DNA from: Saprospiraceae bacterium
GTDB lineage: Bacteria; Bacteroidota; Bacteroidia; Chitinophagales; Saprospiraceae
Assembly (NCBI GenBank): GCA_020630435.1
Contig: JAHDBJ010000001.1
Coordinates: forward strand, 186,001-250,000
Direction of reading: 5' to 3'
Length of the DNA: 64,000 nt
Under the pieces are notes generated by a model. That model ran no database searches and was not told the DNA's origin. It worked only from the letters and a program-made list of their open reading frames with translations. The translations under genes were made by a program, and so were the position numbers. Of this stretch, positions 1-64,000 are shown in pieces. The stretch's first letter is position 1. Each line of letters starts with the position of its first letter.

Positions 1-1
1 A

Positions 2-58
2 AAAGTATTGGATGAGTTAATTATTAATCCAGATAAAGAAGCTGTAGATAATCAGTAA
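2..58 (+). CDS. C-terminal tail of a gene truncated by the window edge
   Basis: An open frame runs from the left edge to a TAA at 56-58 and encodes the last 18 residues KVLDELIINPDKEAVDNQ. The composition (acidic, hydrophilic) is that of a plausible protein tail, and it would converge on recJ 14 bp away, which fits the tight packing of this region. Nothing in 18 residues identifies the family. A chance open stretch of this length is possible, so confidence is limited. Confidence 0.4.
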   Translation, partial: KVLDELIINPDKEAVDNQ

Positions 59-72
59 ATAATATTTTAAAA

Positions 73-1773
73 CTATATTTTTGAAGGTTTTATATCTCGG
101 ACATTGAGTTGGAGTGTTGTTTTTCCATTATAATGATTTTCTTCTAACACAAAGCAGAGGTCAATAGGTGATTTTTTAAGAATATCATAGTGATGCCCTA
201 GTCCAAACCCTATTCCTGAAAAGGGAGAGGAGTTTTTATTTCTTACATAAAGTTTGAGGTGCTTATCTTTTAAAACTTTACTATATCCTCCATCGTATAC
301 TTCATTTGTTCTAAATATTGGTCGTCGATTTTTAGGCCCAAATGGGGCAAATTGTTTCAGAATTTTCCAAAATTTAGAGTTTATATCTTTTAAGTAAATA
401 GGAGCTGCAATATACAGTTCAGGTTCTAAAAGTTCGGGAGTGATTTTTTTACTGACTTCCGCTTCAAACTGTTTTCTTAAATCATCAACCTTATCAATAT
501 TCAAGGTCATACCAGCAGCAAAAGCGTGTCCTCCAAAATTTTCCATCAAATGACTACAACTTTTGAGCGATTCATAAATATCAAAATGGGAAATAGAACG
601 AGCAGAGCCTACTGCCTTTCCATTAGATTCGGTTAGTATAATGGTAGGACGGTGAAACGTTTCTACGATTCGTGAAGCGGCAATTCCTAATACTCCTTTA
701 TGCCAGCCCTTTTTAAAAAGAACGATGCTATTTAGTTGTTTCCAGTTAGGGTTTTGATAGATGATTTCTTTCGCTTCTTCTACAATTTGCTTATCTACCA
801 TTTGGCGTTCTTTATTTTGTTTGGATAGAAATTCGGCCATTGTTGTAGCCTCTTCTTTATCTTCAGAAAGTAGAAGTTTGACAGCATCCTTTGCATCACC
901 AAGTCTACCTGCGGCATTGATCATAGGGCCAATACCGAAAACTACATCTCCAATAGATAAGGGACTAGTTTTTCCACTTTTGTCTATTAATGCTTTCAAT
1001 CCTAAGCTTGGAGAGTCATTTAATTTTTGTAATCCCAAAAATGTCAATACTCTATTTTCACCTCTCATTTCAACAATATCACAAGCAATACTCACTAACA
1101 ATAAATCTAGTAAATTTAGTAAAGGTTCATAAGATAAATCATGTTTATCAGTATAGGCTTGGGCAAGTTTAAAAGCAACGCCACAACCGCTAAGTTCTTT
1201 ATAGGGATAGGTACAGTCTTTTCGTTTAGCATCTAAAACAGCAATGGCATCAGGCAAGGTATCATGTGGCATATGGTGATCGCATATAATGAAATCAATA
1301 CCCAATTCCTTTGCTTTATCAACTTTTGTATGCGCTTTGATACCACAATCCATAGCAATGATAAGACTAACACTTGTTGCTTTTGCATATTCTATTCCTT
1401 CAAACGAAACACCATAACCTTCTTTATATCTATCAGGAATATAATAGTCTAGATTGGAATGATGGTGAATCAAAAAAGAATACATTAAACTTACACAAGT
1501 TGTACCATCAACATCATAATCTCCATATAATAATATTCGTTCTTTTTGTTGAATGGCTTTCTCTAGACGTTCTACAGCTACGTCCATATCTTTCATTAAA
1601 AATGGATCATGTAAATGATGGATAGATGGGCGGAAAAAAAGCTTTGCTTGATCGTAGGTTTTTATTCCTCGTTGTACTAGGAGTTGACAGAATATACGAT
1701 GTACACCTAGTACTTTTTGTAATTCGGTCACTTCTTCTTCACTATATGAAATTGGAATCCACTTTTTCTCCAT
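73..1773 (-). CDS. recJ: Single-stranded-DNA-specific exonuclease RecJ
   Basis: A 566-residue RecJ of normal family length. RecJ degrades single-stranded DNA 5' to 3' in recombinational repair (RecFOR pathway), base excision repair and mismatch repair. The DHH-family metal-binding motifs are visible: DYDVDG at residues 85-90, DHH at 165-167, and the C-terminal DHHA1 motif GGHAFAAG near 415, followed by the OB-fold region. The start is ATG at 1773. It lies 28 bp downstream of a small minus-strand gene (1802-2107) and may be its operon partner. No residue expected of the family looks missing. Assignment is secure. Confidence 0.96.
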   Translation of the reverse strand: MEKKWIPISYSEEEVTELQKVLGVHRIFCQLLVQRGIKTYDQAKLFFRPSIHHLHDPFLMKDMDVAVERLEKAIQQKERILLYGDYDVDGTTCVSLMYSFLIHHHSNLDYYIPDRYKEGYGVSFEGIEYAKATSVSLIIAMDCGIKAHTKVDKAKELGIDFIICDHHMPHDTLPDAIAVLDAKRKDCTYPYKELSGCGVAFKLAQAYTDKHDLSYEPLLNLLDLLLVSIACDIVEMRGENRVLTFLGLQKLNDSPSLGLKALIDKSGKTSPLSIGDVVFGIGPMINAAGRLGDAKDAVKLLLSEDKEEATTMAEFLSKQNKERQMVDKQIVEEAKEIIYQNPNWKQLNSIVLFKKGWHKGVLGIAASRIVETFHRPTIILTESNGKAVGSARSISHFDIYESLKSCSHLMENFGGHAFAAGMTLNIDKVDDLRKQFEAEVSKKITPELLEPELYIAAPIYLKDINSKFWKILKQFAPFGPKNRRPIFRTNEVYDGGYSKVLKDKHLKLYVRNKNSSPFSGIGFGLGHHYDILKKSPIDLCFVLEENHYNGKTTLQLNVRDIKPSKI

Positions 1774-1801
1774 ATGTTCTTAATCTATATTTAAAAGATG
1801 T

Positions 1802-2107
1802 TTACTCTTTACTTTCTTTAAGTACTGGTTTTGTAGGTTTAATTGGTTTTGTAGGGATTTTTATATTATCTTTTTTTAATAATCGTTGTACTTCAAACAT
1901 TAGAATAGAATCGGTCTTTAATTCTACGCTTTTAATCAATTCTTCTTCACATTCTCTTTTAGATTGTAATAAATAGTTATCTATTTTTTCTTGTACCATT
2001 GCTTTAATTTTATCGGATTGCTTTTCTAATTTTGGTTTTTTATTTTGAAAAGCGTACAAAAAAAATAGACTAAAAGAAATAAAGAGGAAAGGTTTTTTTA
2101 GATACAT
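1802..2107 (-). CDS. Small hypothetical membrane-anchored protein (101 aa)
   Basis: I do not recognise this gene. The N-terminus has Lys residues followed by a hydrophobic stretch (about residues 6-20), like a signal anchor without a lipobox. It is followed by a highly charged, probably helical region (residues 24-80) and a C-terminal tail with the repeated unit PTKP. The layout suggests a short inner-membrane-anchored coiled-coil protein. It sits between a histidine kinase gene (starting 82 bp upstream) and recJ, all on the minus strand. Its reading frame and A-rich codon use resemble its neighbours, so it is likely a real gene, but no function can be given. Confidence 0.65.
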   Translation of the reverse strand: MYLKKPFLFISFSLFFLYAFQNKKPKLEKQSDKIKAMVQEKIDNYLLQSKRECEEELIKSVELKTDSILMFEVQRLLKKDNIKIPTKPIKPTKPVLKESKE

Positions 2108-2188
2108 AACAAATATAATGTAAAATTATTGAAAATAACGGATTTTAGTGTAAGATAGTTTGATTTAGAAATTTATACAACTTGGAAA

Positions 2189-3445
2189 TTAGAAGCGAAT
2201 AGTTATAAGAGTGCCTTGTTCTTTTTCACTAGTGAGCTTAATCTTCCAATTGTGTGCGTCACAGATATTTTTTACATAATATAACCCTAAGCCAAACCCT
2301 TTAACATTATGTACATTACCAGTTGGAATACGGTAAAACTTATTAAATATTTTTGCTTGATGCTCTTTAGGAATTCCGATACCTTTATCTGCAATTTCTA
2401 GTAAAATTTTATTGTTTTCAATTTTTGTATTAACCGTTATTTCTGGTTTTTCTTTAGAATATTTAATAGCATTATCTAGTAGATTATGGAGAATATTAGT
2501 CAAGTGTACTTTATCGGCTTTTATAGGCAGGGATTGAGATATAAGAGAAGTATATAATTGTCCTTTTTTTTCATTGATTTTTATTTCATTACTTTTCAAA
2601 ACTGATGCTAATATTTCATTTAAATCTAGAGGTTCGATTTTAAGTTTTAGATTGTCTTTATCCAAGGCTGCAATTTGTAAAACTTTTTCAACTTGCATAT
2701 TAAGCCGATTGTTTTGCTCTTTAATAATATTAGCATATTTGCTTAGACGTTCGTTTTGTTGAATATCAGGGTGATTAATGAAAACATCTGCAGATACATT
2801 TATTGTAGAAATAGGAGTTTTAAATTCATGTGTCATATTATTGATAAAATCTTTCTGCATATCGGATAATCGTTTTTGTCGTAAGATGATATACATTGAG
2901 TAAAAGAAAAAGATTATAGTAAGAAACAAAATCAAAGTAAAAATTATAGAACGTTCCATTTTACTTAAGATAAAGCTAGAACGTTTTGGGAATTTAACTC
3001 CGAAATAATAAGTGAATTTATCGTACTTAGGCAAACGACTAATATGCTCATTCTTTTCTCTATCATCGACACTACAATAGCTTCCATAAACCATCTCATC
3101 ACTAGAACAATCGAATATCCCATATTCAAAATCTTCATTTAAGGCTTTGGACTGAAACTCTCGTTGTAAAAAGTACTCGAGATTATGAGCATCTATGGTA
3201 TTATTGATGTTAACAACATAATAGTTGGAAGATGCTTTTTTTACGAGGTCGATTGTAGGAATTTGAAAACTATCAATAACGGCTAGATTTTCGGCAACTC
3301 TCTGTAAAGCAATATCAACAGTTCGATCAAATTCTTTCTCTTTGAAGTCCCATGTTTCATAGAACCAATAAGATTGTATTGCAATGATTCCAAGGATAAC
3401 CAGAGCACCGAATATAACCAATCGTCTTATTTCGTTTTTATTCAA
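2189..3445 (-). CDS. Membrane-bound sensor histidine kinase (orphan)
   Basis: A 418-residue two-component sensor. One transmembrane segment (residues 9-28) precedes an extracytoplasmic sensor region of about 135 residues, and a second segment (167-188) leads to a HisKA domain with the phosphoacceptor His206 in HEFKTP. The ATPase domain shows N box NLLDNAIKYS (321-330), G1 DKGIGIP, F box FNKFYR and G2 GFGLGL. The only possible start is TTG at 3445, because an in-frame stop lies two codons upstream and there is no ATG before the first membrane segment. No response regulator is adjacent, so its partner is elsewhere. The sensor domain is too divergent to name a ligand. Confidence 0.93.
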   Translation of the reverse strand: MNKNEIRRLVIFGALVILGIIAIQSYWFYETWDFKEKEFDRTVDIALQRVAENLAVIDSFQIPTIDLVKKASSNYYVVNINNTIDAHNLEYFLQREFQSKALNEDFEYGIFDCSSDEMVYGSYCSVDDREKNEHISRLPKYDKFTYYFGVKFPKRSSFILSKMERSIIFTLILFLTIIFFFYSMYIILRQKRLSDMQKDFINNMTHEFKTPISTINVSADVFINHPDIQQNERLSKYANIIKEQNNRLNMQVEKVLQIAALDKDNLKLKIEPLDLNEILASVLKSNEIKINEKKGQLYTSLISQSLPIKADKVHLTNILHNLLDNAIKYSKEKPEITVNTKIENNKILLEIADKGIGIPKEHQAKIFNKFYRIPTGNVHNVKGFGLGLYYVKNICDAHNWKIKLTSEKEQGTLITIRF

Positions 3446-3670
3446 ATACTATTTTTATAATAAATGTACGTTTATTTAGAATTATTAGTTGCTTTGGTAA
3501 AGAAGAAAAAATAGCCTTTCGATTTAAGGAGTGTCTTTTATCACAGCCTTGTTAATATACTATTGTCTAGTGTAAGGATAAAATACTTTCTTCAATTTTG
3601 AAATTTTGTTATTTCAACTTTACTTATTAACAAGCATTAACAAGAGGTGTTCAGCGGTTATCTTTAAAAA

Positions 3671-3701
3671 AAGCTCGCTATTATTAGGTGATAGCGAGCT
3701 T
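3671..3701 (-). terminator. Rho-independent terminator downstream of hemD
   Basis: A perfect 11-bp inverted repeat (AAGCTCGCTAT at 3671-3681, its complement at 3691-3701) with a 9-nt loop. Read on the minus strand it is followed by a run of T residues (complement of 3665-3672). It lies 28 bp after the hemD stop codon. Confidence 0.85.
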
Positions 3702-3728
3702 TCAAGATTAAATATAAACTAGTGAAAA

Positions 3729-4505
3729 TTAATCGTCTTTATTCGAATCTAAAAGATAGTTTTCTAATGCCATAGTCATCGAAGGAACATCAGGCATTGG
3801 TGCTGCAATATTGACGGTTAGATTTCGATCTAAAACTGCCTTTTTAGTGCTATTCCCAAATACCGCTATACGTGTTTCGTTTTGTTTGAAATCTGGAAAA
3901 TTTTCGTACAATGAATCGATTCCCAAAGGGCTAAAAAATACTAAGACATCATAAGTAACATCGCTTAGATCGGATAGATCACTACATAATGTTTTGTACA
4001 TCATGGCTTCTTGCCAATTAAATCCTTTTTCAGTAAGAAAATTGGAAACATCTTTCTTACCAAGATTTGAACAAGGCATTAAAAACCGTTCTGTTTCCTT
4101 GTACTTCATCAGCGAAGGTTCTAAATCCTCTATTTTTCGCTTGCCATAAAAAACTTTTCGTTTTCTATAGACAATAAATTTTTGTAGATAATCTGCAATA
4201 GCTTTAGACATACAAAAATACCTAGTATCCTGTGACATCTTGATGCGCATTGCATTCGTTAACCTAAAAAAATGGTTAATCGATTGTCGACTTGTAAAAA
4301 TTATAGCAGAATATTCTTCTGGTTGAATTTTAGATTTTCTAAATTCCTTTAACTCAACTGGCTCAACGTGAATAAATTGTCGGAAATCTATCTTAATACC
4401 ATATTTCTTTGCTAGATCAAAATAGGGTGAGCGTGTTGGTTTAGGTTGGGAAATTAATATGGATTCGACTTTTTTTAATTTCTTAACTTGACCGTTAGAT
4501 CCCAT
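3729..4505 (-). CDS. hemD: Uroporphyrinogen-III synthase
   Basis: A 258-residue HemD, which cyclises hydroxymethylbilane to uroporphyrinogen III in tetrapyrrole (haem) synthesis. The two-lobed family layout is visible: the N-terminal lobe with PTRSPYFDLAKKYG (about 20-33) and IIFTSRQSINHFF (about 67-79), and the second lobe with VLVFFSPLGIDSLYENF and a conserved FGNSTKKAV segment near 215. These features match the divergent Bacteroidota form. The neighbouring DUF4271 membrane gene starts upstream on the same strand with a 35-bp gap, an arrangement usual in this phylum. The start is ATG at 4505. The gene is followed by a strong terminator at 3671-3701. Confidence 0.9.
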   Translation of the reverse strand: MGSNGQVKKLKKVESILISQPKPTRSPYFDLAKKYGIKIDFRQFIHVEPVELKEFRKSKIQPEEYSAIIFTSRQSINHFFRLTNAMRIKMSQDTRYFCMSKAIADYLQKFIVYRKRKVFYGKRKIEDLEPSLMKYKETERFLMPCSNLGKKDVSNFLTEKGFNWQEAMMYKTLCSDLSDLSDVTYDVLVFFSPLGIDSLYENFPDFKQNETRIAVFGNSTKKAVLDRNLTVNIAAPMPDVPSMTMALENYLLDSNKDD

Positions 4506-4540
4506 TCAATTATACTTTTATTTAAAAAACATATATCATT

Positions 4541-5491
4541 TTATTGATTAAATAATATAAGTTTAAGCAATAAAATGATAGGTGCAATTTCTATCGTGCA
4601 AAGGTACATAAAAAAATGGAATTTATTAGAAACTAAAAATTTACTACCAATAATAAGTCCTCTAAAAGTTCTAAAAATATAGATTATAAAAAGTATCAAG
4701 AGCACTAAATAAATAAAATATTTCACAAGTCCTGACGAGACGAATGTTATTAGAATAACGAATGGAAGTAGAATTAAACCTGTCACTTGATTAAAAATTC
4801 CAATTGTGAAGATATAAGATTGTACGCTTTTATATATTGGAAAGATAAAACCTATCAGTTGTAAGACCAAGTGTTTCAACACGATAAGTCCTCCTACGGC
4901 TCCGATACAATACCAAATCCAATAGGAAGGTAGTTTTGCTTCTTCACTTGGACTGTAGTAATTAATTAGTAGATAGGTTAGAATTCCTACTGTAAATATA
5001 AATATGGAGTATACTGTAAAATAGGGTATTAACATTGTGCTATTCCATTCTCGTAATAAATGATTAGAAATATTTTCATTAAAAAATGCTTTAAAAATTT
5101 TTCCTAAATATTGTCTAAAAAGAGTAGCAATTATTGCTAGATAGACTAATAAACCAATTAAAATCCAAAAAATATAGCTTACCGAAACCTTTTGAGCAAT
5201 ATCTGGTTTAGCGATAGGTTTTACTTTAATCTTTGGAAGAGAGGGACTAGTTGTCGTTACATTATTTATACTTTCAATAGTTCTTACTTGACTATCGTAT
5301 ACTTCAAAAGGATTATCCGATATAGTTTGGAAGATAGGCTGATTAGAAGTTTCATCTTTGGTAATTAATATTTTATCCTTATCCAGCCGATGTAGTATAT
5401 CAAAAGGATTAATCGTTTCTCCTTGAGCAAAACTACTAAGCGTGATACTCAAACAACAAAAACATAATATATAGTTAACTACAAATTTCAT
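4541..5491 (-). CDS. DUF4271 multi-pass membrane protein
   Basis: A 316-residue protein with a signal peptide (1-23, ending at FAQ), a periplasmic stretch of about 80 polar residues containing NPFDI, and then about six transmembrane segments from residue 105 to the end. The membrane part matches my knowledge of DUF4271, a Bacteroidota family found next to hemD; its function is not known. The order DUF4271-hemD on one strand suggests co-transcription, with the terminator behind hemD closing the unit. It begins 15 bp after the crcB stop, so the transcription unit may extend upstream to the glycosyl-1-phosphate transferase. Family call is fairly sure, role unknown. Confidence 0.8.
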   Translation of the reverse strand: MKFVVNYILCFCCLSITLSSFAQGETINPFDILHRLDKDKILITKDETSNQPIFQTISDNPFEVYDSQVRTIESINNVTTTSPSLPKIKVKPIAKPDIAQKVSVSYIFWILIGLLVYLAIIATLFRQYLGKIFKAFFNENISNHLLREWNSTMLIPYFTVYSIFIFTVGILTYLLINYYSPSEEAKLPSYWIWYCIGAVGGLIVLKHLVLQLIGFIFPIYKSVQSYIFTIGIFNQVTGLILLPFVILITFVSSGLVKYFIYLVLLILFIIYIFRTFRGLIIGSKFLVSNKFHFFMYLCTIEIAPIILLLKLILFNQ

Positions 5492-5506
5492 TTTCTTAAA
5501 ATCTGT

Positions 5507-5866
5507 TTATCCTATTATTTTCATTCCAGTATAAATGGCAATAAGACATATTAATAAACTCAGTAAAATATTAGTAAAAGCGTAAAGTATATTACCCTGT
5601 TGAAATAATTGGAATGTCTCATTTGTAAAGGTTGAAAAAGTACTAAATCCGCCACAAAATCCTGTCATCAATCCAAGTTTATATGATTCATCCCATTCAT
5701 TTTTTAATGTATAAGCAACGAGCATTCCTAATATTATACAACTAATTATATTGGCTATTAAAGTTGCTAATGGAAAATTTAACTGTTGAGTTTTAAGTAT
5801 CTGAGCAATTCCATATCTACAAATACTTCCTAGCCCACCGCCTAAAAAAACATATAAGAACCCCAT
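5507..5866 (-). CDS. crcB: Fluoride efflux channel CrcB/Fluc
   Basis: About 119 residues with four transmembrane helices, the normal size of a Fluc subunit that works as an antiparallel dimer to expel fluoride. Family motifs are present: GGxGSxCRYG near the N-terminus, an Asn in the second helix (LIANIISC), and GFCGGFSTFSTFTNE (about 72-86) with the Phe/Thr residues that line the pore. I choose ATG at 5866, which overlaps the stop of the upstream gene as TGATG and implies translational coupling; a TTG one codon earlier is also open. No fluoride riboswitch would be expected directly in front of it, because it sits inside an operon. Confidence 0.93.
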   Translation of the reverse strand: MGFLYVFLGGGLGSICRYGIAQILKTQQLNFPLATLIANIISCIILGMLVAYTLKNEWDESYKLGLMTGFCGGFSTFSTFTNETFQLFQQGNILYAFTNILLSLLICLIAIYTGMKIIG

Positions 5867-6918
5867 CAAGAAGCTGTTTTTTTAGTAACAGAAAGGTATA
5901 AACTACCCGATAAAAAGCTAGCTAATACAAGTAGTAATATTAGGAGATTAAGTGTTCCCATATTTTGGAGTAGATATACTAATACAATAAATATAGCATT
6001 GACAATAACCAAGATAGCAGTTGCTTGCATATGTGTGAGTCCCGTATCAATTAATAGGTGATGTATATGGGTTCTATCAGGGTAGAAGGGTGACTTTCCA
6101 TTTAATACCCTGGTTGTAAAAACCCTTAAGGTATCGAATAGTGGTAATATTAGAATACCTATTGTAACAGCTGGTACAGATGCAATGGCGTAAGGGTTAT
6201 TATTCAACAGTACTTCTTTGTTATACTCTATAAAGCTAATTGCTAAAATAGCACAGATTAAACCGAGTAATAATGCACCTGTGTCCCCCATAAATATTTT
6301 TGCAGGAGTGACATTATATTTTAAAAATGCAAGTGTTGCACCTATTAAGGAGAATGAAACAATTGCCAAATCAATTCGATCTACTAGAAAAAACCAAACG
6401 CCTAAAGTGAAAGAGATTAGTATTGCTATACTACCAGATAGACCATTGATACCATCAATTAAATTGAAAGCATTGATAATTACCAAAATAGTAAAAACAG
6501 AAAGCGGTATACTTATAAATTCAGGAATATCATAGATTCCAAAAACACCATGTAAACTAGTTAATTCAACATTTGCTTTATAGACTAGAATGAATGCTGC
6601 AGCGATTTGTCCAACCATTTTTTTATAAGGAGATATTGGATCAATATCGTCTTTGGCTCCTATAAAAAAGATAATGATGAAGGCACATAATATATATTGT
6701 AATTCACTAAAGACAGTGAAAGGTGTCCATAGCATTATGGAAAAGATAACACCCGCAAAAATGCCGATACCTCCTAAAGAGGGGGTAGCAACTTTATGAG
6801 AGCGTCTTTCACCTGGTTCATCAACAAGGTGCTTAATCTTGGCTATATGGATAATAGAGGGTATAGCGAAGTAAGTCAATGTAAAAGCAGTAATAAATGC
6901 TAGTATTATATCGTACAT
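5866..6918 (-). CDS. Undecaprenyl-phosphate glycosyl-1-phosphate transferase (WecA/TagO/MraY family)
   Basis: A 350-residue polytopic membrane protein with about ten hydrophobic helices. It carries the family signatures: DDxxxxSPYKK near residues 90-100, FNLIDGINGLSG (about 151-162), KIFMGDTGALLLG (about 207-219) and the HIHHLL motif near 288. These enzymes transfer a sugar-1-phosphate from a UDP-sugar to undecaprenyl phosphate on the cytoplasmic face. The short length and DGINGLSG motif place it in the WecA-like branch that starts O-antigen or other surface glycans rather than in MraY proper; the sugar cannot be told from sequence. It is coupled to crcB by a 1-nt overlap, a pairing with no obvious functional logic. 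Confidence 0.88.
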   Translation of the reverse strand: MYDIILAFITAFTLTYFAIPSIIHIAKIKHLVDEPGERRSHKVATPSLGGIGIFAGVIFSIMLWTPFTVFSELQYILCAFIIIFFIGAKDDIDPISPYKKMVGQIAAAFILVYKANVELTSLHGVFGIYDIPEFISIPLSVFTILVIINAFNLIDGINGLSGSIAILISFTLGVWFFLVDRIDLAIVSFSLIGATLAFLKYNVTPAKIFMGDTGALLLGLICAILAISFIEYNKEVLLNNNPYAIASVPAVTIGILILPLFDTLRVFTTRVLNGKSPFYPDRTHIHHLLIDTGLTHMQATAILVIVNAIFIVLVYLLQNMGTLNLLILLLVLASFLSGSLYLSVTKKTAS

Positions 6919-7050
6919 CTAGGAACTAAGCGTGAGTTAAACTTTTCTTCTGAATTACCAACCAAAATTGTGCCTTTGAATTGCTACTCAAAAATATAAA
7001 AAAAAATTGGATTCTCGGTATTTGATACAGTATATGAAAACTATATGACT

Positions 7051-8601
7051 TTATAGAAATAATTTCTTCATATTAATTCTATCGGACATAATTTGTTCTA
7101 CTTTTTCTATTGGGACTCTAATCTGTTCTAAGGAATCTCTTTCTCTAATTGTAACGGTATTATCTTCAAGTGTTGTTCCATCAACTGTAACACAGTATGG
7201 TGTACCAATCGCATCTTGTCTTCTATATCTTCGACCTATACCATCTTTTTCATCATATTGACAATTAAATGAGAAGCGAAGATCTTCAAAAATGGCTCTT
7301 GCCTTTTTAGTAAGCGCATCTTCTTTTTTTACTAAAGGAAGAACAGCACATTTAACTGGGGCTATTGCAGGATTTAATTTTAAAACGGTTCTAGTAGAAT
7401 CATTTCCTTTAGCATCTGGCACAATTTCTTCTTCATAGGCATTGCTCAGAGTCGCAAGGAACATTCTATCACATCCAATAGAAGTCTCCACAACATAAGG
7501 TACGTAATTCTCGCCTAAGACTGGATCAAAGTACTGTAGCTTTTTACCAGATAATTCTTGGTGGCTACTCAAATCAAAATCTGTTCTAGAATGGATACCT
7601 TCTAGTTCTTTAAAACCAAAAGGAAAATTGAATTGAATATCGACAGCCGCATTAGCATAATGCGCTAGGTTCTCATGCTTATGAAAACGTAATTTTTCTT
7701 CTGGTGTACCAATTGCTTTATGCCATTTTAAACGAGTATCTTTCCAGTATTCATACCATTTCATCTCTTCTCCTGGTGCTACGAAAAATTGCATTTCCAT
7801 CTGCTCAAATTCTCGCATTCTGAAAATAAACTGTCTCGCAACGATCTCATTTCTGAATGCTTTTCCAATTTGAGCAATACCAAAAGGAATTTTTTGACGA
7901 GTCGTCTTTTGCACATTTAGGAAATTCACAAAAATCCCTTGTGCTGTTTCTGGACGAAGATATAACTTGCCCTCCTCTCCTGCTACATTCCCAAGTTGTG
8001 TTGAAAACATCAAGTTAAATTGCCGAACATCCGTCCAATTTCTAGAGCCGCTTACAGGACAAGCAATTTGAAGCTCTTCGATGATTCCTTTTAAAGTAAC
8101 CATATCATTGTTACTCATGGCACTAGCGAGTTGGCTTCCTATATCTGCATGATTAGCAATGTATTTTGCTACTCTTGGGTTTTCAGCTCTATATTTTACT
8201 TCATCAAAGCTATCGCCAAAACGTTTATGAGCTTTTTTAATTTCCTTATTAATTTTAACTTCTATCTTCTCCATATATTCCTCAATCAATACATCTGCTC
8301 GATAGCGTTTTTTTGAATCTTTATTATCTATCAAAGGATCGTTAAAAGCATCAACGTGTCCTGATGCTTTCCAAGTTTTGGGATGCATAAATATAGCAGC
8401 ATCAATACCGACAATATTTTCGTGCATTTGCACCATTGACTGCCACCAGTATTGTTTGATGTTATTTTTTAATTCAACACCATAAGGACCATAATCGTAA
8501 ACAGCGCTTAAACCATCATATATTTCACTTGATTGAAATATAAAACCATACTCCTTACAATGAGCTACTATTTTCTTAAATTGATCATTTTGAATAGCCA
8601 T
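7051..8601 (-). CDS. glyQS: Glycine--tRNA ligase (single-chain, dimeric type)
   Basis: A 516-residue class II aminoacyl-tRNA synthetase of the eukaryote-like alpha2 glycyl type, which charges tRNA-Gly. Visible features are the N-terminal SSEIYDGLSAVYDYGPYG segment (about 19-36), motif 2 with FRNEIVARQFIFRMREFEQMEM near 250, the ETSIGCDR motif 3 region near 378, and a C-terminal anticodon-binding domain with YCVTVDG and TVTIRERDS. The length is slightly above bacterial relatives because of an insertion at about 90-175. The start is ATG at 8601. A TAnnTTTG box lies about 100 bp upstream. Assignment is secure. Confidence 0.97.
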   Translation of the reverse strand: MAIQNDQFKKIVAHCKEYGFIFQSSEIYDGLSAVYDYGPYGVELKNNIKQYWWQSMVQMHENIVGIDAAIFMHPKTWKASGHVDAFNDPLIDNKDSKKRYRADVLIEEYMEKIEVKINKEIKKAHKRFGDSFDEVKYRAENPRVAKYIANHADIGSQLASAMSNNDMVTLKGIIEELQIACPVSGSRNWTDVRQFNLMFSTQLGNVAGEEGKLYLRPETAQGIFVNFLNVQKTTRQKIPFGIAQIGKAFRNEIVARQFIFRMREFEQMEMQFFVAPGEEMKWYEYWKDTRLKWHKAIGTPEEKLRFHKHENLAHYANAAVDIQFNFPFGFKELEGIHSRTDFDLSSHQELSGKKLQYFDPVLGENYVPYVVETSIGCDRMFLATLSNAYEEEIVPDAKGNDSTRTVLKLNPAIAPVKCAVLPLVKKEDALTKKARAIFEDLRFSFNCQYDEKDGIGRRYRRQDAIGTPYCVTVDGTTLEDNTVTIRERDSLEQIRVPIEKVEQIMSDRINMKKLFL

Positions 8602-8701
8602 AAAGCCTAGATTATAAACTGATTATTGAAAATAAGAATCATTTTATGTTTTTATTTCATATATCGAACAATTCTATTTCCAATTAATTTTGAAAAGAAA
8701 G

Positions 8702-8709
8702 CAAAGGTA
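8702..8709 (-). promoter_or_regulatory. Candidate -7 promoter box for glycyl-tRNA synthetase
   Basis: On the minus strand the sequence reads TACCTTTG, a perfect match to the Bacteroidota -7 consensus TAnnTTTG, about 100 bp before the start codon at 8601. No convincing -33 TTTG lies at the usual distance, so this is a motif match only. Confidence 0.4.
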
Positions 8710-9158
8710 ATTCTTTTTGTAAAAAGAAGTAGGCTAAAGAGCAAAATTAATAAAGGGAAATAGCTCTACTTATTTGAGAGGAATAAGAAGAGGACATTTG
8801 GCGGTATAATTAATATATTTTGCGAATTAAAAAATAGAAAAACAATTAGGAAAAATATTGTTTTATTAAACAACATAATATTTAAATTAATATTTTGATA
8901 AAAAAAATATATTTTCCATAAAAATTTGCAAGTGAAAATCGTCACATTTTTAAAAAATCAAAAAGACTAGCATTGAAAACTAGACTAGATGTTTACGATA
9001 AAGTATAAAAAGAGTTAGACTAGAAATATCATTTTTTTGAATCTATAGAGGAGCAATGCTGTCACAGTAATCAATAAATTGCTTTTTTTAAAATAAAAAT
9101 TAAACGTACATTATTTAGAGGGCAAAATATGGGGTAATTCTAATAAATCAAAATATGT
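8710..9158. other. AT-rich intergenic region between divergent genes
   Basis: About 450 bp with no convincing open reading frame, RNA gene or strong hairpin. It contains several A/T runs (around 8880-8930) and must hold the promoter of the plus-strand gene starting at 9159, but I could not pin down a -7 box for it. Confidence 0.5.
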
Positions 9159-9944
9159 ATGAAACAGTTGCTAATATTTATTTTTCTAAGTTCTTTTGTA
9201 CTCTTGCCCCAATTATCAAAGGGACAAAAAAGTCATTTCATTACTTCTAAAATTTCAAAAAAGGAAAATCTTAGACTACAGCGAGATGCTGCTCGATTAA
9301 GTTTACGACTTCTATCAAGCTATGATGATTTAAAGTTTGAAAGTATTGAGATTTCAGAAAGTGAAGCTATATCAATATATAATGCCTTACTTGCTGTTCA
9401 ACTAAGTGATCTGGATGCTGCACAAGTTGTTGCTAGTTGTAGAATTCATACAACCCCACAACCAGCTATCGATAACTTTAAGATTATTTATAATCGCAAT
9501 GTTACTTGGGCAAATAAATTGAGAGAAGGTATTAATGAAACAACAGATACATATTTCAATGAATTACTAGAAAAATATGATTTATTTATTGTGAAACATG
9601 TTCAGTGGGACGAGACATTAGATGCCATTATCCTGCAATCTTCTCGTCCATATAATATAGCAGCTTTAGTTAATAAATTCAATAATATTGAAGGAATTGA
9701 AAAAGTAGAAACGCATAATAAAATAGTAGATGGTAGAGATGTGGAAATTAGCAGAAGGAATGGTGCATGGAAAGTAAAATACTTTCTTAAATGGGGATCA
9801 TGTATCAATGGATGTGATGAATTTCATTCTTGGTCATTTGAGGTGAAAGATAGTGGAGAGGTAACGTTTTTAGAGGAAAATGGAACGCCTGTTCCTGACT
9901 GGATACAATGTGAAAAGTCTAGTAGATTTGTTTCTTCCTTCTAA
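9159..9944 (+). CDS. Hypothetical exported protein (261 aa)
   Basis: I do not recognise a family. The protein begins with a clear signal peptide (MKQLLIFIFLSSFVLLPQLSKGQ), so it should be secreted or periplasmic. The mature part is mixed alpha/beta, with one cysteine at about 97, a second pair in GSCINGCDEFHSWSFEV (about 220-236), and another near the C-terminus. The segment LKWGSCINGCDEFHSWSFEV followed by VTFLEENGTPVPDWIQ looks like a small beta-sandwich end. It lacks a T9SS sorting domain. It is followed by a good terminator at 9984-10013, so it is transcribed alone. Confidence 0.75.
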   Translation: MKQLLIFIFLSSFVLLPQLSKGQKSHFITSKISKKENLRLQRDAARLSLRLLSSYDDLKFESIEISESEAISIYNALLAVQLSDLDAAQVVASCRIHTTPQPAIDNFKIIYNRNVTWANKLREGINETTDTYFNELLEKYDLFIVKHVQWDETLDAIILQSSRPYNIAALVNKFNNIEGIEKVETHNKIVDGRDVEISRRNGAWKVKYFLKWGSCINGCDEFHSWSFEVKDSGEVTFLEENGTPVPDWIQCEKSSRFVSSF

Positions 9945-9983
9945 GATCTGCTTTTATCCGAAAAATAGCTTTAAACAAGTATG

Positions 9984-10013
9984 AAGCATTATTCAAGATT
10001 TTGGATGATGCTT
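9984..10013 (+). terminator. Rho-independent terminator
   Basis: A 13-bp stem (9984-9996 with 10001-10013, two G-U pairs) with a GATT loop, followed by TTTTTTATTTTTT. It lies 39 bp after the stop of the 261-residue exported protein. Confidence 0.85.
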
Positions 10014-10062
10014 TTTTATTTTTTAAAAAATGTAGATATTAGATTTTCTTTTAAAAAACGAT

Positions 10063-10530
10063 ATGGAAATAACAGAAGCTGCTATTGATACAATACTCGT
10101 AAAAATGGAATCTAATACAGAGGAAGAACAATCTGTATTGCTCCAAAGGTTTAGAGAAACTCAACCTATTATTATTAGTTATTTACTTTCGCAATCCTTT
10201 GATTTATTAACTAAAAGAGAGCAAGACTATATGTTTTACTTGACTTTAGTGATATGGAAAGTCATAGAGGAAAAAGGTCTTGAAAAGGCAATAGTTGCTG
10301 AAAAAATAGGAATGGCGGAAGAAAGGAATTGGGCTATATATAATGAAACAAGTGCTAAAGTTTTTAGGGAGAAATTAGATGTTTTTTTTGATGATTATGC
10401 TGAAGAAGATCTCTTAGCCTTTGTTGAAGATGCTTTGATAGATGAAGAATCTGGAGTATTGACAAAAGAAGGCAGAGCATTTATTTTTATTGGTTTAAAA
10501 TCAATAATTGATTGCTTTTTTCATCGATAA
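10063..10530 (+). CDS. Hypothetical cytoplasmic protein (155 aa)
   Basis: I do not recognise a family. The protein is acidic, has no signal peptide or membrane segment, and reads as nearly all helix: amphipathic stretches over 1-60 (LLQRFRETQPIIISYLLSQSFDLL), 62-95 and 120-155. The composition and length suggest a small helical-bundle protein. It stands alone between a terminator (9984-10013) and the protease gene 160 bp downstream, and could share a transcript with that gene. Confidence refers to its being a real gene; no function is implied. Confidence 0.7.
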   Translation: MEITEAAIDTILVKMESNTEEEQSVLLQRFRETQPIIISYLLSQSFDLLTKREQDYMFYLTLVIWKVIEEKGLEKAIVAEKIGMAEERNWAIYNETSAKVFREKLDVFFDDYAEEDLLAFVEDALIDEESGVLTKEGRAFIFIGLKSIIDCFFHR

Positions 10531-10691
10531 AGGTTATTTTTAGTTTAAAAATCAAATCTAAAGAACTACTTCCCCTTATAAATTAGTTATTATTGAACTT
10601 TTTGGAATAAATATTGCTCTTATTCTATATGGTTAAGTTTTTGAACTTAAACCACTTATTTTTTAATAAAAAGATTCTAAACATCAGGTTT

Positions 10692-12338
10692 ATGAAACGT
10701 GTCAGAAGATTTACATCTTACATCCTAGTCTTATTTTTAATCGTTGGAACTTTTTCTTTTGTTAATCAAGAGACAAATGGTAAATATTTTGAAATTGCTA
10801 AAAACATAGAAATATTTGCAAACCTCTACAAAGAGATAAATAATTATTATGTCGATGATATAGAACCTGCGAAGCTCATGCGTACAGGTATTGATGCCAT
10901 GTTAGAATCTCTTGATCCTTACACAAATTATATCTCTGAATCCGAAATTGAAGGTTTTCGGTATATGACTACTGGAAAATATGGTGGTGTGGGTGCTTTA
11001 ATGAAAGCAATCGGAGATTATACAATTATAAAGGAAGTTCATGAAGGTTATTCTGCTCATAAAGCAGGATTAAAACCTGGTGATAAAATAGTAGCGATTG
11101 ATGGAAAGTCTGCTAAAGGAAAAAGTAAAGATGATATTAGCGATATTTTAAAAGGAGCTCCAGGCACTAAAGTAATGCTTACGTTGAAAAGACCAGGTTC
11201 AAATAAAGAATTGAAAGTTACCTTAAATAGAGAAGAAGTAAAAGTGCCTAATGTACCTTATTCGGGAATGGTAAACCAAGAGATTGGTTATATTGCTCTG
11301 ACAACATTTACTCAAAATGCTGGTAAAAATGTTCAAGATGCATTAGCTGAGTTAAAAAAGAGCAATGAAGATCTAAATGGGATAATCCTCGATTTAAGAG
11401 GGAATGGTGGTGGACTATTAGCTGAAGCAATCAATGTATCTAATGTCTTTATTCCTAAAAATGAGCAAATCGTAATAACAAGAGGGAAAGTCCCTGAATG
11501 GGATAGAAGTTTTAAGACTCTAAATAATCCTTTTGATTTAAATATTCCTTTAGTGGTGCTTATTGACCACAATTCCGCATCCGCATCAGAAATTGTAAGT
11601 GGTGTTATCCAAGATTTGGATAGGGGAATTCTTATTGGTCAACAGTCTTATGGGAAAGGATTAGTACAAAATACAAGAGATGTAGGGTATAATTCGAAGG
11701 TGAAATTAACAACGGCTAAATACTATATTCCAAGTGGACGATGTATTCAAGCGGTTAGTTACAAAAATGGTGAACCTGTAAATGTTCCAGATACAAAGAG
11801 AACGCCATTCAAAACTAAAAATGGTCGTACAGTACTCGATGGAGGAGGAATAAAACCAGATATTATTCTTGATGATGGTCAACTAAGTAATGTGTTAAAA
11901 AGCCTTGAAAAAGAAAATCTGATTTTCGACTTTGTTACAAATTATACGTTGAAGCATCCTAAGATTGCGTCTTCCCATGATTTTCGGTTTACAGGATATA
12001 ATGATTTTATCAATTTTGTAACCAATAAAGGGTTTGTTTATCAAACATCATCTGAACAATTACTGACGGAACTTGAAGAGGTTTCGGAGAGCGAATTTTA
12101 TTTAGATAATATTAAGAATGATATTAAACAAATTAGAAATAAAATCATCACTAGTAAAAAGAATGATTTACAAAAATATCGTGATGCTATTTCTAAAGAA
12201 ATTGAAAAGGAAATAATAGGTCGGTATTATTATCGTAAGGGAAAGATAGAAATTGGTCTTAGAAATGATAAAGAAATCAAAGAAGCTATTGCGGTGATTA
12301 ACGATAAATCTCGTTACAGCAAGTTATTGAAAAAATAA
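10692..12338 (+). CDS. S41-family C-terminal processing peptidase (CtpA/Prc type)
   Basis: A periplasmic serine protease that cleaves proteins near their C-termini and takes part in envelope quality control. I start it at ATG 10692, giving 548 residues that open with a positively charged signal anchor (MKRVRRFTSYILVLFLIVG). The frame is open further upstream to a TTG at 10614, but those residues look non-coding. A PDZ domain follows (about 90-175, GVGALM...HKAGLKPGDKIVAIDG), then the S41 core with LRGNGGG, the Ser-containing SASASE and the catalytic Lys in GQQSYGKGLVQ (about 322). The C-terminal 120 residues are helical and charged. It ends at a strong bidirectional terminator. Confidence 0.93.
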   Translation: MKRVRRFTSYILVLFLIVGTFSFVNQETNGKYFEIAKNIEIFANLYKEINNYYVDDIEPAKLMRTGIDAMLESLDPYTNYISESEIEGFRYMTTGKYGGVGALMKAIGDYTIIKEVHEGYSAHKAGLKPGDKIVAIDGKSAKGKSKDDISDILKGAPGTKVMLTLKRPGSNKELKVTLNREEVKVPNVPYSGMVNQEIGYIALTTFTQNAGKNVQDALAELKKSNEDLNGIILDLRGNGGGLLAEAINVSNVFIPKNEQIVITRGKVPEWDRSFKTLNNPFDLNIPLVVLIDHNSASASEIVSGVIQDLDRGILIGQQSYGKGLVQNTRDVGYNSKVKLTTAKYYIPSGRCIQAVSYKNGEPVNVPDTKRTPFKTKNGRTVLDGGGIKPDIILDDGQLSNVLKSLEKENLIFDFVTNYTLKHPKIASSHDFRFTGYNDFINFVTNKGFVYQTSSEQLLTELEEVSESEFYLDNIKNDIKQIRNKIITSKKNDLQKYRDAISKEIEKEIIGRYYYRKGKIEIGLRNDKEIKEAIAVINDKSRYSKLLKK

Positions 12339-12360
12339 TCATTTGCTATACGTTATTAAA

Positions 12361-12399
12361 AAAGAGGCTGTTCCAATATGAGATTGGAACAGCCTCTTT
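12361..12399. terminator. Bidirectional rho-independent terminator
   Basis: A perfect 17-bp stem (12361-12377 with 12383-12399) with a 5-nt loop. It is flanked by A residues on the left and TTTTTT on the right, so it can end both the plus-strand protease transcript and the minus-strand TraB/GumN transcript that converge here. Confidence 0.92.
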
Positions 12400-12420
12400 T
12401 TTATGGATTACGTAAAATCA

Positions 12421-13371
12421 TTAATCCATGATAGCCTCTACTTTATATCCCTCTTGTCGAAGTAAGGAAATAACTCCTATGTCGCCTCCTAAATGCCCTG
12501 CTCCAACAGCAAAGAAACTAGGAATTTCTTTCATCGTTTCTTTCATAACAGGAATCCAATTTCGGTTTCTTCCTTCTAGTAACATTGCCTCAAAGTTGCT
12601 GATCTCTTTAGATTGTTCAGAAATCATTTCGTAAAGTCCATTTAGATCTTCCGTTGTATACATTGTAACCATTTCTTTCATCATTCGATTACTTTCTTCT
12701 TGATCATACTCTAAGCCTTCTACAAGCATTTTGGCTTGATCTTGATAAGAAATACTATCAAACATACTTAATTGGTACTCGACAGTTTCCAAACCTTCTA
12801 CTGGAAGTTCTTTAGCCTTTGCCATTTCCATGAGACGAAGTTCATAAGATTCTATTTCTCCTGTCATCCCCTGCTCGGTTATCATCGTACTTAAGAACAT
12901 TGGTTTTATCCTTTCAAGCATATTACCAAGCATTCCAGCCATAGGGAGTTCATCTAATTTTGATTTTACTTTTTTATAATCTTCTTCTTTTAATAAATCT
13001 TTTAGAGTCATATTATCATTCATCATCATTCCTGTCATCATTTTCATCATCACCATAGGATTTTGCATTTCATTCAAATCAATCTCAAAAACAATGTTTT
13101 CAGAAGCAGCAAAGGCTGTTTTTACCTTTTCAGGCATGAAAAAATCTTTCTTATCAATCATATGGATTGTGCCAAAGAGATAAGAAGGTTTCTTTAGATC
13201 TTTTCCTGTAATTTTCCATAAAAGAGAATTCTTTTGTGGAAGCATGGAAGCGATAGTATCACTCGACTTTTTAGGAGCTTCAGAAGCCTTTTGAGAAGTA
13301 GAACAAGCTGGAATAAAAAAGACTAAACTGATTATTCCTAGTAGAAAGTTGAAAATAGTATGTTTCATCAT
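12421..13371 (-). CDS. TraB/GumN-family lipoprotein
   Basis: A 316-residue protein with a lipoprotein signal (hydrophobic stretch ending IPAC, lipidated Cys near residue 23). The TraB/GumN (TIKI-like) hallmarks are both present: YLFGTIHM near residue 65 and the C-terminal GAGHLGGDIGVISLLRQEGY near 290-309. This family is related to metal-dependent TIKI proteases and is common in Bacteroidota, but the substrate is unknown. A Met-rich segment MVMMKMMTGMMMND (about 105-118) stands out. It is transcribed alone and convergent with the CtpA-like protease gene, with a shared terminator between them. Confidence 0.88.
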   Translation of the reverse strand: MMKHTIFNFLLGIISLVFFIPACSTSQKASEAPKKSSDTIASMLPQKNSLLWKITGKDLKKPSYLFGTIHMIDKKDFFMPEKVKTAFAASENIVFEIDLNEMQNPMVMMKMMTGMMMNDNMTLKDLLKEEDYKKVKSKLDELPMAGMLGNMLERIKPMFLSTMITEQGMTGEIESYELRLMEMAKAKELPVEGLETVEYQLSMFDSISYQDQAKMLVEGLEYDQEESNRMMKEMVTMYTTEDLNGLYEMISEQSKEISNFEAMLLEGRNRNWIPVMKETMKEIPSFFAVGAGHLGGDIGVISLLRQEGYKVEAIMD

Positions 13372-13457
13372 GTCGATATTATTTTATAAATTATCATCAA
13401 AATAACAAACGTCTTAAACGAATACTTAGTTTAATGAACAATCATTTTGTATAAGAA

Positions 13458-14060
13458 TTAGACTTTACCATTATCGTTATGTTTGCGTTTGTTTAATTTA
13501 TATTTTTCCAATCGTTGGTTCAAGTTCAGTACACCATTGATTTTCTCTGCAATTTCTTGGACTCGTTCTTCAGTATCATCTAAAATATCATCTAATTCTT
13601 CATCTATTTTAACAGAATAGCTATTTAATTCTGTTAAAACCCCTCTTAGTTTTGCTTCTGCTATTCGAAGTCTATTTTTTATATTTTCACTTCTATTTAT
13701 TTGCTTTGGAGATACAATTTTAAATAGGTAAAGAGTATATAACAAGATGGCTATTATAATACAACTGGGGATAATTATTATTGCTAATATGGCTATTGCA
13801 AAATCACTAGTTTTGTCATCAAACTCTTCACCTGCATCATTGTAATAGGCTTCTTTACAATGTCCTTCTCCATCTATTGGATAAAACGTAAAATTAATTA
13901 AGTTTCTAAAAAGTCTCCACTTAAGTGGAATTTTATCGGCACTATAATATTCTTCAGTATAATATCCTACCCTTGAAGATATTGTATTGTCTGGATTTCC
14001 TCCAGCTAGTACATTACCCAATTGGTCGATGGATACAAAGAAATTTGATAAGATACCCAT
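13458..14060 (-). CDS. Membrane protein with an IDQLxN/PDxTISSR/GHC N-terminal module
   Basis: The frame is open from a TTG at 14087, but I start at ATG 14060 (200 residues) because the protein then begins MGILSNFFVSIDQLGNVLAG. That N-terminus (IDQLGN, GGNPDNTISSR, later GEGHC at about 66-70) resembles, from memory, a family of small proteins of proteobacteria and phages of unknown role. Here it is extended by a transmembrane region (about 87-115) and a charged coiled-coil tail. The Cys in GHC is retained. It follows fabI on the same strand with a 35-bp gap and is probably co-transcribed. The family link is a pattern recognition, not a search result. Confidence 0.75.
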   Translation of the reverse strand: MGILSNFFVSIDQLGNVLAGGNPDNTISSRVGYYTEEYYSADKIPLKWRLFRNLINFTFYPIDGEGHCKEAYYNDAGEEFDDKTSDFAIAILAIIIIPSCIIIAILLYTLYLFKIVSPKQINRSENIKNRLRIAEAKLRGVLTELNSYSVKIDEELDDILDDTEERVQEIAEKINGVLNLNQRLEKYKLNKRKHNDNGKV

Positions 14061-14095
14061 TGGTTTATTGTTTTGAGGGTTTGTCAATATTTTAA

Positions 14096-14905
14096 TTAAC
14101 CATCCATTCCTAGTATTGATGGATTCATACCCATATTTGAAAAACCACCATCATGATAGAGATTTTGCATGGTAATATAACGAGATAAATCTGAGAACAT
14201 ATAAATACAATAATCGGCACAGGCTTCAGCAGGGGCATTACCTAGTGGAGACATTTTATCGGCATAACCAAAGAATTCAGAAAACCCTTTGATGCCACTT
14301 CCTGCTGTCGTCATGGTAGGAGATTGAGATATAGTGTTTACCCTAACGTTATTCCTAGAACCATAATGATAGCCAAAGCTGCGAGCAAAAGATTCGAGCA
14401 AGGCTTTTGATTCTGCCATTTCACTATAGTCTGGAAAAGTCCTTTGTGCTGCGATATAGGTAAGTGCAAGGATAGAACCCCAATCGTTTACAGCATCCAT
14501 TTTGTAAGCTGTCTGCATAACCTTGTGAAAAGAAATAGCGGATACATCAAAGGTTTTAGACATCCAATCATGCTTGAGGTCAGTATATGCTTTTTTCTTA
14601 CGAACATTAATAGACATTCCGATAGAATGCAGTACAAAATCAACTTTTCCGCCTAGTATTTCCATTGACTTGGAAAATAGGTCTTCTAGATCTTCCATAC
14701 TTGTTGCATCTGCGGGGATGGCTTCGCAATTGAGCTTTTCTGCTAGTTTTTGAATTTCACCAAATCGAAATGCTACAGGTGCATTGGTTAATATAATGGT
14801 TGCGCCCTCTTCTACACATCGTTCTGCTACTTTAGTAGCAATAGATTTATCGTCTAATGCTCCGAATATAATCCCTTTTTTTCCTTGTAATAAATTATTT
14901 CCCAT
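14096..14905 (-). CDS. fabI: Enoyl-[acyl-carrier-protein] reductase (NADH), FabI
   Basis: A 269-residue short-chain dehydrogenase-fold enzyme that carries out the last reduction of each fatty-acid elongation cycle. The FabI-type cofactor segment GIIFGALDDKSIA lies at 11-23, the LHSIGMS segment near 92-98, and the catalytic Tyr-X6-Lys spacing typical of FabI is present as Tyr160 and Lys167 (YSEMAESK). The start is ATG at 14905. It heads a minus-strand unit with the membrane protein downstream and diverges from the aminotransferase gene; a TATTTTTG box lies about 70 bp upstream. FabI is the usual triclosan target. Confidence 0.97.
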   Translation of the reverse strand: MGNNLLQGKKGIIFGALDDKSIATKVAERCVEEGATIILTNAPVAFRFGEIQKLAEKLNCEAIPADATSMEDLEDLFSKSMEILGGKVDFVLHSIGMSINVRKKKAYTDLKHDWMSKTFDVSAISFHKVMQTAYKMDAVNDWGSILALTYIAAQRTFPDYSEMAESKALLESFARSFGYHYGSRNNVRVNTISQSPTMTTAGSGIKGFSEFFGYADKMSPLGNAPAEACADYCIYMFSDLSRYITMQNLYHDGGFSNMGMNPSILGMDG

Positions 14906-14972
14906 CGTGTTAGGTTTATTGTTTGTTATTAATTTTTTTTTAAAAAAATAAATAGACTTTTAATTACAAGAA

Positions 14973-14980
14973 CAAAAATA
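14973..14980 (-). promoter_or_regulatory. Candidate -7 promoter box for fabI
   Basis: The minus strand reads TATTTTTG, matching TAnnTTTG, 68-75 bp upstream of the fabI start. The -33 element is not clear. Confidence 0.35.
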
Positions 14981-15043
14981 ATAAAAGCCATCAAATTAGA
15001 ATACTACATAATAAGAACAATATAGAATTTCCTAAAAATCGTA

Positions 15044-15051
15044 TATCTTTA
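15044..15051 (+). promoter_or_regulatory. Candidate -7 promoter box for the aminotransferase-tyrA unit
   Basis: TATCTTTA matches TAnnTTTG in seven of eight positions and lies in a context (GTATATCTTTAC) typical of Bacteroidota promoters. It is about 90 bp before the ATG at 15138. Confidence 0.35.
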
Positions 15052-15137
15052 CTTCGCCTTAGTCCAGAGACGTCATTATGTCAATTACACGATTGGATTT
15101 TATCACCACTAAAGTCTAAGCGGAATTATCAAAAAAT

Positions 15138-16301
15138 ATGAGTATAATCTCTACTGCTAAACGTATTGGAAAAGTCAAAGAATATTACTTTTCCATAAAA
15201 TTAAAAGAAATAGCTAAGTTGAACCAAGAAGGAAAAGCTGTCCTCAATCTTGGTATAGGTAGTCCAGATTTGAAGCCTTCAGTAACAGCCATTCGTACCC
15301 TTCAAAAAGAAAGTCAAAACGAGAAAAATCACGGTTACCAAAGTTATGTAGGCATCCCTGAGTTAAGAGCAGCAATGTCGGAATGGTATCGTCAAAATTT
15401 TGAGGTAGAATTGGATTCTAGTAAAGAAATTCTTCCGCTTATCGGTTCAAAAGAAGGGATTATGCACATCTCCATGACGTATCTAGAGGCAGGAGACGAG
15501 GTATTGATTCCTAATCCTGGTTATCCTGCGTATAGAGCTACAGCTAATCTTACAGGAGCAACGATAGTAGAGTATAATCTTAAAGCGGATAATAATTGGT
15601 TACCTGATTTAGGTGCTTTAGAAAAGCGAGATTTAAGTAAGGTAAAAATTATGTGGGTAAACTATCCACATATGCCAACAGGTACGAATGCAAGCAAAGC
15701 ATTTTTTGAGGAATTAATTGCTTTCGCAAAAAAGCATCAAATACTTATCTGTAATGATAATCCATATAGCTTTATCTTAAATGAGAACCCTCTAAGTTTA
15801 CTATCTATAGAGGGTGCAAAAGACGTCGCATTGGAATTGAACTCTCTTAGCAAATCGCATAATATGGCAGGCTGGCGGATTGGAATGTTGGCAGGTAAAA
15901 GCGATTATTTGAATAATATTATCAAGTTTAAAAGTAATATGGATTCTGGGATGTTTCGACCACTTCAATTAGCAGCAGTCGAAGCCCTTAAACTACCTCC
16001 AACTTGGTATGCTGATTTGAATATCATTTATAAAAGAAGAAGGGAGAAAGTCTATGAAATTATGGATTTACTGGGATGCAAATATGAGAAAAATCAAGTA
16101 GGTATGTTTGTGTGGGCAAAAATTCCTGACCAATTCAAAGACGGATTTGAAGTAGCCGATAAAGTTCTATATGGTGCAAATGTATTTATTACACCAGGAG
16201 GAATATTTGGTTCTAATGGGAATCGGTATATTCGTATTTCATTGTGTAATAAGGTAGAAGTCTTTGAAGAAGCTATAGAAAGAATTAAAACAAAAATTTA
16301 A
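15138..16301 (+). CDS. Class I/II pyridoxal-phosphate aminotransferase
   Basis: A 387-residue fold-type I aminotransferase. The PLP lysine is Lys239 in SLSKSHNMAGWRIG; upstream are the NPGYP motif (about 126-130) and the Asn/Tyr pair NDNPYSF (206-212). The C-terminal RISLCN motif carries the carboxylate-binding Arg. It is directly followed by prephenate dehydrogenase (stop and start codons abut as TAAATG). This arrangement is known in Bacteroidota aromatic amino-acid clusters and suggests it transaminates phenylpyruvate/hydroxyphenylpyruvate or a related acid. LL-diaminopimelate or aspartate aminotransferase activity remains possible from sequence alone. Confidence 0.9.
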   Translation: MSIISTAKRIGKVKEYYFSIKLKEIAKLNQEGKAVLNLGIGSPDLKPSVTAIRTLQKESQNEKNHGYQSYVGIPELRAAMSEWYRQNFEVELDSSKEILPLIGSKEGIMHISMTYLEAGDEVLIPNPGYPAYRATANLTGATIVEYNLKADNNWLPDLGALEKRDLSKVKIMWVNYPHMPTGTNASKAFFEELIAFAKKHQILICNDNPYSFILNENPLSLLSIEGAKDVALELNSLSKSHNMAGWRIGMLAGKSDYLNNIIKFKSNMDSGMFRPLQLAAVEALKLPPTWYADLNIIYKRRREKVYEIMDLLGCKYEKNQVGMFVWAKIPDQFKDGFEVADKVLYGANVFITPGGIFGSNGNRYIRISLCNKVEVFEEAIERIKTKI

Positions 16302-17141
16302 ATGGTTGTTACGATTATAGGTGTTGGACTCATAGGTGGTTCTTTGGCGATTAGTTTAAAAGAAAATGGATTTGCAAAAACAATTATAGGGGTTGATAAC
16401 AATCCAGATAATGTAGACAAAGCCGTTCGTCGCCGTTTAATTGATAAAAGTTATAAGCTTAAAAAAGCAGTAGAGAAAGCGGACATTATAATTGTTGCTA
16501 CTCCCGTCGATGTTATGCTAAGGCTTATTCCAAAAATTTTAGATTTAGTGGATAAGCAGGCTGTTATTGATGTAGGCTCTACTAAAGTTAATATTTTAAA
16601 TGCGATAAAAGAACATCCTAAACGAGGACGGTTTGTGGCGACGCACCCAATGGCAGGGACGGAATTTTCTGGTCCAGAAGCGGCTATCCCTAATCTATAT
16701 GATCATAAAAGTTGTGTGTTTTGTGATGTAGAGGATAGTGATGAGGATGCAGTAGAATTGATAAAGAAGATGTATCAATCGATTCCAATGACTATTAGTT
16801 ATCTTGATGCCATTTCACACGATATTCACACAGCCTATATATCGCATATATCACATATTACTTCATTTGCATTAGCATTGACAGTATTAGAAAAGGAAAA
16901 AGACGAAAAGAAAATTTTTGAATTAGCGAGTGGTGGTTTTGGTTCGACGGTTAGGCTGGCTAAAAGCTCGCCCGATATGTGGGTGCCTATTTTTCGACAA
17001 AATCGGGACAATGTGCTAGATGTTCTGGACGAGCATATCAATACCTTAGCAAAATTCCGTTCCCTTTTAATAAAGCATAAATATGAAGATTTTTATGAAT
17101 TGATTGTTGAAGCAAATGCTATTAAACGAATTTTGAAATAG
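16302..17141 (+). CDS. tyrA: Prephenate dehydrogenase
   Basis: A 279-residue enzyme that oxidises and decarboxylates prephenate to 4-hydroxyphenylpyruvate for tyrosine synthesis. The N-terminal Rossmann motif IGVGLIGGSLAISL lies at 6-19, the conserved DVGSTK segment near 90-95, and THPMAGTEFSGPEAA near 114-128; the helical C-terminal dimerisation domain contains SHDIHTAYISHISH (about 166-179) with the conserved histidines. There is no fused chorismate mutase or ACT domain. It forms an operon with the upstream aminotransferase with no intergenic base, and its stop abuts the stop of convergent era with no spacer. Confidence 0.93.
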   Translation: MVVTIIGVGLIGGSLAISLKENGFAKTIIGVDNNPDNVDKAVRRRLIDKSYKLKKAVEKADIIIVATPVDVMLRLIPKILDLVDKQAVIDVGSTKVNILNAIKEHPKRGRFVATHPMAGTEFSGPEAAIPNLYDHKSCVFCDVEDSDEDAVELIKKMYQSIPMTISYLDAISHDIHTAYISHISHITSFALALTVLEKEKDEKKIFELASGGFGSTVRLAKSSPDMWVPIFRQNRDNVLDVLDEHINTLAKFRSLLIKHKYEDFYELIVEANAIKRILK

Positions 17142-18029
17142 TTAGTTGTGGTAACCAAACCTGCGAAGCATATTTTCATCATTTCGCCAATTGTCTTTAA
17201 CTTTGACATGAAGTTCTAAATAGACTTGTTGTTCGATAAATTGCTCTATGCTTTTTCTAGCATCTATGCCTAGTTTTTTTATAGATTGCCCACCTTTCCC
17301 AATAAGGATGGATTTTTGGGTTTTTCGAGCGACATAAATAGTTGCAGCTATTCGAACAAGCGGTTTTGTTTTATCTTGTTTGTAGGACTCTACAACAACT
17401 TCACAAGAATATGGGATTTCTTGTTTATAATTTAGAAGGATTTTTTCTCGAATGATTTCACTAACAAAAAAACGTTCTGGCTTGTCGGTTAGTTGATCTT
17501 TAGGATAATAAACAGGTCCCTCAGGAATATTTTCTAAAATTAACTCAAAGAGCCGTTCGGTATTTTTCTTGTGTAAAGCGGATATAGGAATGGTTTCTTT
17601 AAATGGAACTCTATCGTTCCACCATTTTATTAATTGTAATATTTGAATGTCTTTTTGAAGATCTATTTTATTAATAACTAAAAATAAAGGCGTCTTGAGT
17701 CGTTTCAATCGTTCAAAAATCGGATCATCTTCTTCGTATTTTTCAGTACCTTCAATGACGAAAAGCATAACATCGGCATCTTCGAAAGTCCCCGACACGA
17801 AGCGATTCATAGCTTCTTGCATTTTATAAGAGGGATCTTGAATAATGCCAGGTGTATCAGAAAAGACAACTTGATAGTCCTCATCGCTTACAATACCAAT
17901 AATCCGATGACGAGTCGTTTGAGGTTTATTGGTAATAATAGACATTCGTTCGCCTACAAGGGCGTTCATTAGGGTTGATTTCCCAACATTGGGTCGTCCA
18001 ATAATATTTACAAAACCAGATTTATGCAA
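17142..18029 (-). CDS. era: GTPase Era
   Basis: A 295-residue GTPase needed for 30S ribosome maturation. G1 is GRPNVGKST (about 11-19), G3 DTPG (about 57-60) and G4 NKID (about 120-123); a KH domain with the IGKGGQSIKKLG loop occupies the last 90 residues and binds the 3' end of 16S rRNA. The only available start is TTG at 18029: an in-frame stop lies two codons upstream, and the next residues HKSGFVNIIG belong to the conserved N-terminus. The divergent M15 peptidase gene starts only 26 bp away, so the two promoters must overlap each other or the coding regions. Confidence 0.96.
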   Translation of the reverse strand: MHKSGFVNIIGRPNVGKSTLMNALVGERMSIITNKPQTTRHRIIGIVSDEDYQVVFSDTPGIIQDPSYKMQEAMNRFVSGTFEDADVMLFVIEGTEKYEEDDPIFERLKRLKTPLFLVINKIDLQKDIQILQLIKWWNDRVPFKETIPISALHKKNTERLFELILENIPEGPVYYPKDQLTDKPERFFVSEIIREKILLNYKQEIPYSCEVVVESYKQDKTKPLVRIAATIYVARKTQKSILIGKGGQSIKKLGIDARKSIEQFIEQQVYLELHVKVKDNWRNDENMLRRFGYHN

Positions 18030-18055
18030 AATTTATATTTTATACAAAAGTAGAA

Positions 18056-18796
18056 ATGAATTGGAAAAAACACATACTGCTTGCGATTATTTTTATAATG
18101 CTTTGTGTATTGATATTGAGTTTTCATTGGCGAGCGAAGGCAATGATTTACCAAAAAGTCTATGATTTCAAATCAGCCCAAAAAGAAATCAAAACAGTTA
18201 AAGGGATAAATACGGTATTAAAACAGTTTGAGAAATTGCCATTTTCAAAATTGGATGAGACGTATAAAAAATATACAAAATCTACCGAGCCTAAATATGA
18301 AAAACTCTTGAAGCATTCCAATTATTATATCGTGTACCGAAAGGATTTTTTTAAATATATCGTTGGAGATATTCGGGTGAATGATTTGATACCAAAAGAC
18401 AAATACTATAAGTCCAGTATTCACAATCGAAATCAAAAGTTTTACTGGTTAATAGATAAGAAATTATTGTACAAACTATTAGAACTTCAACAAACCTTAG
18501 CTAAAATGAAGTATGATCCGAAAGCCTTTCGGATAACAAATGGCTTTAGACACCCTAGATACAACGAAGAAGTCGGTGGTGCAGGTTCTAGCCGTCATAT
18601 TAAAGGAGAAGCAATAGATATGGTTATAAAAGACATTGATAAAAATGGATATTATGAGAAAAAAGACAAAGATATTGTGTTGGAACTTTTAGATAAAAGA
18701 ATCATAAAATCAGAAGGCGGTATTGGACGATACCCAAAGTCTAGAACGGTTCATTTTGACGTAAGAGGAACGAGAGCAAGATGGGATAACTATTAA
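18056..18796 (+). CDS. M15-family peptidase-like protein, membrane anchored
   Basis: A 246-residue protein with one N-terminal transmembrane segment (about 6-24) and a C-terminal D,D-peptidase-like domain of the M15A/DUF882 type. The zinc ligands of the family can be placed: His181 in SSRHIKGEAIDM, Asp188, and His233 in VHFDVRG, preceded by the TNGFRHPRYN segment. Such proteins cut or bind peptidoglycan stem peptides in the periplasm. The middle 100 residues are not family-specific. Its stop overlaps the stop of the convergent DUF2279 gene by 4 bp. The substrate is inferred from the family. Confidence 0.85.
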   Translation: MNWKKHILLAIIFIMLCVLILSFHWRAKAMIYQKVYDFKSAQKEIKTVKGINTVLKQFEKLPFSKLDETYKKYTKSTEPKYEKLLKHSNYYIVYRKDFFKYIVGDIRVNDLIPKDKYYKSSIHNRNQKFYWLIDKKLLYKLLELQQTLAKMKYDPKAFRITNGFRHPRYNEEVGGAGSSRHIKGEAIDMVIKDIDKNGYYEKKDKDIVLELLDKRIIKSEGGIGRYPKSRTVHFDVRGTRARWDNY

Positions 18797-19815
18797 AAAT
18801 AGAAAGGATGAAATTCTACTTTTCCTAGTGTGTTCAATTCTATAGCAGGAGCAGGTATTTTGAAAATATTTACAGCACCAAATAAGGTTTTTAAAAATTT
18901 ACTTTTGGTTTCTATCTTGGTTAAATCTACATCTAAAGACAGAAAAAATTGTCGGTATCTAGGAAAATTTTGGCTGTTTAATTGGAATTCATTGCCATTA
19001 TCATCTTCCCAATTATTATCTGTGCCACCATATAAATTTCCAGCCCCATACCCAACAGCTACATTTAACCATTTGGGAAATTTAGATTCTTCTTTTTTAA
19101 TAAAATCGGCGACGTTTACAGATGCCCAAATAGTCGTAGCATTATAATCTTTTAGAAGTATTTCGGGTAAACTAGAACCAAAAAGTTCCTCCGTTCTTTC
19201 TTGCAAAGTAATCGAACTCAAGCCGTTTGTTGAAGACAAGGTGAAATCGGGCACTTTACGACGAAAAGAAGAATATTTCATTAGTATTCGTTGTTCTTTC
19301 CATTTTAAATCCTGAATAAGATATAAAGCAGAACCAGCCGTATTAAAACCAACATCACCCCATGAAAAACCCCATTCAGCAGAAAACCCATCCATGACTT
19401 CGATTGTAGTTTGGAGTATGGTACTTGCTCCGAATCCCATCCAAGCAGCAGCTTTATCATTCATACCTGTCCATTTGTACAAACTTGTTGACCAATGACT
19501 ATAAAAATAGGCAGTATACAAATGTCCTACTTTATCCATATCCTCCCATTCACCGAAATCATTAAAAGAATGGAATTTACTTTTAGGATAATCCGCATAC
19601 CACAATTCATTTAGTCCAATAACGACACCTGTGTAGACAGCCGTTGTTGTACCCGTTAATGTCCAAAATCGTTTTTTATTAAAAGTATCGGAAGGTTCGA
19701 AAAGTCCTAAGGAAGAAGAATTATCTTGTGCAAAGCTTAGCCCCGAAACTATAAGGCATAAGAATAGAGCTTTAAAAATTTTTGATAAGCACATTTGGGG
19801 AAGACAATTTTTCAT
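18793..19815 (-). CDS. DUF2279 exported protein
   Basis: A 340-residue protein with a signal peptide (about 10-29, ending SFAQ). The central part (about 90-190, WEDMDKVGHLYTAYFYS..., EVMDGFSAEWGFSWGDVGFNTAGS) matches what I know of DUF2279, a family of envelope proteins common in Bacteroidota with conserved Asp/Gly and short hydrophobic helices. The C-terminal 130 residues appear rich in beta strands. The biochemical role is unknown. It is transcribed on its own, upstream of nothing on the same strand, and convergent with the M15-like peptidase gene. Confidence 0.8.
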   Translation of the reverse strand: MKNCLPQMCLSKIFKALFLCLIVSGLSFAQDNSSSLGLFEPSDTFNKKRFWTLTGTTTAVYTGVVIGLNELWYADYPKSKFHSFNDFGEWEDMDKVGHLYTAYFYSHWSTSLYKWTGMNDKAAAWMGFGASTILQTTIEVMDGFSAEWGFSWGDVGFNTAGSALYLIQDLKWKEQRILMKYSSFRRKVPDFTLSSTNGLSSITLQERTEELFGSSLPEILLKDYNATTIWASVNVADFIKKEESKFPKWLNVAVGYGAGNLYGGTDNNWEDDNGNEFQLNSQNFPRYRQFFLSLDVDLTKIETKSKFLKTLFGAVNIFKIPAPAIELNTLGKVEFHPFYF

Positions 19816-19836
19816 GGGAAGTTCCCTTTTAACAAA

Positions 19837-19901
19837 GTATGTTTAAAATTTGTGAACTACTCTAAAAATGAGTTGATCAAAATTACCAAATTTAAACATA
19901 C
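19837..19901 (-). repeat. Inverted repeat between acyl-CoA ligase and DUF2279 genes
   Basis: GTATGTTTAAAATTTG (19837-19852) faces CAAATTTAAACATAC (19887-19901), a 15-bp inverted repeat with a one-base bulge and a 34-nt loop. It follows the acyl-CoA ligase gene on the minus strand and may be its transcript end or an operator of the DUF2279 gene. There is no strong T tract. Confidence 0.5.
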
Positions 19902-19948
19902 CTTGCGTATAAGGATATAAAAATTGTCATTGATTTTTCGATTAGGTA

Positions 19949-21796
19949 TTAAACATTGTAAATACCATCAATAACATTACTGTATTTTTCAGAAATCACC
20001 CTACGTTTTAGTTTCAATGTAGGTGTCAATTCCCCTGTTGAAACATCCCAAGGTTCAGCTAACAGCTCAAACTTTTTAATTTGCTCGATATGGCTAAAAT
20101 TAGGATTAAAACCACTCACAATTTCTTGATACTTTGCTCGAACTTTTTCGTTTTGTAAGGTATCTTTTGAAATGGTGTAAAGATTCGGATTATAATCCGT
20201 TTGTGTAATTGTGCAATCTACACCATTCTCATCACACCAATCTTTAAGAGCAGGGGCTGCGGGTACAATTAAAGCAGAAACGAATTTATGTTTCTCTCCA
20301 ACCACCATCATCTGCTCTACGAGGAAGTCTTCTTTAAATTTATTTTCTATGGGGGCGGGAGCAACATACTTACCTCCAGAAGTTTTTAATAATTCTTTCT
20401 TTCTATCGGTTATTTTAAGAAACATCGTCCCATTAGCTCCTTCTATCATTTTTCCAACATCTCCTGTATAGAACCAACCATCTTTATCCATGACTTCCGC
20501 AGTTTTTTCAGGCTTGTTGTAATACCCTTTCATGATATTTGGTCCTTTTGCCAATATCTCTCCTTCTCCAGGTTTATAATTCCCATCCGAATCATCAATT
20601 TTTATCGTAACGCTTTTAAGTGGGGGGCCTACGGTACCCATCATGGCTCTATAAGGACCAAACTCATTTGCAGTAAGGGCAGGCGACGTTTCAGAGAGTC
20701 CATAGCCTTCTCGTATAGGAATTCCAGCAGCAGAAAAAATTCTTGCCATCTTAACAGGACAAGCGGCTGCCCCCGTAAAAATACCTTTGATATTTCCACC
20801 AAGCGCTTCTCTCCATTTGCTGAAGATTAACTTATCAGCGATTTTACGTTTAATTCCATCTAGACCACTATATTTTTTATCAAAATCATAGTCGTCTGTC
20901 AAACTTAATGCCCAGAAAAACAAGCTCTTTTTTACACCTGTCAATTCTAGCCCTTTGTTGTATATTTTTTCATAAACTTTTTCTAACAATCTAGGAACTG
21001 TTGTGAAAAAATGCGGTTTCATGGTTCTCAGATCACCTTCTTCTCCTCCTAGATTATCTGTTCCTGTATAGGTGATAGAAACACCAGAAGCAAAATAATT
21101 GTAAGAAACCGTACGCTCAAAAACATGGCAAAGCGGAAGGAAACTTAAAGCTGAATCTCCTGATTGTACTGGTATCAGGTGCATAACATCCTTGATGTTG
21201 CTAATTATATTTGTATGACTTAACATGACCCCTTTAGGATGCCCAGTTGTACCCGAAGTATAGATGAGCGTTGCCAAATCATCAGGTTTGATGGAGTCCA
21301 TAACTTTTTCTACTTCATCTAAACTACCACCTTCAAATAAGTCTTCCCAATAAGGCGCTTCAGCTGTTTTGTCAAATGTGTAAATCTTTTCTAGAGTAGG
21401 AACTTTATCCTTAATTTCACTTACCTTTTTTAATAAATCTCCTGGCCCGTCTAATCCTACAATACATATCTTAATTCCAGCATCATTAAAGATATACTCA
21501 TATTCTGCGGGACTAATGGTTGGATATACAGGGACATTGATGCCTCCAATTTGTTGGATTCCAAAATCCATAATATTCCATTCTGGTCGATTCTTGTAGG
21601 AAATAAGTGCTACTTTTTCACCAGGCTTGAGTCCTAGTTTTAATAGTCCTAGGCTAACATTATTAGCGAGGTCTATTACTTCTTGTGTGGAATAGTAGAT
21701 ATTTTTTCCGTCTACACGGTGTCCGACACATTTCTCCAAAGGATATTTGGTGTTTTGATACCTAATGATATCAAATAGTCTTGTGAAATCGTTCAT
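19949..21796 (-). CDS. Long-chain acyl-CoA synthetase (AMP-forming), copy 1
   Basis: A 615-residue ANL-superfamily enzyme that activates a long-chain fatty acid with ATP and CoA. The P-loop-like motif TLIYTSGTTGHPKG lies at about 176-189, the GYGLSETSP motif near 367-375, and the GWFYTGDVG hinge region near 443-451; the DRKKELLKTSGGKYVAP segment carries the A8/A10-type residues. It resembles the plant/eubacterial long-chain group (FAA1-like) that ends shortly after LKRR. The adjacent upstream gene is a clear paralogue, so the pair arose by duplication. Separate substrate preferences are likely but cannot be read from sequence. Confidence 0.93.
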   Translation of the reverse strand: MNDFTRLFDIIRYQNTKYPLEKCVGHRVDGKNIYYSTQEVIDLANNVSLGLLKLGLKPGEKVALISYKNRPEWNIMDFGIQQIGGINVPVYPTISPAEYEYIFNDAGIKICIVGLDGPGDLLKKVSEIKDKVPTLEKIYTFDKTAEAPYWEDLFEGGSLDEVEKVMDSIKPDDLATLIYTSGTTGHPKGVMLSHTNIISNIKDVMHLIPVQSGDSALSFLPLCHVFERTVSYNYFASGVSITYTGTDNLGGEEGDLRTMKPHFFTTVPRLLEKVYEKIYNKGLELTGVKKSLFFWALSLTDDYDFDKKYSGLDGIKRKIADKLIFSKWREALGGNIKGIFTGAAACPVKMARIFSAAGIPIREGYGLSETSPALTANEFGPYRAMMGTVGPPLKSVTIKIDDSDGNYKPGEGEILAKGPNIMKGYYNKPEKTAEVMDKDGWFYTGDVGKMIEGANGTMFLKITDRKKELLKTSGGKYVAPAPIENKFKEDFLVEQMMVVGEKHKFVSALIVPAAPALKDWCDENGVDCTITQTDYNPNLYTISKDTLQNEKVRAKYQEIVSGFNPNFSHIEQIKKFELLAEPWDVSTGELTPTLKLKRRVISEKYSNVIDGIYNV

Positions 21797-21962
21797 TAGA
21801 TTTAGTTTAAATTAAAGTGCTTGATTAGTAAAGTAAAAGATAATTTGCTTATTGTACTACTTTATAATGCGATTATAGGAAATTTTCACAAAAAAACTAA
21901 GAAAATTTGGTTTAAAGTTTTAAGAAAGTATTTTATAATTCATCCTTTTTAAAAATAGATTT

Positions 21963-23762
21963 CTAGTTTTTCTTCTTTTTAGCAATCCCATACATTTCAT
22001 TAATTTCTCTTTCAAAATGTTCTAATACAATTCTCCTTCGTATTTTCATCGTTGGGGTTAACTCACCATTTTCTACAGACCATTCTTGATGAAGGAGGTG
22101 GAACTTTTTAACCTGTTCTGTTTTATTTAAACCTTTATTGATTTTAGCGACTTCTTCTTCCATAAAGGCAACAACCTTCGGATTGATTACCATATATTGA
22201 GGAGCTGTCCAATGGATATTATTTTCAATACACCACATCTCTAATTCGGGAAAGAAAGGAATAACTAAGGCTGAAACGAATTGGCGATTATTTCCAATAA
22301 CCATACACTGTTTAATATAAGGCGAGGAGCGTAAGGCATTCTCGACAGCTTGGGGAGCAACATATTTTCCTCCAGATGTTTTAAAGAGATCTTTTTTACG
22401 ATCTGTTATTTTTAAAAACCGTTTGTCTAAAAATGTTCCAATATCTCCTGTTTTAAACCAGCCATCTTCAAGCAGCACTTTTTGGGTCAAGTCTTCTCTT
22501 TTATAATATCCTTGCATGACATTAGGCCCTTTGACCATGATCTCACCTTCACCATTTTCATCAGGATTTTCGATTTTTACTTCTACGCCAGGGATGGGCA
22601 TTCCAACCGTTCCAAAGCGGACACCGCCTGGTTCAAAACGGTTAAAGGCGATCACAGGAGAGGTCTCGGTCAGTCCGTATCCTTCTCGAATATCAATACC
22701 TGCTGCTGTAAATAACCGACCCAGCTCTGGTTGTAGTGCTGCTGCTCCTACAACGACGCCTTCGATTCTTCCTCCTAGGGCTTTTCGCCATTTTCTATAA
22801 ATTAAAAAATCAGCAATTTTTAATTTGATGAAAAAAGGTAGCGACATTCTACCCGTGTCTTTATATTTTCTGCCTAGACCCAATGCCCAAAAGGATAATT
22901 TCTTAGCAACAACGTTGGCTTTCATACTCCGTTCAACAATATTTTCGTAAACCTTTTCAAGTAAACGGGGAACAGAAGTAAAAAAATGAGGTCGAATTTC
23001 TTGAAGATTATCGACAAGGGTATCGATTCGTTCGGCATAATAAATGGAAGCACCTACTGCTATATACGTAAAAACCACCATTCGTTCGAAGATATGGCTC
23101 ATGGGGAGAAAACTAAGGCAAACTTTATCGCAATTAATCGGTACTACAGCGATTGTTGCCTTGATATTACTTACGATATTTTTATGTGATAGCATTACAC
23201 CTTTAGGCTGACCAGTTGTTCCTGAAGTATAAATAATTGTAACTAAATCATCTTCATGGAGCATTGCTTTTAAACCTTCTAGTGTGGCAAGGTGCTTGGC
23301 TGTAGGTTCTTTTTTCCAATCGTCAATATTGGGGACATTCGTTAACTTTTCAATAGTGAAAATTTGTTCTAAAAAAGGCAGATTCTCTTCTAATCGTTTG
23401 ACTTTATCATATAAATCCTGATTAGAAACCAAACAATATTTTACTTCGGCATCCTGTAGGACAAAATGCATTACCTCATCGCTAACAGTAGGGTATATAG
23501 GAACTAGGACAACGCCAATTTGTTGTAGTCCTAAATCGAAAAAATTCCAATGGGAAGAACTGGTATGAGCAATAATAGCGACTTTATCTCCTTTATGTAA
23601 ACCAAGATCAATCGCCCCTGCACTTATTTTATTAACCTCCGATATACATTGTGTTGTATCAAATTTTTTCCATTCGATTCCCTCTTTATGAGCCAAAGCT
23701 ACTTTTTGCGGATACAGTTCATTTTGATAATGTAAAATATCGAAAACACGCTGAAAGTCCAT
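21963..23762 (-). CDS. Long-chain acyl-CoA synthetase (AMP-forming), copy 2
   Basis: A 599-residue paralogue of the downstream ligase with the same motif order: TIIYTSGTTGQPKG (about 173-186), GYGLTETSP (about 359-367), GWFKTGDIG and ITDRKKDLFKTSGGKYVAPQ. The two proteins share nearly every catalytic block but differ widely between them, so the duplication is old. It ends with a basic KKKK tail. A 166-bp gap separates the two genes, enough for the downstream gene to have its own promoter. Both act in fatty-acid uptake or recycling, by family. Confidence 0.93.
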   Translation of the reverse strand: MDFQRVFDILHYQNELYPQKVALAHKEGIEWKKFDTTQCISEVNKISAGAIDLGLHKGDKVAIIAHTSSSHWNFFDLGLQQIGVVLVPIYPTVSDEVMHFVLQDAEVKYCLVSNQDLYDKVKRLEENLPFLEQIFTIEKLTNVPNIDDWKKEPTAKHLATLEGLKAMLHEDDLVTIIYTSGTTGQPKGVMLSHKNIVSNIKATIAVVPINCDKVCLSFLPMSHIFERMVVFTYIAVGASIYYAERIDTLVDNLQEIRPHFFTSVPRLLEKVYENIVERSMKANVVAKKLSFWALGLGRKYKDTGRMSLPFFIKLKIADFLIYRKWRKALGGRIEGVVVGAAALQPELGRLFTAAGIDIREGYGLTETSPVIAFNRFEPGGVRFGTVGMPIPGVEVKIENPDENGEGEIMVKGPNVMQGYYKREDLTQKVLLEDGWFKTGDIGTFLDKRFLKITDRKKDLFKTSGGKYVAPQAVENALRSSPYIKQCMVIGNNRQFVSALVIPFFPELEMWCIENNIHWTAPQYMVINPKVVAFMEEEVAKINKGLNKTEQVKKFHLLHQEWSVENGELTPTMKIRRRIVLEHFEREINEMYGIAKKKKN

Positions 23763-23856
23763 CTGTGTATAGTTGATTGTTTTGTTTGATGTGTTTTAGA
23801 GGATGACTAAAAGTAATCAAAAAATACGATATGTTATGGATACCTATGCTACTTTT

Positions 23857-24546
23857 TTAGTGGAGGCTTTTCTTGTGTTTAAAATATAGATATAAATGGA
23901 TATTCATAAAAATAAGCAATAGCCCATACATACTGTCTTCAACTGGGATTGTCCATAAGCGAAATCCCAAATTTTCCATATCATTGTACCAAACAATAGG
24001 AGATTCTAAATAGCTTCCTGTCAATAAACCATTACTCATAAAAAAGAAAGGTAGAATGGCAATATACGCCATGTATTGATAAGATAAATTAACTTTTGTA
24101 TAGGCAAGGTAAGCCAAATAAAGTGCTGTAAGTATAAAGGTCAAGGATGTATACCAACGACCAAAAGAAAATATCCCTACAATTAATAAAATAGAAATTA
24201 AAAAATAGTTGATGTACTGTTGAATCTTATCAAAAGGATGACGAGGAATTAGATAGGTAAATGCGAAATAGGTAAATGTACAGGCATAAGGAATACAAAT
24301 AAAAAACAGTATTTCTTCTATAGGCAGATTGGTCAAATAAATTCCTGTTAGATAAGTAGGGTTAAAGCCCCAAATCCCTGCTTCTGTAAAGAAGTAATCC
24401 CAAATTAAAAAGAACACAGCAACGATAAGATTGGCTGGGAAAAAATATTTCCATTCTTTATAAAATGCGTGCTTGGAATAAAAACTAGCTATAAATGGAA
24501 TAGAGATACACGCTAAGTCAATTAATAAATAAGTGTAGGATGTCAT
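23857..24546 (-). CDS. Lycopene cyclase, fused CrtYc/CrtYd type
   Basis: A 229-residue membrane protein with about seven transmembrane helices formed by two homologous halves. Each half carries the acidic motif of this family: LPIEEILFF in the first (about 75-83) and IPVEDSMYG in the second (about 200-208). These integral cyclases convert lycopene ends to beta-ionone rings, giving gamma- and beta-carotene. The gene is the last of the crt operon, 8 bp after crtZ, which supports the role. It is unrelated to the flavoprotein CrtY of proteobacteria. The alternative of an epsilon cyclase is unlikely from context. Confidence 0.9.
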   Translation of the reverse strand: MTSYTYLLIDLACISIPFIASFYSKHAFYKEWKYFFPANLIVAVFFLIWDYFFTEAGIWGFNPTYLTGIYLTNLPIEEILFFICIPYACTFTYFAFTYLIPRHPFDKIQQYINYFLISILLIVGIFSFGRWYTSLTFILTALYLAYLAYTKVNLSYQYMAYIAILPFFFMSNGLLTGSYLESPIVWYNDMENLGFRLWTIPVEDSMYGLLLIFMNIHLYLYFKHKKSLH

Positions 24547-24554
24547 TTGACTTA

Positions 24555-25025
24555 TTAGGATAACTTAACGTTTTTAGCTTCATCAAAATATTTCTTCGGA
24601 ACGTATAACATTCCGAAACATTCTCCATGTTCTTTTCCTAAGTGTTTATGATGAATTTTGTGGGCTTTGCGTAAACCTCTTAAGTATGGGTTTTTTATAT
24701 TTTTAAACCATTTAAAACGCTGATGTATTAAAACATCATGTACTAGAAAATAAGCAATTCCGTAACAAAGAATTCCTAAACCAATAAAAAATAAAAAATT
24801 GAGATTGGGATGAATACCGAAGTAGAATAATAAAATACTAGGTATCGCAAAAATGACAAAGAAAGCATCATTTTTTTCAAAGATACCTTGATATTTAGGC
24901 TGGTGGTGATCTTCATGCAAGTACCATAAAAAACCATGCATGACGTATTTATGGGTACACCAAGTTATCATTTCCATAATGATGAATGTTACAACTGTAA
25001 CGCCAAGAAAAAAGAGGTATGTCAT
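24555..25025 (-). CDS. crtZ: Beta-carotene hydroxylase CrtZ (fatty acid hydroxylase superfamily)
   Basis: A 156-residue membrane di-iron hydroxylase that adds 3-hydroxyl groups to beta-ionone rings, converting beta-carotene to zeaxanthin. The histidine clusters are all visible: HKYVMH, HEDHH, HDVLIH and HKIHH, spread over about residues 26-133 between four hydrophobic helices. I start at ATG 25025, which overlaps the upstream stop as TGATG; a GTG one codon earlier is also possible. It lies between the unknown 154-residue gene and the cyclase gene in the crt operon. Confidence 0.93.
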   Translation of the reverse strand: MTYLFFLGVTVVTFIIMEMITWCTHKYVMHGFLWYLHEDHHQPKYQGIFEKNDAFFVIFAIPSILLFYFGIHPNLNFLFFIGLGILCYGIAYFLVHDVLIHQRFKWFKNIKNPYLRGLRKAHKIHHKHLGKEHGECFGMLYVPKKYFDEAKNVKLS

Positions 25026-25489
25026 CACAAATCTTTTTTAATTAAATTTATATTTTTTAAAATCAACTCTTGGTAATCTTTTGGTAAGTCAGATTGTTTT
25101 ATATTTTCTTTCACAAAATTATAATCCGTTTCTAAATTACTTTTATACCCTAGAATAGCAGGTGTTTCATGTTGAACCAACATCCTAATATATCGAGCTT
25201 CAATATTTTTAGGCTGATCTTTAATATACTTTTCGAGTTTCTTTTTACCTGTATTAAAATATTTTAGTTTTGTAGTGGGCAGAAAGGCGTATACTGCTTG
25301 GCGCATTTCTGCTGAAATAACATAGGGTTCTAAACCAGTACAGTTCACACTTTTGGTATAACGAAGAAAATCATCCAACTGCTTTTTGGATTCAATAGCA
25401 TGATATTGTGTTCGAACCGTTTGCATCATATCACAAGATAATCCAAAAAAATAAATTGATAAATAGCTTACAATAGTAATCCATTTCAT
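25025..25489 (-). CDS. Unknown 154-residue exported protein inside the carotenoid operon
   Basis: I do not recognise a characterised family. A signal peptide or signal anchor covers about residues 1-20 (ISYL/FFGLSCD, possible lipid Cys at 19). The rest is helical: YHAIESKKQLDDFLRYT (about 29-45), MRQAVYAFLP, then a stretch that could be a tetratricopeptide-like helix pair (KKLEKYIKDQPKNIEARYIRML is the core, about 82-103), and a C-terminal KDYQELILKNINLIKKDL. It overlaps crtB by 1 nt (TAATG) and crtZ by 1 nt (TGATG), so it is translated together with the pathway enzymes. Its place implies a link to carotenoid synthesis or placement, not a known reaction. Confidence 0.8.
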   Translation of the reverse strand: MKWITIVSYLSIYFFGLSCDMMQTVRTQYHAIESKKQLDDFLRYTKSVNCTGLEPYVISAEMRQAVYAFLPTTKLKYFNTGKKKLEKYIKDQPKNIEARYIRMLVQHETPAILGYKSNLETDYNFVKENIKQSDLPKDYQELILKNINLIKKDL

Positions 25490-26325
25490 TATATCAAATT
25501 AAGTTTATAACGAACATAGCCTTTCATTAAAATGAATATCTTAAAAGGATTAGAGACTCTAGTACGAGTAGTCATGATTCTTTCACTATTGATTCGTTTT
25601 AATTTCTTCAATAATCTCAAATAATAGCGGTAGGCAATGTACACTCCAAGTCTGCCTTCTCTTGGTAATTGAACGATACCGTTGTATGCTTCTCTAAAAT
25701 CTTCTTCTATATCTTCGATAATTGCTTTTTTGCTTGATTCTTTTAGAGCTTCATCATCTAGGTTTGGGAAGTATGAACGCCCTAGATTTTCGGTGTCTGC
25801 TTTTATATCTCTTAAGAAATTTACTTTTTGAAAGGCAGAGCCTAAGCGCATGGCTGAAGGCTTTAGCTCATTGAAGCGTTGTTCGTTATTATTTACAAAA
25901 ACACGTAAACACATTAATCCGATTACATCGGCTGAACCATAGATATAGTTTTTATATTCTTCCTCTGTCAAATAATTTTTTTTATTTAAATCCATTTCCA
26001 TTCTTTTCATAAAGTCGTCTACAAATTGATATAGCTCATATTTATGAACAATCTCTTGAAACGAATTAAGGATAGGGTTGAGGCTTATACGGCGTTTTAG
26101 AGCTTTTTGATAGTCTGCTTGAAACTCATAGAAAAGCGTTGCCTGATCATAATCATGGAAGGTATCTACAATTTCATCAGCATAACGCACAAAACCATAT
26201 ATCGCATAAATTGCGGGGCGAATAGGTGCTGAAAATAATTTGATGCCTAGCGAGAATGAGGTACTGTAAGCATTGGTTACGAGTTGGCTACACCGGTAAC
26301 TTGACTGGTCGAATAATTGCTTCAT
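25489..26325 (-). CDS. crtB: Phytoene synthase CrtB
   Basis: A 278-residue squalene/phytoene synthase that joins two geranylgeranyl diphosphates into phytoene. The first aspartate-rich motif appears as YADEIVDTF (about 49-57) and the second as FLRDIKADTENLGRSYFP (about 170-187), both with the magnesium-binding acids. The start is ATG at 26325, giving the conserved opening FDQSSYRCSQLVT; this start lies inside the end of crtI, an overlap of 38 nt. It is the second gene of the crt operon. Confidence 0.95.
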   Translation of the reverse strand: MKQLFDQSSYRCSQLVTNAYSTSFSLGIKLFSAPIRPAIYAIYGFVRYADEIVDTFHDYDQATLFYEFQADYQKALKRRISLNPILNSFQEIVHKYELYQFVDDFMKRMEMDLNKKNYLTEEEYKNYIYGSADVIGLMCLRVFVNNNEQRFNELKPSAMRLGSAFQKVNFLRDIKADTENLGRSYFPNLDDEALKESSKKAIIEDIEEDFREAYNGIVQLPREGRLGVYIAYRYYLRLLKKLKRINSERIMTTRTRVSNPFKIFILMKGYVRYKLNLI

Positions 26326-27790
26326 TAATATGGTATTTTAAAATTAAATCACTTACAATCTTTCCAGAAATTAGAGAAGGTGGTACTCCAGGACCTGGTA
26401 CGGTTAACTGCCCTGTGAAATATAAATTATCTAACTTCTTACTTTTCAGCTTTGGTCGAAGAATATGGGTTTGGAGTAAGGTATTGGCTAGCCCATAGGC
26501 ATTTCCTTTACAAGAATTATAATCGGCTTTAAAATCTTTGACACAATAGGACTCCTTAAACAACACACTAGGACGTACGGGTTGGTTGGTTGTCTTTTCT
26601 AACCTATCCATGATGATATTGAAATACTTTTCTCTGATAATCTCAGTATCCTCACTATCAGGAGCAATAGGAATTAAGAAAATTCCAGCTTCTTTTCCTT
26701 TTGGTGCACAAGTATGATCTGACTTGCTAGGGAAACTAGCATAAAATAGGGGGTCTTCAGCCCATTCTTTTGTATCATATATGGTTGCAGCGTGTTTTTC
26801 AAAATCAGTATCAAAAAATAGGGTATGATGCGATAAATTTTTTAATTCCTTATCAAAACCCACATAAAAAAGCAGAGCCGAGGGTGCAAAGGTCTTTTTC
26901 TCCCAGTAGGATAATGAATATTGTCGATAAGATTCATCTAGTAGGGATTCTGTGTGGTTGTAATCAGCACCACTTAGAAGAATATCGCAGTTGTAATTAG
27001 TACCCTCGGTCTCTACAGCAATAACATCCTTGTTTTTTACATGAATTTTGCTTACAGGGCTATTGGTATGTATCTCGACGCCTAGTTCTTCGGCTAGAGC
27101 TTTCATAGCTTTTACGACTTCATACATTCCACCTATAGGATGCCAAGTGCCGAGTTTGAAGTCGGCATAATTCATAAAATTGTAAAAGGATGGGGTGTTG
27201 CTGGGTTTTGCGCCTAGGAAAAGGACGGGGAATTCGAGAATTTTTCTGAGTTTTTCGTTCTTGATATAGGAGGCAACTTGCTTTTTTATAGTATTGATAA
27301 AAGAACCTAATTTACGTATTGTTTTAGGAGTAACGATTTCAAATAGATGTTCACCTGGTTTATAGACAAGATCTCTAATGGCTATATTGTAATTATCTTC
27401 AGCGATGTCCATGAATTTCTGTAATTGGGCACTACTTCCAGGTTCGATGGATTCGAATGTATCTTTAATTGCCTTAAAATTATCAGCTATACAAATATAG
27501 TCTTGTGGACCAAAATAAACTTGATAAGCGGGGTTAAGTTTTTGGAGTTGATAATAATCAGATGCGCTTTTGCCAAAGTCGTTGAAGAATTGTTCAAAAA
27601 CGTCAGGCATCCAATAGAACGTAGGACCTATATCAAAGGTAAAGCCATCTCTTATTTTTTGCCGTGCTCGACCGCCTACGGTGTCGTTTTTTTCCAATAT
27701 TTGAACACTATACCCAGCATTAGCTAAGTAGCAGGCAGCAGATAGCGACGAAAAGCCCGCACCAATAATGATGACTTTCTTTTTAAGCAT
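26288..27790 (-). CDS. crtI: Phytoene desaturase CrtI
   Basis: A 500-residue FAD-dependent desaturase that converts phytoene to lycopene. The N-terminal dinucleotide-binding motif GAGFSSLSAACYLANAG occupies about 11-27, followed by GGRARQ near 42-47; the C-terminal signature PGPGVPPSLISGKIV (about 463-477) is the bacterial-type desaturase motif. It heads the operon and is preceded by a 200-bp leader with paired inverted repeats. Isomerase and desaturase functions are combined in this type. A ketolase or neurosporene-stopping variant is less likely given the cyclase and hydroxylase downstream. Confidence 0.95.
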   Translation of the reverse strand: MLKKKVIIIGAGFSSLSAACYLANAGYSVQILEKNDTVGGRARQKIRDGFTFDIGPTFYWMPDVFEQFFNDFGKSASDYYQLQKLNPAYQVYFGPQDYICIADNFKAIKDTFESIEPGSSAQLQKFMDIAEDNYNIAIRDLVYKPGEHLFEIVTPKTIRKLGSFINTIKKQVASYIKNEKLRKILEFPVLFLGAKPSNTPSFYNFMNYADFKLGTWHPIGGMYEVVKAMKALAEELGVEIHTNSPVSKIHVKNKDVIAVETEGTNYNCDILLSGADYNHTESLLDESYRQYSLSYWEKKTFAPSALLFYVGFDKELKNLSHHTLFFDTDFEKHAATIYDTKEWAEDPLFYASFPSKSDHTCAPKGKEAGIFLIPIAPDSEDTEIIREKYFNIIMDRLEKTTNQPVRPSVLFKESYCVKDFKADYNSCKGNAYGLANTLLQTHILRPKLKSKKLDNLYFTGQLTVPGPGVPPSLISGKIVSDLILKYHINEAIIRPVKLPV

Positions 27791-27812
27791 TGACGTAGTG
27801 GGTTTGAGTAAG

Positions 27813-27966
27813 TTTACACTTTTGTTTAATAATTTAAGGAATAAACTTATTCAAATCCAGTTATGTTCAATCTTTTGATTAAAAAAAATTGATTTTTTTA
27901 GATTTTTTTTTGAAATTTTTTTATTGTCTAACCCTTGAATATTTAAAAGTGTAAATAATTAGACAA
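27813..27966 (-). promoter_or_regulatory. crt operon leader with two nested inverted repeats
   Basis: The leader upstream of crtI holds TTTACACTTTT at 27813-27823 and its exact complement at 27945-27955, plus TTGTCTAA at 27924-27931 facing TTAGACAA at 27959-27966. In one site they combine: on the minus strand TTGTCTAATTATTTACACTT reads through 27966-27947. Paired, phased sites of this sort suit a dimeric repressor; MerR-type CarH/LitR proteins often control such operons, but no such gene is in view. The long T/A tracts between the sites (27890-27925) may aid looping. Confidence 0.5.
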
Positions 27967-27990
27967 AAAAGCATGCGGAAATATGAATTT

Positions 27991-28701
27991 TTAGAGGTAA
28001 AAATCAGATGTTAGTTTTTTATATTCTTTTGTCCAATTATTAGCTCCATTATTTTGGACAACAAGTATATCTTTTATCTCTTTTTTATCTTCTAACTCAA
28101 ATTGTAAAAGTAATCGTTCAATTTTTTTATCTTTTTGTGGATAGACTTCTGTCATTTTTGTACAGAATAAACGATATGATTTTGCTTGTTCCTTAAATCG
28201 TAATCCTTCAATAAGCGGTAAGATAACGCAAAACTTTCCTCTTTTGCTGAGTAAATTCCTAGCAGCATTTAATAATTCGCCATTAGGTAATTTGATGGTA
28301 TGTCGAGCGATTGCTCTATTATTTTTGTTGGCGATAACTCCTCCTGTAAAAAAAGGTGGATTACAAACAATTAGGTCAAAAGATAGCCTAGAGCCTTTAG
28401 CAAAATCCTGAATGGCTGTATGTTCAATGATTAATCGATTTTTCCAAGGACTGTCTGCTGCATTTTGTTGAGCTTCTTTAGCAGATGCTTCATCTATTTC
28501 TACAGCATAAATATTTGCAGTTGTGTTTTTTTGAGCCATCATTAAGGCAATAACACCTGTTCCTGTTCCTATATCGAGAATATTGTGAGCATTTTTTGTA
28601 TTTGCCCACGCTCCAAGCAATACACTATCTGTACCAATTTTCATGGCACAGTTTTCTTGTGTTACTTTAAATTTTTTAAATTGAAAAGCCTGAGTTGACA
28701 T
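27991..28701 (-). CDS. trmN6: tRNA1(Val) (adenine37-N6)-methyltransferase
   Basis: A 236-residue SAM-dependent methyltransferase. Motif I is DIGTGTG (43-49), an acidic SAM ribose-binding residue lies in AVEID (66-70), and the N6-adenine catalytic motif is NPPFF (114-118), which together with the N-terminal FKQF-like segment FQFKKFKVTQ identifies the YfiC/TrmN6 group modifying A37 of tRNA-Val. Length is normal. It is downstream of the crt leader but on the same strand as crtI and ends before it; its own start at 28701 suggests separate transcription. Confidence 0.88.
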   Translation of the reverse strand: MSTQAFQFKKFKVTQENCAMKIGTDSVLLGAWANTKNAHNILDIGTGTGVIALMMAQKNTTANIYAVEIDEASAKEAQQNAADSPWKNRLIIEHTAIQDFAKGSRLSFDLIVCNPPFFTGGVIANKNNRAIARHTIKLPNGELLNAARNLLSKRGKFCVILPLIEGLRFKEQAKSYRLFCTKMTEVYPQKDKKIERLLLQFELEDKKEIKDILVVQNNGANNWTKEYKKLTSDFYL

Positions 28702-28775
28702 TTTTTAAAACCTATTATTTTGTACACCAATAAAAAGACCACAAAGTTAAGGCTTTAAATTATTATTCTACAATT

Positions 28776-29483
28776 TTAACAGCGTGCGGTTTTACGTTTT
28801 TTTCCAACCTTCCCTTTATCGATAATCTTTTTTAAATACGTAGAGGCTAATGGTACTTTACAAGCTGTTTCTCCCATAGAAACTTGGACTTTTCCTATTT
28901 TGACTGCACTATCCATTGCTTTATTTGTTAGAGTTTTAATATGCATTCCAGTAGCAATTACAAAGCCATTCATAGTATAACGTACTCTATTTTGTGCTTG
29001 GTGAATATCTTTTTCGACTATATCTAATAAGGTTTGATATTTTGAAATATCCAGTTTCTCGTCGGGATTTACACCTGCATAATAGGATAAGGTTGCCCAT
29101 CCTGCAGATGCGATTCTTTCTTCAGAAGATGCTATCCATTTTAGCCCTAAGTTAAAACCAAATGCTGTTTCTGCTGCGACCCACGGAACGGTATATTCGC
29201 TCAACATATACCAATAAGCTTTATCCGCCCATTCTTCCAGTTCTATTGCTGTAATTTTTGTTTCATCAGCCATCAAGCCTGCTAAATACATTGCATCAGA
29301 ATTGCCTGTCGCATATAATTCTAGGGATAGTTCATGATTCTTTTTCGTCTTTTTTAAAATTTTTTTGAGATCAGCAACCTTTACTCCAAAGAATGGTTCT
29401 TTTGCACCATGTTTGATATATATTTTCTTTGTGCCCTCATTACCACAGGTTTTCAATTTTTTTAAGATTTCTTCTTTTGTCAT
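28776..29483 (-). CDS. DNA alkylation repair-like protein (AlkD-type HEAT repeats)
   Basis: A 235-residue helical-repeat protein. The N-terminus (HGAKEPFFGVKVADLKKILK, about 25-44) and the later WADKAYWYMLSEYTVPWVA (about 85-103) match the AlkD/AlkC-related family that flips or excises alkylated bases. The C-terminus is strongly basic (KKIIDKGKVGKKRK), suitable for DNA contact. Many Bacteroidota relatives are annotated this way without biochemical proof, and an Asp equivalent to the AlkD catalytic residue cannot be assigned by eye. It is 6 bp upstream of nothing on its own strand except the esterase gene's end at 29490, so the two may be one transcript. Confidence 0.75.
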   Translation of the reverse strand: MTKEEILKKLKTCGNEGTKKIYIKHGAKEPFFGVKVADLKKILKKTKKNHELSLELYATGNSDAMYLAGLMADETKITAIELEEWADKAYWYMLSEYTVPWVAAETAFGFNLGLKWIASSEERIASAGWATLSYYAGVNPDEKLDISKYQTLLDIVEKDIHQAQNRVRYTMNGFVIATGMHIKTLTNKAMDSAVKIGKVQVSMGETACKVPLASTYLKKIIDKGKVGKKRKTARC

Positions 29484-29489
29484 ATCGTA

Positions 29490-30914
29490 TTATTTTAAAA
29501 AACGTCCTGTATAAATGATTTTTTCGCCTTTAACTTTTAAAAAATAAATACCTTTTTCTAGATCAGCCAAGGCAATACGATATTGTTCTGTATGAACGGG
29601 CTGATCGGTTTTATTTAGCACTAATTGTCCATTGATGTTGTATACTTGGATTTGATACTTTCCTAAAGGAACTTTTATAAATAATTCATTCGTGATTGGA
29701 TTAGGAAAATACGTTAAGTCTATAGAAAGAGGAAGTTTTGTATTTGTTTTAACTTGGGTAATATCATGTGGGAAAAAGAATTTTAATAAGTCATCAATAG
29801 TTGCTCTCCATAATCCCCAACTATGCCCTTCGGGCAATTCTTTTGAATATAAGTCATAGCCTTTTGCTGCAAGGCTGTTGCGCACCGTTCTCATGTTTTG
29901 GGTTAAACTTCCTTCGTAGGTGCCCCATACAGAGGCTACTTTTATATCCTTTTTTTCGCCTAGCACTAAATCATTCGCTTCAAAATTATTTTGCTGAAAA
30001 GCACCAGAATGCAAACCACAATTTCCAAAAATATCGGGATGTTTAAAACTAATCAATGCAGAAATATTTCCGCCGAAAGAATCTCCTAATACGGCTCTTG
30101 CCTTTGCTTCTGGAATGGTATTGTATTGTTCATCTATGTATGGTACAAGTTCTTCTACAAAGAAACGGGTATAATTATTTCTTGCACTACCTGCATATTC
30201 ACTATTTCGCTCGTTGGGTACGACAAAAACACCAATCATAGGAGAAACTAAAGCACTATCCAGTAGGTTATCAATAATATGATCCGCATTCGCCAAACCA
30301 ATATATTCTCCACCATCTTGAACATAAACAGTAGGATATAATAAATTATCGTCATACTGAGGAGGTAAATAAACATGAATGGTATAAGATGCATTCATAA
30401 TAGTACTATTAATGCTAAACGTTTCTAAACGACCATGTCCTACATTATCTAAATCATGGATTTCCCAAGGTTGGATATAATTTGGCATTGCCAGCTCCGA
30501 ATTTGGTCCAAACCCTCCTAAGATTTGATTAGGGTTTAGAGGATCGAGTATCCAGTTTCCATTAACGATAACTTTGTAATCTAAACGAGCATTAGCTTCA
30601 TACTTTTGAGTTGAATACCAGAAATCCGTTCCTTGTAAATTGCTCAAAGCGTGTCCATCTGGACTCCAAAAACTAAAATCACCAGCAATGTGCACAGAAG
30701 AGGCATTTCCTTTATAAATAAAATTGGCAATAGTATCATTTTCTAGATAGGGAATTCCTATGTGATGTATAACATTCATAAAACTATCAACGGTGTTTTG
30801 TCGTTGTGTTTGGTCGGTTATACCATTTGCATAATTGATGAAGGATTGAAAATCTTGAGCGCTAACAATTGTAGAAGCATTTAAAAAAAGAAAAATTAAG
30901 ATGATTCTAGACAT
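29490..30914 (-). CDS. Enterochelin-esterase-like hydrolase exported by T9SS
   Basis: A 474-residue exported protein with four parts. The signal peptide covers 1-19. An N-terminal early-set/CBM48-like domain follows (about 55-135, SVHIAGDFSFWSPDG). The alpha/beta-hydrolase of the esterase-D type has its nucleophile in GDSFGG (about 268-273) and a probable catalytic His in LPEGHSWGLW near 363. The last 75 residues are a type A sorting domain (YFPNPITNELFI...GIYFLKVKGEKI), directing secretion or surface attachment through type IX secretion. Substrates of relatives include siderophore esters and acylated sugars; none can be chosen here. Confidence 0.88.
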   Translation of the reverse strand: MSRIILIFLFLNASTIVSAQDFQSFINYANGITDQTQRQNTVDSFMNVIHHIGIPYLENDTIANFIYKGNASSVHIAGDFSFWSPDGHALSNLQGTDFWYSTQKYEANARLDYKVIVNGNWILDPLNPNQILGGFGPNSELAMPNYIQPWEIHDLDNVGHGRLETFSINSTIMNASYTIHVYLPPQYDDNLLYPTVYVQDGGEYIGLANADHIIDNLLDSALVSPMIGVFVVPNERNSEYAGSARNNYTRFFVEELVPYIDEQYNTIPEAKARAVLGDSFGGNISALISFKHPDIFGNCGLHSGAFQQNNFEANDLVLGEKKDIKVASVWGTYEGSLTQNMRTVRNSLAAKGYDLYSKELPEGHSWGLWRATIDDLLKFFFPHDITQVKTNTKLPLSIDLTYFPNPITNELFIKVPLGKYQIQVYNINGQLVLNKTDQPVHTEQYRIALADLEKGIYFLKVKGEKIIYTGRFLK

Positions 30915-31007
30915 AGTTTTTATTTATAAAGATTGCAATGTTTGATGTGAAAAAACGACTAAAGCATGAGAATAAGGTTGTTTAAGTATAATATAATTTT
31001 AGAAAAA

Positions 31008-31523
31008 TCAATCCTTATTTTCTTTAGAGTCTTTTTTGGGTTGCGATAAAAACGCCATAGCTAAAAAAAGTAGTCCTATCATAAAAAAAAGCCAACTAGA
31101 TTTTTTTGCTTTAATTAGTCCTTTTTTTGTGTCTTCAATACTTAGTAACATGGTGTCATTATATACAAATAAAAATACCTCAATAGTCTCCCAGTTAAAA
31201 TCCCAAAAGGAGGGTATTTTATTTCCTTGTAATTTTTGTAATAAGTCTTTTGTGTAAATACCTATTTGGATAGGTTTATCTTTTCTAATTCGATCGATTT
31301 TTCGCACTTTTGCAAATTCATATACAGGATCACGTATTTTAAATTCAAACTTAGAGTATTCTTTAAGTTGAAAAGTAATATAAGGAGAACCTCGTCCTTT
31401 ATTTTTGTTTTTAGGACTAGACTCCAAATGAGCATTTATAACTGTTAATTGTGTTTTGAAATTTGTATAGTTGGCACTGTGTAAATTAAAAAAAGTTTTG
31501 AATAGAAAAAAGTACAAGTACAC
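31008..31523 (-). CDS. Hypothetical membrane protein (171 aa)
   Basis: I do not recognise a family. The frame starts at GTG 31523; there is no in-frame ATG near, because a stop lies six codons upstream. The first 25 residues are aromatic-rich and the C-terminal helix WLFFMIGLLFLAMAFL (about 144-159) is a clear membrane anchor followed by a charged tail. The region between has a beta-rich pattern (TQLTVINAHLESS, SPYITFQLKEYSKFEFKI) such as might form a small extracytoplasmic domain. An ATG in another frame at 31537 raises the possibility of a frameshift near the start. The gene is followed by the esterase gene. Confidence 0.6.
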   Translation of the reverse strand: MYLYFFLFKTFFNLHSANYTNFKTQLTVINAHLESSPKNKNKGRGSPYITFQLKEYSKFEFKIRDPVYEFAKVRKIDRIRKDKPIQIGIYTKDLLQKLQGNKIPSFWDFNWETIEVFLFVYNDTMLLSIEDTKKGLIKAKKSSWLFFMIGLLFLAMAFLSQPKKDSKENKD

Positions 31524-31590
31524 AAAAAACTCTCCATATCAATCGCATATCATCATTTATAGTTGAAATTTTTAGAAAGGAAGATAAAGC

Positions 31591-32223
31591 TTACTGTCCT
31601 AATGTGTTGATCAATTTTTTCGCTATAAGTTTGACTTGTTTCTCTCGTTTTATTTTATCTTTTTCAACAGCAATAATTTCAATAATTTGAGTAGGGCAAG
31701 GATTAACAACTAACATATTTTCAAATGTAAATCTAGCTTTCACCTCGTTTTCGTATCCTAGATTAACAAGATAACCTTTGGGATAGGTCTTATTGAATGT
31801 TTCTGATTCGGCAGCTTTAATTTCTTTTAAGATATGTTTTTTTGCTCTTAGTTGTTTATCTGAAGGTCTAAGGTGATTCATTGAAATATTGACAATAATT
31901 CCATTAGGGATAGTTTTTCCTTCTTGATTATAACTAATCATATAACTATACTTGTATAGTGCTTTAATATATTTTTTTCTGATTGTGGGAGGGTTTTCTT
32001 GGTTAAGTTCTAGGTTTTTCCACAAGGATTCTCCGAATAGTTCTTTTACCTCCAAAGTTTCTAAGCTTGCAAGATCTAGACAATGTCCCCAGTCATCAGT
32101 ATAATCATATTTGACTCCTTCTCTATCAATATTGTATTTCGATTGCTTATCGGTGTTACAACTGTAAAGGATGAATACAATTGATATAACGAAAAGCTGT
32201 TGGAATGATTTCAATTTAAACAT
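31591..32223 (-). CDS. Hypothetical lipoprotein (210 aa)
   Basis: A signal peptide of about 20 residues ends in LYSC, so the protein is predicted to be lipidated at Cys22. The mature part is hydrophilic, with GHCLDLASLETLEVKELFG (about 47-65) and a C-terminal half containing VNPCPTQIIEIIAVEKDKIKRE. It resembles the many single-copy Bacteroidota lipoproteins of unknown role. The downstream membrane protein starts 68 bp away on the same strand, so a two-gene unit is plausible. No catalytic motif is evident. Confidence 0.72.
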   Translation of the reverse strand: MFKLKSFQQLFVISIVFILYSCNTDKQSKYNIDREGVKYDYTDDWGHCLDLASLETLEVKELFGESLWKNLELNQENPPTIRKKYIKALYKYSYMISYNQEGKTIPNGIIVNISMNHLRPSDKQLRAKKHILKEIKAAESETFNKTYPKGYLVNLGYENEVKARFTFENMLVVNPCPTQIIEIIAVEKDKIKREKQVKLIAKKLINTLGQ

Positions 32224-32504
32224 TTTTATATAATAGTTATGAGATGTTAAAGAAAATTAGATTAATATTCATTTCTATTAATAATGGGATTTAGGATCTT
32301 GACTAAGGTGAAAAAGATGAAAGAAGAAAAAAAAATATTGGTGATTAAGATATGTCTTTTTCCTTCTTTTTTATAAAACTATAGGTTAATAGTGGAGATT
32401 CAAACAGATTTTTTGGATTTTATTATTATTTTTATTGCTTTTAAACCCAAACAAACAACTAGCTTAGAATATGTCTAAGTTATCCCTTTATTGAGAACTA
32501 TATA

Positions 32505-34187
32505 ATGCAACAATCCGATTCACTTAAAATTAAAGCTTTATTAGAGAAGATCGATCAGGCTCATAATCCTATTGATGCGTACAATTATTCTAATGAAATT
32601 GAAAAACTTGCTCTAAAAGAGCAAGATGATTACCAATTGGCTACAACGCAACTGCTCCTTACACAAATTTTAATCAAAAATGGAATTTATAAAGAAGCTC
32701 TAGTTAAAAATACTAAAGCACTAAATTATTTTAGAGATAGTACTTATTATCAACAATTAGCAGATTGTTGGAAGTATATGGCATTGATATATGGTTTTTT
32801 TGAAGATTATGATAAACAATTGGAGTATAATAATAGGTGTTTAGAAGTTATTCGAAAAACAGGTCAACCGTTAATAGAAATTCGTATTTTAAATAATATT
32901 GGTCATACTCATTATGATGTAAAAGCTTATGATAAAGCTGTAGAAGTTTTTAAAGATAATATTTCTAATCCAGCCATTGATACACATCTTAAATGTGTAT
33001 CTCATAAAAATCTCGGTAAAGCTTACTATGAATTAGGAGATTATAAGTTAGCTCAAGAAGAGTTTTATACTGCTATTGAGTTAGGAGAAGCATATAATTT
33101 ACCAATGAATATAGCTGCTAGTCATTATTTTTTAGGAAAAATTTATATTCATCAACAAAAGTTTGAAAAAGCTAAGAAGTATTTAGAAACTGCAGTGAAT
33201 ATGATTGATAGCGTAAATGTATTTGCTAAGGAAAGTATAAGAGTCTATGAAGATTATATAGATTTATTAGTACAGATAGGAGATGTCAAGGAACTTAAAA
33301 TACAATTCAAAAGATATAGAGAAGTTAGCAAAAAAATTAATACTCAGCTTAGAGACCGTTCTATAAAGCGATTACAATTTCAATTTGAAATTAATGAAAT
33401 TGAGAAAGAACGTTCGAAATTAGAGCAAGAAAATCTTACCCTTCATCTTGCTAATAGAAAGATTGAATTTCAAAAAGAAGCTCTAGAATCTAAATCGGCA
33501 GAGCTACTTGTTGCGAACAAAGAGCTGAAAGCTTTTGCTCATATGGTTTCACATGATTTAAAACAGCCCATTCGGAATGTTAGTATATTTTCAAACCTTT
33601 TGAAAGACGAAATGGAAGGGCAACTCTCTGAAAATGCCCAAGAGTATATTGGTTTTATGGAATCTGCGACAAAAGAAATGACAACGTTCATTGATGACAT
33701 TATGAGATTTGCGAAAGTAGATTATAATAAAAATAAAGAGAAAGAAACGGTGGATTGTAATAAAATATTGCTTCAGGTCAAATCTAATCTATCTACACAG
33801 ATAGCCGAATCTAACACAACAATCATTTGTAAACCATTGCCAACAATACGGGCGCACCGTTCGTTGATGATTCAAATTTTTCAAAATTTAATTTCAAATG
33901 CGATTAAATTTCGTCAGGAAGGAATAACACCACAAATCAAAATAAGCTCTCATGAAAATACAACACATTGGGTTTTTGAAATTGAAGATAATGGAATAGG
34001 GATTAAAGAAGAACATCAGCAGAAAATTTTTCAATTATTTACTAGATTGCACAGCAAGCAAGCCTTTGAAGGGACGGGAATAGGGCTTTCAACGGTATCT
34101 AAAGTTATTACTAAATACGGTGGCACAATTAAAGTGAATTCTACATATGGAAAAGGTTCGAAGTTTATTTTTGATATAAAAAAATAA
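32505..34187 (+). CDS. Soluble histidine kinase with N-terminal TPR sensor
   Basis: A 560-residue kinase with no signal peptide or membrane helix, so it is cytoplasmic. Residues about 1-285 form tetratricopeptide repeats (for example NLGKAYYELGDYKLAQEEF at 169-187), followed by a coiled coil (285-340). The HisKA domain has His350 in VSHDLKQP; the ATPase domain has N box QNLISNAIKF (460-469), G1 DNGIGI (495-500) and G2 GTGIGL (523-528). The DLKQP form of the H box is typical of phytochrome-like kinases. No response regulator is nearby. TPRs in such kinases usually sense a protein partner; here that partner is unknown. Confidence 0.92.
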   Translation: MQQSDSLKIKALLEKIDQAHNPIDAYNYSNEIEKLALKEQDDYQLATTQLLLTQILIKNGIYKEALVKNTKALNYFRDSTYYQQLADCWKYMALIYGFFEDYDKQLEYNNRCLEVIRKTGQPLIEIRILNNIGHTHYDVKAYDKAVEVFKDNISNPAIDTHLKCVSHKNLGKAYYELGDYKLAQEEFYTAIELGEAYNLPMNIAASHYFLGKIYIHQQKFEKAKKYLETAVNMIDSVNVFAKESIRVYEDYIDLLVQIGDVKELKIQFKRYREVSKKINTQLRDRSIKRLQFQFEINEIEKERSKLEQENLTLHLANRKIEFQKEALESKSAELLVANKELKAFAHMVSHDLKQPIRNVSIFSNLLKDEMEGQLSENAQEYIGFMESATKEMTTFIDDIMRFAKVDYNKNKEKETVDCNKILLQVKSNLSTQIAESNTTIICKPLPTIRAHRSLMIQIFQNLISNAIKFRQEGITPQIKISSHENTTHWVFEIEDNGIGIKEEHQQKIFQLFTRLHSKQAFEGTGIGLSTVSKVITKYGGTIKVNSTYGKGSKFIFDIKK

Positions 34188-34219
34188 ACGGCTTTAGGTA
34201 AATTTGCCCAAAGCCGTTT
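34186..34219. terminator. Hairpin between convergent genes
   Basis: AAACGGCTTT (34186-34195, including the last bases of the kinase stop codon) pairs with AAAGCCGTTT (34210-34219), and the loop can extend the stem with a few A-T/G-C pairs. Only a weak T-rich stretch follows on either strand. It lies between the kinase gene and the convergent subtilase gene. Confidence 0.6.
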
Positions 34220-34246
34220 ATAATCTATATTATAAATGAACTGCGA

Positions 34247-35929
34247 TTAAGCACCATCTTTCTTAGGAGCTACTTTAGTTACGATTTTCTTTATTTTCTT
34301 CTTTCCTTTCATTTTCTTTGCTAATTCAATTGCTCTTACAGAATTGACAACTCCACCAGTAACGGACAGTTTACCAAAAGAAATCTTTTCATCTTTAGTA
34401 CCTGGTTTAATAACTTCGACATTTGTTCTAACAACAGAACGCATCAATACATCTTTCACTTGAGCAGCGGTTAAGGTGGGGAAATATGAGCGTAGGAGCG
34501 CTGCTACTCCAGCGGTTACTGGAGATGCCATACTTGTTCCACTTGCATTTTTATACTCAGAGCCAGGGATCGTTGAATAAATATCAACACCAGGAGCAAA
34601 TAAGTCAACATTTTCTTTGGCATAATTAGAAAAAGGCGCTACTCTATCTTCGCCTTTTTTCCAAGATAAAGCCCCAACTTCTATCCAACCTTTATCAGCT
34701 GTCTTAGGTCCAAATAACCCTTTTTTAGTGTATTTATCATTTGGGAAATTTCCTGATGCATCTGTATCTAAAGAAGAATTACCTGCTGCATGAACTAATA
34801 ATACATCCTTTTTTAAAGCATATTTTACAGCTTTATCTACAACTGTTTTATCCCAAGAAAATCCTTTACCAAAACTCATATTAATGATAGATGCACCATT
34901 ATCAACAGCATAACGAATAGCATTAGCTACATCTTTATCTCGCTCATCACCATCAGGCACACAACGAACAGACATAATTTTAACATTATCCGCTACACCG
35001 TCAATACCTACATCATTGCCTCTAACGGCTGCGATAATACCTGCTACGTGTGTTCCATGGAAAGCATCAGGACCTTCCACATCATTATTCCCATAACCTT
35101 TTTCATATAAGTCATTGTAATTATCGCCTACAATTCCTCTAGGATTGTAATCAGGGTTATAATGATAATCTAATTGACCTTGGTAATATTTTTTAGCGCC
35201 TTTAAGTCTCTCTTTAATATTTTCCACGCCTTCTTCTAACGAGACACCATTTTTTGCAGCTCCTCGTAAGATATTTCGGGCAACAATGCCTCCTTGTCCT
35301 GATGCCTCACTTAATTCAACGGCATCTAAACTTTCAAGAGTAAGTTCTTTCCCTTTTAAGGCTTGTTTGAATTCTTTTACAGCACTATTAATACTTTCAA
35401 AGAATTTCAATTGCTCTGTGGCTTTCATTCTATTTTTATCAATATCTTCTTTGACAAGTTTCCATTCTGCAAATGCCTTTTTTTCTTTTTTTGAAAGACC
35501 TGAATCCGTATTTCTATCTCCAAATTGTTTCTTATATTTTGTATATAGCCGAGCTACTTCTAAATTGTCATGGTCAACATTCTTACCATCTTTACCTCCT
35601 ATGAAATTCCAGCCATTGATATCATCTACATACCCATTACGATCATCATCTTTTCCATTACCAGGAATTTCATCCTCATTTATCCAGATGTTTCCTTGTA
35701 AGTCTTCGTGTTCTACATCTACACCAGAATCTAATACAGCTACAATTACAGTTTCAGACTTTCTGTTTGCTAATAATGTTTTATAGACTTCTTCTGTACT
35801 AACACCCTGTACACCATCTTTATTCGAGTCAAGGTTAAACCAGTTTTCAGGTGCTTTATCTTGAGCAAATAAAGATACTGTTCCTATTAGAAGAGCAGTC
35901 AACACCCATGAAAATTTCATTGTTTTCAT
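34247..35929 (-). CDS. S8 subtilisin-like serine protease, exported
   Basis: A 560-residue protease with a signal peptide (1-22, ending FAQ). The catalytic triad is Asp67 (LDSGVD), His291 (HGTHVAG) and Ser466 (GTSMASP), with the oxyanion Asn384 in AAGNS. Between Asp67 and His291 lies a 220-residue stretch, far longer than in simple subtilisins, containing a highly charged helical insertion (about 125-250, rich in Lys/Glu). A short acidic calcium-like segment GNGKDDDRNGYVDD (about 90-103) precedes it. The Lys-rich C-terminal tail (KKMKGKKKIKKIVTK) is not a T9SS domain. Probably a periplasmic or outer-membrane protease. Confidence 0.94.
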   Translation of the reverse strand: MKTMKFSWVLTALLIGTVSLFAQDKAPENWFNLDSNKDGVQGVSTEEVYKTLLANRKSETVIVAVLDSGVDVEHEDLQGNIWINEDEIPGNGKDDDRNGYVDDINGWNFIGGKDGKNVDHDNLEVARLYTKYKKQFGDRNTDSGLSKKEKKAFAEWKLVKEDIDKNRMKATEQLKFFESINSAVKEFKQALKGKELTLESLDAVELSEASGQGGIVARNILRGAAKNGVSLEEGVENIKERLKGAKKYYQGQLDYHYNPDYNPRGIVGDNYNDLYEKGYGNNDVEGPDAFHGTHVAGIIAAVRGNDVGIDGVADNVKIMSVRCVPDGDERDKDVANAIRYAVDNGASIINMSFGKGFSWDKTVVDKAVKYALKKDVLLVHAAGNSSLDTDASGNFPNDKYTKKGLFGPKTADKGWIEVGALSWKKGEDRVAPFSNYAKENVDLFAPGVDIYSTIPGSEYKNASGTSMASPVTAGVAALLRSYFPTLTAAQVKDVLMRSVVRTNVEVIKPGTKDEKISFGKLSVTGGVVNSVRAIELAKKMKGKKKIKKIVTKVAPKKDGA

Positions 35930-36141
35930 ATAATACTTTTTATAATAAAAATTAGAAAAATAATTTGATACTATTTACGATATATAATTTTTAAAAATAG
36001 GTTATTGTGTACTAATTGGTGAAATTAAATAATTTTATGCCGAGTACCTTAAAAAATCTATATATATTCCTGCAAATCCTATACAAAATGCAAATGAATT
36101 TTATACAAAGTTTTTTGAGGTAGGGCAAATATAGTGTGTTT

Positions 36142-36918
36142 TTAAACAGGATTGAGGCTTCTAAAGACATTTGACTGTAACTTATCACTTAATTCTGCTA
36201 AAAATAGCGTTAAGGCTTCTTTTTTATTTTTATCAAAATGATAACTAATATTTTGTGTAAAATAATCTTTTAAACTAAAATTAGGATGAGGACTTGGTAA
36301 TAAATAAAGAAGTTGAGGAATATGCTCTATCCCAATTTTTAATGCCTGATTAAAACGATTTAAAAAATGTTCATTAAGCTGCCGATTACTTACCCAAGCA
36401 GCAAATACAAAGGGTAATTTTGTCATTTGCATCCAAACTTCTCCCAAGTCATATATAAAAGGATGTTTTTCTTCTAGTCGTATTGCTTTATCACCAATGA
36501 CTAAGGCTCCTGTGTTTCCTTTTATATTATTCGTAAATCCTTCCCTAGCATGGATCAGGTTAGGATTTAATTTCCAATATTTTTTTAATAAGATTTTTAA
36601 TAATTCTACAGATGTTCTTGAATGAAAGTCTAAATGTATATCGGTTAGTGTTTCTAGTGGTTGGTCAGCAAAAACAGCAACAGTCCTTACTTTTCCTTCA
36701 GCACCAATACAATAATCGGATATAATGTGTGGATTTTTTAAAGATGGAATTGCTGCTACAGGAATCAAGGCGAGATCTACCTCTTCAGTAACTAATTTTT
36801 TAGCACAAATAGATGGTATATCTAGTTGCAAATCAATCTCCTTATCGAGCCCTTCTTGTACTAAACCATAAAGTAATGGTTTGGTATTGAGATAACTAAC
36901 AACACTAACTTTTATCAT
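36142..36918 (-). CDS. mqnA: Chorismate dehydratase MqnA (futalosine pathway)
   Basis: I start at ATG 36918 (258 residues), because the conserved family start KVSVVSYLNTKPLLYGL follows at once; the frame is open to a TTG 17 codons upstream. MqnA dehydrates chorismate to 3-enolpyruvyl-benzoate, the first step of menaquinone synthesis by the futalosine route. The periplasmic-binding-protein-like fold shows DLALIPVAAIPSL (about 46-58) and NTGALVIGDKAI (about 131-142) with ligand-binding residues. Its presence implies menaquinone is made by this route, though the other mqn genes are not in the window. Confidence 0.92.
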   Translation of the reverse strand: MIKVSVVSYLNTKPLLYGLVQEGLDKEIDLQLDIPSICAKKLVTEEVDLALIPVAAIPSLKNPHIISDYCIGAEGKVRTVAVFADQPLETLTDIHLDFHSRTSVELLKILLKKYWKLNPNLIHAREGFTNNIKGNTGALVIGDKAIRLEEKHPFIYDLGEVWMQMTKLPFVFAAWVSNRQLNEHFLNRFNQALKIGIEHIPQLLYLLPSPHPNFSLKDYFTQNISYHFDKNKKEALTLFLAELSDKLQSNVFRSLNPV

Positions 36919-36993
36919 AAAACGTTTTATGTAGCTATTTATATATAAACGTCGTATAAAAAACAACAATACTAGTGATAATGTTGTGGTTTA

Positions 36994-37611
36994 TTAAAGA
37001 TTTATATTGGATAAATGACTTGTATCGTTTTCTTTTAGTACGTTAAAGTGTAAACCATCTTGTTGTACTAAAAACAACCCAGTATTACTATGGGAATAAT
37101 TTTCCATCTCTATGATATGCTGATTTTTGATCGCTACCATTAGACAACGCATCGTCCTTCCATGTGTACAGACAAGAATTTTTTGTTCTTCTCTTTGGCG
37201 CAGTTGCTCAACAAATCGACTTACTCTTTCATATAGTTCCGCTGCACTCTCCCCATTTTCTAAGCGAGCATCAAGGTTTCCATCTCGCCACTCACCAATC
37301 ATTTTGGCATAGTTTGCTTTCATATCTTCTGTGGCCTTTTGTCCTTCATGTACCCCCCAATTCATTTCATTAATATCTGCGGATTTTTCCCATCGTATAT
37401 TTTTTTGTAAAAAAGGTTCAAGAGTTTGATGGGTTCTTTTAAGCATAGAACTTATGACAACATCAAAATCAATATGACCATATTTCTGAAAAAAAGCGAG
37501 AGCTTGTTGTTTACCTGTTTCATTTAGATCTGAATCGATACCACCTCCTTGTACGATACCCCTATTATTATAGTCTGTCTGTCCGTGTCTTACCAAGTAT
37601 ATTTTTTTCAT
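36994..37611 (-). CDS. Histidine phosphatase family protein (phosphoglycerate mutase-like)
   Basis: A 205-residue protein of the two-histidine phosphatase superfamily. The phosphate-accepting His lies in VRHGQTDYN (residues 7-15) and the second His in VCTHGRTMRCLM near 150; Arg residues of the pocket are visible in SSMLKRTHQT (about 55-64). The length suits a broad-specificity phosphatase (for example of the GpmB or CobC group) rather than glycolytic GpmA. It is on the same strand as mqnA with a 75-bp gap, and 22 bp downstream of the 472-residue unknown gene. Confidence 0.85.
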   Translation of the reverse strand: MKKIYLVRHGQTDYNNRGIVQGGGIDSDLNETGKQQALAFFQKYGHIDFDVVISSMLKRTHQTLEPFLQKNIRWEKSADINEMNWGVHEGQKATEDMKANYAKMIGEWRDGNLDARLENGESAAELYERVSRFVEQLRQREEQKILVCTHGRTMRCLMVAIKNQHIIEMENYSHSNTGLFLVQQDGLHFNVLKENDTSHLSNINL

Positions 37612-37633
37612 TTAAATTATGATTTGAGAGGTT

Positions 37634-39052
37634 CTAATATTCAAACTCCATTGTTTCACAAGGATAATTGAATAAAAATTTCTCTTTTACTAAAGTTGCT
37701 ACATATTCAGGTACCATTTTTTCCCATCCTTCTTCATTCTCTTGTATCATTCTAAGTACTTCGGTAGAATAAATATGAAGATAATCTTGTTCAAAACCTT
37801 CAACATCTACGACACTATTACTATCTAATAGGTATTTATAAATAAATTCAATCTCTTTGGGAATAGGTAGATTTTTAGTAGTCATTAATTCACCACTTCC
37901 TTCTTGGAATGCAGGATAAGCATACAATTTGACGTTTTTTCTAAATAACTCTCCGAAAGCAGAGAGTAAGCTATCATTTTGATTTTGAAAATATTTTTCA
38001 TTAATGATACTTAGTAATTCATTTACCCCTAGTCCAATCCCTAGCTTTTTGATTTTATAATCTTCAAAATATTTGAATAATTTGTGTCGATCTTCGCAAT
38101 TAGAAATCATTACAGTATATCCCATTTTGCCAAGGACAGCAGCACGGTCAAGAAAATCTTTTTCGTCTAAACCTCCTTTTTTAAGGTTATCTAAAGTAAT
38201 TTCTACTAAAAAGAACGTCTTTTTGGCTTCTACTTGTTCATCCTTTTTGAATTGCTCAAAACTTTTATTGAGCATATCTTGATTCACTAAGGTTGCGGGG
38301 CGATAGCTTCCTCTAACAACCATTAGGTGTTTTTTATATAAAAATTCTGAGGAATGAATATTTTTTCCTTCTGCATTAAACATGGCTACATCACACATAT
38401 TATGTTTGACCAACCATAAACTAAGTAGTCTATTATCTAAACTTTTGAAGTCAGGACCAGAAAGTCTCAACATATCAATATTTAATCTTCCATGCAAATG
38501 ATCCATTAAAGATTGCACAAGGATTTCGGGGTCATTATGGTAGTGAAAGCAAGCGTAAACAAGATTTACACCAAGTATTCCAATAGCTTGTTGTTGTAGA
38601 CCATTATCGTTATCCTGCATATTTACATGAAGTACAATTTCATTTGCTTCTCTATTAGGGTATAACTGAAAGCGAAGCCCTAACCAACCATGTCCTTTAA
38701 TGGTTTTTTGGTAATTGATAGCCGCAACAGTATCGGCAAAAACGAAAAAATTTGTCTCTGGTTTTTCATGTCGTAGTCTTGAAAGCATTAGACCATACTC
38801 ATGATCCAACATTTTATAAACTCTAGATTCACATACATACCTTCCACTAGCTTCTGTACCATATATTTTGTCAGAATATACTTTATCATATGCCGACATT
38901 GTTTTTGCAATTGTTCCAGCAGCAGCTCCTACTTGAAAGAAATAACGAGCGACTTCTTGTCCTGCACCAATTTCAGAAAAAGTACCATATATCTTATCAT
39001 TTAGGTTGATTTCAAGGGCTTTTTGTTCTGTTTCTAAGGCTTGCCGTCGCAT
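37634..39052 (-). CDS. Conserved protein of unknown function (472 aa)
   Basis: The protein is well organised but I cannot assign a reaction. It opens with EIGAGQEVARYFFQVGAAAG (about 27-46), a glycine-rich motif that recalls a nucleotide or cofactor loop. It also has IAKTMSAYDKVYSDKIYG and LSRLRHEKPETNFFVFADT (about 94-112), conserved-looking blocks. There are no membrane segments and no signal peptide, so it is cytoplasmic. I recall similar proteins across Bacteroidota and cyanobacteria, sometimes labelled nicotinate-nucleotide adenylyltransferase, but no HxGH motif is present here, so that label looks wrong. The start is ATG at 39052. Confidence 0.8.
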   Translation of the reverse strand: MRRQALETEQKALEINLNDKIYGTFSEIGAGQEVARYFFQVGAAAGTIAKTMSAYDKVYSDKIYGTEASGRYVCESRVYKMLDHEYGLMLSRLRHEKPETNFFVFADTVAAINYQKTIKGHGWLGLRFQLYPNREANEIVLHVNMQDNDNGLQQQAIGILGVNLVYACFHYHNDPEILVQSLMDHLHGRLNIDMLRLSGPDFKSLDNRLLSLWLVKHNMCDVAMFNAEGKNIHSSEFLYKKHLMVVRGSYRPATLVNQDMLNKSFEQFKKDEQVEAKKTFFLVEITLDNLKKGGLDEKDFLDRAAVLGKMGYTVMISNCEDRHKLFKYFEDYKIKKLGIGLGVNELLSIINEKYFQNQNDSLLSAFGELFRKNVKLYAYPAFQEGSGELMTTKNLPIPKEIEFIYKYLLDSNSVVDVEGFEQDYLHIYSTEVLRMIQENEEGWEKMVPEYVATLVKEKFLFNYPCETMEFEY

Positions 39053-39197
39053 ATTTTAATTTTTATTATTGACTGTTGTAAAATTAGGGAAAATTATTCT
39101 TATGGAGTGTTTGTTTTTTAGGCTTAATAAATATGATTGTTATTACTTTGTCTTTGGTGAAACGTAAAAACAGGCATTAAGTTGAAGAAATATACAG

Positions 39198-39360
39198 TGA
39201 AGTCGTTTAAAAAAGCTGATGAATTATTTACAAGTCATGGTATCTCAATATTTCAGCTAATTCTTTTCACCGTAGTGAAGGTTACAAAAAAAGAATGGAA
39301 CTTTATCGTGAAATACAAGTACATAGAACTAAAATCAGCCTTCATCATTGAATAACTTCA
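39198..39360. repeat. Dispersed intergenic palindromic repeat, copy 1
   Basis: 163 bp bounded by TGAAGT and its complement ACTTCA. The second half is an imperfect reverse complement of the first, so the element can fold into one long hairpin with the tip near 39272-39285. Copy 2 at 48891-49058 matches almost throughout, for example at GATGAATTATTTACAAGTCA and TATCTCAATATTTCAGCT. It encodes no protein. It lies in the 480-bp gap before the ADP-ribosylglycohydrolase gene. Confidence 0.85.
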
Positions 39361-39399
39361 GTTAAAAAATTATGTTATTTTAAAAAAGTGTATAATTTA

Positions 39400-39418
39400 T
39401 TGAACGAAGTTCATTCAA
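39400..39418. promoter_or_regulatory. Operator-like palindrome upstream of ADP-ribosylglycohydrolase gene
   Basis: TTGAACGAAGTTCATTCAA is an odd-centred palindrome with eight of nine pairs matching. It lies 115 bp before the ATG at 39533, within the likely promoter region. No regulator gene is adjacent. Confidence 0.4.
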
Positions 39419-39532
39419 AAAACTTTTTATAAAGTATGTCGTTTAAGACGTTAATTTTTATCTGTTTTTGAAATAGTGTTCAATTCTTTTTATCCAAGAA
39501 GAAGGACTTATATTCTACTTAAATAGTCAATT

Positions 39533-40492
39533 ATGATGTCTAATAAAATTAAGGATGCCTTGTTTGGGATTGCTGTTGGTGATGCTATTGGTGTCCCTTA
39601 TGAATTTCTTTCTAGAAATCAAATGCAAAAAAATCCAGCTATTGGTATGATTGGTTATGGTACACACAACCAACCAGAGGGCACGTGGTCAGATGATAGT
39701 TCTTTGATGTTCTGTCTAGCAGAATCCTTAGCTAGAGGATATGATTTAGCGGATATAAGTAGAAAATTTGTTGCTTGGAAATATACAGGTTATTGGACAC
39801 CTTGGGGCAAAGTCTTTGATATAGGAATCACAACTTCAAAAGCGATTGCTCGTTTAAAAGAAATATTGGATTCTAAGGATTATAATCGTTTGAAATTGTT
39901 AAAACTTCATGATGATGAATATGAGAATGGGAATGGTTCTTTAATGCGTATTTTACCACTTCTTTTCTATATCAAGGGAAAAAATATTCAAGCACAATTT
40001 GATATAATATGGGAAGTATCGGCTTTGACCCATCGGCATATTCGTTCAGCAATGTGTTGCTTGATATATTTAAGAGTAGCAGAACATTTACTTAATGGGT
40101 ACGATAAAGTTATCGCCTATCAAAATATGCGGAAAGAAATTTTTGATTTTTGGTCAGTTATTAAGTTTTCAGAAAAAGAACAAAAACATTTTTACAAAAT
40201 TATTCAGAAAGACATCAGGGATACACCTATTAAAGAAATTAAAACAGGCGGATATGTAATGGAGTCAATAGAGGCTTGTTTGTGGTTCTTTTTAAATGAA
40301 AACGACTACGAACATACGATTCTTTCTATCATTAACCTAGGACATGATACAGATACTTCTGCAGCTATAGTTGGAGGTTTGGCAGGCATCTATTACGGTA
40401 GTGAAGGAATACCTCAACAATGGATTGATACCCTAGCTCGATTAGAGGATATTTTAGAGCTAATCGCTCAACTAAACGATAGTTATACCTAA
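39533..40492 (+). CDS. ADP-ribosylglycohydrolase family protein (DraG-like)
   Basis: A 319-residue all-helical hydrolase that removes ADP-ribose from proteins or small molecules. The di-metal ligands are conserved: the N-terminal GDAIGVPYEF (16-25), TWSDDS (51-56) with both acids, and the C-terminal HDTDTS (271-276). The family covers DraG, ARH1/ARH3 and ADP-ribosyl-sugar hydrolases, so the substrate is open. It is followed 50 bp downstream by a HELGH-protein gene on the same strand, probably in one operon, and preceded by a palindrome and a dispersed repeat. No ADP-ribosyltransferase gene is visible nearby. Confidence 0.92.
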   Translation: MMSNKIKDALFGIAVGDAIGVPYEFLSRNQMQKNPAIGMIGYGTHNQPEGTWSDDSSLMFCLAESLARGYDLADISRKFVAWKYTGYWTPWGKVFDIGITTSKAIARLKEILDSKDYNRLKLLKLHDDEYENGNGSLMRILPLLFYIKGKNIQAQFDIIWEVSALTHRHIRSAMCCLIYLRVAEHLLNGYDKVIAYQNMRKEIFDFWSVIKFSEKEQKHFYKIIQKDIRDTPIKEIKTGGYVMESIEACLWFFLNENDYEHTILSIINLGHDTDTSAAIVGGLAGIYYGSEGIPQQWIDTLARLEDILELIAQLNDSYT

Positions 40493-40542
40493 AAACAATA
40501 ACTATGAACAATACACATCATTTATGATTAAGACAATTAGAC

Positions 40543-41151
40543 ATGAAAAGGACACATAGGAAGTCTACTCCTAAGGTTAAAGGGGGAATTGTTCAGAAAA
40601 AAAATAATGATAGACCTACGCCCAATTATTGGAATACAGCACAAAAAGCGGTTATTATAGATGTGGAAAAACCAGGTAAAGGCTATAAACATTTTTTAAA
40701 GAAGAAAGATATTATCAAATTTTTAGAATTAATTCCCAATTGGGGAAATTTATCTAAAGAGTTAGATGCTATTGTATTAGGCATGGGAAATAATGATTAT
40801 GATGGTTACTATAACAATGGTGGTGTCATAGTAATTACAGCATGGGAAAAAGAACAAGATGTACTAATAGATAAACATTATTTTAAAGAACACCAAGCAC
40901 TTCTAGAGCGTTTAGGGATAACTTATGAGGAGAAAGCTGATGGCTATTGGTGTGAATTTACAGTAGAGCAGATAAAAGCCTTTCAATTATTACATATTTT
41001 ACTGCATGAACTAGGGCATCATCTAGATCGAATTACAACCAAAAGCAAAAGGTATTCCAGTAGAGGCGAACAATATGCGGAGGATTATGCTTATCTAAAC
41101 GAATCTAAAATTTGGATAGATTATCAAGATGCCTTTAACATTGTTTTTTAA
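40543..41151 (+). CDS. HELGH zinc-metalloprotease-like protein of unknown family
   Basis: A 202-residue cytoplasmic protein (no signal peptide, basic N-terminus MKRTHRKSTPKVKGG). Residues 150-160 read LHILLHELGHH, containing the HExxH zinc motif at 155-159; an acidic residue that could be the third ligand lies in GEQYAEDYA (about 175-183), the spacing of the gluzincin type. The middle contains AIVLGMGNNDYDGYYNNGG (about 76-94). It follows the ADP-ribosylglycohydrolase gene by 50 bp and probably shares its transcript. Protease activity is an inference from the motif. I know no named family with this layout. Confidence 0.8.
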   Translation: MKRTHRKSTPKVKGGIVQKKNNDRPTPNYWNTAQKAVIIDVEKPGKGYKHFLKKKDIIKFLELIPNWGNLSKELDAIVLGMGNNDYDGYYNNGGVIVITAWEKEQDVLIDKHYFKEHQALLERLGITYEEKADGYWCEFTVEQIKAFQLLHILLHELGHHLDRITTKSKRYSSRGEQYAEDYAYLNESKIWIDYQDAFNIVF

Positions 41152-41179
41152 AATATTGAGTGTAAAATAAGAGTATATT

Positions 41180-42712
41180 TTATTCTGATATAATTAGTTT
41201 TTGGAACATTTGGATCTTGCTAGGATCACTAAGCTGATTTAACTGTAATAACTTTTCGATTTTGACATTATATTTTTTAGAAATACTGTACAATGTTTCT
41301 TTAGGTTGTACTTCATGAACAATCTGATTACCCGAAGGAATAGGACTTCCTTTGATAGTTAGATCATATTCTTTAGGAATAGGAGAAGTACGTTTTGTAA
41401 CTTCACAAAGGCAATCATTTACTTTTAACTCTTGTCCGACAAAAAGTTTATCTGAATGTAGATCATTCATTTCTCTAAGCTTTTGAGTGGTGAAACCGTA
41501 GCTTTTTGCAATAGCGATCAGTGTTTCACCATCTTCAACAACATGAATACCATTAGGTGATTTTCTCGTAGGACTTGTATTAATTAAGCGCCCAGTATTA
41601 GCTCCTTTTTCATAAAAAGCAGGTGGTAGAATATTCAATGCTGTACAAGGATAAATTAAATCGTTGTTTTGAGAAATATCATTCCAAACCCTTAATTGAT
41701 CAAGTGTAATACCACTACGGCGAGCAATACTATAAAGCGTTTCACTTTGTTGTACAATATGAATGCCTTTTGAGGACTTTTTAGAGCATACAACTTTTGT
41801 TTGTGGTGTTCCAGAATTACTAGGATTTCCTCGTGATACTAAATCTTCGGCAGGTGCTATACGGACAGCAGGTGGTGGTGCAGGTTCAGAAGAAGGGCTG
41901 CTAGGAGGTGTACTAGGCACAAGAGAATAACTTGTAGGAGGTGGACTGACTTCTTTTTCTTTCACAACGACAATATCTTCTAAGATTTTACCTGAAGTAC
42001 ATTTTTCAGTAATATAATCGTTAAGGGCATTATTGTTTACCTTAATAAGAGTCATAGCATTTTGCCCAGCATGTGTATCATTAAGTCCTATTTCTTCTTT
42101 TACCATTCCTACATCTTCAACATAAGTCAGTTTTGTATAGGGTTTACAGGTTAATTCAGGTATTTTTTTGAAGTGATATTGTCTTTTACAACCTTCTTCG
42201 CTTTCTCCTTGATAATAGACTTCTACATTGTTGGTGATAGATAAATCAGTAGTGCCTGGGAAAGAATTAAAATCATATGTAAATTCGCAATCATAAGATA
42301 CATACCTGAGCATTTCGCCTTTTCTAGAATGGTACGAAGCAAGCATCACTTTAGAAACATTATATTGTCCATTGGTTTTTTTGACGATATAAACATCAGT
42401 TGAACCAGAATTAATTTTTTTTACTATTTCCTCTGTTGGGGTAAATTGGGAACAAGGTATGGTGTTAGAAGGTTTATAACTTTGGTTTTTTTGATTTTCA
42501 GCGCCTAATTCTAAGATGACTCGCTCAGTTTGACTTTTATAAACATGATAAGCAATATAATTATTTATAAAACTACTTGATGTTTTATACTCATACCTAC
42601 TCATACAATTGTTATTATCATAATCAAGATAGATAACTTGTTGTGCTTGTATAAAGGCAGGAATAACTAACATTAAAACAAGTAGTACTACTGAGTTTTT
42701 CATATTTATCAT
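41180..42712 (-). CDS. Exported protein with three C-terminal LysM domains
   Basis: A 510-residue exported protein (signal peptide about 4-23, ending IQAQ; the start may be the second Met). The N-terminal 260 residues have several Cys and a beta-rich pattern and match no family known to me. A Pro/Ser-rich linker (about 262-285) leads to three LysM peptidoglycan-binding domains at about 318-362, 389-432 and 464-508, each starting with a xxHxVxxxETLYxIxKxx-like segment. LysM binds GlcNAc chains, so the protein should be held to the cell wall. A palindrome lies upstream at 42747-42762. Confidence 0.88.
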   Translation of the reverse strand: MINMKNSVVLLVLMLVIPAFIQAQQVIYLDYDNNNCMSRYEYKTSSSFINNYIAYHVYKSQTERVILELGAENQKNQSYKPSNTIPCSQFTPTEEIVKKINSGSTDVYIVKKTNGQYNVSKVMLASYHSRKGEMLRYVSYDCEFTYDFNSFPGTTDLSITNNVEVYYQGESEEGCKRQYHFKKIPELTCKPYTKLTYVEDVGMVKEEIGLNDTHAGQNAMTLIKVNNNALNDYITEKCTSGKILEDIVVVKEKEVSPPPTSYSLVPSTPPSSPSSEPAPPPAVRIAPAEDLVSRGNPSNSGTPQTKVVCSKKSSKGIHIVQQSETLYSIARRSGITLDQLRVWNDISQNNDLIYPCTALNILPPAFYEKGANTGRLINTSPTRKSPNGIHVVEDGETLIAIAKSYGFTTQKLREMNDLHSDKLFVGQELKVNDCLCEVTKRTSPIPKEYDLTIKGSPIPSGNQIVHEVQPKETLYSISKKYNVKIEKLLQLNQLSDPSKIQMFQKLIISE

Positions 42713-42746
42713 TTTATAATTTCTCTTGAAGATTTATAAGTTTAAG

Positions 42747-42762
42747 ATTTACAGTTGTAAAT
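42747..42762. promoter_or_regulatory. Operator-like palindrome upstream of the LysM gene
   Basis: ATTTACAGTTGTAAAT has two perfect 7-bp arms around GT. It lies 35 bp upstream of the LysM gene start on the minus strand, a position where a repressor could block transcription. Confidence 0.4.
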
Positions 42763-43144
42763 AGCAAGTAATTTCTTTTTTTAATTAACAATAGGATAAA
42801 AGAAGGTGTCACGAATTTTACCCCAAATTTCATATATTTACATCACTTTGATAGCAAGATAAGTTTTTTTATAAAAAAACAAAAGATGTATTGAATGTAG
42901 ATAATTTATCTAGTAAAGGATGATTAATTTAAAATAATGATAAAATTTATATGAAATGATAGTGCAGTTCTTGTTTTATAACAATCCTTTAATAAACAAA
43001 CATTTATATAATAAAAATAATAAAAATAAAAGATTTCGCTTCATTTATTCTATTTAGTTCTAAGATAAAATGTAACTTTATTGACAAATATCGTCATAGT
43101 AGGCGAGGACAAACTTTATTGATAATCAAAACATCTTTTTAATC
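42763..43144. other. Intergenic region between divergent LysM and DUF937-OmpA genes
   Basis: About 380 bp, AT-rich, with no open reading frame of note. It contains a TAACTTTA box (43073-43080), a near match to TAnnTTTG, 65 bp before the ATG at 43145. I see no RNA gene. Confidence 0.45.
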
Positions 43145-44446
43145 ATGGTTAATTTAGTAGATCTATTAAAAAATCAATTAACAAGTGAAGTAATTGAAAA
43201 GGCGAGTGGGTTTTTAGGAGAGAACACTGCCAACACATCATCCGCTTTAAGTGGTATTATTCCAACATTGCTAAGTGGAGTTATTGGGAAAGGCTCTAAT
43301 ATGTCTGGAGCAAGTAGTTTATTAAATATGTTAAACTCAGGTGGACATGATGGAGGCATTTTAAACAATTTAGGAGGACTTTTTGCAGGTGGCAACACTA
43401 GCAATAATCTTATTCAATCAGGTGGAGGCATTTTAAGTAGTCTTTTTGGAAACAAAGTAGGCTCGATTGTCGATATGATTACTTCCTTTAGTGGAATGAA
43501 AAGAGGGTCATCTTCTAGCCTTTTGAGTATGGCAGCACCATTAGTGATGGGTTTGCTAGGAAAACAAGTAAAGTCAGGTGGCTTGAATGCTTCGGGTCTA
43601 ATGAATTTATTACAAGGTCAAAGAGAGCATGTAAATAGTGCAATGCCTGCTGGTCTAGGTAGTATGTTTGGTAAATTTGGTTTAGATCAAATCAGCAATA
43701 ATTTAAGTTCAGGAGTAAAAGAAACAGTAGGAACGGCTACACGTACAGCTACTAGAACAGTAGAAAGAACAACAGAAAAAGTAAATGAAGGTGGAGGTTT
43801 TAAATTATGGCCTTTATTATTGTTATTAGGAGCTTTAGCATTAGGATTCTTTGGATGGAAACAATGCAGTTCTGATATTAAAGATGGAGCAAGTGCAGTA
43901 ACGGATACGGTTACAGACGCAGCTACAGCTACAACGGATGCTATTGGAGATGCTGCTAATGCTACCGTAGATGCAGCAAAAGGTGCTGTAGATGCAGTTG
44001 TAAGTTCTGTGTCATTACCAGGTGGAGTGAGTTTGAATTTACCTAAAGGTTCTTTAGTGGATAAATTTGCGACATTTTTAGGTTCTGGAAGTGATGATAT
44101 TTCTAGCGCATTTTCTTTCGATAGACTAAATTTTGAAACAGGTAGTGATAAATTAACTGCGGATTCTCAAGAGCAACTTAGTAACTTAGCAGCTGTTTTA
44201 AAGGCTTATCCTAATGTGGAAGTAAAGCTAGTCGGGAACACTGACAATACCGGAAATGAAGATGCGAATAAGAAACTATCTTTATCAAGAGCACAATCTG
44301 TAAAAGCAGATCTTATAGGAAAAGGAATTGCAGCATCAAGAATGAAAACAGAGGGTGTTGGTTCTGCCAATCCTATAGCTACAAATGATACGGATGAAGG
44401 TAAGGCAAAAAATAGAAGAATAGATTTACAAATTACTAAAAAGTAA
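43145..44446 (+). CDS. DUF937-OmpA fusion, inner-membrane anchored
   Basis: A 433-residue protein with a composite layout. Residues 1-170 are Gly/Ser/Asn-rich and match DUF937 (NLVDLLKNQLT, GGILSSLFGNKVG), a family found as small cytosolic YidB-like proteins. A transmembrane helix follows (about 223-240, LWPLLLLLGALALGFFGW), then an Ala-rich region (245-290), and an OmpA-like peptidoglycan-binding domain (about 325-432, with NFETGSDKL, LVGNTDNTG and KNRRIDL). This places DUF937 in the cytoplasm and OmpA in the periplasm. No signal peptide is present. Confidence 0.88.
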   Translation: MVNLVDLLKNQLTSEVIEKASGFLGENTANTSSALSGIIPTLLSGVIGKGSNMSGASSLLNMLNSGGHDGGILNNLGGLFAGGNTSNNLIQSGGGILSSLFGNKVGSIVDMITSFSGMKRGSSSSLLSMAAPLVMGLLGKQVKSGGLNASGLMNLLQGQREHVNSAMPAGLGSMFGKFGLDQISNNLSSGVKETVGTATRTATRTVERTTEKVNEGGGFKLWPLLLLLGALALGFFGWKQCSSDIKDGASAVTDTVTDAATATTDAIGDAANATVDAAKGAVDAVVSSVSLPGGVSLNLPKGSLVDKFATFLGSGSDDISSAFSFDRLNFETGSDKLTADSQEQLSNLAAVLKAYPNVEVKLVGNTDNTGNEDANKKLSLSRAQSVKADLIGKGIAASRMKTEGVGSANPIATNDTDEGKAKNRRIDLQITKK

Positions 44447-44504
44447 GCGAGTATATAAAGACGAGAGATAATTTACTGTTCTCGTATTTATTGAAACATA
44501 CTAG

Positions 44505-44531
44505 AAGCTGGGTGTCTTTGACACTCGGCTT
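44505..44531 (+). terminator. Rho-independent terminator
   Basis: A 12-bp stem (44505-44516 with 44520-44531, two G-U pairs) and a TTT loop, followed by TTTATTTTT. It lies 58 bp after the OmpA-fusion stop and just before the convergent helicase gene end. Confidence 0.85.
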
Positions 44532-44539
44532 TTATTTTT

Positions 44540-46447
44540 CTAGCTATACATATATTCCCACGCAGATTGGTATTGACCATATTTTTCAACATAATTTAAA
44601 AAATCATTATAAAAACTATGACCGCCAATTGTTGCGCTATCTCCTATAATAACCAATTTCTTTTTAGCACGTGTCATAGCAACGTTCATACGACGATAAT
44701 CAGCTAGAAAACCAATCTCCGACTTTTCATTAGACCGAACGAGTGAAATATAAATGACCTCTCGTTCCTGACCTTGAAAAGCATCTATAGTATTGATTGA
44801 AATAGATGATAAATGAGGTTGAATATTTTCGTCTGTTTCTAGAATTTCCTTCATATAAATAACTTGGGCACTGTAAGGTGAAATAATACCGATAGAAGGA
44901 ATCGGATTATCCGTATATTGAGCTAGTAGTTGATACAAATGCTCCCTCAATATATTTAATTCATTAGGATTGAATCGACTTTTGGTTTTAAGATTTTGTT
45001 GTTCCTCAAAACTACATCCAGCGGTATCTATATATACTAATGGCTCGGATGTTTCAATAGGTAAAACGTGTTTTTCTACACTTATATCTGCAATAAGACG
45101 ACTGTTATAGAATTGTTGATTTGAAAACCCCATAATTTTATGATTCATCCGATATTGGACGTTCAATAAATTAACGGTAGAGAATCGTTCAATACATCGT
45201 TCTATCATTGTAATATTGAATCCTCCTTTTTCGGCTTTTTTGGATTTGACGGTAGGGGGTAATTGATGAGGGTCGCCTGCTAGTACAACCTTTTGAGCTA
45301 CTGAAATAGGAATCCATGTGGCTGGAATTAGGGCTTGTGCTGCTTCGTCAATAAATACAGTATCAAACGTTAATTGATTTAGTTCTGAACGAGTTGCATT
45401 GATAAGTGTACAAGTAATTACTTTACTACTATGAAGAATTTTTTCAATAATACGTTCTTCTAATTGATTTGCCCAAGCATCTAATTCTTTCGCTTCTGCA
45501 TAAAGCTCTCTTCGTTCTTTTCGTTCTTCAAAGCCAAAAGTACGTTTGTATTTTGCAGCATTTTTTCGACATTGTGCTGCCTGAATTTTTACTTTTTTAA
45601 TATTCTTACTTTCGGGATGTTTGGACAACTGACCTTCTAAGGTTAAATCAATTAATCGCTCATCTACTCTTGAGATATTACCCACTCTAGTAACGGCAAC
45701 ACCTACAGCAGCTATTCTTTCTGTAAGTAGGTCTACAGCCGCATTGCTGGGGGCAGTTACTAAGATATGGTTTTCATGCGCACTTAAAATTTTAATTGCT
45801 TGAACGATGGTTGTCGTTTTGCCTGTTCCTGGTGGACCATGTACTATTGCTATATCTTGTGCATTAAAAATAGTATTGATAGCTTCATTTTGAGATTTAT
45901 TTAAAGATGGAAGCTCAATAAAATGGGCTGCTTTGTGAAAAGATGGCTTTTTAATACCCAAATAAATATCTCGCAACTCTGCGAGCCGATTTCCCTTAGA
46001 TTGATTGAGTTCTTTTAAAATCTTTTCCATCTCGATATAGGTTCGTTCATCAAATAATAGATCGACGCCCAAACTTCCTTTTTCTAACCAAAATGGAATA
46101 TCCTTACTATTAAGAATAATTTTCATTTTTTGTTTATCTACAAAATGAATAACACCATTTTTCTCATATGTCTCATCATCTTGTAACGTAAACAAACGAA
46201 CAGGCATTCCAGAACGAAATTGATGAGTACGACTATATGCTTTGGTTTTTTCAACAACTATAAAAGCCCGTTCGCCATAGATATAGCCCGTTTTAATCAC
46301 ATTTAGAGGATGCCAACAAAGCCCTTTTTCTCTCCTTTCGGATAAAGATAGACTTTGAACAAAATCTCTAAATTGATTGAAGTCTTCTTCTTTTTCTATT
46401 TGTAATAATTGGATAAGCGATTCTATTTCCTTGAGTTTATCTTGCAT
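44540..46447 (-). CDS. Superfamily 1 helicase of the IGHMBP2/Dna2 type
   Basis: A 635-residue superfamily 1B helicase. Walker A is GPPGTGKT (204-211); Walker B is VFIDEAAQA (about 375); the motif III segment is LAGDPHQLPPT (about 400), motif IV YRMN near 432, motif V DAFQGQE near 562, and motif VI VAMTRAKKKL near 600. The N-terminal 180 residues form the stalk/1B-type region of SMUBP-2 relatives, which unwind RNA or DNA 5' to 3'. The family is common in Bacteroidota chromosomes and is not proof of a defence role. It diverges from the cupin gene. Confidence 0.9.
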   Translation of the reverse strand: MQDKLKEIESLIQLLQIEKEEDFNQFRDFVQSLSLSERREKGLCWHPLNVIKTGYIYGERAFIVVEKTKAYSRTHQFRSGMPVRLFTLQDDETYEKNGVIHFVDKQKMKIILNSKDIPFWLEKGSLGVDLLFDERTYIEMEKILKELNQSKGNRLAELRDIYLGIKKPSFHKAAHFIELPSLNKSQNEAINTIFNAQDIAIVHGPPGTGKTTTIVQAIKILSAHENHILVTAPSNAAVDLLTERIAAVGVAVTRVGNISRVDERLIDLTLEGQLSKHPESKNIKKVKIQAAQCRKNAAKYKRTFGFEERKERRELYAEAKELDAWANQLEERIIEKILHSSKVITCTLINATRSELNQLTFDTVFIDEAAQALIPATWIPISVAQKVVLAGDPHQLPPTVKSKKAEKGGFNITMIERCIERFSTVNLLNVQYRMNHKIMGFSNQQFYNSRLIADISVEKHVLPIETSEPLVYIDTAGCSFEEQQNLKTKSRFNPNELNILREHLYQLLAQYTDNPIPSIGIISPYSAQVIYMKEILETDENIQPHLSSISINTIDAFQGQEREVIYISLVRSNEKSEIGFLADYRRMNVAMTRAKKKLVIIGDSATIGGHSFYNDFLNYVEKYGQYQSAWEYMYS

Positions 46448-46550
46448 ATGATGTAAAATATTTATGCTTACAAAGAAACACTAATTCTATTGAAATCTTG
46501 TTTTTTAGTCAATTCTATAAAAATAATAAAGAGAATACTATAACATTCAG

Positions 46551-46558
46551 TAAATTTG
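46551..46558 (+). promoter_or_regulatory. Candidate -7 promoter box for cupin gene
   Basis: TAAATTTG matches TAnnTTTG exactly, 45 bp before the ATG at 46604. No clear -33 element. Confidence 0.45.
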
Positions 46559-46603
46559 TAAATTGTTTCGGCATTTTTTGACTATTCTTAAAGTTCGTAA
46601 ACT

Positions 46604-47479
46604 ATGGCATTAGAATTAACCAAAGAGATTGACAAAGTAGAAGGAATTACTAGGGAGGAGTTTCAAGAAAAATATATGAAACCTCAAATTCCTGTTATTA
46701 TCAAACATTTTTATGGAGAAGATGCTCCCATCTATCAATGGACGTTTAATAAATTTGTAGATGAATTAGGAGCTTTGGAAGTAGGAGTATATGATTCTGA
46801 AGGTGAAAAACGACAAGATGATCGTTCTTATAAAGGTGCTCCTAGCACAATGAAATTTGGAGAATACTTAAAGCTGGTTCAAGAAAAACCTACAACTAAA
46901 AGATTATTTCTTTTTAATGTTTTTAAACATAAAAAAGAATTACTAAATGATTTTGAATTTCCGAATGTAGCCGACAATGTATTGAAATTTTTGCCGTTTG
47001 CCTTTTTTGGTGGAGAAGGGGCAATTACTCGTATTCATAGGGATATGGACAATAGTAATGTTTTTTTAACGGAATTGGTTGGTAAAAAACGGGTGGTACT
47101 ATTCCATCCAAAATATTCTACAAAACTTTATCGTTACCCTTTTGGAACACATACATCAGTAGATATTAATGATCCCGACTATAATAAATATCCAGCACTC
47201 AAAGAGGTAAAAGGTATCGATTGTATGATCGAGGCTGGTGATACCTTATTTATGCCTTCGGGATATTGGCATCATATTGAATACCACTCAGCAGGTATGG
47301 GATTTTCTATGCGTTCGCTTAGCCCTAATTTTTCTGCAAGACTGAGGGGAATGTACCAAGTAGGATTTCTAACACATGTTGATGAATTGGCTCGAAAAGT
47401 ATTGAACGGGAAGTGGTTTGAGATTAAAAAAAATATGGCTCAAAGAAGGGCAAATGCTGCAATAGGGAAAGCCATTTAG
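46604..47479 (+). CDS. JmjC-type cupin domain oxygenase-like protein
   Basis: A 291-residue cupin-like protein with the layout of JmjC/FIH-type Fe(II)/2-oxoglutarate oxygenases. The iron-binding HxD is His145-Arg-Asp147 in TRIHRDMDNSNVF, and the distal His is 223 or 224 in YWHHIEYHS. The segment VGKKRVVLFHP (160-169) and the N-terminal REEFQEKYMKPQIPVIIKHF (about 17-36) are typical of the family. These enzymes hydroxylate ribosomal proteins or other targets; the substrate here is unknown. Its stop overlaps the stop of the convergent monooxygenase-fold gene by 4 bp. Confidence 0.87.
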   Translation: MALELTKEIDKVEGITREEFQEKYMKPQIPVIIKHFYGEDAPIYQWTFNKFVDELGALEVGVYDSEGEKRQDDRSYKGAPSTMKFGEYLKLVQEKPTTKRLFLFNVFKHKKELLNDFEFPNVADNVLKFLPFAFFGGEGAITRIHRDMDNSNVFLTELVGKKRVVLFHPKYSTKLYRYPFGTHTSVDINDPDYNKYPALKEVKGIDCMIEAGDTLFMPSGYWHHIEYHSAGMGFSMRSLSPNFSARLRGMYQVGFLTHVDELARKVLNGKWFEIKKNMAQRRANAAIGKAI

Positions 47480-47799
47480 TTATTTGCAATAAAGCTATAA
47501 TCTCGTTCGACTTTACAGATTCGAGTACAGTAAAATTTGTACCACTTTTCTCTACCATATTGTTGTGCAATGAGGTGTTCGGTGTGTTGTTTCCATTGAT
47601 GAATATCTTCTAGTGTTGCCCAGTACGAAACGGTGATGCCTACATCATTTCTAGCACTTTCAACACCTAGAAAACCAGCTTGTTCTTTTGCTAGTTGGAT
47701 CATTTTTTCTCCCATCGTATTATAACCATCATCAGTTTCTTTTTTAATGGAAGTGAATATAACTGCATAATAGGGAGGTTTAGGGGTAGACGCAATCAT
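47476..47799 (-). CDS. Antibiotic biosynthesis monooxygenase (ABM) fold protein
   Basis: A 107-residue single-domain ferredoxin-like protein. The pattern YYAVIFTSIKK, MIQLAKEQAGFLGVESAR and GITVSYWATLEDIHQWKQHTEH matches the ABM family, with the conserved Trp/His block (SYWxxxxxxxxWxxHxxH) at about 54-68. Relatives include haem-degrading HmoA/HmoB and quinol monooxygenases, so a role in haem or quinone handling is possible but not shown. It is 18 bp downstream of prmC on the same strand. Confidence 0.85.
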   Translation of the reverse strand: MIASTPKPPYYAVIFTSIKKETDDGYNTMGEKMIQLAKEQAGFLGVESARNDVGITVSYWATLEDIHQWKQHTEHLIAQQYGREKWYKFYCTRICKVERDYSFIANN

Positions 47800-47817
47800 A
47801 ATGAAGTTTGTTTTTTA

Positions 47818-48621
47818 TTATCGAAAAGTTGCTTTGATCATTCGATCTTTGCCTTGCATATCTTTTTGTAATTCAATGGTCTTAAAATTATTATTTTCAA
47901 ATACCTTTATACTTTCAGCTCCATAAGCTTCATTAATTTCGACATAGCATTGTCCACTAGGAGTTAATTTCTGCTTTGAAAATTCAGCTATTTTTTTGTA
48001 AAAAATTAGCGGATCATCATTTTTGACAAATAATGCTAAGTGTGGCTCGTTTTTAAGTACCAAATCAGGCATTTTTTGTTTTTCTTTAAAAGGAATATAA
48101 GGTGGATTACTAATAATAATATCAAAATTGGGGAGTATTTTCCATTGGGATTCATCTAAAAAGTTTACTTCCAACCACTTTATATCTACTTTATGAAAAA
48201 TGGCATTTTGCTTGGCCACTTCAATTGCCCGGGGACTTTTATCTAGAGCAGTAATTTTCCAATTCGGAAATTTACTTTTCAAAGTAATGGGAATACATCC
48301 ACTACCTGTTCCAATATCAAGAACCGTATAATCTTTTTGAGAATACTTAAAGTCTTCAAGAATCCAGTATACTAGTTCTTCTGTCTCAGGACGAGGAATA
48401 AGTACATTAGGATTTACTTGAAACTTGAGTCCATAAAAATCGGCTAATCCTAGTATATACTGGATGGGTTGTCCTGCTAGAAGTTTATTTAAAACAGTAG
48501 GGATTTTTGATTCATCAGAAACATCCTCTAAGATGATTCGAGCTATACTTTTTGCTTCACTTTCACCATAAATAGGTTTTAAGATTTGTTGTATTTCTGA
48601 TAATAGTTGATGCCTAGACAA
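47818..48621 (-). CDS. prmC: Release-factor glutamine N5-methyltransferase PrmC
   Basis: A 267-residue methyltransferase that modifies the GGQ glutamine of class I release factors. SAM motif I is DIGTGSG (102-108), the catalytic motif is NPPY (172-175), and the PrmC-specific VLIPRPETEELV block is at 73-84. The only available start is TTG at 48621: between it and the in-frame stop upstream no ATG or GTG occurs, and the N-terminal helices that begin at once are those expected. The gene is likely co-transcribed with the small ABM-fold gene. Confidence 0.95.
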   Translation of the reverse strand: MSRHQLLSEIQQILKPIYGESEAKSIARIILEDVSDESKIPTVLNKLLAGQPIQYILGLADFYGLKFQVNPNVLIPRPETEELVYWILEDFKYSQKDYTVLDIGTGSGCIPITLKSKFPNWKITALDKSPRAIEVAKQNAIFHKVDIKWLEVNFLDESQWKILPNFDIIISNPPYIPFKEKQKMPDLVLKNEPHLALFVKNDDPLIFYKKIAEFSKQKLTPSGQCYVEINEAYGAESIKVFENNNFKTIELQKDMQGKDRMIKATFR

Positions 48622-48890
48622 AGAAAATGTATTTTTTTAATGAATAAAGGATTTTGAATACAAATTATGTAAATAATCGGAAAGTATTAGCATAAATAAA
48701 CAAGGAACTGTTTATAACATATAATTTCAATTTTTTGGGTGTTCAATGTTTTTAAAATCGATTCATAAGGTTACAATGTTAATGTTGAACATATAAACAC
48801 GTAGTACATACGATAATTTTTCTAGAAAAAAAATCTGTTGTTAGAACTTATGGAGAGGTATAATATTAACCTCGAAAGAGATTACTTATA
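48622..48890. other. Intergenic region before repeat copy 2
   Basis: AT-rich, about 270 bp, holding the promoter of prmC and possibly part of that of the beta-helix gene. I see no open reading frame, RNA gene or strong hairpin in it. Confidence 0.4.
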
Positions 48891-49058
48891 GAAGTTTTTT
48901 AAAAATAGAATGATGAATTATTTACAAGTCATTGTATCTCAATATTTCAGCTGATTCTTTTCACCGTACGTAGCTAAGGCTACGAAAAAAGAATGGAGTT
49001 TTATCTTGAAATACAAGCACTTATAATTAAAATCAACCTTCATTATTAAACAACTTCA
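48891..49058. repeat. Dispersed intergenic palindromic repeat, copy 2
   Basis: 168 bp from GAAGTTTTTT to CAACTTCA. It is highly similar to copy 1 (39198-39360). The tip of the fold is better preserved here: CGTAGC-TAAG-GCTACG at about 48968-48983, flanked by TTCTTTT and AAAAAAGAA. Ends are imperfect terminal inverted repeats of the form GAAGTTnTTTAAnnnTGA. It lies 52 bp before the start of the beta-helix protein gene. Confidence 0.85.
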
Positions 49059-49110
49059 TAGTATCCCTATAAGCTGATATAAATTTTTTTTAAATAAAAA
49101 TAGAAATATT

Positions 49111-50916
49111 ATGAAAAATATATTTAAATTGTTGTGCTTGTTTATTTTAGGTACAATGACTACGGCATGGGGTAGCCCCAATTTTTCTGATAAAGCGGTC
49201 AAAAATGAAACAACTAATATAAAAGGTATATATAGTTATTCTGAAAATATTGATACGGATAATTCTACGACAGCGCATAATAATAAAATTAACTTTTTTA
49301 AGAATGCATCGGATATAGAAATTTTAAATCGGTTCAATCAAAGCAGTCAAATGAATATTACGACAAGTTCTAGTTCTAATCCGTTATATTTATCTGATTT
49401 TGGTGCAGTTGGTGATGGTATAGCTGACGATCGTGCAGCGATACAAGCGGCAATTGATAGCGCAGGTACGAACCCATGTAAGAAAATGATTTTAGGAGAA
49501 CCAGGTAAAGTATATCGTGTCTCCAAGAGTACAGTTAACCCACTTGCTTGTTTGAATATAACCAATCAAGAATTGATATTTGATTTGAATGGTTCTACGA
49601 TTGTTCCTACTCTTAATGAAAACGTTAATTCTATCATTATGATTAATCGTCAAGGGACAGAGGTGATAAAGCAGATTATTATACGAAATGGAATTATTAA
49701 TGGAAGATTTAGTGAAGGTGGAACAGGTAGCGGTATCAATTTTTCATATAATGCAGGAGGATATACTCAATATAGTCTTATTGAAAATATGATTTTTAGA
49801 GATATGGAGGGAGCAAGTATTTCTACCTCAACGAGTTTAAACACAAATATCAACAATATTTTTGCTGATTCTTGTGATGGTCATATTGTAGCGTTGAGAA
49901 ACGACCAAGTTAATTTTGGTCGACGACCACAAGCAAGTATTTCGAATATTATCAGTACAGAACAATCGGCAGGTAATGTGATTGATCTATCATCCTCTCC
50001 AATAAATGTAGGAGCGCATGCAGGCATGGTGAATATTTCTAATATTAGTGCTTATAAGATTAAATATTTTATCAAACTTGCTGGAAATTGGACTGGAAAT
50101 TTAACGAATCTTCATTGTAGGGTAGTCGAAAGCGACACACCTGCTTTGAGGGTGAATGAGGCAGGTGAAGAGTCAGGTTGGTCTTTTTGTAATGTAAGAA
50201 TTGATTCTACACTAACAGGTGGTTTTGATGCTTTCAGGAGTATGAGTTATGTGGATATTAAAAATATGCATTTGACAAATGTGAATTATTCAAATAGCAC
50301 GCTTCCTGCAGTTAGAATCTCTACTGTAAAAAGGGTCAATGTGAATGGTCTTGTAATAAAGCGAAGTAGTTCAGCTGGAGGAGGAGGAATTCTTCTAGGA
50401 GCTCCTGCGAACAGTGTATATAATCTTTCAGGGGTACATGCTGACAGTCTGGGAGCTGGAGTTAGTATATTTGGAGGTGATTCTACCTCAACGATATGTA
50501 TTCGTAATTCTGCATTTTTAAATTTTAAACATGCTCATGGAATACAATTACATACGGCTAATTTTATCTTTGATGGTGTTCGATTTGCTGAAACTGATGG
50601 AAGTGGTATTTGGCAAAGAGGCCTCACTATTAAAGATCCAGCAGCCTCTCCTAAATCGATTCGTTTATCAAATTGTACCTTCGGTATGCTTAATGGTCAT
50701 GCTATTTATAATTATAAAGTAGATAATACTCCTGTTTATGTTGAAAACTGTACTTGGAATGATGATAAAAGTTTAGCTATTCCGTTTTACCGTGTATTTC
50801 TTAATGGCACCTTAAGTCGACGAGGTAGCCGTTATACTTGGTACAATTCTCAATCAGGTTGTTTTTTTCACAACGGAACCTTTCCTGCGGATGAAACAGA
50901 CGGAACGCCGTTTTAA
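49111..50916 (+). CDS. Exported right-handed beta-helix protein (pectate-lyase-3 type)
   Basis: A 601-residue exported protein (signal peptide about 1-21). After a 90-residue polar stretch it has the pectate_lyase_3/GH28-like start LYLSDFGAVGDGIADDRAAI (about 94-113), then repeating Asn- and Ile-rich coils (INGRF, ISNI, NISNISAY) typical of a parallel beta-helix. Such domains bind or cut polysaccharides. No active-site residues can be assigned and there is no C-terminal T9SS domain, so a structural or adhesive role is as likely as lyase activity. It may share a transcript with the DUF1573 gene. Confidence 0.82.
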   Translation: MKNIFKLLCLFILGTMTTAWGSPNFSDKAVKNETTNIKGIYSYSENIDTDNSTTAHNNKINFFKNASDIEILNRFNQSSQMNITTSSSSNPLYLSDFGAVGDGIADDRAAIQAAIDSAGTNPCKKMILGEPGKVYRVSKSTVNPLACLNITNQELIFDLNGSTIVPTLNENVNSIIMINRQGTEVIKQIIIRNGIINGRFSEGGTGSGINFSYNAGGYTQYSLIENMIFRDMEGASISTSTSLNTNINNIFADSCDGHIVALRNDQVNFGRRPQASISNIISTEQSAGNVIDLSSSPINVGAHAGMVNISNISAYKIKYFIKLAGNWTGNLTNLHCRVVESDTPALRVNEAGEESGWSFCNVRIDSTLTGGFDAFRSMSYVDIKNMHLTNVNYSNSTLPAVRISTVKRVNVNGLVIKRSSSAGGGGILLGAPANSVYNLSGVHADSLGAGVSIFGGDSTSTICIRNSAFLNFKHAHGIQLHTANFIFDGVRFAETDGSGIWQRGLTIKDPAASPKSIRLSNCTFGMLNGHAIYNYKVDNTPVYVENCTWNDDKSLAIPFYRVFLNGTLSRRGSRYTWYNSQSGCFFHNGTFPADETDGTPF

Positions 50917-50944
50917 GTAGAAGAGGAGATTTCTTTCAATTTTT

Positions 50945-50988
50945 ATTTACTCCTTTGATGGAAAATATATGAACTTGAAGGAGTAAAT
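50945..50988 (+). terminator. Hairpin between beta-helix and DUF1573 genes
   Basis: ATTTACTCCTT (50945-50955) pairs perfectly with AAGGAGTAAAT (50978-50988) across a 22-nt loop. There is no long T run, so it may be a partial terminator or an RNA-stability element. Confidence 0.5.
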
Positions 50989-51014
50989 ATTTAACTTTAA
51001 TAAAAAATAGAATT

Positions 51015-51758
51015 ATGAAAATATATTATTTGTTGTTATTTATGGGATGTTTACTTTGTTCTTTGACAAGTTCTGCTCAAGAAATGGGTATAGTTAAAGA
51101 ACAAACAGCAACTGCTATAATTGAATTTGCAACAACAGATTTTGACTTTGGAGAAGTTAAGTCTGGAGAAAAAGTAGCCCATGTCTTTAAATTCAAAAAT
51201 ATAGGAGAAGAGCCTTTAATCATAACAGGAGCGAAAGGAAGTTGTGGTTGTACTGTACCATATTTTCCAGAAGATCCCATTCTGCCTGGAGAAACGAGTG
51301 AAATTGAAGTTGAATTCAATACGAAAAATAGATTTGGAAAACAAGTAAAGAGAGTAGCAATTACTGCTAATACAACTCCTACTAAAACATTTTTGACGAT
51401 TAGAGGAGAAGTCTCTAAAGCTGAAATAATATCTGAAGGAGAAAATGACTTAGTAATTCAGAGAAATAAGGAAAAGGAATACATTGAAAGTTCAAATCCT
51501 AATTGTGTTGCCATTTATCCAAATCCAACAAGTCATACGTTACAAGTGGAGTTGAAAGATTATATCGGGAAGGCTGCACAGATAAGGATATTTAATGATT
51601 TAGGACAGAAAGTTATGGATAGAAATATTGTTAACATTAGTAGAGAAACCACTCGTTTTAATGTAAGTGATTTTTCATCAGGAGTTTATGTTATCTCAAT
51701 AGAAATAAAGAATATAAAGCCTATTTCTCAGTGTTTTGTTGTAACAGGAAATAAGTAA
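51015..51758 (+). CDS. DUF1573 exported protein with T9SS sorting domain
   Basis: A 247-residue protein. The signal peptide covers 1-21 (ending SSAQ). A DUF1573 domain follows (about 37-135), with DFGEVKSGEKVAHVFKFKN and the conserved GSCGCTVP motif (Cys pair about 77-79). The C-terminal 80 residues (YPNPTSHTLQVEL...GVYVISIEI) are a type A T9SS sorting domain. DUF1573 proteins are abundant secreted Ig-like-fold proteins of Bacteroidota with unknown roles; the beta-helix gene directly upstream may function with it. Confidence 0.88.
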   Translation: MKIYYLLLFMGCLLCSLTSSAQEMGIVKEQTATAIIEFATTDFDFGEVKSGEKVAHVFKFKNIGEEPLIITGAKGSCGCTVPYFPEDPILPGETSEIEVEFNTKNRFGKQVKRVAITANTTPTKTFLTIRGEVSKAEIISEGENDLVIQRNKEKEYIESSNPNCVAIYPNPTSHTLQVELKDYIGKAAQIRIFNDLGQKVMDRNIVNISRETTRFNVSDFSSGVYVISIEIKNIKPISQCFVVTGNK

Positions 51759-51812
51759 TAGTGTGAGTATATTTCTGTTTATATAAAAGAATCTTTTAAG
51801 ATTTTTTAAATT

Positions 51813-51845
51813 CCCCCCTTATAAGCTAGTAACTTACAAGGGGGG
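51813..51845. terminator. C/G-run hairpin between DUF1573 gene and tRNA gene
   Basis: CCCCCCTTATAAG (51813-51825) faces CTTACAAGGGGGG (51833-51845), a 13-bp stem with one mismatch. It sits between the converging DUF1573 and tRNA-Arg transcripts. No clear U tract, so direction is uncertain. Confidence 0.6.
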
Positions 51846-51854
51846 CTTAATAGG

Positions 51855-51928
51855 TGATCCCGAGAGGATTCGAACCCCTAACCCTCAGAGCCGAAATCTG
51901 ATATTCTATCCAATTGAACTACGGGACC
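51855..51928 (-). tRNA. tRNA-Arg (anticodon TCG)
   Basis: A 74-nt cloverleaf on the minus strand. The acceptor stem is GGTCCCG with CGGGATC (one G-U pair), the D arm GTTC...GAAT, the anticodon stem TCAGA/TCTGA around the loop TTTCGGC (anticodon TCG, reading CGA and by wobble CGG), and the T arm AGGGG-TTCGAAT-CCTCT. After the discriminator A the genome reads CCT, so the CCA end is added after transcription. Confidence 0.95.
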
Positions 51929-52010
51929 AATTAGAATACAAAGTTATAATTCGTACAATAACTTTTCAAATAAAGTTCCAATAAAGTTATAGAACTTTAT
52001 TCAAATTCAA

Positions 52011-55010
52011 TTATTGGCAATAACTATTAATTTCAGATTTTGCAGAAAATAACCCCATCTGATTCGCTTTACTAAAATCTAAACAGGCTTCTCCTTTAAG
52101 ACCTAATGCCTTTTTTGATACACCTCTATTGAAATAAATCTCTTTTGCACCTGAGCCTTTTTCTTCTGTATTTAAGGCGATAGCTTTATCATAATCCTCA
52201 ATAGAGGATTCATATTTTTCTAACTCATATTTTGCCTTACCACGTCCATGATAGGCTTCAGAACTATTTTCATTGATTGTAATAGCATTTGTGTAATCAT
52301 TTATGGAGGCCTCATATAATTTTAAGTTTTTATTGGCATGACCTTTTTTGAGGTGGACTTCTTCATCTTTACTATTGATTTTTATAGAAGCAGTATAATC
52401 TATAGTTGCATTCTCATATTGTTCCAAGCTATATTGAGCATTGCCTCTAGCCTTATAATATTTATAATTTTTATCGTCAATTGCTATTGCCTTGCTAAGG
52501 TATTTAATCGCAGAATCATCATTTTCTTTTGCAGACTCGCTCAAACCTAGATAGTAGTAGGCATCAGCATTAACAGGATCATCAGCTAGGGATTTATCAA
52601 AATCAAAAATAGCACTATCCATTTTGTCATCATTAAAATAGGCAATTCCCCGACGATGATAATATAGGGAAGGAGGGGATTTGTGTAAAGTTATAGCTTT
52701 AGAATAATCTTTAACAGCTTCAAAAAACGCTTCTAAATCACAATGAATATTACCACGATAGAAAAACTTTTGAGGATCTTGAGGGTTTAGTTGAATTGCC
52801 ATTGATAAATCTTCAAGTGCTTCAGGATAACGCCCTAATTGTTGCAGAAGTAGACCTTTATTTTCATAAAAAGTACTATTTTGAGGTTCAAGAGCGACTG
52901 CCATTTCATAGTCTTTTAGGGCATCCTCTTGTTGTTCCATTTGAATTAGTAAAGTCCCTCTAGCACTATATACCTCTGCTTTATCCTTGAAGGTAGGTTG
53001 TTGTTCCAGTAAATTTATAGCTTTATTAAATTGTTCTAATGCTACTACTCTATTATTGATAAAAGAATAAGTCAAACCTAAGCGATAATAGGCTTCTACA
53101 TAATCTTTATTGTATTTTATGGCATCTAAGAAAAACTGGATTGCTTTCTGATAATCGTTTTTTTCGTAGTAGGTTAAGGCATATTCATAATAGATTTTGG
53201 CTTTGTCTTCTTTGTTTTTTACAATGGATTTTGCTTTAGATAGCATATCAAAGGAAGTCTGATAGACGCCTAAATTTCGGTTTATTTGAGCATAAGTAAT
53301 TAATGCTAGGATGTTTTTAGATTCTTTTTGTAAAACTTTTTCTAATTCTATTTTAGCTTGTTGGAATTGTTGTAAGGCTGTTAAGGCTAAACCTCGATGT
53401 AGATGATATAAATAATTACCTTTTCCTAAGTCTATTGCTTTATCAAAGTCTTCCAATGCTATTTCATATTTACTCATTTTATAGCTGATTTGTCCCCTGT
53501 AATAATAAGCAGCACCAGATTGAGGGGCTAAGGCTATAGCTTTTTCACAATCCATTAGGGCGTCATCAATTTTTCCTAGCTCAAAATTTATAATTGCTCT
53601 TGTAGCAAAAGCTTTAGCATTTTGCTGGTCATATTCTAATACAGTATTTAAAGATCCTAGTGCATCATAATACTCCTTCTTTGTATAAGAAATCATTCCC
53701 TTATTGAAATGAGCTTCAATATTTTTAGGATCATTTTGAACAACTTTAGAGTGATATTTGAAGGCTTCTTCTACATTTCCATCCTTCTCATAACATTTTC
53801 CTATTCGTGTATAGGCTACGATATAATTTGGATCAATTTCAAGTGATTTCTGTTGGTCGGCTACTGCTCCATGTACATCGTCTAAAGCTAACTTAGTTAA
53901 GCCCCTTTGACTAAACACTTCTGCATTACTTTTATCTACCTCAATATAGGCATTCAGATCTTCTAAAGATTTAGGATACTTTTTTAAATGATAATATGCT
54001 TCTCCTCTATTATATCTAGCATTTAGAAGTTTGGGATTTAATTGTAGAGCATAATCATAATTGATAATAGCCTGTTCATAATCGGCTTCTTTAGAATAAA
54101 CATATCCCATTAAATTATAAGCCATAGCATATTTACCATCTAAATCCAATGCTTTCTCTAAATCTACTTTTGCTTGGGCATATTTTTTGAAAACAATATA
54201 ACAGCCTGCTCTATTACAATAACTGGAAGGTAGACTTGGAGCTAGGTTAATAACTTTTGTATAAAATTCAATTGCTTCAGAACAATTATTCAATTCTTTA
54301 GAAGCATTAGCATAATTATTATTAGCAGAAATATCATTAGCGTTTAAGTTCAAGGCTTTTTGATATTCTACCTTAGCGGCAGTGAAATCCCCTTGTTGAA
54401 AAAAAATATTCCCTTTTTCAGTATAAGCATCTTCATTATCTGGCTGTAACTGTATCGCTTGTTCTATATTTTTAAAAGCATCTTCAAATTCACGTAAGAG
54501 TGAATAAGCTCTTGTAAGACCAACGTAAAAGGTACTCTCTTTTGGAGAAAACTTAATTGCTGTACTAAAGTCATCTATTGCTCCATATTTATCCTCTAAT
54601 TCTAGTTTCACTCTACCTCTTAAATAGAGTGCTCCAACATCTTGTGGGTTTAGTTTTATACATTGGTTAAAATCAAGCATTGCTTTATTAGGCTTATCTT
54701 GTTCCATATAGACTAAACCTCTGTTATAATAAGCATCGTTACACAGTTTATTTTGAGTTTCCCCTTCACTTTTACAAATTCTAATTGCCTCAGAATAATG
54801 TTCCACAGCAGCTTCAAGGTCACCATTTATTCTATATTTTTCAGCAGAATCAAAAAATTCTCTAGAAGTTAGTGTTTGAGAAACAAGTTGGAAGGAGCAA
54901 CAAAAAATGAATATTAGGCAATAAAAGACTTTATATGAAAAAATAGGCTTTTTTTCATACCTCTTTTTAAGAAACAATGGATAGAGAAATGGGGGTAAGT
55001 GCTTACTCAT
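52011..55010 (-). CDS. Giant exported tetratricopeptide-repeat protein (999 aa)
   Basis: A 999-residue protein made almost wholly of TPRs. A signal anchor or signal peptide lies at about 26-46 (YKVFYCLIFIFCCSF). From about residue 48 to the end I count more than 25 consecutive 34-residue repeats, each of the form xxAYxxRGxxxxxLxxYxxAIxDYxxAIxLxP. No catalytic domain is visible, so it is probably a periplasmic or outer-membrane scaffold; TPR proteins with similar repeats support gliding, T9SS or envelope complexes. It diverges from gyrB across a 490-bp gap. Confidence 0.88.
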   Translation of the reverse strand: MSKHLPPFLYPLFLKKRYEKKPIFSYKVFYCLIFIFCCSFQLVSQTLTSREFFDSAEKYRINGDLEAAVEHYSEAIRICKSEGETQNKLCNDAYYNRGLVYMEQDKPNKAMLDFNQCIKLNPQDVGALYLRGRVKLELEDKYGAIDDFSTAIKFSPKESTFYVGLTRAYSLLREFEDAFKNIEQAIQLQPDNEDAYTEKGNIFFQQGDFTAAKVEYQKALNLNANDISANNNYANASKELNNCSEAIEFYTKVINLAPSLPSSYCNRAGCYIVFKKYAQAKVDLEKALDLDGKYAMAYNLMGYVYSKEADYEQAIINYDYALQLNPKLLNARYNRGEAYYHLKKYPKSLEDLNAYIEVDKSNAEVFSQRGLTKLALDDVHGAVADQQKSLEIDPNYIVAYTRIGKCYEKDGNVEEAFKYHSKVVQNDPKNIEAHFNKGMISYTKKEYYDALGSLNTVLEYDQQNAKAFATRAIINFELGKIDDALMDCEKAIALAPQSGAAYYYRGQISYKMSKYEIALEDFDKAIDLGKGNYLYHLHRGLALTALQQFQQAKIELEKVLQKESKNILALITYAQINRNLGVYQTSFDMLSKAKSIVKNKEDKAKIYYEYALTYYEKNDYQKAIQFFLDAIKYNKDYVEAYYRLGLTYSFINNRVVALEQFNKAINLLEQQPTFKDKAEVYSARGTLLIQMEQQEDALKDYEMAVALEPQNSTFYENKGLLLQQLGRYPEALEDLSMAIQLNPQDPQKFFYRGNIHCDLEAFFEAVKDYSKAITLHKSPPSLYYHRRGIAYFNDDKMDSAIFDFDKSLADDPVNADAYYYLGLSESAKENDDSAIKYLSKAIAIDDKNYKYYKARGNAQYSLEQYENATIDYTASIKINSKDEEVHLKKGHANKNLKLYEASINDYTNAITINENSSEAYHGRGKAKYELEKYESSIEDYDKAIALNTEEKGSGAKEIYFNRGVSKKALGLKGEACLDFSKANQMGLFSAKSEINSYCQ

Positions 55011-55456
55011 AATTGCTGCTTTAAGGGTGATTTAAATGACCATCTTCTCTAGTTCTAATGTTTGTTTGGGTCACCTTGTATATAGCCAGAAAATATATAC
55101 GTTCTATGAATCTTTTTGTTTCTTTTTTTAGAATTTTAACAAAAAAGAATCTTGGGGGCTTAGATTATGATAAATCTGAATATATAAAATTAAATACAAA
55201 ATAACACATATTATAGCAAAAAACAAACGCATAAAAGTGATATTTTTTCTTTGAAGTAGTTATATGACAAATAATCGATATTTTTAAAAGTGAAAGTATT
55301 AATAATTTGCTGATTAACTCTTTAGTTGTTCAATAAATTGTTAATATTCTTTGACTATTGTTTCAATATTATCAGAGGATATTGACTTTATTAAAAATGA
55401 ACCCCAAGACTATATTATTATAATCGTTATTAATCTCATTTTAACCACTTTTTTTG
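55011..55456. other. Intergenic region upstream of gyrB
   Basis: About 450 bp of AT-rich sequence between divergent genes. I see no open reading frame, RNA gene or DnaA-box cluster, so there is no sign of a replication origin here despite gyrB. Confidence 0.45.
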
Positions 55457-55464
55457 TACTTTTG
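55457..55464 (+). promoter_or_regulatory. Candidate -7 promoter box for gyrB
   Basis: TACTTTTG matches TAnnTTTG exactly, 37 bp before the gyrB ATG, so the transcript would start about 30 nt upstream. The -33 region is T-rich without a clear TTTG. Confidence 0.5.
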
Positions 55465-55476
55465 TAGTTTAATTAA

Positions 55477-57447
<1,971 letters not shown>

Positions 57448-57470
57448 GGAGCATTTTTGAAACCTTCTTT

Positions 57471-57510
57471 AATGCCTATCAGAAACTGTAATGAAATTCT
57501 GATAGGCATT
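57471..57510 (+). terminator. Rho-independent terminator downstream of gyrB
   Basis: A perfect 14-bp stem (57471-57484 with 57497-57510) and 12-nt loop, followed by TTTT. It lies between converging gyrB and the cyclase-family gene, whose stop codon begins two bases after the stem. Confidence 0.88.
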
Positions 57511-57511
57511 T

Positions 57512-58276
57512 TTATAAAATCTGTTCTAACTTGTATAAAATAGGTTTACTTGGACTCACATCAATTTCAAAAGAAGCTATCTGTATATTTACTAAATAAT
57601 ATCCATCTTTAATTTGATTGTCAACAAATATCAATTCTGTAATAGTATTTTGCACTTTGGGTGCATTGGGATAAGACCAAAAAGCTTTATGAGCAGCTAG
57701 TTTTCCACCATCTTCTTCTCTGTCTACTGATGGTAAATCGACTAGCAAATGTTGTACACCACAGTTTTTAATATACTCAATGGCTTCAGGTGAAAAATAG
57801 GAAGGATTGCTCCCTGAGTAATTCATCTTGAGCTTTAGTCTATCATTTGGCATTGTTCTAATAATTAATGCTTCTACCTCATTTTTATTTAAAATATTTT
57901 GTACTAACTGTTTAGTAATGACTCTATCACCATTATCCAATTTAAAAGGATAAAGAGAGACTAACTTTCCAAAAAAATGAAAATCTTTTAAAGATTGATT
58001 AATAGTATATTTTTCCTTGGAAATATGCCCAACACATTCTGTATGTGTACCATTTCCATGAGGATTAAATTTTACGTTTAAAAAATTTAATATTCCTCCT
58101 TGTTGTGTAGAACCAATAAAATCACCTACAATTACAGGAAATGTTTCCATTAAAGGTGCATAAAAACAATTCACCGTTTCAAAACCTGCTTTCAATGGAA
58201 TAGAAATATCTAGAGGCTTTTTTAAATCAGCAGACCAACGTTGGTTAGCATATTCTATATTTGCGGTTATTTTCAT
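57512..58276 (-). CDS. Cyclase-family metal-dependent hydrolase (KynB-like)
   Basis: A 254-residue protein of the arylformamidase/cyclase family. The metal-binding motif normally reads HxGTHxDxPxH; here it is His73-GNGTHTECVGH, with His78 and His84 kept and the Asp replaced by Glu80. The N-terminal DISIPL and later DLPSVDREEDGG segments also fit. Members hydrolyse N-formylkynurenine or other lactone/amide substrates. The Glu replacement could alter activity, so the precise reaction is uncertain. It is separated from the next gene (a divergent lipoprotein) by 55 bp. Confidence 0.8.
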   Translation of the reverse strand: MKITANIEYANQRWSADLKKPLDISIPLKAGFETVNCFYAPLMETFPVIVGDFIGSTQQGGILNFLNVKFNPHGNGTHTECVGHISKEKYTINQSLKDFHFFGKLVSLYPFKLDNGDRVITKQLVQNILNKNEVEALIIRTMPNDRLKLKMNYSGSNPSYFSPEAIEYIKNCGVQHLLVDLPSVDREEDGGKLAAHKAFWSYPNAPKVQNTITELIFVDNQIKDGYYLVNIQIASFEIDVSPSKPILYKLEQIL

Positions 58277-58331
58277 TTTTTATTATTCTTAAAAAAATCA
58301 GATATTGCGTAATGTTAAATAATCCTAAAAT

Positions 58332-58820
58332 ATGGTCAATAAAAATTACCTCTTCATTGCAAGTTTTATAGGTTTACTTCTATTCATGGGGAGTTGCATA
58401 AATGATCCAATAAATCAAAAGACTTTGCCCCTTCCATCAAAACCTTCGGATGTGGCTAAAACATGGTTAGCACATATGGACTTGAATGAATTTAATGATG
58501 CAAAAGTGCTTAGTTCTGACCATACCCTCAAATTTATTGAATATTTGGAAAATACATTCACACTAGAAGATCCGAACTTCAAACACGAAGTTATTAAAAT
58601 TAATAAGATAGATTGTAAAGTTGCTCAGGACTCTTGTACTTGCTATTTTGAAGATGAATTTGAAATTCAAGATTCTATCCAATTGGTGAAAAGAGATACA
58701 CAGTGGTTAGTGCATATACCCGAAGAACTAATTGATGCTTTTGCACCAAATGCGGAAGAATTTAAAGCAGCATTTGATAAAAAAAATAATGAATTAACAC
58801 AGGATAGTACGGCTTTTTAA
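58332..58820 (+). CDS. Small lipoprotein, DUF4878-like
   Basis: A 162-residue protein with a lipoprotein signal (hydrophobic 6-20, then GSC, Cys22). The mature domain (about 42-140, SDVAKTWLAHMDLNEFNDAKVL...TQWLVHIPEEL) has the NTF2-like pattern of DUF4878 proteins: an N-terminal helix pair followed by a strand-rich half ending in WLVxI. Two Cys (about 97, 103-105) may form a disulfide. It is 16 bp upstream of nadD on the same strand and probably co-transcribed, which is not a functional link by itself. Confidence 0.75.
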   Translation: MVNKNYLFIASFIGLLLFMGSCINDPINQKTLPLPSKPSDVAKTWLAHMDLNEFNDAKVLSSDHTLKFIEYLENTFTLEDPNFKHEVIKINKIDCKVAQDSCTCYFEDEFEIQDSIQLVKRDTQWLVHIPEELIDAFAPNAEEFKAAFDKKNNELTQDSTAF

Positions 58821-58836
58821 AAAAATTGAGATAAGC

Positions 58837-59415
58837 ATGAAAATAGGTCTTTTTTTTGGTTCGTTTAACCCCATTCATATCGGTCATTTAATTATAGCTA
58901 ATTATATGGCTAACCATACAGATTTGGATCAAGTGTGGCTGGTTGTTTCACCTCATAATCCGCATAAACCTAAAAAGACCTTAGCAAATGATTATGATAG
59001 ATTACACCTCGTTAAGATAGCTGTTGAAGGCAATCCTAAGTTAAAAGCATCCAATATTGAGTTTGGTTTGCCTAAACCCTCTTATACTATTGATACCCTT
59101 ACCTACCTCAAAGAAAAGTATCCTAATTATAATTTTACATTAATTATGGGGGGAGATAACTTAGGGACTTTACACAAATGGAAAAACTATGAATTAATCT
59201 TAAGAGATTATCAAATTTTTATCTTCAAAAGACCACATTACGAGTTAGGAACATTAAAAGGTCATCCCAGCATCCACCTATTTGAGGATACGCCATTAAT
59301 GGAAATTTCAGCAACATTCATCCGAAAATGTATTAAAGCAGAAAAATCTATACAATATCTAGTGACAGATTCCGTTTTGCAAGAATTGGAAAATAGCGCA
59401 ATGTATAAGTCTTAA
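58837..59415 (+). CDS. nadD: Nicotinate-nucleotide adenylyltransferase
   Basis: A 192-residue enzyme making nicotinate adenine dinucleotide from the mononucleotide and ATP in NAD synthesis. The class motif GSFNPIHIGH (8-17) contains the HxGH active-site residues; the C-terminal ISATFIRKCI holds the second ATP-binding motif SxxxxR. Other blocks are VSPHNPHKPK (about 38-47) and MGGDNLGTLHKW (about 105-116). Length and motifs are normal. It lies in a unit with the preceding lipoprotein gene. Confidence 0.96.
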   Translation: MKIGLFFGSFNPIHIGHLIIANYMANHTDLDQVWLVVSPHNPHKPKKTLANDYDRLHLVKIAVEGNPKLKASNIEFGLPKPSYTIDTLTYLKEKYPNYNFTLIMGGDNLGTLHKWKNYELILRDYQIFIFKRPHYELGTLKGHPSIHLFEDTPLMEISATFIRKCIKAEKSIQYLVTDSVLQELENSAMYKS

Positions 59416-59462
59416 AACACCACTTCTACGACTAATTATTCGTTATGGTGTTAATCTTTAGC

Positions 59463-59470
59463 TATCTTTG
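59463..59470 (+). promoter_or_regulatory. Candidate -7 promoter box for the PBP1A gene
   Basis: TATCTTTG matches TAnnTTTG exactly, in the typical context CTATCTTTGCC, 79 bp before the ATG at 59549. Confidence 0.5.
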
Positions 59471-59548
59471 CCTATTCTTTTCTAGAATCGTTTAAAAAAT
59501 AAATATCTTAGATCATCATTGCTATAATGATTATTCAAAAATAAAGAT

Positions 59549-62212
59549 ATGGATACAAATACAAATCAAAGTCCAAGAGCAGAAAGAGTCACAACCTACA
59601 AAAAACTAGCAAAATGGATGTGGAGACTAGCCATATTGGGTTTACTGGCTGTTGTTGGCTTATTTGTTTACCTTTCTTTTTTTGAAAATCTTCCTTCATT
59701 TGAAGAACTAGAAAATCCAAAAACAAATCTAGCAACAGAAGTAATAGCAGACGACGGATCGACGATTGGTCGGTTCTATATTGAAAATAGAGTTCCTGTA
59801 AAATTTGAACAACTGTCACCCCATTTAGTTAATGCACTAGTAGCGACCGAAGATGCTCGATATTACAATCATGCAGGGATAGATGTTGAGGCACTAGGAC
59901 GTGTTGTTTATAGGACACTGCTTGGAGGAGATAGAAGTGGCGGTGGTGGTAGTACAGTGACCCAACAGCTAGCAAAGTTACTCTATACCAAAAAGCCTTC
60001 TTCTAGCCTGAAAAGAGCCTACCAAAAACTGAAAGAATGGGTTACGGCTGTTCGTTTAGAGAAGAGTTATACCAAAGAAGAAATAATGGCGATGTATTTC
60101 AACCAGTTTGATTTTTTATATTCTGGTAATGGTATTAAAGCAGCTTCTGAGATTTATTTTAATAAAAGCCAAGATTCACTTTCTTTAGAAGAGGCAGCGA
60201 TGTTAGTTGGAATGCTTAAAAATCCAGCATTGTTTAATCCTGTCCGTCGCCCAGATACAACACACCATAGAAGGATGATAGTCCTCAATCAGATGGTTAA
60301 AGCCGAAATGCTTGATCGTGCTACCTATGATTCTTTGAGGGTTTTACCTCTAGGACTCAAATTCAATCGTTCTACGCACTCAGAAGGTTTAGCCCCTTAC
60401 TTTAGAGAAGAACTTAGAAAAGAAGTGAAAAAAATTCTTGCAGATCTTACCAAAAAAGACGGCGTAGAGCGAAATGTCCATACTGGTGGGTATAAAATAT
60501 ATACAACGATCAATGCCAAAATGCAGGCCCATGCAGAAGCGGCTGTGGCAAAACATATGCCACAATTGCAGGAAAAATTCTGGAGATCATGGAGAGGTAA
60601 AGACCCTTGGACATATAAAGCTACAGATGAAGAAAAAGAAATAAGAAAAAATGCCTTTGAGCGTGTTGTCAGAGAATCTGGTCGATACCAAAAAATCCGA
60701 GAAACGTATCTCACAACGATTATCAAAGCTGTTAATGAAAAACATAGTATCGTATTAAAAGATTTTGACATTATTCGCTTAATGAAAGCTGAAGAAGATG
60801 ATAATTATATTGGTAGTCTAAGACAGAAAAAGCTAATATCAAAGCAAAAAGGAGTCACGTATCGAAAAATACTTCGTAATGATGAGCTTTTTAGAAAATT
60901 GAAAAATAGATGGAATACTTTCCAAAAAGCAGTAACCGTCAATTTTAAGAAGAAGGTAAAAATGAAAGTATTTGATTATGCTAGTGCCAATATGGAGAAA
61001 GATACCGTGATGGCACCATATGATTCGATTCGCTATCATAGAATGTTCTTACAAACAGGTAGTATTGCTGTGCATCCAAGAACAGGTCATGTCAAAGCAT
61101 GGGTTGGTGGTATCAACCATAAATACTTTAAGTTTGATCACGTTAATATGAATACCTTGCGTCAGGTAGGGTCTACATTCAAGCCTTTTGTTTATGCAAC
61201 GGCTGTTAATATGCAAGGGATTTCTCCTTGTTTTACCGTATTAGATGAACCTGTTACAATACATCGCGGAGAAGGTGAATTTGGACTGCTCCAAGACTGG
61301 ACACCTAGAAATGCCAATGAAAAATATACTGGTCAAACACTAACCCTTCAAGAAGGCTTGCGCCAGTCAAAAAATACGGTTTCTGCTTTCTTAATGAAAC
61401 AATTACGGAGTACACAACCCGTTAGAGAATTGGTGAGCAATCTAGGGATTAATGTAAATGAGGAGACCTATCCAGGTGAATTGCGTGTTCCTAAACAACC
61501 TTCTATCTGCCTAGGTGCGGTAAATTTATCGGTATTTGAAATGGGGGGAGCTTTTGGTGCGTTTGCTAACAATGGGATTTACAACACCCCTATTTTTATA
61601 GAAAGAATAGAAGATAAAAATGGAAATATCATCCATAAATCTTACCAAGAAGAGCGTCAGGCATTACCAGAAGAAGCAAACTATATAATGGTTGATATGA
61701 TGCGTAAAGTTGTAGAAGGTGCTAACGGAAAATATGGTGTTAAAAGTCAAATTGCAGGTAAAACAGGTACAACCAATAAACAGTCGGATGGATGGTATAT
61801 GGGGATGACACCAGAGATCGTAGTCGCTACTTGGGTAGGAGGAGATGACCGTTGGATACGTTTCACTAAACTTTCACAGGGACAAGGTTCTAGAATGGCA
61901 GGCCCTATCTTTTATAATTTTTTGAAAAATATAGAAAAAGATAAAGAACTAGATTTCAATACTAGAGCTCGATTTAAAGTGCCTGCAAGAGAATTGAGTG
62001 TAGAGATCGATTGTTCTAAATATAATATTCCACCTCCACCTAGTAATAATGGAGGAATCGATGAAGGGGGAGGCGATTTCTTTGAAGATGAAATTGATGA
62101 TCAACCTAGTCCGCAAGCCAATAATAATACAGGAACGAGTACAAATACACCGACAACACCTAGCGAAACAGCAAGTGATGGAGATGAGGATTTTGGTGAT
62201 GATTTTAACTAA
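59549..62212 (+). CDS. Penicillin-binding protein 1A (bifunctional transglycosylase/transpeptidase)
   Basis: An 887-residue class A PBP. A short cytoplasmic N-terminus and one transmembrane helix (about 28-48) lead to the glycosyltransferase-51 domain (EDARYYNHAGID near 103-114, GGSTVTQQLAKLL near 137-149). The transpeptidase domain has the SxxK serine in GSTFKP (about 546), SKNT and KTGTT (about 741-745). Between the domains lies a Lys/Arg-rich insertion (about 330-480). The C-terminus is an acidic, Asn/Thr/Pro-rich tail. It polymerises and cross-links peptidoglycan at the periplasmic side. Confidence 0.95.
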   Translation: MDTNTNQSPRAERVTTYKKLAKWMWRLAILGLLAVVGLFVYLSFFENLPSFEELENPKTNLATEVIADDGSTIGRFYIENRVPVKFEQLSPHLVNALVATEDARYYNHAGIDVEALGRVVYRTLLGGDRSGGGGSTVTQQLAKLLYTKKPSSSLKRAYQKLKEWVTAVRLEKSYTKEEIMAMYFNQFDFLYSGNGIKAASEIYFNKSQDSLSLEEAAMLVGMLKNPALFNPVRRPDTTHHRRMIVLNQMVKAEMLDRATYDSLRVLPLGLKFNRSTHSEGLAPYFREELRKEVKKILADLTKKDGVERNVHTGGYKIYTTINAKMQAHAEAAVAKHMPQLQEKFWRSWRGKDPWTYKATDEEKEIRKNAFERVVRESGRYQKIRETYLTTIIKAVNEKHSIVLKDFDIIRLMKAEEDDNYIGSLRQKKLISKQKGVTYRKILRNDELFRKLKNRWNTFQKAVTVNFKKKVKMKVFDYASANMEKDTVMAPYDSIRYHRMFLQTGSIAVHPRTGHVKAWVGGINHKYFKFDHVNMNTLRQVGSTFKPFVYATAVNMQGISPCFTVLDEPVTIHRGEGEFGLLQDWTPRNANEKYTGQTLTLQEGLRQSKNTVSAFLMKQLRSTQPVRELVSNLGINVNEETYPGELRVPKQPSICLGAVNLSVFEMGGAFGAFANNGIYNTPIFIERIEDKNGNIIHKSYQEERQALPEEANYIMVDMMRKVVEGANGKYGVKSQIAGKTGTTNKQSDGWYMGMTPEIVVATWVGGDDRWIRFTKLSQGQGSRMAGPIFYNFLKNIEKDKELDFNTRARFKVPARELSVEIDCSKYNIPPPPSNNGGIDEGGGDFFEDEIDDQPSPQANNNTGTSTNTPTTPSETASDGDEDFGDDFN

Positions 62213-62238
62213 CAACAAAAGAGCTATATTCAAAAATC

Positions 62239-62766
62239 TTGGAAATTCGTCCTGTTCAATATAATCAAGCCGAAATCCTCGCTCCATTTGCCAGAGCCTT
62301 ATTTTATGATGCCTATAAGGATTCTACAGACGGTGAAGATATGGGGGTTTACCTAGATAATGCCTTCAATCTTTCTAAGGTACAAAAAGAGATTTCTAAT
62401 CCTAAAATCCAATATTTTTTTGCTTGCCAGAATGATGAATTAATTGGATACTTAAAATTACGATGGGATAGAAACGATGAAAAACTAGAAGATTTTAATC
62501 CTATTGAATTGCAACGTATCTATTTGAAAAGAGAATATTGGGGAAAACAACTAGGAAGTGAACTGCTAAATTTTTCATTTAATTACGCTATAGAAAGCGG
62601 ATTTGATTGTCTTTGGTTACTTATTTATAGGGAAAATAAAAAAGCCATGCGCTTTTATCAAAAACATGGCATGGAGATTTTTGGGGAACGTTATTTTCTT
62701 TTTGGAAACACACAACATTTAGACTGGGTACTGCTGAAAGATTTGAGAAATTATAATTCAATATAA
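62239..62766 (+). CDS. GNAT-family N-acetyltransferase
   Basis: A 175-residue acetyltransferase. The acetyl-CoA loop is EYWGKQLGSELLNFSF (about 98-113), preceded by the strand LQRIYLKR and followed by the late motif RENKKAMRFYQKHGMEIFGE. The start is TTG at 62239: an in-frame stop lies at 62206-62208 and no ATG or GTG lies between, and the first residues EIRPVQYNQAEIL form the expected first strand and helix. It follows the PBP gene by 26 bp and is likely in its operon. The substrate is unknown; several spermidine or protein N-acetyltransferases share this shape. Confidence 0.88.
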   Translation: MEIRPVQYNQAEILAPFARALFYDAYKDSTDGEDMGVYLDNAFNLSKVQKEISNPKIQYFFACQNDELIGYLKLRWDRNDEKLEDFNPIELQRIYLKREYWGKQLGSELLNFSFNYAIESGFDCLWLLIYRENKKAMRFYQKHGMEIFGERYFLFGNTQHLDWVLLKDLRNYNSI

Positions 62767-62778
62767 AATTGAAAATTC

Positions 62779-63507
62779 CTAAACTTTTTCAACAGTTCCT
62801 CTAATTTTCCAGGCACCCAGATTTTTGGTCTTCCAAGTATGTTCAAGCAAGAGTTGTTTTTTGTTTTTAGAAAAGTCACTATGTGTATGTGTCCAAACGT
62901 GAACGCCTATAAACTCATCTTTTTTAACAAGACTCCATATATTCTGAAAAATATTTTGCCCTTCTTGGATAGCATTGATAACTTTCTGAGGAATTGATTT
63001 AGTGTAAGGTTCTATTTTACTTTCAAAAAACGTTTTCATAGAACTTTCTATGTCATCTAGCTTAATTTGTTTTGGGTCAAAACTTTTAATGACTTCACCT
63101 ACTGCTTTGACGACTTCTTTATTCAATGCAGTATGTCCTGCCTCAGCCCCCTGATCACTTACATTGTTTTCTTCTAACAATACGGCTAAAACACCAAAGG
63201 TTGCAGGAAGATTTTGTTCAAAGTAAGGTACTCGAAGCGGTTTTAACTGTATCTGCCACTCTCCTACGGATTTGGGTATAGCTGTTTTATATCCTGCTGT
63301 TAAAGTAGGCGTTGCTAGATTACCATGACTTCCATGCGAAAATTGAAAATCAGCCTTACCCTCCAACAAAAATTTATCGGTAATTTTAATACAACTCCCA
63401 TCAGCTTTGAATTGTACCATCCAAAGATAGGGTTTGGATACTCCTTTAGGGTATTCAACACATTCTAATTCTTGGAATTTTATTTTTAAAGACAAGGTTT
63501 CTAACAT
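62779..63507 (-). CDS. Hypothetical protein (242 aa)
   Basis: I do not recognise a family. It has no signal peptide or membrane helix. The N-terminal half is beta-rich with an ordered strand pattern (SLKIKFQELECVEYPKG, YLWMVQFKADGSCIKI, WQIQLKPLRVPYF); the middle (about 120-190) is helical (ALNKEVVKAVGEVIKSF, ESSMKTFFESKIEPYT); the end again has strands (HVWTHTHSDFSKNKKQLLLEHTW). A beta-sandwich with a helical insertion is a reasonable picture. It is convergent with the GNAT gene, 12 bp apart, and diverges from the aldehyde dehydrogenase gene. Confidence 0.72.
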   Translation of the reverse strand: MLETLSLKIKFQELECVEYPKGVSKPYLWMVQFKADGSCIKITDKFLLEGKADFQFSHGSHGNLATPTLTAGYKTAIPKSVGEWQIQLKPLRVPYFEQNLPATFGVLAVLLEENNVSDQGAEAGHTALNKEVVKAVGEVIKSFDPKQIKLDDIESSMKTFFESKIEPYTKSIPQKVINAIQEGQNIFQNIWSLVKKDEFIGVHVWTHTHSDFSKNKKQLLLEHTWKTKNLGAWKIRGTVEKV

Positions 63508-63635
63508 AGGATCAATTCTATAGCGTAAAACAAGTATTAAAAACTAATATCATACGAAAGTAGCTATTCTATAAAAGAACCGAAAATTAATTCTTGATTT
63601 TTAACATAACGGGCATTATAGCATCATAGATTTTT

Positions 63636-63643
63636 TACCTTTG
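63636..63643 (+). promoter_or_regulatory. Candidate -7 promoter box for the aldehyde dehydrogenase gene
   Basis: TACCTTTG matches TAnnTTTG exactly, 61 bp before the ATG at 63704. Confidence 0.5.
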
Positions 63644-63703
63644 TGGGAATTTTATAAAAATTATCTTTTCAGACATCAACCAAATTTTTAAAATACCAAA
63701 TTT

Positions 63704-64000
63704 ATGAATTTAGATTTTTTGAAAACGCTTGGACTTTCAGAGAAAAATGCAGGCACAAGTACGGGAATAGAAAGCACTAGTAAGGGAGCATACATTGATT
63801 CCTATTCTCCTGTAGATGGAAAATATATAGGTAGTGTTAGTACAACAACTAGAGACGAATACGATGCTGTGGTGCAAAAATCAAAAGAAGCCTTTAAAAC
63901 ATGGCGAACACTTCCTGCACCAAAACGTGGCGAAATCGTTCGTTTATATGGCGAAGCACTAAGAGAACATAAAGAAGCTCTAGGGAAACTAGTTTCTTAT
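63704..64000 (+). CDS. Aldehyde dehydrogenase (ALDH7/aminoadipic-semialdehyde type), N-terminal part
   Basis: The first 99 residues of a gene that runs off the right edge. The protein shows the N-terminal ALDH pattern: SYSPVDGKYIGSVSTTTRDEYDAVVQKSKEAFKTWR is the typical opening (about 34-68), followed by LPAPKRGEIVRLYGEALREHKEALGKLVSY. The N-terminal MNLDFLKTLGL and the spacing resemble the ALDH7 (antiquitin, alpha-aminoadipic semialdehyde dehydrogenase) group used in lysine catabolism. The catalytic Cys and Glu lie outside the window, so the subgroup is a best guess. A -7 box lies upstream. Confidence 0.85.
   Translation, partial: MNLDFLKTLGLSEKNAGTSTGIESTSKGAYIDSYSPVDGKYIGSVSTTTRDEYDAVVQKSKEAFKTWRTLPAPKRGEIVRLYGEALREHKEALGKLVSY

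Follow-up and report, generated by a model that had tools for sequence, protein, structure and literature searches.

A probably IS5-type miniature transposable element of Bacteroidota with a hairpin conserved on one strand

Miniature transposable elements (MITEs) are usually defined by their ends, and their middles are thought to be free to vary. Among the described systems that lie closest to the repeat analysed here, the IS5-type MITEs of Porphyromonas gingivalis (BrickBuilt, MITE239, MITE464 and MITE700) likewise belong to the Bacteroidota, share their ends with IS5 elements and form intergenic palindromic structures (PMC4596501). MITECca01 of Cardinium is also a Bacteroidota MITE, present in 169 copies and maintained by its parental IS (PMC9769881), and MITEAba12 is spread family-wide with a near-fixed length of 113 bp (PMC6382973). 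ERIC and Correia elements are widespread palindromic mobile repeats of 100-170 bp whose hairpin transcripts are cut by RNases; PMC10969869 reports that transcripts of Correia and ERIC elements are affected by RNase III or RNase E, and that QMITEs give rise to sRNAs. The repeat described here lies in a stretch of 64,000 nucleotides from a Saprospiraceae bacterium (the window, the whole of the DNA that was analysed), where a preliminary description had reported two copies of a non-coding palindromic repeat of about 163 bp. We consider it reasonably probable, from sequence comparison, that this is an IS5-type MITE, non-autonomous and carrying a conserved hairpin as cargo.

The repeat in the window and its copies

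Both copies are present and in the same orientation, the first bounded by GAAG...CTTC with AGT on either side and the second flanked by ATA. The features, assigned from their sequence, are as follows.

39199-39359, minus strand (the strand of the conserved hairpin): MITE copy 1, GAAG...CTTC, 161 bp, with ends set by pattern and covered by covariance model R1
39196-39198, no strand: target-site duplication AGT, left of copy 1, from the flank sequence
39360-39362, no strand: target-site duplication AGT, right of copy 1, from the flank sequence
39199-39210, plus strand: left terminal inverted repeat of copy 1, GAAGTCGTTTAA
39348-39359, minus strand: right terminal inverted repeat of copy 1, GAAGTTATTCAA as read on minus
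39270-39286, minus strand: apical core of the hairpin, degenerate in copy 1, CCGTAGTGAAGGTTACA on plus
48891-49057, minus strand: MITE copy 2, 167 bp, with a 4-bp insertion near the apex, covered by model R1
48888-48890, no strand: target-site duplication ATA, left of copy 2 (locus L016)
49058-49060, no strand: target-site duplication ATA, right of copy 2 (L016)

That the halves are imperfect reverse complements of each other also held up, with an arm-to-arm identity of 0.59 in copy 1, compared with 0.52 for shuffled arms and a mean of 0.70 over the 37 full-length copies of the genome. Model R1 scores copy 1 at 85 bits on the minus strand vs 15 bits on plus, and copy 2 at 126 vs 48 bits; on its plus strand copy 1 folds no better than shuffles (z -0.68; z -6.0 for a consensus-like copy). 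Copy 1 is decayed. The repeat is non-coding as reported, since none of the 41 copies in the window genome lies within an ORF of at least 90 aa, and a coding reading was dropped because the 42 elements compared below hold only short ORFs (median of the longest closed ORF 30 aa on the hairpin strand and 23 aa on the other). At 161-167 bp and without a transposase gene, the window copies fall below the 500 bp that delimit MITEs, and they carry the terminal inverted repeat GAAGYTGTTTAA at both ends. Copy 1 is adjoined by an ADP-ribosylglycohydrolase gene (39533-40492, plus strand, PF03747), from which a 472-aa gene without a Pfam match (37634-39052, minus strand) diverges. Elsewhere in the window, a 67-bp direct repeat, 81% alike, occupies 20357-20423 and 22353-22419 at a spacing of about 2 kb.

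BLASTN, with 40 of 126 initial candidates scored, gave at least 41 matches across the window genome, the others being 79-89% identical to copy 1, which disposes of a local duplication as the source of the similarity; some of the 37 full-length copies are identical to each other (up to 100%). With the ends set at GAAG/CTTC by pattern, the target-site duplications that had been proposed as a check were found: flanking words are identical at 3 bp in 33 of the 41 copies (shuffled mean 3.4, maximum 11 in 10,000), compared with 10 copies at 1 bp, 4 at 2 bp and 1 at 4 bp. A 3-bp repeat likewise flanks 42 of 64 elements with complete flanks in named genomes of other Bacteroidota, and 25 of 40 loci of relatives, where misplaced ends were scored as failures. 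Terminal-repeat patterns are in excess (1202 vs 764 in the reversed control), and one copy is nested in another, damaged copy, with AAT duplicated and the uninterrupted site visible in other copies. These sequence features identify the repeat as a miniature transposable element and not as a local duplication.

Short derivatives of 37-82 bp that keep both ends also occur in the window genome (L053-L060, on contigs C58, C18, C9, C49, C55, C21 and C44 of G000); L055, L056, L057, L058 and L059 have 3-bp duplications of their own, and L054 and L060 do not. They could be micro-MITEs, but deletion in place is preferred, since both arms contain AATAAT repeats and the 42-bp form seems to show the junction that these would leave. 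In a tally of gene context for which 40 of the 41 own copies and 49 of 66 other elements were usable, and in which intergenic lengths are uncorrected, 32 elements lie between divergent genes and 7 between convergent ones. Next to tandem neighbours, the two orientations of the same elements are about equally frequent (24 vs 26), so that an orientation effect relative to neighbour genes was rejected; a cis effect on mRNA would predict such a bias, and the counts speak against it.

A hairpin conserved across lineages

Single-sequence folding of 26 elements from 20 genomes returned the same full-length hairpin in 25, the exception being L194, which is truncated (154 bp) and folds differently. These 26 are the rows of alignment A2, which was made without structure and comprises L005, L022 and 24 relative loci (from a source of 40, L167, L182 and L185, whose ends were unclear, were set aside and 24 of the other 37 were used). 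Across 44 interior pairs, A2 contains 110 cells in which both bases have changed and pairing is kept, compared with 36.3 after shuffling (0/500 as high) and at most 40 when the pairing was slid. Alignment A3 combines 25 of the 26 A2 rows (L194 excluded) with 17 of the 18 distinct rows of a further set (L199 repeats L159); its 42 elements hold 349 such cells, vs 106.8 when shuffled and at most 125 when slid, and its covariation score is 0.413 vs controls of at most 0.123. The fold, on whose conservation the preliminary description had made its reading depend, is thus conserved between lineages. The structures were derived from the same sequences, so that paired percentages are biased towards them, and the evidence lies in the both-changed counts with their slid controls. 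The interior count is the safer one because outer pairs could covary through one transposase reading both ends. RNAalifold alone finds 32 pairs in A2 and 14 in the single-genome alignment A1, the latter with almost no covariation, as expected because those copies are recent. One internal loop is asymmetric, reading 5'-GA-3'/5'-GAA-3' on the minus strand, and varies little across A2 and A3; internal loops stand at fixed places among the elements. Comparison shows that the interior of the element is a hairpin of about 163 nt, which compensatory changes have preserved in different Bacteroidota lineages with near-fixed length and internal loops.

Within Saprospiraceae, with four candidates scored per genome, a match was found in at least 36 of 199 sampled genomes and 29 of 112 genera, the window genome included. 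A degenerate core pattern matched at least 118 stretches in genomes of named species, and among the 80 matches listed are Saprospiraceae, Draconibacterium and other Prolixibacteraceae, Saccharicrinis, other Bacteroidales/Bacteroidetes and one MAG labelled Chlorobiota. The cultured Saccharicrinis aurantiacus HQYD1 accounts for 7 core matches, spread over 6 of the listed stretches. From 82 core matches in named genomes, 16 without recognisable ends were set aside, leaving 66 elements with both ends, 41 of them 163 bp and 14 of them 164 bp long (55/66 at 163-164 bp). The covariance model, with 7 candidates scored, matched at least 7 of 395 genomes of the phylum, including 4 from another family (f25) of the class. 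No match was obtained among plasmids with the window copy, among genome contigs with an exact 31-mer (the degenerate core pattern was used instead) or among viral contigs with two core patterns. Rfam returned only a tRNA at gathering score for the window, no match for five named-genome loci and, for eight relatives, five matches at E up to 0.5 that all stay below the gathering score.

The two strands of the element are not equivalent. Read in the window's plus orientation, A2 contains 112 A.C and 38 G.U cells, with A.C ahead in 30 pair columns and G.U in 9; since A.C on the plus strand is G.U on the opposite strand, G.U is the favoured mismatch on the minus strand of the window. The minus strand is the more stable in 25 of the 26 elements of A2, the reversed one being L194, and in 18/18 and 16/17 elements of further sets; in the analysis behind the latter, two loci of G087, L323 and L328, gave no clean ends. 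Its advantage over the 26 elements averages 17.6 kcal/mol, where composition predicts 7.0 (sd 3.5), and the fold z-score is lower on the minus strand in 23 of 26. Along the tree, again in plus orientation, Watson-Crick pairs changed 64 times to A.C and 32 times to G.U (a single parsimony reconstruction). When folds are computed with G.U disallowed, and so favour neither strand, the minus strand has 88 G.U, 18 A.C and 94 other single mismatches, and 32 of the 42 elements lean to G.U and 1 to A.C. Rare variants inside the window genome are near-equal (A.C 24, G.U 20), which is what decay free of selection would give; after insertion, a single copy seems to accumulate mutations neutrally, and selection seems to act on the copies that propagate. 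As in conserved structured RNAs, compensatory changes across lineages are joined by a strand preference for G.U over A.C mismatches. Three readings had been offered for the repeat at the outset. The MITE-like element, with its terminal inverted repeats, 3-bp target duplications and an IS with matching ends, and the structured RNA, in the form of a structured-RNA-like hairpin with strand-specific compensatory changes across genera, appear to apply jointly, whereas a REP/BIME-type structure, a palindrome of 20-40 bp that lacks both IS-type ends and target duplications, is not supported for a unit as long as about 163 bp that has both, its duplications being of 3 bp.

The presumed mobiliser and other ends

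A remnant of a PF13340 transposase lies at 11541-11663 of contig C66 in the window genome (G000), adjoining the end GAAATTGTTTAAAAAGTC. Contigs C57 and C15 start with the same 55 bp, ending in the IS end of the remnant (GAAGTTGTTTAAAAAGTC read outwards), and this shared start suggests a multi-copy IS5-type element that is missing from the assembly. Contig C23 terminates 52 bp into sequence beginning GAAGTTGTTTAAAAATGATTTG, so that contigs break at IS ends at C57:1-55, C15:1-55 and the end of C23 (L047, L086, L043). The MITE part preceding the C23 sequence and the one with which C57 opens share an overlap of TAT, which seems to be what is expected for one IS copy inserted in one MITE. For the parental transposase with the same ends that the preliminary description had called for, the candidates in the window genome are the remnant and the contig-end pieces; no intact transposase gene of this IS5 type was found in its assembly.

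Genome G036, of the same family, has an intact 941-bp element with a 269-aa transposase of the IS5 family (NCBIfam NF033580, 133 bits at a cut-off of 110; PF13340, PF13359 and PF01609 above cut-off). At its right end, GAGGCTGTTTAAAAATGATTTG, it is similar to the C23 sequence; at its left end, GAGGCTGTTCAAAAATAGAATG, 20 of 22 positions agree with the MITE end GAAGCTGTTTAAAAATAGAATG. Relatives carried by named plasmids include ISBf6 of Bacteroides fragilis, at 49.6% identity, and, at 63.4%, an IS5 element of Bernardetia. MITE ends GAAGTGATTTAA (L186, L192) resemble those of ISBf6, MITE ends GAACTTGTTTAA (L211, L222) resemble those of the Bernardetia IS, and in G354 a MITE (L321) and an IS5 element (L374) both start GAAGTGATTTAAACTTTTT. 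The ends of the ISBf6-like IS5 elements (GAAGTGATTTAAACTT in B. fragilis, L141; GAACTTGTTTAAG in Bernardetia, L140; GAGGCTGTTTAAAAA in G036, L126; and that of L374 in G354) are thus like variants of the MITE end, but these elements, unlike the MITE, are autonomous, 927-950 bp long and equipped with a transposase gene. From such ends we infer that an IS5 transposase mobilises the MITE in trans, and an ISBf6-like IS5 element is probably what moves it. The 53-aa remnant query matched 8 of 148 relatives, compared with at least 36 of 199 for the MITE, which argues against a simple one-to-one link between IS and MITE.

A similar apical core was also found with other ends. Among 395 genomes of the class, 26 contain the pattern GCATAGCN{3,4}GCTACGG; the counts are 47 in G087, 35 in G879, 15 in G354 and five apiece in G000 and G759, and the reversed control never exceeds 3 in a genome. 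Fourteen of 30 core loci were examined; 11 of them are hairpin elements of 159-177 bp with the core at their apex, and 3 are not. The fold on the core strand is better in 10 of the 11 hairpins and slightly worse than on the other strand in L339; their single mismatches are 20 G.U and 11 A.C, a count in which the pattern itself forces one apical A.C each. Both GAAG and TACC ends carry the core in several elements (TACC-like ends in L334, L335, L337, L339, L345 and L362), and three more end types, CCAGTGGTTCAATTC, TATACTCAAGACAC and TATGAAATAGTCC, were seen once each among the core-pattern hairpins. TACC-like hairpins of about 160 bp are L337 and L362 (G879), L339 and L318 (G087), L335, L334 and L345, and the core is high-copy in G087 and G879; several of these hairpins have 3-bp TAA/TTA duplications, which are not independent evidence where the choice of ends gave extra weight to a 3-bp repeat, as was done in the set of 17 elements above, for the core-pattern elements and for G354. 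The window genome holds a second hairpin family with GAAGTTGTTCAATAATTG ends, core GCATAGCCGAGCTACGG and arms unlike those of the window family. Its core has five matches, L338 and L363 (G000:C40:20616 and C47:26221), C55:85446, C58:43584 and C59:31536, and one of the two loci examined (L338, L363) has a 3-bp duplication.

Of all the results, this recurrence of a similar core (11 of the 14 loci examined, several of which have other ends) has the least replication, and it may reflect shared descent or a likeness of the apex only. Tentatively, there could be a mobile RNA or single-strand cargo of Bacteroidota, a hairpin some 160 nt long and selected on one of its strands, whose core CRTAGC-NNNN-GCTACGG and length are kept on different transposon ends, the hairpin being needed at each propagation, whichever the transposase.

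What the hairpin would do, and how it compares

With moderate confidence, we infer that selection acts on a single-stranded hairpin, RNA being its most likely form, in the propagating copies. Our proposal for its exact role is put forward with low confidence. A source copy would be read through from neighbouring promoters; read-through would be needed because there is no promoter motif on the hairpin strand, a Bacteroidota-type motif having been found on the minus strand in 0/42 elements. The motif concerned, TAnnTTTG, is that of Bacteroidota-type promoters, and on the plus strand it occurs in 11/42 elements (shuffled 4.8), partly within the apical core, and together with an upstream TTG in 6/42 (shuffled 0.35), so that transcription of the plus strand is possible. 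The folded transcript would shield or process the joint transcript, or bind a host double-strand-RNA protein. Insertions with a good hairpin would thereby be tolerated and would become the next source copies, although this last step is the least certain of all and must be called doubtful. A terminator reading was rejected, there being no T run after the apical stem.

The palindrome might instead be a by-product of the origin of an ordinary IS5-derived MITE, with template switching or conversion between the arms during replication maintaining their likeness and no selection on one strand. Quasi-palindromes are corrected by template switching, and mobility, IS5 ends and the near-equal decay within the genome (A.C 24, G.U 20) are all what such an element would exhibit. 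However, conversion acts on double-stranded DNA and is therefore blind to strand, yet the mismatches on one strand stand at G.U 88 vs A.C 18; moreover, the internal loops persist at fixed places instead of being erased, and length is held at 163-164 bp in 55/66 elements. We consider this explanation unlikely. The strand asymmetry itself would equally arise if the selected form were a hairpin of one DNA strand, exposed during transposition or replication and recognised by the transposase or a host factor, since G.T is more stable and more tolerable than A.C in DNA too. Selection that seems to act on propagating copies and a similar core with different ends would suit such a hairpin as well. Yet terminal inverted repeats with 3-bp duplications fit double-stranded cut-and-paste, which is established for IS5-type elements, and the derivatives of 37-82 bp with duplications of their own would need no hairpin if they transposed as such. 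In the closed genome G354 (one contig), 13 of 15 core matches are on the plus strand, but hairpin-strand copies on plus occur in both skew halves, as judged from a sparse sample of 20 stretches of 20 kb with sign changes near 1.7 and 3.8 Mb, and the covariance model finds minus copies as well; a replication-strand reading was rejected on these grounds, and a DNA hairpin is in our judgement rather improbable.

Far less credible is a domesticated family of small RNA genes that act in trans for the host and are mobile incidentally. It would account for the conserved strand-specific structure and has a precedent in the sRNAs from QMITEs in Coxiella (PMC10969869), but the rare variants within the genome are unbiased towards keeping pairs, matches were found in 36 of 199 relatives and not in the other 163 with four candidates scored per genome, which makes the 36 a lower bound, the hairpin strand has no promoter motif, and no Rfam family matched.

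The non-autonomous IS5-type MITE with a hairpin cargo, which is the reading we prefer, appears to be a MITE not described before, as far as the literature searched extends: no published description of it was found in a search of papers available without subscription, nor is it described in the parts of PMC9769881, PMC4596501, PMC6382973, PMC10969869 and PMC2864571 that were covered. The P. gingivalis MITEs have other end sequences and are described within Porphyromonas, BrickBuilt contains a tandem repeat and has flanking duplications that vary in length, and the portion of PMC4596501 covered here describes no strand-specific conservation of a hairpin across genera. MITECca01 differs in its IS982 parent and belongs to one lineage (PMC9769881). 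MITEAba12 has 9-bp duplications and a variable centre, and its energies are similar in both orientations (-24 and -27 kcal/mol; PMC6382973). ERIC and Correia elements occur in other phyla with other ends, a distinction drawn from how they are described. The covariance model now supplied describes a repeat outside every Rfam family, whose middle is kept across much of the phylum, on one strand and at near-fixed length, apparently even with differing ends; the long persistence of palindromic repeats such as ERIC, an old question, is thereby made directly testable.
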